A DNA stretch of 21,931 bases from Saccoglossus kowalevskii (Eukaryota > Hemichordata > Enteropneusta > Harrimaniidae), in contig NW_003142308.1 in assembly GCF_000003605.2 (NCBI RefSeq), positions 441,766 through 463,696 on the forward strand, given 5' to 3'. The notes beneath the pieces were generated by a model. It worked only from the letters and a program-made list of their open reading frames with translations. It made no database searches and was not told where the DNA came from. Positions 1 to 21,931 of this stretch are shown piece by piece (the first letter of the stretch is position 1; each line of letters opens with the position of its first letter). A program made the position numbers and the translations under genes.

Positions 1-846
1 TTTTTGAGATCTAAACCAGCGACCATTATTCGAAAAAGTAATACCCAGATAACAAAAATGAGGCACAATCGGAAGTTGTTCACCATTGTAGTACCATTTC
101 TCATAATGCCTTAATATGCCGGCATTTCTAAAAACTACAATTTTTGTTTTACAGAGATATATTAAGATACACAACCTGTGAAATATTTCGTTAGGAGTAT
201 TTTTACAATTTGGTTGTGGATCTATATTCACCGCCTCTTTTTTTTTCTCCATAGTATTGGCAAATTAATTTCTTTCTGCCCACTATGATACCAGAACAGT
301 TGTGACTCGCTCGAATAACATATACATAATACTGAAGTAAATATTTTATTTTGGGTAATTAATAGCATTTCAATAAATTATTGTACTTGTCAATAAATGG
401 TTGACTTTTGCTGCAGTTGAACAATATGATTAACGGATGTGTCATATCCATAGTAGTAGCTTTTGTTACGTTGGTTGAGTTATTGATGTATTTGTTTAAA
501 AATAATATGTAGTTTTTATACGAACGTGTATAAATAAAAGTAACATTATTAAACTACATGTAAATGTCAATGATTTCCCTATGAAATAGAGTAGATAATC
601 AGATTGGGAAGGTAAACACACGAATGGCCAACTGTATAAGAACACGGTAGAAGTTGTTATATTGCATATCAAATAAATTATCCTTTATATGTATCCCATA
701 AAAACATGACAGGTCATAAAATACTGTGGTTCTGGTCGTTTGGTTTGATCTTTCAACCAGGTTAAATTTTTGATATCGTATTTCAATAGGGAAATTTCAA
801 TTTCAATATATAATTGGTAAATCTTGGTAGATAATATACTGAATAA
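1..846. other. AT-rich non-coding DNA, no gene seen
   Basis: No open frame with recognisable protein character occurs here on either strand. The only long minus-strand frame (685-915) has the composition of random AT-rich sequence. A perfect 10-bp palindrome, ATGCCGGCAT, sits near 116-125. Nothing else stands out. Confidence 0.6.
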
Positions 847-890
847 ATAAGCTGGACTAAATAGTTGATTGCACGATTGAATAACTGTAT
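847..890 (+). repeat. Short match to the segment at 14081-14115
   Basis: The words ATAAGCTGGACTAA and then TTGAATAACT recur with similar spacing at about 847-890 and 14081-14115, in the same orientation. The second site lies just outside the left palindrome arm. Together with copy C this suggests that the first 3.4 kb and the 14.1-16.7 kb segment descend from one ancestral unit. The match is short and could partly be chance. Confidence 0.4.
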
Positions 891-1860
891 TGTAGACAGG
901 ACAGCGTTGTGTCATTTAAGATAAAATATTTCGTAAATTCACAATATCATCGTCTGTCACGCCGGGGTATCCAGTGACTATACAGACTTAATAACAGGAA
1001 GGAAATAACTACTTCCAGAATATCTGAACACGATACATACTTGGCACTTCACTCCTCTCAGAGTAATCGCTTTTCGAATAAAATGACCATACTAATTATC
1101 ATAATTTCCATATTATTATGGAATAGATGTGAGCTCATAGACTCTATTATAATTTTGTAAATGTGTTTGACACTGTTAACATTTCCACAAATGAATCATA
1201 CTAAAAACACTGAAATTAAGCGCCAAACGGCTTTTAATCGAACGTTCATCGTAAAATTTGGCAGCTACAATATATGTGTATCTTGTTTATGTAGAAAGGA
1301 GCTAGTGGAACTAAAATGATTAAGTTATTATATCATTAGTATTATGACTATGGTGCATATATTTCACACAATTATGACTAGCTGATGTGGGTAAGTTTTC
1401 ACAATTCACATCGAATGTAGACATTTCATGTGTGTTCAAACTATTCTGGGAAGATAAAATCGTATTGTATTGCAGCGATATAGACAGAATGGTCATATAT
1501 TTAACTTGTATTCAAACTTGGCATGTAGCATTTAATTGTTTATAATTGGTAACACTTAGACACTGTGCTTGATATGATGTTGAAATCGACAATGCGGACT
1601 ATCCCTCTAGTAAGTCAATAGGGCATCAGTAATTCTCAAGCAAATGATATGCATGTCGCTTCAGGCGTGAACTTCGTGTCAGCATAGATGGCACACTTCT
1701 GGTATCCGCACTATGAGTTGACTGTGGATCTCAAAATTATATAATTTCTAAGATATATTAAATACTCATCTAGGGTAATATAAAGACGCGAATAAATGAT
1801 AAACGTTTAATGCTCATGATAACACCTCTTAAGTGATATATCCCGAAATAGAGATGTTGT

Positions 1861-3435
1861 AAAGTCCTCGCAATGACATCAGATTTAATCACTAAATTGT
1901 AACACATGGTTAAAAAGAGGACAATCAGGTTGTAAATAGATCATACATTATGTCTTGTCATAGAGCTGTACCATGTGATCCTACTACTGTCATCCCCAGA
2001 TTGTAGATTGTGTAAGATTCTTATGAGAAAAGTTCAATAGAATTTTGGAACAGTGTCTTATGCTTTATCCTATCCTATAGGTCCCTGATGCAAACTTCTA
2101 ATTCATTACACGATTATAAATTGTATTTCTGTTGAAATATTAGTGTAGGATTCCCTGTAACATTACGATTTGTAACATTGTCTTATAAGACTTTAAATGG
2201 GATTTCTAAAATACTCGTTATTATTATTGTTACTCGCAGAATTCCCATTGGAATCCCATTCATTTGATTTGTGTGGGATTTCTACATGTTTTGGAACACT
2301 GTCTTATAGAAGACTTTAAATAATAATTCACTATTAGAATCATAATCGTATTCCTTTGTGAATTTTGGCAATTTGCATTTACGCCTTTATTCGGGTATAA
2401 TCGAGGACTGAGCGCTGTGTTTTGTGTTCTTTATTATTTTATATAATAACAGTGTATATTTGATGCTTCGGTATGGAATTCATAAACGGTATGCTGTTAG
2501 ACTTGAAAGAGAACCTCACAACTGTAATGTAAATCTGAGTATAGGCAGAAGTTTTCTGGAATTCTGGCACTTTCACGCGGTGTCCGCAAACCGTATCTTG
2601 TTGAACACCCGGTGTTGAACAGAACGAAGTACTTCACTACTTTAACATTTCGGTGCAACTGCCCACAAGCTTTAATATCAGACAATTAAATCGACGCAAG
2701 ATACCGGAGGCTATTGCAAACATGCTACACTGTTACGCCAAGAAGGAGGTCAAGCATGTAATCAATAACACGTCATGGCGTCATATATCATTATTATCAG
2801 ATACAAAACTAGTACTGTGTTTTTTCTACTTATTAAGTGGCGTCTTTTTTTTTACTCAAATGTGATTATTCGTGTAACAAGTGAAATGACAATCTACCTT
2901 TAGCAGAAATTCATGCCTTTAAGTCTACACATGTTGTTTCTATACCAATATAACGCAATATAATATGTACAACTCCTTTGAAACGCGAATGTATTTCTTC
3001 CACTGTAACTTGTGGAGCAGTATGTTCTCGTCATATTCTTTTGAGAATCACTGATATGACCTAACATCGTAATGTAAACGTCACTCATTTGTTAGATATC
3101 GGTTTGTGTCCCTGGACTCTTGCTTCATAGAACAGCTTAACTTTAAAATATGGCAAAGCTTAAAATTATATAAACCCGCACGTCATTTCAACTACGCAAG
3201 CTGGACAATCAGATTGAATTAAAAAATAATAAAGATTAAATCCTTTTGCGTGAAACACCTGCAAATTTATTGTTTTAAATCCTTCGGGAAGTACTTTGTG
3301 ATATAAAGATATTAGCCATACACAAAATCCCTTTTAACAGGTAACATATTGTGAAAGATAGGTAGATGTGTATCGTATTGTAGACAGTGTTAATGTTCCA
3401 CAGATCTAGTGCATTACATTTTAATCATTGGAAGA
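1861..3435 (+). repeat. Copy C: diverged third copy of the palindrome-arm repeat
   Basis: This segment aligns in the same orientation with 15099-16672 of the left arm, roughly 70-80 percent identical by eye with indels. Anchor matches are AATCACTAAATTGTAACA near 1888 (15119 in the arm), the stretch ending CAACTGCCC near 2655 (about 15888), and GGACAATCAGATTG near 3203 (about 16463). The best-kept part is 3195-3400. The match stops before the arm's ATGGCGG frame and ZAD-like exon, so copy C holds only the non-coding part. It is older than the split between the two arms, which resemble each other much more. No coding potential is seen. Confidence 0.75.
2006..2330 (+). repeat. Diverged tandem repeat of about 125 bp, three units
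   Basis: Within copy C, a GTGTAAGATT-like word followed by a CACTGTCTTA-like word recurs three times. The second word lies at 2051, 2176 and 2297, giving steps of 125 and 121 bp. The last two units also share a GACTTTAAAT stretch. I do not see this array in the two palindrome arms, so it may be an expansion specific to copy C. Divergence is high and the boundaries are approximate. Confidence 0.5.
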
Positions 3436-3600
3436 TTTGAACACATTTGTTTCAGATGAAGGCCAGTATATATAGCCAGTGTATTTAGACGGTATTTCAT
3501 TTTCTTCTTTATTGAAAAAAGAATTATTCTCACATCTTCGTACTTTACCAATGTTACAATGTTCTAGTACAGATTGCATTACATTACAACATTAGAAAAA
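3395..3600 (+). repeat. Local duplication at the end of copy C
   Basis: The stretch around 3405-3455 (a GTTCCACAGATCTAG-like word, a CATTACATT-like word, later TTGTTTCAGAT) is repeated at about 3560-3630 (GTTCTAGTACAGATT, CATTACATTACAACATTAG, TTGTTTCAGAT). Both resemble arm sequence near 16663-16700, and the second is the better match. This suggests a small tandem duplication, about 155 bp apart, at the end of copy C. Confidence 0.45.
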
Positions 3601-3629
3601 TTGAGCACCCGTCACTTGTTTCAGATTTA

Positions 3630-4840
3630 TTTATTTGTATATCTGAACCGTGTTTTTATGAAATAACATTTATTCGTATCCTGTATTAAACACAAGCTGC
3701 TTTATAAACGTGTATATGTGCTCACATTGGGTTACATTATATAGAGAATAAGTAATACTCATTTAAGCAGGTATTAATATAAATTGTCTCATCAACATTA
3801 ATTTGCATCATGTCTGTTCGCGAACACATTCCAGCCAGGCTGCAACCATCATCGAATCATGTAATTATGTATTTCCAACAACAAAAGTTCCAATCTTATG
3901 CTCGGTTGTTTAGCAAATTATGACTATATTACACAGGGGATTACAATTTAGTATTAACAGTGACAGATCATCAATCAAGTTATTGGAAGATATGAGTACT
4001 TATCACCATTTTTATCAGCCTTTGTAATTGCAACGTACTGTATAAGAATCTGATATATAACCGGAGTAAATTGAGTTGACCCTGGATCATACCAGAAACA
4101 TAGAATGTAAATGCATGGACCTGTTTGTGCAGAGTACCAGTTTATCCCTCATTATTTATGTGGACCATGTTAAAAAGATCTCAAACCATTATGAGGCCAA
4201 TGAAAACAAATTTGGTATTTCCAGTATTAGGGTAAAAAATATTGGGTTGTTAGGCAGGAATTGTTTTTTTGACACGATGATATTAATATCAACATTTGTT
4301 CATTTTAGAATAAGGTAACTTATTTCCTTAAAAATAAAACTTGGTCTTATTAACAAAAAATGACAACACATGTTTCCGGTCGAGGTGAGTGACAAGAACT
4401 GTTGATTGGTGGCACCATTTCAAGAATGGCAGCTAGCGATAGCAAAACTTTCACTGATGTACATGTGTGTGTAGACATCAGCACAGGGAATTGCCCCTAT
4501 CAGTTTCTGCCTAATAAATGACAGTTATGTACATTCTTGCTGTGGCCATTTACCTACAATAGAAACATCACAAGCATGATAAGAGAATTTCTGATGTACA
4601 CATTGCAACCTTTGCTGTTTCTTGCATGTGACAAAAATCAGCCTAAATCACAAAATTGTAGTGGGCCAAACAATGCCCATGAAAAAGTAAGAATGGGTAC
4701 AACCAGCCATGCCAAGTCATGTGGTGAATTAAATGCAATTATAGCAATTATAATCAATGGCGTGGTCACAAATTATCATGAAGATTAACCATAATCACAT
4801 ACTTCATAGACAGTTTTGTATTTGCTTTGCACATCGTATG
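3630..4840. other. AT-rich non-coding DNA, no gene seen
   Basis: Two plus-strand open stretches lie here (4076-4318 and 4537-4788), but neither has recognisable motifs or convincing codon use. A small imperfect hairpin, with GATGT pairing to ACATC, occurs near 4457-4480. I support no gene. Confidence 0.5.
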
Positions 4841-5070
4841 GTGTGGGTATTTGCGTACGAATGACAATGGAATGTGAAGTTGCACGTGTCGTGCAGGTGG
4901 CTTTGTTACGCAAATGCACGTGACTTGTGTGGTGGACGTGGCAAGTCAGTACACCACAGCCGTCGAAGTGTGAGCACCGAACTCGGCTCTGCCTAGCAGC
5001 AGTTTGTAAGGACATTTCAGGTTCTTCGTCACCTTGCTTATGCTGCAGAACAAGACTGATAGTCAACCAG
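4840..5070. other. GC-richer block with two CACGTG E-boxes
   Basis: Base composition rises clearly here compared with its surroundings. Two exact CACGTG E-boxes lie at 4883-4888 and 4917-4922. Overlapping frames are open on both strands (minus 4785-5066, plus 4927-5232), but neither protein is recognisable, so neither is called. It could be a regulatory island, an old exon or a transposon fragment. Confidence 0.35.
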
Positions 5071-5289
5071 CGTTACGTTTATACATGTGTGCACATTCAC
5101 GTTACCAGCTTTTTCTCACACATGTATGATCCAATTCAGTTCAGAGTTGGTACAGAAAGAGGAATTGATGGTGTTATTATGCATATCATGTTATTTTTTC
5201 GATTATTCAAGTTTCACTGTGTTTTTCTTTGATTTTTAACATTTTACCATCAAAATTGCTGGAAAATCCGACTTTTCCCGAAATTTCCC

Positions 5290-5420
5290 AAGTTTTGATG
5301 ACGCATGCGCAGTTCTCGTCTAGGTGGAAATCACCGCCATCTTTGTGCGAGGATATTGTATTCTGAAATTGTATCTTTCTTTGCGCAACCCTTATATGGA
5401 CAAAATTCTGTCTCGTTATT
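5290..5420. promoter_or_regulatory. Promoter-like block with NRF-1-like and YY1-like words
   Basis: ACGCATGCGCA at 5301-5311 is one base off the usual NRF-1 core (known consensus YGCGCAYGCGCR). On the minus strand, 5333-5344 reads AAGATGGCGGTG, close to the YY1 consensus that often lies at animal transcription starts or initiator codons. The minus frame from this ATG stays open to about 5207 but is not recognisable. This is a motif-based inference only. Confidence 0.35.
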
Positions 5421-5579
5421 TTCAAAGGTAGGAAACTACGCTTATTATGGTATTTATACACATATTGTTTTGTGTCTCGGGCTTTGTGGTCGTGAAAAAC
5501 TCCTGCTAACCGGGTGAGAGCTTTGCCAGAAAAACTGCCTTTCTATTATTGTTGTAAGAACTGTTTATGTATTGTGTAA

Positions 5580-5765
5580 ATTGGTCGTCGCGGTGGTGTC
5601 GCCGCAATGCTGCTCCGAGACATAGCCACGCTTGCCAGACTCTGCCACGCTCAAAATCATTGTCGCCTTGCTTTATTTCCGCGTATTTACATTTGTCTAT
5701 GATTTTCACAGCTATTGTTCTATGAGATGCGTCCTTGCTGTTATAACATAACATAACATAAACAG
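5580..5765. other. Second GC-richer block with ACATA microsatellite
   Basis: CpG-containing sequence at 5584-5660 is followed by a short pentanucleotide run (ACATA repeated at about 5745-5762). A minus-strand frame (5506-5775, 89 codons) crosses it. Its middle section is rich in charged residues but matches no family I know. No gene is called. Confidence 0.3.
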
Positions 5766-6172
5766 CCATAAACAAGTTTATTTAGGTCAGCATGTAGTCA
5801 TTGAAAGTGTTGGTTTATTTACGTAATCCACTGGTCACGCCATAGCCGAAGTCAAAAATATGTTGCTACTCTGAGAGCTTGCCCACAACGCTAATGAGTT
5901 GACTGCAAGCTAAAGAAATCCCACCTCGACTAATCAAATCTAATAATTTTATTGTGAATCTGTTATGCACGATTGCTATTTCTGGTGTTCTATCAGGGGG
6001 AAAATCTTCTCCTCTGGTTTCTCCACACGTGCCAGGGAGGAATCTCGTCTCGTCTCTCTATCGCGTCCCCTTGAGGTACGGGATCGGGAAAGTCACTTAA
6101 ACTTTACAGTCAAATAGACGCACACAATGAAATACGTTTCAACTCTCGTCTTAGTCGGTCAGTCGAGCACTC

Positions 6173-6179
6173 TATAAAA
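6173..6179 (+). promoter_or_regulatory. TATA-like box
   Basis: TATAAAA occurs in a GC-richer context (5990-6300), about 30 bases upstream of the 11-bp repeat array that begins at 6205. In an AT-rich genome a TATAAAA word has little weight alone. The context is what makes it a weak core-promoter candidate, possibly of a retroelement. Confidence 0.3.
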
Positions 6180-6204
6180 CACAGCGCCTCGGGGAAAAGT
6201 CCCC

Positions 6205-6282
6205 AAGACTATCGCAAGGCTGACCCAAGACTGCCTCTAGACTGTGTCAAGACTCGCCCCAAGACTCTCCAGAACTGCGTCT
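6205..6282 (+). repeat. 11-bp-period diverged tandem repeat (AAGACTnnnnC)
   Basis: The word AAGACT or a one-base variant starts at 6205, 6216, 6227, 6238, 6249, 6261 and 6271, giving steps of 11, 11, 11, 11, 12 and 10. The bases between vary, so this is an old minisatellite or a phased motif array. An 11-bp step is close to one helical turn, which would place the motif on one DNA face. No protein function is implied. Confidence 0.7.
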
Positions 6283-6299
6283 GCCGTGGTGTTCTCGAC

Positions 6300-7060
6300 A
6301 AGACCAACCTAAAAACAACTTTATTCACTTTCAAAACCTTGACCAATTACAAAGTAGTTTAAAGACTCTAGGGCGTAACCTTCAATCATACAGCCAATCA
6401 CAGTAAGTACTGAACACGTCATATCTTTTGATTAATCGTTCACTACATTAGTAATTGCGAATACCAACTGTCAGAAATAGTAGTCCGAATAGCGACGGTT
6501 ATCTCGTAATTAGTTCCAAATCACTGAGCCAAGTTCCGTCCAGAACCTCGCATAGGCCTAAACGATGACATAACACAGCCATTCACTCGTAATCAACTAA
6601 TTAAGTCGATCAACAGATACGCAAAAACAAATTCATCACAGTTCATTCGCACTTGCTTGAAAATTGAAAGGAAATGTGAATCGTGGTTTCATGGCGACTT
6701 ATTAGACTAGAGTTATCGAGAAAACACAAGTCAAGTTTGGGCAACCGTGACTGCTTGAAAGCAATGATAAAATTGAGAAATACTGTAATTCAATATCGAT
6801 GAATCTGTCATCACTTTTAAATTACCTTTGAAGTAAAAGTGATACCCGAATGCCGGGGAAATTACTACACCTGTGACCGATACATCGTTGACCATTGAGC
6901 GTGGATGACTAGACAGAACGAAGGAGGTTTATCTGTAAATCGAACCTCTGTCGACAGTGATACATTTTCCGAATCGGCTATTTATTTCCATACCGATTAA
7001 GTCAGGGGTTCAATTATGAGCAGGAAAATAAATTACGGACCCCGATTGAGATGGATAGTT
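6300..7060. other. No gene seen
   Basis: All frames are broken by frequent stops. I found no repeat, RNA gene or recognisable motif, apart from the site at 7066-7080 listed separately. Confidence 0.55.
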
Positions 7061-7065
7061 CTTAA

Positions 7066-7080
7066 CAGCGGCCATGTTTT
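7066..7080 (-). promoter_or_regulatory. YY1-like ATGGCCGC word on the minus strand
   Basis: The minus strand reads AAAACATGGCCGCTG, matching the YY1 core (AAnATGGCnGC). The ATG opens a frame of only about 21 codons before a stop. This resembles similar words at 5333-5344, 16822, 19105 and 19448. It may mark an old transcription start. Confidence 0.3.
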
Positions 7081-7659
7081 CTAATGTTGACATGCATTAT
7101 GCAATTAACCAGCACACACGCGAAGCAGTAAAACAATATTAGGAAGGGAGGGGATCAAATGCACGTAATCCTCAATTTTAATGATCTTGACTTAATAGTC
7201 TATAATTGTAAACAGTTAACAATATTGGCTAATATATTTTTTGGCAATATATCCCATTTTAAATATCTAAATTTGTTATGTCTTTAGATATCTTGGCACC
7301 TATTTGGTTCAGTTCAAGTGAAATTTTCTGCATATCCCTGGTCAGATTTTAATGACATTGAAAACACAAGTACTCTGGCATTATGCACATTCTTGATATA
7401 TATTTTTTGCAGAATCCCGTGCATATTAATTTGACAACTTTGTGAAGTGGAAACAGAATTAGTTAATTCTAGAATTTGGTAGAACATGTATAAAATAGCA
7501 GAATGTAAACTGCAATTTATTTCTGGCTGGTATAAATATATCAAGTAATATGCTTTCGTACTAAAAAAAACTGTACACAAAATGAAATATCTTTTTTTGA
7601 TTAAATTTAACAGCCAATGGGAGCACATATGCTACAACCTTTGATTACTTTTGACTAAA

Positions 7660-7681
7660 TGTTTTTTTTTGTTTTTTGCAG
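7660..7681 (+). other. Candidate 3' splice site
   Basis: A long T-rich tract ends in TTTTTTGCAG at 7681 and is followed by GTGCAAAG. This is a textbook polypyrimidine tract plus AG acceptor. The frame behind it (7651-7932) is open for about 90 codons but is AT-rich and unrecognised, so the downstream exon is uncertain. Confidence 0.35.
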
Positions 7682-7907
7682 GTGCAAAGTCAGAATTTTT
7701 TTCTCAGAAACCAAAGCCACTGAAACTGCATATATTACAAAAGGATAATATTCGCTGCATGTCTGACAATTGTATAAAGTTTTGCAGGTCTTCTTTTTTT
7801 AGTGCTGTTAATCAAAGCATAAATATGTGTTTGTCTGTACATAAAAGTTCAATTTCACATGATATATTAATATTAATGTATGATAATAAAAACTTAATAA
7901 TATTTTT

Positions 7908-8117
7908 TTGGATTCTTGTATCATTGTCATAAGGGAAGTACTCTTGTCCTTATTTAGAGATATTGTAACTAATTCAGGACCACAACCTACATGTAGGTCT
8001 TTACGTGACGAACCGGGAAGTAAAATTGTTGTCTCAGGTACTGTACACCAAGGATCATTGCAGTTTCCCAGTTCATCTGGTGCTAGTATCAGGTTTTTTA
8101 CTGAAACACTTCGGTGA
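7908..8117 (+). pseudogene. Decayed retroelement-like frame with degenerate 2A-like motif
   Basis: The frame reads LLSLFRDIVTNSGPQPT, followed by an SGTVHQGSLQFPSSSG stretch, and stops at 8117. The first part resembles the 2A-like ribosome-skipping motif (known core D-x-E-x-N-P-G-P) that ends the N-terminal segment of some animal non-LTR retrotransposons. Here, at 7959-7982, the conserved Glu is Val and the first Pro is Ser, so the motif is broken and should not act. The GTVHQG-rF-like part recalls a domain often placed after such motifs in invertebrate mobile-element proteins, but I recall this only loosely. No reverse transcriptase or endonuclease sequence follows. This is probably a small relic of one element. 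Confidence 0.45.
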
Positions 8118-8576
8118 TTGGCAGTTTCCTTGTATTAGGAATACAGTTGTACAAGGAAGTTTATCCAAACAGACACAATACTGACTCTTTTACATATTTG
8201 CAGATCTGCATACTTGTCATATTACCTGTTGTACTTGTTGTTCATGACGCTGCATCGCATGCGTGGAATCGACGTAACGATTTTTGCGTGTCAATTTAGC
8301 TTTTTTCAACAAATAATTCATTGTTTTCTCCCGGGAAAACGTCGTCAACCTTATTTTATTAACCTGAACATTGTCTTGACAGCGCAAATTACACCTAAAT
8401 AATAAGTGTCTCTGGTTGATTTCTGGCACCCAAAATTGACTAAGAATGACCTGGTGATCCGAAATTGACCACGCATGAAAATACTGCCGCCTACGGCGGG
8501 TTCCGGGATCATTGCGTCTAGCGTCATATATATGGGGTACCTCTATTCCACGGCCTGTTTTTAAAACTCAGTTTAA
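8118..8576. other. Mostly non-coding, one CG-rich hairpin
   Basis: Overlapping short frames on both strands (8114-8429) have no recognisable features. At about 8486-8501 a short perfect stem, CCGCC pairing with GGCGG around a two- to three-base loop, stands out in the AT-rich setting. TTAA words near 8561 and 8573 could be the left target site of the piggyBac element. Confidence 0.4.
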
Positions 8577-8879
8577 TATGGAGTTGCTCAATAAGCAATG
8601 CAACAGATAAAGCTGACACACTCTCTGCACCAAGTACAAGTTGCTATGTTTACCAAGAACCAATTGTGTTTTCTACCAAGTTCAAATCAGTATGCAAAGG
8701 TCATCTGCCCCTCCCTAAGGGGTGCCTCAATATCTAGGCTAATTTTACAAGGGAGTCCAAAAAGTAAACATACTTAGCATACTTTTGCAGTGTACAGCAT
8801 TATTTGCCTTTTGCAACTGAAAGATATACACAGCTTTTTGCTGTTCCAACTAGAGATTTTTCCAGCACTGTGCAGACTG

Positions 8880-9360
8880 AGTAAATTGTACTTGGACTAT
8901 GGGCAAACATAGTAAATACTACTTGAGTTGTCTTCAGTACAAATAAGTTGAACTTGGGTTGTCTGCACTACACATAAGTTGAACTTGGGTTGTCTGCACT
9001 ACACATAAGTTGAACTTGGGTTGTCTGCACTACAGATAAGTTGAACTTGGATTGTCTGCACTACAAATAAGTTGAACTTGGGTTGTCTGCACTACAAATA
9101 AGTTGAACTTGGGTTGTCTCCACTACAAATAAGTTGAACTTGGGTTGTCTGCACTACAAATAAGTTGAACTTAAACGATTAGGAAACTGATTGTATTACA
9201 CTTGAGTTGTCTACACTACAAATAAATTCAACTTGGATGGTCAAAATAACTGATTGAGTTTGACTTGGGTGATTCTATACTACAAGTAAATTGAATGTAG
9301 ACAATCAAGAAACTTAGCAAGTTACACTTGAGCTTGTGCAAATAGAAATAAAGCAACCTT
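8880..9360 (+). repeat. 31-bp tandem repeat array, forward orientation
   Basis: About 15-16 units. The word CTTGGG or a variant starts at 8891, 8922, 8953, then every 31 bases to 9170, and continues at 9201, 9232, 9264, 9295 and 9327. The core of each unit is ACTACAAATAAGTTGAACTT. The middle units are nearly identical, while the outer ones are diverged, a pattern typical of recent expansion or homogenisation in the centre. There are no unique spacers between units. Thirty-one bases is about three helical turns. Confidence 0.92.
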
Positions 9361-9638
9361 TGTTTTCATAAAAGAAGGCAGATGAGCTTGGTTGTTTGCT
9401 TTGCAAATAAACAACCATATTATATAACTTGGGTGACCATGAAAGCTAACTACATGTACAATATACTAGGATATTCATAATTTACGTATAAATGCTGTAT
9501 ATGACTTGCCTCCACAACATTTCCTGTAAATCAGATTATCATACTACATTTGATAAAATCAATGAGTAAATGAATTGATATCATACTTTCGAATTATGGG
9601 CTAATAGTCTTCACTTGTTACTGTCATTGCAGTGCATG
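9361..9638 (+). other. Intron-like or deleted interior with acceptor-like end
   Basis: No coding character. It ends with TTGTTACTGTCATTGCAG at 9616-9633, which looks like a 3' splice site just before the region that becomes transposase-like. It is either a genuine intron of the element or the scar of an internal deletion. Confidence 0.35.
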
Positions 9639-9686
9639 GTTCTACAGACTGTTACTCTTGCATGAAAAATGACTCTCCGAGATATA

Positions 9687-10175
9687 GCTTCATTGAATAT
9701 AACTAAACAAGAACATGATCTCATTACAGAATTGTCTAAGAATAGATCTGGCAAAGTGAGGGTGAAGAAGCACTTCCCAACGTCAGGCCCACAAATGGTG
9801 GAAGTATGTCTTCTTCTACTTATTAGATACTGCCATTTGCAACAGCTACATTATCTATAAAGAAGTAGTTGATGAGAAGAAAACGCATAAAGCATTCCAA
9901 GTAGAAGTTGGTTGTGCTATGATCGGTGGCTTTTGCCAGAGAGTGACAACTGCTAAACCAGTTCTCAATACATACCAAAATCATCACCTGGTTAAAGGAG
10001 AGGGCAGAGGTGCTATAGTTGTAGAATGTGCATTAAGATAGGAAGGAAAACTCAGAAGGGCCACTACGTGCACAGCGTCTACAAATGCAATGAATGTGGA
10101 ATTTCCTTGTGTCGTGATTGCTTCCTTCCATATCACCATGAAATAACATGTAATGCAGGCAAAGGGCAGAAGTGA
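9687..10175 (+). pseudogene. piggyBac transposase, C-terminal fragment, broken
   Basis: piggyBac enzymes cut and paste DNA at TTAA sites with a DDD catalytic core. Only the region after the core is present. In one frame, LNKNM (near 9706) recalls the family's YNKxMGGVD signature. After two in-frame stops come RQAHKWWKYVFFYLLD (9784-9831), then NSYIIYKE and a FQVEVGCAMIGGF helix, all typical of the segment after the third catalytic Asp. That frame ends at TAG 10039-10041. A one-base shift is then needed to reach the cysteine-rich domain (10029-10172), with YKCNECGISLCRDCF-PYH, matching the family's C-terminal zinc-binding domain. It ends at TGA 10173-10175. The catalytic aspartates and N-terminus are missing, so it cannot be active. 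Confidence 0.8.
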
Positions 10176-10324
10176 CACAAACAGAAACAACTGATCAAGC
10201 AGAAGCAAGGTGGCTGTGGGAACAAAGAAGAGATGCAGGAGGACAACAAAGCAGAAGAACCCCTGCAATTGCAAGAGGTGGATCAAGAGGAAGACAAAGA
10301 GGAAGAGGAAATCGTGGAAAATAA
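10172..10324 (+). pseudogene. RG-rich tail frame behind the transposase zinc domain
   Basis: In the third frame, overlapping the end of the zinc domain, an open stretch reads through to TAA at 10322-10324 and ends in repeated Arg-Gly steps (ARGGSRGRQRGRGNRGK). The composition is too orderly for random AT-rich DNA. It may be the original C-terminal tail, reached through another frameshift. The complementary strand is also open here (9984-10286), but that protein looks like an antisense by-product. Confidence 0.4.
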
Positions 10325-10375
10325 AGACTAGTTGTTATATAGTGTGGGCCCCAGGGTTTGGTGGTTTATGTAGTG

Positions 10376-10443
10376 GTATAGTATAGTATAAGTATATAAC
10401 TGTTCAATGCATAGATGCATGTAAGTGACATATATATATATAT
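10376..10443 (+). repeat. Short AGTAT and TA microsatellites
   Basis: A TATAG/AGTAT-type run at about 10376-10400 and a (TA)n run at about 10428-10444, separated by unique sequence. They lie between the transposase remnant and the second 31-bp array. Confidence 0.75.
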
Positions 10444-10572
10444 TGTATTTCACAGGATTAGTACAAAGAAGACAAAAGATTTATAATATACTTTGTTGTC
10501 AACTGAAGTTCTTCTTTGCACTCCCGGTAACCAGACTTTCCATAGTCTGATTGCTGGAAATAATGTGGAGCC

Positions 10573-10910
10573 AAGTACATGTATAATTTAGTTGTAGTCA
10601 ATAGACCCCGAAGTTCAATTTAGTTGTAGTCACTGTCAGCCAAGTGTAATTTATTTGTAATTATCAGAACCCTAAGTTGAATTTATTTGTAGTAACCAAC
10701 TTCCAAGTTGAATTTATTTGTAGTGACAAACTCCCAAGTTCAATTTATTTGTAGTGACAAACTCCCAAGTTGAATTTATTTGTATTGACCAACTCCCAAG
10801 TTCAATTTATTTGTAGTGACCAACAACCAAGTTGAATTTATTTGTAGTGACCAACTCCCAAGTTCAATTCATTTGTAGTCAGTCCTATACCCAAGTACAA
10901 CTTACTATGC
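10573..10910 (-). repeat. 31-bp tandem repeat array, inverted relative to 8880-9360
   Basis: Ten to eleven units. AAGTTGAATTT or AAGTTCAATTT starts at 10611, 10642, 10674, 10705, 10736, 10767, 10798, 10829 and 10860, with degenerate units at 10573 and 10893. Read on the minus strand, the unit core is ACTACAAATAAATTCAACTT, against ACTACAAATAAGTTGAACTT in the left array. Same period, same core, opposite orientation: the two arrays are the inverted arms of one element. Confidence 0.92.
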
Positions 10911-11045
10911 ACAGCATATGTATCACGTTACAGCAGATTTGATCTTTGCAACTGATTAACTTAGACTTGGTACATATTGGGTATTGCCTTGTGGGAAAAA
11001 GAGGATTAGCTGATGGAAACATATACTACACGTGATCTCAGCTAA

Positions 11046-11850
11046 TTAATTACTAATTGAATAGTAATTTGCCTTTATGCCCAGTTTTAGAGTTATTGTT
11101 GTATTTATATATTTACTATCAAACGCTTCAGCGTGGTATTTAGAGTTTGTTTTCAGGGGTGGGTGATACCAAGGTGGAAATGGTTGCACATATGGGGGTA
11201 ATTCCTGGAATTGCAATAAAGCGGGTTCTGGCCGAAATACAATATATAGTGTTTTCATGTTTCGTCTGATATTTCTGTGGTATTCTGCTGCTGTAACTAA
11301 TGCAAGATTTGTTCTGAAATTCAGTGTATTGTGTGCACTCCAGGGTTATTCGTTTTTTGCTGAAAACACCCCTATATTTTAATGGCAGAGTCGAACTAGT
11401 TTCATCCCACTGGGAAATCTGCATTGTCACTTGAATGAAAGCTAATTAAACACATTTTCCAGACCGGCGAAAGAGTATGTAACAGCCAATTTTAACAGCC
11501 AGTCACGTGATTTTACTCAAAATGTCAACATGGAAAAAGGCTATTCCATTTTACGCAGGAATAATTGGGAGTAGAATATGTCAACTATTGTATCAACAGA
11601 GATGTGTATACTGAAAAGTAATATTATCCTTCTTTTGCATCGCTGAGCATTTCTGTTTTCGTATACTGGTTTGAAAATGTTGAATTTGAATGATTTTCTA
11701 TGCTTTTTTTTACTGAAACGCCCCTGATGGTTGAATCCCGGGTTTGAAGGAAAATGTAACAGCGCACCTCGTGATTTGTTTGAATACAATGGTGAAGGAT
11801 TAGAAACATTTCGAAGTCAGTCATACCACGGTTCTTTTTCAGTAACTGTT
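11046..11850 (-). repeat. Two diverged copies of a module of about 350 bp
   Basis: TTTTTTGCTGAAAACACCCCT near 11353 and TTTTTTTACTGAAACGCCCCT near 11704 start similar stretches about 351 bases apart. The words AACAGCCAGTCACGTGATTT (11494) and AACAGCGCACCTCGTGATTT (11758) also correspond, about 264 apart, so the relation is not one simple tandem step. Minus-strand frames through the modules (11140-11430, 11541-11824) share a GVFSKK/GRFSKKK word but have no known domain. I call repeats, not genes. Confidence 0.45.
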
Positions 11851-11857
11851 TTCATAC

Positions 11858-12061
11858 TTCGTTTACATTTATGTTGAAGTGAAAAGTTCCTCCATAAATT
11901 TGCGCATTGTCAAGCATGCCATGCAACTGTGAAACTTCACTGACAGGGTGACTTTTGTCGACAGCGGTCTTCGCTGAGCTGCACGCTACAACTTCGGTTG
12001 TGATGTTGCTTCCTAGCCCAGGATTGAATGAATCTTGATTACCGGTTAAAATGTTGCTCAT
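11858..12061 (-). CDS. Candidate exon of an unknown protein
   Basis: On the minus strand an ATG at 12061 opens a frame of 68 codons with balanced, non-AT-biased codons, unlike nearby random frames. The peptide starts MSNILTGNQDSFNPGLG and ends LDNAQIYGGTFHFNINVNE. The frame is open further upstream, to 12139. At 11857 downward the sequence is GTATGA, a plausible splice donor; read through it, the frame stops at once with TGA. The ending GGTFHFNINV recalls short linkers before NACHT domains in invertebrate NLR-like proteins, but this is a loose resemblance and I assign no function. No following exon could be identified in 11046-11850. Confidence 0.45.
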
Positions 12062-12155
12062 TTGGCGTTGGTAATTTTTATTTGGAACTGGGTAACGTGC
12101 AACGTCACTTTGATGTTGATGGTTGCACCTGCATGTCAATCGTTAATTTTACTGT

Positions 12156-12166
12156 GGGGGGGGGGG
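12156..12166 (+). repeat. G11 homopolymer
   Basis: Eleven consecutive G in an AT-rich region, just upstream of the candidate minus-strand exon (a C-run on that strand). It is prone to slippage and could be partly a sequencing artefact. Confidence 0.9.
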
Positions 12167-12419
12167 TCTTTCGAGAGCCTTTCAGGGTTTATAAAACTCA
12201 GTATCTAGGTGGTCAACTTTCGTCAAGTTCTCTCAATCGTAGTATTTCATGTGATGTACACCTAATATGCTAAACATGTCGCTGAACGATTTGAACCAGA
12301 TAAAAATAGCAGACGAAAATTTGTTTACAAAATAAAAATAGTTCGGTAGCCAATGGAAACAAGCCGGTATGCTGGTTGGCGATCCGCTCTGCTCAAAAAC
12401 AAACAACATGTTTTCGGTT

Positions 12420-13210
12420 GTTGCCATGGTAGGACTTTAATGTGAAGCTAACGTCGGTTTATAACTAAAACCGGGCACAGTGAATGAAATTCGCAAAAAA
12501 AAAAAAAAAAAACATTCAGTCTTTATAAGCCACTTTATTTTATTTCTAGGACGTATTCTGCTGTTAAATTTATTATTTCCAACTGTTTTGCGATAGTATT
12601 TTCTATATTGGAGGCAGCATTTACATTCCATTCAAGGGTTGCGTTGGGATTACGTTGATACAGTGTAACAATGTCGGAACAGATGATCTCTTACCGGTGT
12701 GCAACGTAGCCAAAATAAAAGAGATGGTCATTTGAACACTACTATTACAAGGCTGGTATGAGGTAATAAATTTGGGAAAGTATTCAAAAAACAGTTTTGG
12801 CTGTTGCCATGGTAGCGGTGGGACAGGATTGTTTTTCCACGATACGACGATACGAAAACTTCGGGGTGAATTTTCTTAGTGATTAAGGTAGACGAAAAAA
12901 CAGTACATTTTTTGCCCAGACTCGAGCTGAGTGGAATGAGCTACGTCCGTGCTGTTTAATCATAGAAATGTAGGGTGTTATAATTTGGCGCGAATGTATT
13001 CAAAAAATCAGTTTGGGGCTGTTGCCATGGAAACGGTGGGCCATAATTTGTTTTCAGGTTTTACAACCTAACTAGAGTGAAGGGGTGACTTACCTGCCAA
13101 GTTTGAACCAAATCGGCTCAAATCATTAATGAAAAAAGATATCAACAATTCAAATAGTAAATTTGTGCCCCATACTCAAGCTGAGTAGAATGAGCTATGT
13201 TTGATGTGTT
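12420..13210 (+). repeat. Diverged modules with GTTGCCATGG palindromes
   Basis: GTTGCCATGG followed by T or A lies at 12420, 12803 and 13021. The last two are inside a clear duplication: GTATTCAAAAAA-CAGTTT, then GTTGCCATGGnAnCGGTGGG (12779 and 12997), and later GAGCTGAGTGGAATGAGCTA (12923) against AAGCTGAGTAGAATGAGCTA (13176). Steps are 218 and about 253, so the second copy is longer. GTTGCCATGGAAAC resembles the RFX/X-box palindrome. A minus-strand frame starting inside the first palindrome (12233-12427) is unrecognised. The T-rich/A-rich setting and an A18 run at 12495-12512 suggest old transposon sequence. Confidence 0.55.
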
Positions 13211-13932
13211 GTATCCTAAATTTGTAGCAGGAGATACATTTGCAAATTAGTTTTAGTCAAAATATGTGACTGCCTAAAAGTACCATTACTCTTGTTCAAA
13301 TTTCAATTCACTCGGCAAGTATAATCATGTACCCAAAGGGTAAAATATCGTACTTCTAAATATTGTTTATTTCTGCTATGTTTCGAAAAACGCTACTCCT
13401 GAACGCATATGGGGTGTGGAAATACCGATTTTGATTTCAGAAACGAATCAAAATAAATTGCAGTTATGTAATAACGTGGAATAATTCATTTTCACTGAAA
13501 ACATTTTTTTCCGCTAAAATTTTATATATTTTGGCGTGAATGATTGTTAAGTACGTATATATTTTATCATTCTATGAATATTCCAATACAAATATATACG
13601 GACAATTGTTTTAATGACTTTATTTTCATGTATTACATAATTAATAAATCATTCAAGTAAATAATTAATACCCCCTCCCCAATTTGCTGAAAATGTTCAC
13701 ATATTGTTGGAATTGTATTGTATTGTCTACAGTAATAAGACAGTAGTAATACATATTGCAAATATTTTTTTCTATCACAAATAACTCCATACAACTTTAT
13801 ATTGATAAACTAATATCCCAAAACTTTGATTTCGAAATAGAGGCGAGTTTCCAACTGTCATGTTCAAGTATTAAAATATTGATCGTAACAGACGATATTA
13901 TTGGTATTACCTTCAATAAATACAATTGTGTT
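13211..13932. other. AT-rich non-coding DNA, no gene seen
   Basis: Only short AT-rich frames occur, such as 13756-13941, with no protein character. A small C-rich patch lies near 13671-13680. No repeats are obvious. Confidence 0.55.
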
Positions 13933-14055
13933 ATTATCTGAGACGAATAGCGGGAATGGCGATATTATCACATATTATCTGAGATGAATAGCGGGAATGG
14001 CGATATTATCACATATTATCTGAGACGAATAGCGGGAATGGCACATATTCACATA
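13933..14055 (+). repeat. 41-bp tandem repeat, three units
   Basis: ATTATCTGAGACGAATAG starts at 13933, 13974 and 14015, a step of exactly 41. The first two units are complete and differ by about one base (GAGACG versus GAGATG). The third keeps the first part and then degenerates into CACATATTCACATATCACATATT. The high identity means recent duplication. Confidence 0.9.
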
Positions 14056-14117
14056 TCACATATTAAAGACTGTGCATAAGCTGGACTAATGGGTATTGCA
14101 TAGTTGAATAACTTACT

Positions 14118-14528
14118 CTAATCCGTTGACAATAGGTGTACTCTGTGATGCTTACCGATTAAACACAGTAACGAACGTTTTGTATTGTATAGAGACCCCC
14201 GCTTATACTTGATAATAACGTCGGCATCCTTTATTCTATGTTTTTGCCATAATACCCCAAACCCTGCAAACAGAACCGTGCATGAAATCATGGAAAGAAA
14301 CGGTGTGAATGGCCGTGTGATAACTGTCATAAAAGTGAATGACAGGTCATACTTGTTCACAATTGAAGAACAATTGGAATCTACCAGGTGTGCTTGTGAT
14401 TTACGATCTACTGAGTTGCATACTTGCGACAGCTGCTGGCAAGACCACATTCTGATTGGCTCATATAGAAACCCAGGTGGTGTCCTGAATCTTGGCCTGT
14501 GTATTCCTGCTGCGATATTGTGAGACAA
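14118..14528. other. Open on both strands, unassigned (possible exon)
   Basis: A plus frame (14185-14523, 112 codons) and a minus frame (14118-14528, 136 codons) overlap here, in DNA of higher GC content than its flanks. The plus peptide has a CACDLRSTELHTCDSC cysteine cluster and is rich in charged residues. The minus peptide has PGFLYEPIRMWSCQQLSQVC. I recognise neither. The plus frame looks slightly more protein-like because of its charged, Cys-containing C-terminal half. It could be a host exon or a decayed transposon gene. It lies just outside the left palindrome arm and has no counterpart beyond the right arm. Confidence 0.3.
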
Positions 14529-15772
14529 GTGATACAGGCTTCAATCATCTTTCTGTGAGACTTGTATTAACTGCTCTGCGATCTCCTACACTCAGCGGTC
14601 ACCGCAAGAATAACAGCGTTCCCTGATAGAATTTTTATTTATCCTGCTACAATGTGCCAAACAAGACTGCTTTTACATAAACTGCCTACTTAGAGATGCC
14701 CGATTCTCTGAAAAAAACACCAGTTGATAAGCACATAACTCGATTAAGTTTAAAAGACAAATCACAAATAATGCACTAACATGCATGCTGGATACGTTTT
14801 GATACGGCATTTTATGTGTGTGTGAACAGTACTTAGAGAAAATCAAATAATGTCGCATTACTTTCAGACTGTATAACAATAGTTACCGAAATATTGCAAT
14901 GACATTGAAAGTTCATGTCGAAATGATATGGTAATATAACTAATAATTCCGTAATGTATGTAGTTATGACACTCAGAGTTAGTTAATGGAACGTGGCATA
15001 CTCTTGATTTTCCTTTTTTGAACAATATATATCGAATTTGTGCGAACAAGAACGCATGCATTTTTTTCTATCTTTACATTATTAGCAAAAATAAAGTAAA
15101 GTCCCCTGTAATCAGAACAATCACTAAATAGTAACAAATGGTTAAAGAGAGAACAATCAGGTTGTAACCAGATCACGCTACATGTCCAGTCATTGTGACT
15201 GTACCATGTGATCTGATGAGTGCCACTCCACCACTGGATCTCAAAATACCAAAATCAATGTAATAAGATATGTGATTAAAGAATATATCACAAATAGTTG
15301 AAATATCTAAATGGTATTACTAACACAGCGAGGGATAAAACTGATGAAGCTTGAAAAAAAAAAGTTGAGTCATCATACTATTTACCGCGGGACGATTTCA
15401 CTCGAAGCAATCCGACTTTAAGACCCGATAAGAAATTGCGGTAATGAGTGAAATTCCCACACTGAGTGTCATTTAGAAAGTATCTTATGGCTTGGGCTAT
15501 ACAACATTGTATAATGTAATATCGTAATTAATAGCAAGTGAAAGTTAATTTCTTCTTTTTTTTCATGGAATTTGCACTATTGTTGCAAATGCCATTTTAG
15601 TTGTGTACATTTATACATGCATCTATAAAAATGTCTTTACTATTTCAATTAATGTATTTTGGAGACTTTGTTATGAAACTCACAAACTGTATGCAGTTGA
15701 AGATAACTTGGTACGTCACTACTGCAATGCAAATACGGATATGAGCGATGATAAATGAGCACTGTTTTTATC

Positions 15773-15801
15773 TATAAATAAATAGATAAATAAATAAATT
15801 G
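15773..15801 (+). repeat. AATA microsatellite, longer than in the other arm
   Basis: ATAAATA-type tetranucleotide repeats, interrupted by one GATA. The matching site in the right arm (about 20521-20536) is roughly 12 bases shorter, so the array changed length after the arms separated. Confidence 0.8.
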
Positions 15802-16431
15802 CCTAAAAGCATTTGGGCACTTTGACGAGGTATCTACACACTGCGCCACGTTAAACAGAGCTGAGTGTTATTTATATCATTTCAATGCAACTGCCCTACT
15901 TGATCCGTTCCACAAACTTTAATTGCAGACAAAAAAATGTGTCAAGCGTGTAGTGGATAACACGGTAAGGTCGTATTATCCATTCTCATCAGGTACACCC
16001 CTAGGACTGTGTTTTTGCATTATCAAGTGTGGTTGTCGCAATAGCGAGTGGAATATACGTCTACCGTCAGAATGAATGCATGCTCTTAAGTCTCCACCCG
16101 AGGTCTCTTATGATCGTATTAATCTTTAGGTTTGTGTTATCCATCACGCACTGATATTTTAAAACGTGTTGATATACAGGAATAGTATTAAATAAAACTA
16201 AATTTAAGGAGATTGTACTTTTCGATTATGATAAATGGATGTATGTTCTCTCGTATCTTCTTTAAAACTCATTGCTTAAACCTAACATTGTGATGCGTGC
16301 GTCAGTCAGTCTTTTGTTGTAAGTTGCGTTGTGGTTTTGAATTGTCAACTACTAAGAGTGAATATATAACATGTTATTTATTTAGTGTTTAATTTCCTAA
16401 ACTGTATGATAATATAATCCTGCTACAGATT

Positions 16432-16620
16432 TCATCTCAAGACGTTAAGCGCTATGTTGAGCAGGACAATCAGATTGCATAGGAAATAATAAAGACAAAA
16501 TCCTCCAGCTTCCAAACGCCTGCAAATTCAATTCTTACAATCCTTTGGGAAGTACTGTGATTTAACCATATTAGCCATACGCAAATTACCATTTAACAGG
16601 TATCATGTTGTGAGAGATAT
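16432..16620 (+). repeat. Near-identical tract of the left arm
   Basis: Against the reverse complement of 19707-19906 I count about three to five mismatches over roughly 190 bases, well above the rest of the arm. The same tract is one of the best-kept parts of copy C (3195-3365). Shared words include GGACAATCAGATTG, CTGCAAATT, GGGAAGTACT, TTAGCCATACnCAAA and TTTAACAGGTA. It is not open in any frame. Confidence 0.75.
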
Positions 16621-16824
16621 TTAGATGTTTATCGTGTAGTGTAGACAGTGTTGGTATTCTACAGTTCCAGAGCTGATTTTTTCACATTTTGGCAACATTA
16701 GCAGGTGCATCTTCGCCAGCCAAGGACCATTTATTCGGCCGAAGCCTCAACATTAACCCTTGGCAGATTACACCATGAATTAATGTATGTCGCACGCCCT
16801 CAGACGATTATAAGGAATATTAAA

Positions 16825-16899
16825 ATGGCGGAATCAAATAAACGTGTTGCTAGCTTTTTCTCTGAACGAGATTACGTATCATCAAAAGATAGCGCTTAG
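16825..16899 (+). CDS. Short frame starting ATGGCGGAATC, left arm
   Basis: An ATG in AAAATGGCGG context opens 24 codons: MAESNKRVASFFSERDYVSSKDSA, then TAG. The right arm keeps the same first 15 residues on the other strand and then diverges to a stop. The start context fits a transcription-start or initiator signal. No splice donor could be fixed. It may be a first-exon relic of a gene captured in the repeat, or chance. It is convergent with the ZAD-like exon at 16999-17173. Confidence 0.3.
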   Translation: MAESNKRVASFFSERDYVSSKDSA

Positions 16900-16998
16900 T
16901 ACTGTATCTGAGGAAAATGACGTGTTTGCTGCAAACACAGTCCCTCGTCCCTCAACTGTGTTGCAAGGAAGACCGAATCTGGCAAGTCGATATGTTAC

Positions 16999-17173
16999 CA
17001 GTTTCGACAGTTTTGTCAGTTTACTAAAACACAGTTGGCACAAATATTTAGACATTCCATCGTCCTCATTCACTTGCCCACAAATAATTCTCAACATTTG
17101 AATAAGAAATTTTAGAAACTTGTCAACGAATATAGTCCTCCTGTTCTTGACTCCCGATGAATCAGCGTATTGA
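16999..17173 (-). pseudogene. ZAD-like zinc-binding exon, left arm
   Basis: The minus frame is open from about 17244 to 16882. It contains GVKNRRTIFVDKF, then IICGQVNEDDGMSKYLCQLCFSKLTKLSKL, followed by a GTAACA donor at 16998 downward. DDG-x(4)-LCxxC-x2-KL matches the second half of ZAD (zf-AD) and related domains, which have a C-x2-C pair, a hydrophobic middle and a second C-x2-C pair, and which mediate protein-protein contact in many zinc-finger and transposon-derived proteins. The expected first C-x2-C pair is not evident; only SCQYADSSG lies upstream. No further zinc fingers or exons are visible, so it is a fragment. The right arm carries the homologue, with the same donor. Confidence 0.5.
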
Positions 17174-17958
17174 CAACTCAGACTAGAATTTATACTACAA
17201 TGGTATGGCGTATTGGGAATTATTACACATTTTTGTATTACCTTTCATGATGTATAAAATTTATTTGTATATTTCTATAAGATGCAATGCCACTAGTCCA
17301 TTCCATACTCTTCTAGTATAGTTAAGTTTAAGCAGAATTCTAGTGGCATTAATATGTGCAACACGGGAGAGAATAATCTAATCTGTTTGTGTAGACACAC
17401 CACACATGTGAACAGCACATAGGTAAGAAGTAGCTCTGAACCCAAAATAATGTAATTAAGCTAGTTGCGTATCAGCGCCCCCTATACGTCATCATGCACT
17501 CAGTGTAGTCGTCGTAGGTGGCGATCTCAGACAAAGTATGTCATGAACCATGAAACACAAATATTTGATGTACATAATAGTGTTATAATTACGACTTTTC
17601 ACTAGCAGAGATAGTAAGTGTGTTATACTGGGCAATATGTATAAATTTACACATTAATATTTTATTTTGTGAATGCAGCATGGAAATTGTATTCGGACTC
17701 CTTATTCTCTAAATTCATTTTTATAATTCAACAGACTTAAATACTCGCATATATTCGGAAACAAACGTTTTCGAAATATTCTTCTATTTAAAAAATCCTC
17801 ATTCGTAATAGTTAATATGTCAAGACTACTTGGCTGTTGTGGGGTTGACAACCTCCCATTCACTGTGCATTTTATGAAATAATGACTATTCTTTGAGAAT
17901 TCTTCTAATGAAAATATTTTTACGTGAAAACTCCCAATGATGTATATTTATCATAACA

Positions 17959-18213
17959 ATGATAGCAATTCTTGGGGCTAGGTCTAGACTCGGTCTGAGA
18001 TTAAACAACTCAAACTCAACTCAACTCAAAAATTGTCTAAGGTACAGTGACACAGTGAATATCACTCGGTCGGATGTTTTGTCACATGTTTTGATTGATC
18101 AGGAAATGACTCGAGGACTACTTCCGGGCGACAATGTCTCGGATTATTCTAAGGCTGAATTAAAAAAAATAAGCTTATTGCTAGACCGAAAGATTATTTT
18201 ACTTACACTGTAA
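17959..18213 (+). CDS. Unassigned frame, weakly SAP-like end
   Basis: An 84-codon open frame whose second half reads as protein: NITRSDVLSHVLIDQEMTRG, then DNVSDYSKAELKK. The last word resembles the start of a SAP-type helix (a DNA-binding motif that begins Y-x-K-x-E-L-K-x-W-L), but the Trp-Leu and the glycine turn are not there, and an A8 run follows at about 18162-18169 that could carry a frameshift. The first half includes an ACTCA microsatellite, which argues that the true start is internal or that the frame is decayed. Likely a transposon or gene fragment in the palindrome spacer. Confidence 0.3.
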   Translation: MIAILGARSRLGLRLNNSNSTQLKNCLRYSDTVNITRSDVLSHVLIDQEMTRGLLPGDNVSDYSKAELKKISLLLDRKIILLTL

Positions 18214-18902
18214 CATGTACTACAGTTGAGTATGGGTTTTGCTACAGGATGGGCCTGTATGTTTGATTACATGCAGCATCTTATGCCAATGCGACAGACG
18301 ACACACCCATACATACTGTATCACCGAAAATTCAAATTCTAAACATCCGATTTAGGTTAACAGTTGAACGTATCTCGTCGCGTGGGTAAAGTTGATTATC
18401 TAGTATTCCTGGAGAGTACGTTGCAATTATAAAGGCTAATATGCAACGGTGATATGTAGTCAAATCTACTATTAACTTTTATTCATGACCTGTCACTGTT
18501 AACACTGAATTGTAATTTGAAGTGCGATACAGTCTCGTCACCTGCATCAGTTTAATTTGCTAAACAACGAATTCCAGAGATTAAAACTCTTGTTCTTGGA
18601 AATACACAATGACACGATTTGATGATGGGCAGACATTATGCAAAACAAAATTAGCAATGTTGATACCATATTGTATTGTACGTGTTTAAAGGATTTTATA
18701 ATTATGAATGTATAATTCCTTTAATTTGTAATATAATCAATTGTGAGTACATGCATACGTTTGACATGCAGAATGCAAATCAATAATAATTAAGCGATAT
18801 TGTGAATTTACAACGTTTTCACCTTTGCTCAAAACAACACACTTCTATTTTTATTGTAGTAAGCAATGATCACAACACAAACACTCGAACTTTATGAACA
18901 AC

Positions 18903-18980
18903 CCAGCCGCTTGTATACATGCGGTTGTCAGACAAAATATTTCCACAATGCTAAAGCCGGCCATTCATAACCGGCCCACG
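18903..18980. other. Two small hairpins in the spacer
   Basis: CCGC (18908) pairs with GCGG (about 18922), and GCCGG pairs with CCGGC at about 18956-18976. Both are CG-rich stems in AT-rich DNA about 150-200 bases from the inner end of the right arm. Confidence 0.5.
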
Positions 18981-19121
18981 AACCTGTGCGTGATCGTGTT
19001 AGGAAAAGATGTATTTCACTGCAGCTAAATTGAGTCATTTGATTGGGTATGCCAGAGAGCTGGCGCCACCAAGTCGCCAAGATCGGGGAGCTCATCACAG
19101 ATTAAAACAATGGCGGCGTGA

Positions 19122-19298
19122 GGGCTTTACGCTGATTCAACGGGGGTCAAGAACAGGAGGTCTATATTCGTTGACAGGTTTCCAAATTTTCTTATTCCAA
19201 CGTTGAAAACTGTTTGTGGGCAAGTGAATGAGGACGATGGGATGTCTAAATATTTGTGCAAACTGTGTTCTAGTAAACTGACAAAACTGCTGAAACAG
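19122..19298 (+). pseudogene. ZAD-like zinc-binding exon, right arm
   Basis: Counterpart of 16999-17173. The frame opens after a TGA at 19119-19121 and reads GVKNRRSIFVDRF, then TVCGQVNEDDGMSKYLCKLCSSKLTKLLKQ, followed by GTAATA at 19299. The key Cys residues, the DDG and the donor position are the same in both arms, while about ten residues differ. Most retained positions are those expected to matter for a ZAD-type fold, which hints at past selection. The preceding ACAATGGCGGCGTGA (19108-19121) would start and stop immediately before it, so no start is assigned. No further exon is seen. Confidence 0.5.
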
Positions 19299-19397
19299 GT
19301 AATATATCGACTTGACTGTGTCAGTCGAGGGACTGTGTTTGCAACAAACACATCATTTTCCTTAGATACAGCACTAAGCACTTTCTTTTGATGATCA

Positions 19398-19448
19398 TTA
19401 AGCTCGTTCAGAGAAAAAGCTAGCAACACGTTTATTTGATTCCGCCAT
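19398..19448 (-). CDS. Short frame starting ATGGCGGAATC, right arm
   Basis: The minus-strand frame is MAESNKRVASFFSERA, then TAA. It matches the left-arm frame (16825-16899) for 15 residues and then ends early. A different minus frame stays open across the region (19127-19483), antisense to the ZAD-like exon, and is probably a by-product. Unlike the left arm, this copy has upstream promoter-like motifs (19489-19507). Confidence 0.3.
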   Translation of the reverse strand: MAESNKRVASFFSERA

Positions 19449-19488
19449 TTTAATTTTACCAAGTAATGTGTAGTTTCTTTCATGAGTT

Positions 19489-19507
19489 CTGATTGGATAA
19501 TGCAAAT
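19489..19507 (-). promoter_or_regulatory. CCAAT box and octamer upstream of ATGGCGG
   Basis: On the minus strand ATTTGCAT (19507-19500, an exact Oct-type octamer) is followed by CCAATCAG (19496-19489, the NF-Y-type CCAAT box). The ATG at 19448 lies about 41 bases further downstream. The left arm has a deletion that removes both. The combination resembles a compact animal promoter, but the words are short and function is inferred. Confidence 0.4.
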
Positions 19508-19706
19508 GAGCCGAAGTGTATCTTATAATCGTCTGGCGTGCGACATACAGTAAATCATGGTGAAATCTGCCAAGGATTAATGTTGAAGCTTCGGCCGAAT
19601 AAATGGTCCTTGGCTGCCGAAGTTGCACCTGCTAATGCTGTCCAAATGTGAAAAAATCAGCTCTGGAACTGTAGAATACCAACAGTGTCTACACTACGCG
19701 ATATAC

Positions 19707-19906
19707 ATCTAATTATCTCTCACAACATGATACCTGTTAAATGGTAATTTGCGTATGGCTAATATGGTTAAATCACAGTACTTCCCAAAGGATTGAAAGA
19801 ATTGAATTTGCAGGCGTTTTGAAGCTGGAGGATTTTGTCTTTATTATTTCCTATGCAATCTGATTGTCCTGCTCAACATAGCGCTTAACGTCTTGAGATG
19901 AAATCT
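19707..19906 (-). repeat. Near-identical tract of the right arm
   Basis: Partner of 16432-16620. See that entry for shared words. The identity drops clearly on both sides: beyond 19906 indels of 10-30 bases appear within 100 bases. Confidence 0.75.
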
Positions 19907-21742
19907 TTAACATGATTATAGTGTCATACAGTTTAGGAAATTAAAAGCTAAATAAATAACAAATTATATATCGATCCATGTTTAAATTCATTCACTATAA
20001 GTAATTTACAATTCAAAACCACAAAGCAACTTACAACAAAAGACTGACTGACGCACGCATCACAATGTTAGGTTTAAGCAATGAGTTTTAAAGAAGATAC
20101 GAGGAGAACATACGAAAAATACAATCTCCTTAAATTGAGTTTTATTTAATACTATTCCTGTATATCCGCATGTTTTAAAATATCAGTGCGTGATGGGAAA
20201 CACAAACCTAAAGATTAAAACGATCATAAGAGACCTCAGGTGTATTAATTCCGACGGTAGACGTATATTCCACTCGCTATTGCAACAACCACACTTGATA
20301 AGCAAAAACACAGTCCTAGGGGTGTATCTGATGATAATGGATAATATGACCTCACCGTGTTATCGACTACACGCTTGACCAATTTCTTTGTCTTCTATTA
20401 AAGCTTCTGGAACTGATCAAGTAGGGCAGTTGCATTGAAATGATATAAATAACACTCAGCTCTGTTTAACAGGGTGCAGTGTGTAGATACCTCGTCAAAG
20501 TGCCCAAATGCTTTTAGGCAATTTATTTATTCATAGATAAAAACAGTGCTCACTTATCATCGATCATATCCGTATTTACATTGCAGTAGTGAAGTATCTA
20601 ATTATGTTCAACTGCATACAGTTTGTGAATTCCATAACAAAGTCTCCAAAATACATTAATTTAAATAATTGAAGGAAAGAAAAAAGAAATTAACTTTCAC
20701 TTGCTATTAATTACGATATTGCATTATACAATGTGGTATAGCCCGAACCATAAGATAGTTTCTGAATGGCACACAGTGTGGGAATTTCACTTCATTACCG
20801 CAATTTCTTATCGGGTCTTAAAGTCGGGTTGCTTCGAGTGAAATCGTTTCGCGGTACATAGTATGATGACTCAAGCTTCATCAGTTTTATCCCTTGGTGT
20901 GTTAGTAATACCATTCAGATGTTTCAACTATTTGTGATATATTCTTTAATCTCATATCTTATTACATTGATTTTGGTATTTTGAGATCCAGTGGTGGAGT
21001 GGCACTCATCAGATCACATGGCACAGTTACAAAGACTTGGTATGTAGCGTGATCTAGTTACAACCTGATTTTACCCACATGTTACTATTTAGTGATTGTT
21101 CTGATTACAGGGGCGTTTACAATTTCCTTTATTTTTGCTAATAATGTAAAGATAGTAAAATATGCATGCTTTCGCGTTCGCGCAAATTCGAGATATATGG
21201 TTCAGAAAAGGAAAATCCGGTGTATGCCACATTCCATTACTAACCCTGAGTGTCATAACTACATACATTACGGAATTATTAGTTATATTACCATATCATT
21301 TTAACATGAACTTTCAATGTCATTGCATTATTTCGGTAACTATTGTTATACAGTGTGAAAGTAATGCAACATTATTTGATTTTCTCTAAGTACTGTTCAC
21401 ACACATATAAAGTGCCGTATAAAATCGTACTTCAAAGAATAGTGACGAATATATTTAATTCGTGCAAATAATTTGAGTTACCAGCAGCGTATTTGCAATC
21501 CTGTGAAATGAAAGCATGTTGTAATCAACGTATAATGAAAAGTGATCACGCAATTATTACGAATATCCAGCATGCATTTTGGTGCATTATTTTTGATTTG
21601 TCTTTTAAACTTAAATCGATTTATGTGCTTATCAACTGTTTTTTTGTGTTTTTTTTCAGAGAATTAGGCATCCCTAAGTAGGCAGTTTATGTAAGCAGTC
21701 TTGTTTAGCACATTGGTACAGGAAAAATATAAATTCTATCAA

Positions 21743-21931
21743 CAATATCAGACAAACAAAGCAATGCTTTTTTTTACGTTTAAACTTTGCTAATTATCAC
21801 AGTATGGGGCCTGTTTATTGCTATTCAGACGGACAATAGTACTAAAAATACAATACACACACATAATATCAAGTTAAAGCTCCAATACCTCTCAAAATAA
21901 TTACAAGAAACAAGCACAGAAAAATATTGTT
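21743..21931. other. AT-rich flank, no feature seen
   Basis: Homology to the left flank ends at about 21742. The remaining bases have a T8 run and an ACACACAC stretch, but no coding or repeat signal. Confidence 0.6.

What the first reader, a model, noticed from the sequence alone, without database searches (positions are those of the whole stretch)
8577..11045. piggyBac remnant flanked by inverted 31-bp satellite-like arrays
Seen: two arrays with the same 31-base period and the same ACTACAAATAA-rich core, about 15 and 10 units, in opposite orientation around a broken piggyBac C-terminus. Inverted similarity continues outside the arrays. Known: piggyBac ends are normally short terminal repeats with a small internal repeat, not long arrays. 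Inferred: this is either a piggyBac lineage with expanded subterminal binding sites, or an element whose ends seeded a minisatellite. Thirty-one bases is about three helical turns, so each unit would face the same side, as expected for a row of protein-binding sites.
Basis: partly seen in the sequence, partly recalled or inferred. Interest (0 to 1): 0.75.

Follow-up and report, generated by a model that had tools for sequence, protein, structure and literature searches.

The report
PiggyBac family with paired 31-bp arrays
A decayed jumping gene of the piggyBac type carries, just inside each end, a row of 31-base repeats facing inward like mirror images, and most of the few relatives found in the same genome share them, so the rows are part of the element and are probably multiplied landing sites for its own enzyme.

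Summary
Two 31-bp arrays of one unit, in opposite orientation, flank a transposase remnant. The remnant is a piggyBac C-terminus plus zinc finger whose middle is deleted.

Relatives in the host assembly (572 Mb, unnamed) correct the ends. The tip is TTAA^TCCTCTTTCTCCC; the window's right tip is 11005, not 11045, and the left tip about 8540-8554.

Seven right and five left ends of the family were found. A 31- or 62-bp period beats all nulls on 5 of 7 right and 4 of 5 left ends. Orientation is mirror-like throughout. A search with the left array found only family copies, but would miss diverged arrays. Eight other places with this terminal pattern showed no such array, two of them barely readable.

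Within the window the 22-bp core is shared by both arrays, the linker not. In four of six right ends examined the array keeps one phase with a conserved subterminal site. Best reading: amplified transposase-binding sites, as in Galileo. Binding is untested.

The parts
8550..11005 (+). non-autonomous piggyBac-type element (left tip uncertain, 8540-8554)
   Evidence: right tip by terminal-repeat match and by alignment with 3 other right ends; left tip by pairwise alignment to relatives' tips, which gives two placements
10993..11005 (-). right terminal inverted repeat; 11006-11009 TTAG looks like a decayed TTAA target site
   Evidence: 2 mismatches to TTAATCCTCTTTCTCCC over 17 bp
8752..8799 (+). 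left-end block that looks conserved in the 5 left ends aligned
   Evidence: alignment, judged by eye; function unknown
8874..9309 (+). left 31-bp array, 13 units including degenerate ones; the best run is 8936-9183 (8 units)
8874..8896 (+). left outer site, at a multiple of 31 bp from the good units; likeness to the unit not significant alone (13 of 18, 311 of 5000 nulls as good)
9666..9769 (+). 5' coding remnant of the transposase (frame ending ...SGKVRVKK)
   Evidence: 84.6% DNA identity to C3852 over 9679-9769
9770..9774 (+). junction of the internal deletion of the transposase middle
   Evidence: flanking homologies lie about 960 bp apart in C3852
9775..10038 (+). C-terminal end of the DDE_Tnp_1_7 transposase domain and the stretch after it
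   Evidence: PF13843 325-349 of 349; 66% aa identity to C4775 over 80 aa
9996..10172 (+). C-terminal cysteine-rich zinc finger, in another frame from the previous part
   Evidence: PF13842 E=3.7e-4
10568..10912 (-). right 31-bp array, 11 units on the minus strand including the outer site
10890..10912 (-). right subterminal site (TAAGTTGTACTTGGG on the minus strand), 33 bp from the first unit
   Evidence: 16 of 18 match to the left-array unit, 0 of 5000 Markov nulls as good; phase; a like site in the other right ends compared

Best explanation
The window holds an internally deleted copy of a low-copy piggyBac family whose ends were elaborated into foldback-like ends. A single subterminal recognition site near each end was duplicated inward at a 31-bp step, giving mirror-image arrays of about 6-13 sites. 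The transposase, probably through the dimer of its C-terminal cysteine-rich domains, would bind the conserved core of each unit, raising end affinity and specificity and helping to pair the two ends. Shown: family, arrays, orientation, shared core with differing linker, shared phase in four right ends, copy-number change between two near copies. Inferred: origin by inward duplication, that the transposase is the binder, and that binding promotes rather than restrains transposition.
For: Both-strand scan: units plus-oriented on the left and minus-oriented on the right in the four members that have both sides (window, C3852, C3427:257k, C2921), and matching orientation in C1420, C1233 and the one unit of C3427:189.9k. 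A period of 31 (62 for the left sides of C3852 and C2921) exceeds all 200 nulls in 9 of 11 regions, regions drawn around units already seen. In the window, with units cut at a fixed 31-bp register, the first 22 positions are 88% and the last 9 positions 27% identical between arrays. Across 11 arrays positions 1-23 carry 0.22-1.80 bits, positions 24-31 0.01-0.37; spacing is mostly 31. The right subterminal site matches the unit 16 of 18 (0 of 5000 nulls) and lies at 33+31k bp from the first units in window, C1420, C3852 and C3427:257k, drifting by 1-2 bp further in. The palindrome AAGTNNNACTT occurs 5 times in the 10.2-kb C3852 element and 4 times in the 5.8-kb C3427 element, each time starting within 125 bp of a tip, and 10 times in the window element, 8 of them in the good left units; 0 in the other 19,457 bp of the window. 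Precedents: piggyBac and piggyBat C-terminal domains bind subterminal palindromes (PMC11707139, passages); [quoted passage not shown]
Against: No binding or transposition data. The bit scores are inflated for positions 1-23, because units were picked by likeness to those positions. The palindrome was spotted by eye in tip sequences before it was counted, so its tip enrichment is post hoc; it is not kept in the right-array units of C3852 and C3427 and is absent from the C1233 and C3427:189.9k stretches. The C2921 right units are out of phase with its site (first at 87 bp) and the C1233 units start 2 bp off the common phase and then lose it; window and C1420 are near copies, so phase agreement has few independent cases. 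L018 R (C2921) and L011 L (C3427:189.9k) do not exceed the period null. C3891, with a related open transposase frame and a similar tip, shows no 31-bp array, so arrays are not needed by all such elements. Members share ancestry, so shared orientation is not independent evidence.
Confidence: 0.55

Rival explanations
1. Passive minisatellite: replication slippage or unequal exchange amplified a subterminal segment, and the arrays ride along without function.
For: Homogeneous units in the window's left array and the C1420 right array (95% and 96%), different unit variants amplified in C1420 than in the window, and 13 against 11 right units in these two near copies show slippage-like turnover.
Against: Does not by itself explain arrays of one unit at both ends in mirror orientation in several members, or a linker that differs while core and step are kept. 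One ancestral inverted duplication could still give the orientation.
Confidence: 0.28
2. Regulatory arrays: binding sites for a host factor, or for the transposase as brake or enhancer, acting on expression or restraint rather than on pairing of the ends.
For: piggyBat has an inhibitory internal transposase site (PMC11707139, passages); Pokey, another piggyBac element, carries 200-bp repeats upstream of its gene that its authors think most likely act in transcription (PMC3849761, passages).
Against: Arrays pass the period test at five of seven right ends too, in mirror orientation, which a promoter role does not need.
Confidence: 0.13
3. Independent satellite: a pre-existing 31-bp satellite into which a piggyBac element inserted.
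For: None found; it would fit the satellite-like look.
Confidence: 0.02

Closest known systems
piggyBac superfamily (Trichoplusia ni piggyBac, Myotis piggyBat)
   Same: DDE_Tnp_1_7 transposase with C-terminal zinc finger; TTAA next to several tips; 13-bp terminal repeat; palindromes close to the tips (starting 18 bp in on the left of C3852, 42-45 bp in on the right of C3852 and C3427, TTAA included). Published piggyBac 19-bp repeats lie 3 and 31 nt inside the terminal repeat (PMC12324416, passages).
   Different: Tip reads TCCT rather than the CC[C/T]T motif given in PMC2872659; about 6-13 tandem 31-bp units at an end instead of single sites, or the three left-end sites 44 bp apart in piggyBat.
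Galileo (P superfamily) and Foldback-like elements including Tetris
   Same: Mirror-image ends with internal tandem repeats of variable number; in Tetris the repeat shares 37 bp with the outermost part of the terminal repeat; in Galileo transposase sites were shown in the repeats (PMC3688188, PMC4079207, passages).
   Different: Other transposase (Tetris: unknown); repeats of about 140 bp in one Galileo copy (PMC4168063, passages) and about 220 bp in Tetris; outside the arrays the two ends here are hardly inverted repeats.
Pokey (Daphnia piggyBac element)
   Same: piggyBac element carrying internal repeats (PMC3849761, passages).
   Different: 2 to 5 rDNA-derived repeats of about 200 bp in the 5' non-coding region; three short repeats in the 5' and 3' non-coding regions are mentioned there too, not as long arrays in what I read.

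Membership tests
piggyBac superfamily | DDE_Tnp_1_7 transposase with catalytic aspartates | tested here: met
   Window keeps only the last part (E=0.025, under cut-off); family member C1233 has pieces at E=6.6e-11, 0.0014 and 3.6e-5, with D-containing motifs read by eye. Met for the family, not for the window alone.
piggyBac superfamily | C-terminal cysteine-rich zinc-binding domain | tested here: met
   PF13842 E=3.7e-4, 21.4 bits, below the cut-off of 24, in the right place after the core
piggyBac superfamily | TTAA target-site duplication | tested here: inconclusive
   TTAA at the right tip of C3852, C3427:257k and C2921 (the last with a terminal repeat two bases short) and at the left tip of C3427:189.9k; no copy seen with TTAA on both sides (C3852 ATAA/TTAA, C3427:257k TCAA/TTAA); window right TTAG, left lost; C1420 right CTAT on the tip-inward strand
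piggyBac superfamily | short terminal inverted repeat of about 13 bp | tested here: met
   TCCTCTTTCTCCC at both ends of C3852 and C3427:257k, with 0-2 mismatches over the 17-bp pattern; not recognised at the C1233 right end with up to 5 mismatches
piggyBac superfamily | common tip motif CC[C/T]T (typical; I recall that piggyBat lacks it, so not treated as defining) | tested here: not met
   tips read TCCT directly after TTAA
Foldback/Galileo-type ends | long mirror-image ends with internal tandem repeats | tested here: met
   the mirror likeness is in the arrays, hardly outside them
Foldback/Galileo-type ends | transposase sites within the repeats | not testable with these tools
   needs footprinting or EMSA
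Foldback/Galileo-type ends | P- or Mutator-type transposase | tested here: not met
   the family's transposase is PF13843
satellite DNA | arrays away from the element | tested here: inconclusive
   4 places, all in family copies, but the tool skips very common words and the query misses the family's own diverged arrays

The most novel reading that the evidence does not exclude
A piggyBac lineage has replaced single-site end recognition by a helically phased row of transposase sites at both ends, so that its transpososome is a long multi-dimer assembly, a convergent counterpart of Galileo/Foldback ends in an unrelated superfamily. Row length would then tune activity up or down by simple slippage.
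Probability: 0.3. Interest if true: 0.65.

Novelty: new variant of a known kind. Interest (0 to 1): 0.45.

Why it matters
It is an instance of foldback-like, internally repetitive ends in the piggyBac superfamily, where end structure is well studied because piggyBac is a genome-engineering tool. It gives a natural series of site number (about 6 to 13 units per end) for asking whether extra sites help or, as in piggyBat, restrain transposition. It adds to the idea that repetitive ends arise repeatedly by amplifying a subterminal transposase site.

Tried and rejected
Pre-existing satellite: rejected, as tips lie outside the arrays and a search with the left array found only family copies (with the limits told above). 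Outer ends as a long inverted repeat: not convincing, since a same-direction control scored nearly as high. AAGTNNNACTT as a universal unit core: rejected. Viral and prokaryote collections searched for the unit and the peptide: nothing confirmed. Coral CMITE elements (PMC2872659; part 1 of 4 and passages read): no such arrays in what I read. C4775, the most complete open frame related to the window's transposase: no terminal repeat (up to 3 mismatches; one weak 4-mismatch site) and no TRF array of period 31 in 22.7 kb, 5.8 kb of it N, so not shown to be an end-bearing copy. C1233: no left end found up to the contig end. C1420: only the right part can be read, since the sequence inward of it is N.

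In checking this report I found that my first count of right ends in phase (5 of 6) was wrong: one search gives 4 of 6. For this, and because units were picked by the positions then scored, I lowered the best explanation from 0.58 to 0.55 and raised the passive rival from 0.25 to 0.28.

Literature for a piggyBac element with such arrays: the searches listed none that I recognised; most papers were seen only as search listings. Passages were read of PMC11707139, PMC12324416, PMC4079207, PMC3849761, PMC4168063, PMC3688188 and PMC2872659. Repbase was not available, so the family may be catalogued there.

Full report
What is there. The stretch holds two arrays of one 31-bp unit in opposite orientation. 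TRF gives 8921-9172, 8.1 copies, 95% matches, and 10585-10879, 9.5 copies, 82%. The 22-bp core is found 18 times with up to 3 mismatches, 0 expected. Between the arrays lies a broken transposase. Its last DDE-domain residues match PF13843 positions 325-349 of 349 (E=0.025) and its zinc finger PF13842 (E=3.7e-4), in different frames and both under the curated cut-offs; the first piece also matches piggyBat at E=0.033. Each is weak alone; order and relatives make them firm.

Host and relatives. The window is part of an unnamed assembly of 572 Mb in 4,830 contigs. Searching it with the element gave 22 matches on 8 contigs, the left array alone 4 places, a relative's left end 6 matches and a relative's right end 6 matches. 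Together: right ends in the window, C1420, C3852, C3427 (257k), C2921, C1233 and C1550 (seven); left ends in the window, C3852, C3427 (257k), C3427 (189.9k) and C2921 (five). These are lower bounds by the tool's own statement. Pieces without ends lie on C4775 and C4423.

True ends. Homology stops at one point in all four right ends aligned (window, C3427, C3852, C1420), at GGGAGAAAGAGGA or a near form, followed by TTAA or a decayed form. The terminal repeat is TTAA^TCCTCTTTCTCCC. C3852 spans 10,185 bp from ATAA to TTAA, C3427 5,834 bp from TCAA to TTAA. The window's right tip is 11005 with TTAG next to it. Its left tip is eroded, and two alignments place it at about 8540 or 8554. I saw no copy with TTAA on both sides. 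At C1233 homology to the right end of C1550 begins 12 bp from the tip, but no terminal repeat is recognised there with up to 5 mismatches.

The transposase. C1233 keeps pieces of the DDE core (E=6.6e-11, 0.0014, 3.6e-5). The window lost its middle: 5' homology to C3852 ends at 9769 and resumes at about 9775, about 960 bp apart in C3852. C3852 lacks a further stretch that C1233 has, and its zinc finger is split by several kb. So the copies are separate deletion or insertion derivatives. C4775 has a 942-aa open frame, piggyBat E=3.1e-22, but no clear terminal repeat (one site with 4 of 17 mismatches) and no TRF array of period 31 in 22.7 kb, of which 5.8 kb is N.

The arrays across the family. 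Autocorrelation exceeds the largest of 200 Markov nulls in 9 of 11 regions, at lag 31, or at lag 62 for the left sides of C3852 and C2921; the regions were drawn around units already seen. The right side of C2921 and the left side of C3427:189.9k do not pass. C1550 shows no such period and is homologous only to about 180 bp from its tip, where the array would begin. A both-strand scan finds units plus-oriented on left sides and minus-oriented on right sides, seen from the element; one search looked at the expected strand only. In the window, with units cut at a fixed register (8 left, 7 right), positions 1-22 are 88% and positions 23-31 are 27% identical between the arrays. Over 11 arrays positions 1-23 (ACTACAAATRAATTSAACTTGRG) carry 0.22-1.80 bits and positions 24-31 carry 0.01-0.37; since units were picked by likeness to positions 1-23, this contrast is inflated. 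Steps are mostly 31, with 30, 32 and 33 and some larger gaps.

Origin. On the right, a conserved site (TAAGTTGTACTTGGG in the window, minus strand) lies 94-110 bp from the tip in window, C1420, C3852, C3427 and C2921. It matches the window's left-array unit 16 of 18 in the window and C1420, 15 in C3852 and C3427, 13 in C2921; for the window 0 of 5,000 nulls reach 16. The first units stand at 33+31k bp from this site in four of six right ends examined (window, C1420, C3852, C3427), with a drift of 1-2 bp further in. In C1233 the first three stand 2 bp off that phase and later ones lose it; in C2921 they are out of phase, the first at 87 bp. On the left the like site is at a multiple of 31 bp from the good units but not significant by sequence (13 of 18; 311 of 5,000 nulls). 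This fits inward amplification from a subterminal site without proving it. In C1420, 91% identical to the window over 554 bp, other unit variants were amplified, so turnover continued after the copies split. The inner part of the C1420 copy is N.

Palindrome. AAGTNNNACTT occurs 5 times in C3852 and 4 in C3427, each starting within 125 bp of a tip, twice at the right end of C2921, once at that of C1420, 10 times in the window element and 0 in the other 19,457 bp of the window. I saw the motif in the tips first, so this is description rather than a test. Right-array units of C3852 and C3427 lack it, and the C1233 and C3427:189.9k stretches have none.

Controls. The terminal pattern with up to 2 mismatches has 58 sites against 38 for the backward control, so many are noise. 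I looked beyond the tip at 16 of the 58: seven in loci already held, all of this family, and nine fetched. Of the nine, C1550 is a truncated right end of this family. The other eight (C1211, C1694, C2651, C3621, C3786, C643, C2719, C3891) differ beyond the tip; only C3891 is shown to hold a piggyBac transposase. TRF found no 31-bp array in any of the nine, but C3621 gave 190 bp, C2651 816 bp, and C1211 is N after about 130 bp. Seven could be scored: the highest lag-31 value in any 300-bp piece was 0.38, in C2651, where 31 was also the best lag, and in C3891; no nulls were run for these. Family regions score 0.38-0.78, so the weakest family region does not stand out from the controls. C3891 has an open transposase frame 40.5% identical to C4775 over 693 aa. 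Arrays thus look like a feature of this lineage, on few controls.

Mechanism. piggyBac and piggyBat bind subterminal palindromes with paired C-terminal domains, and piggyBat has three such sites on one end, an internal one restraining activity (PMC11707139, passages). Galileo binds a site about 70 bp from its tip and further sites in its tandem repeats (PMC3688188, passages). The present anatomy fits that pattern best. Whether the sites help or restrain is open. Thirty-one bp near three helical turns is arithmetic, not evidence.

Verdict. A real mobile element of a known kind with an unusual end structure shared by most of its found relatives; new variant of a known kind.

Noticed in passing
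window 14624-17169 and 19128-21741: Large inverted duplication, pieces 84-89% identical, about 2 kb apart, with partial further copies between 1859 and 4039.
   Followed up: no
window 13932-14056: 41-bp tandem repeat, 3.1 copies.
   Followed up: no
L016:2508-5333 (C4775): Open 942-aa piggyBac-type frame in which the second catalytic motif reads VYTQ where C1233 and C3891 have YTD, without clear terminal repeats nearby: perhaps a domesticated gene.
   Followed up: partly
L021:2869-6554 minus strand (C4463): Two overlapping open frames of 583 and 660 aa with what look like C2H2 zinc fingers (by eye); the second ends in a PF13843 match: a possible zinc-finger/piggyBac fusion gene.
   Followed up: no
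L010:2053-2542 and L015:6649-7189: 42-bp tandem repeat of 12-13 copies inside the transposase gene region, reading as an acidic repeat like DDGNIEGDDDGIQQ in one frame.
   Followed up: partly
L010:6149-6937: 32-bp array of about 24 copies just outside the left tip of the C3852 element; no clear kinship with the 31-bp unit by eye.
   Followed up: no
L029, 1450-1764 bp inward of its tip; L028, 366-609 bp inward: Other places with the terminal pattern have nearby arrays of 62 bp (5.1 copies, 98%) and 83 bp (3 copies, 93%); whether these lie inside elements is unknown.
   Followed up: no
L025 (C2651), from about 150 bp inward of its tip: Best autocorrelation lag is 31 (0.38) although TRF calls no array; no null was run, so it may be chance or a remnant.
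   Followed up: no
L030 (C3891, 12.7 kb contig): Three piggyBac transposase copies in one short contig, with 148-150-bp tandem repeats after each of the two copies read.
   Followed up: no
window 8752-8799: A block near CAAAAAGTAAACATACTTAGCAT looks conserved in five left ends, outside the arrays (by eye).
   Followed up: partly
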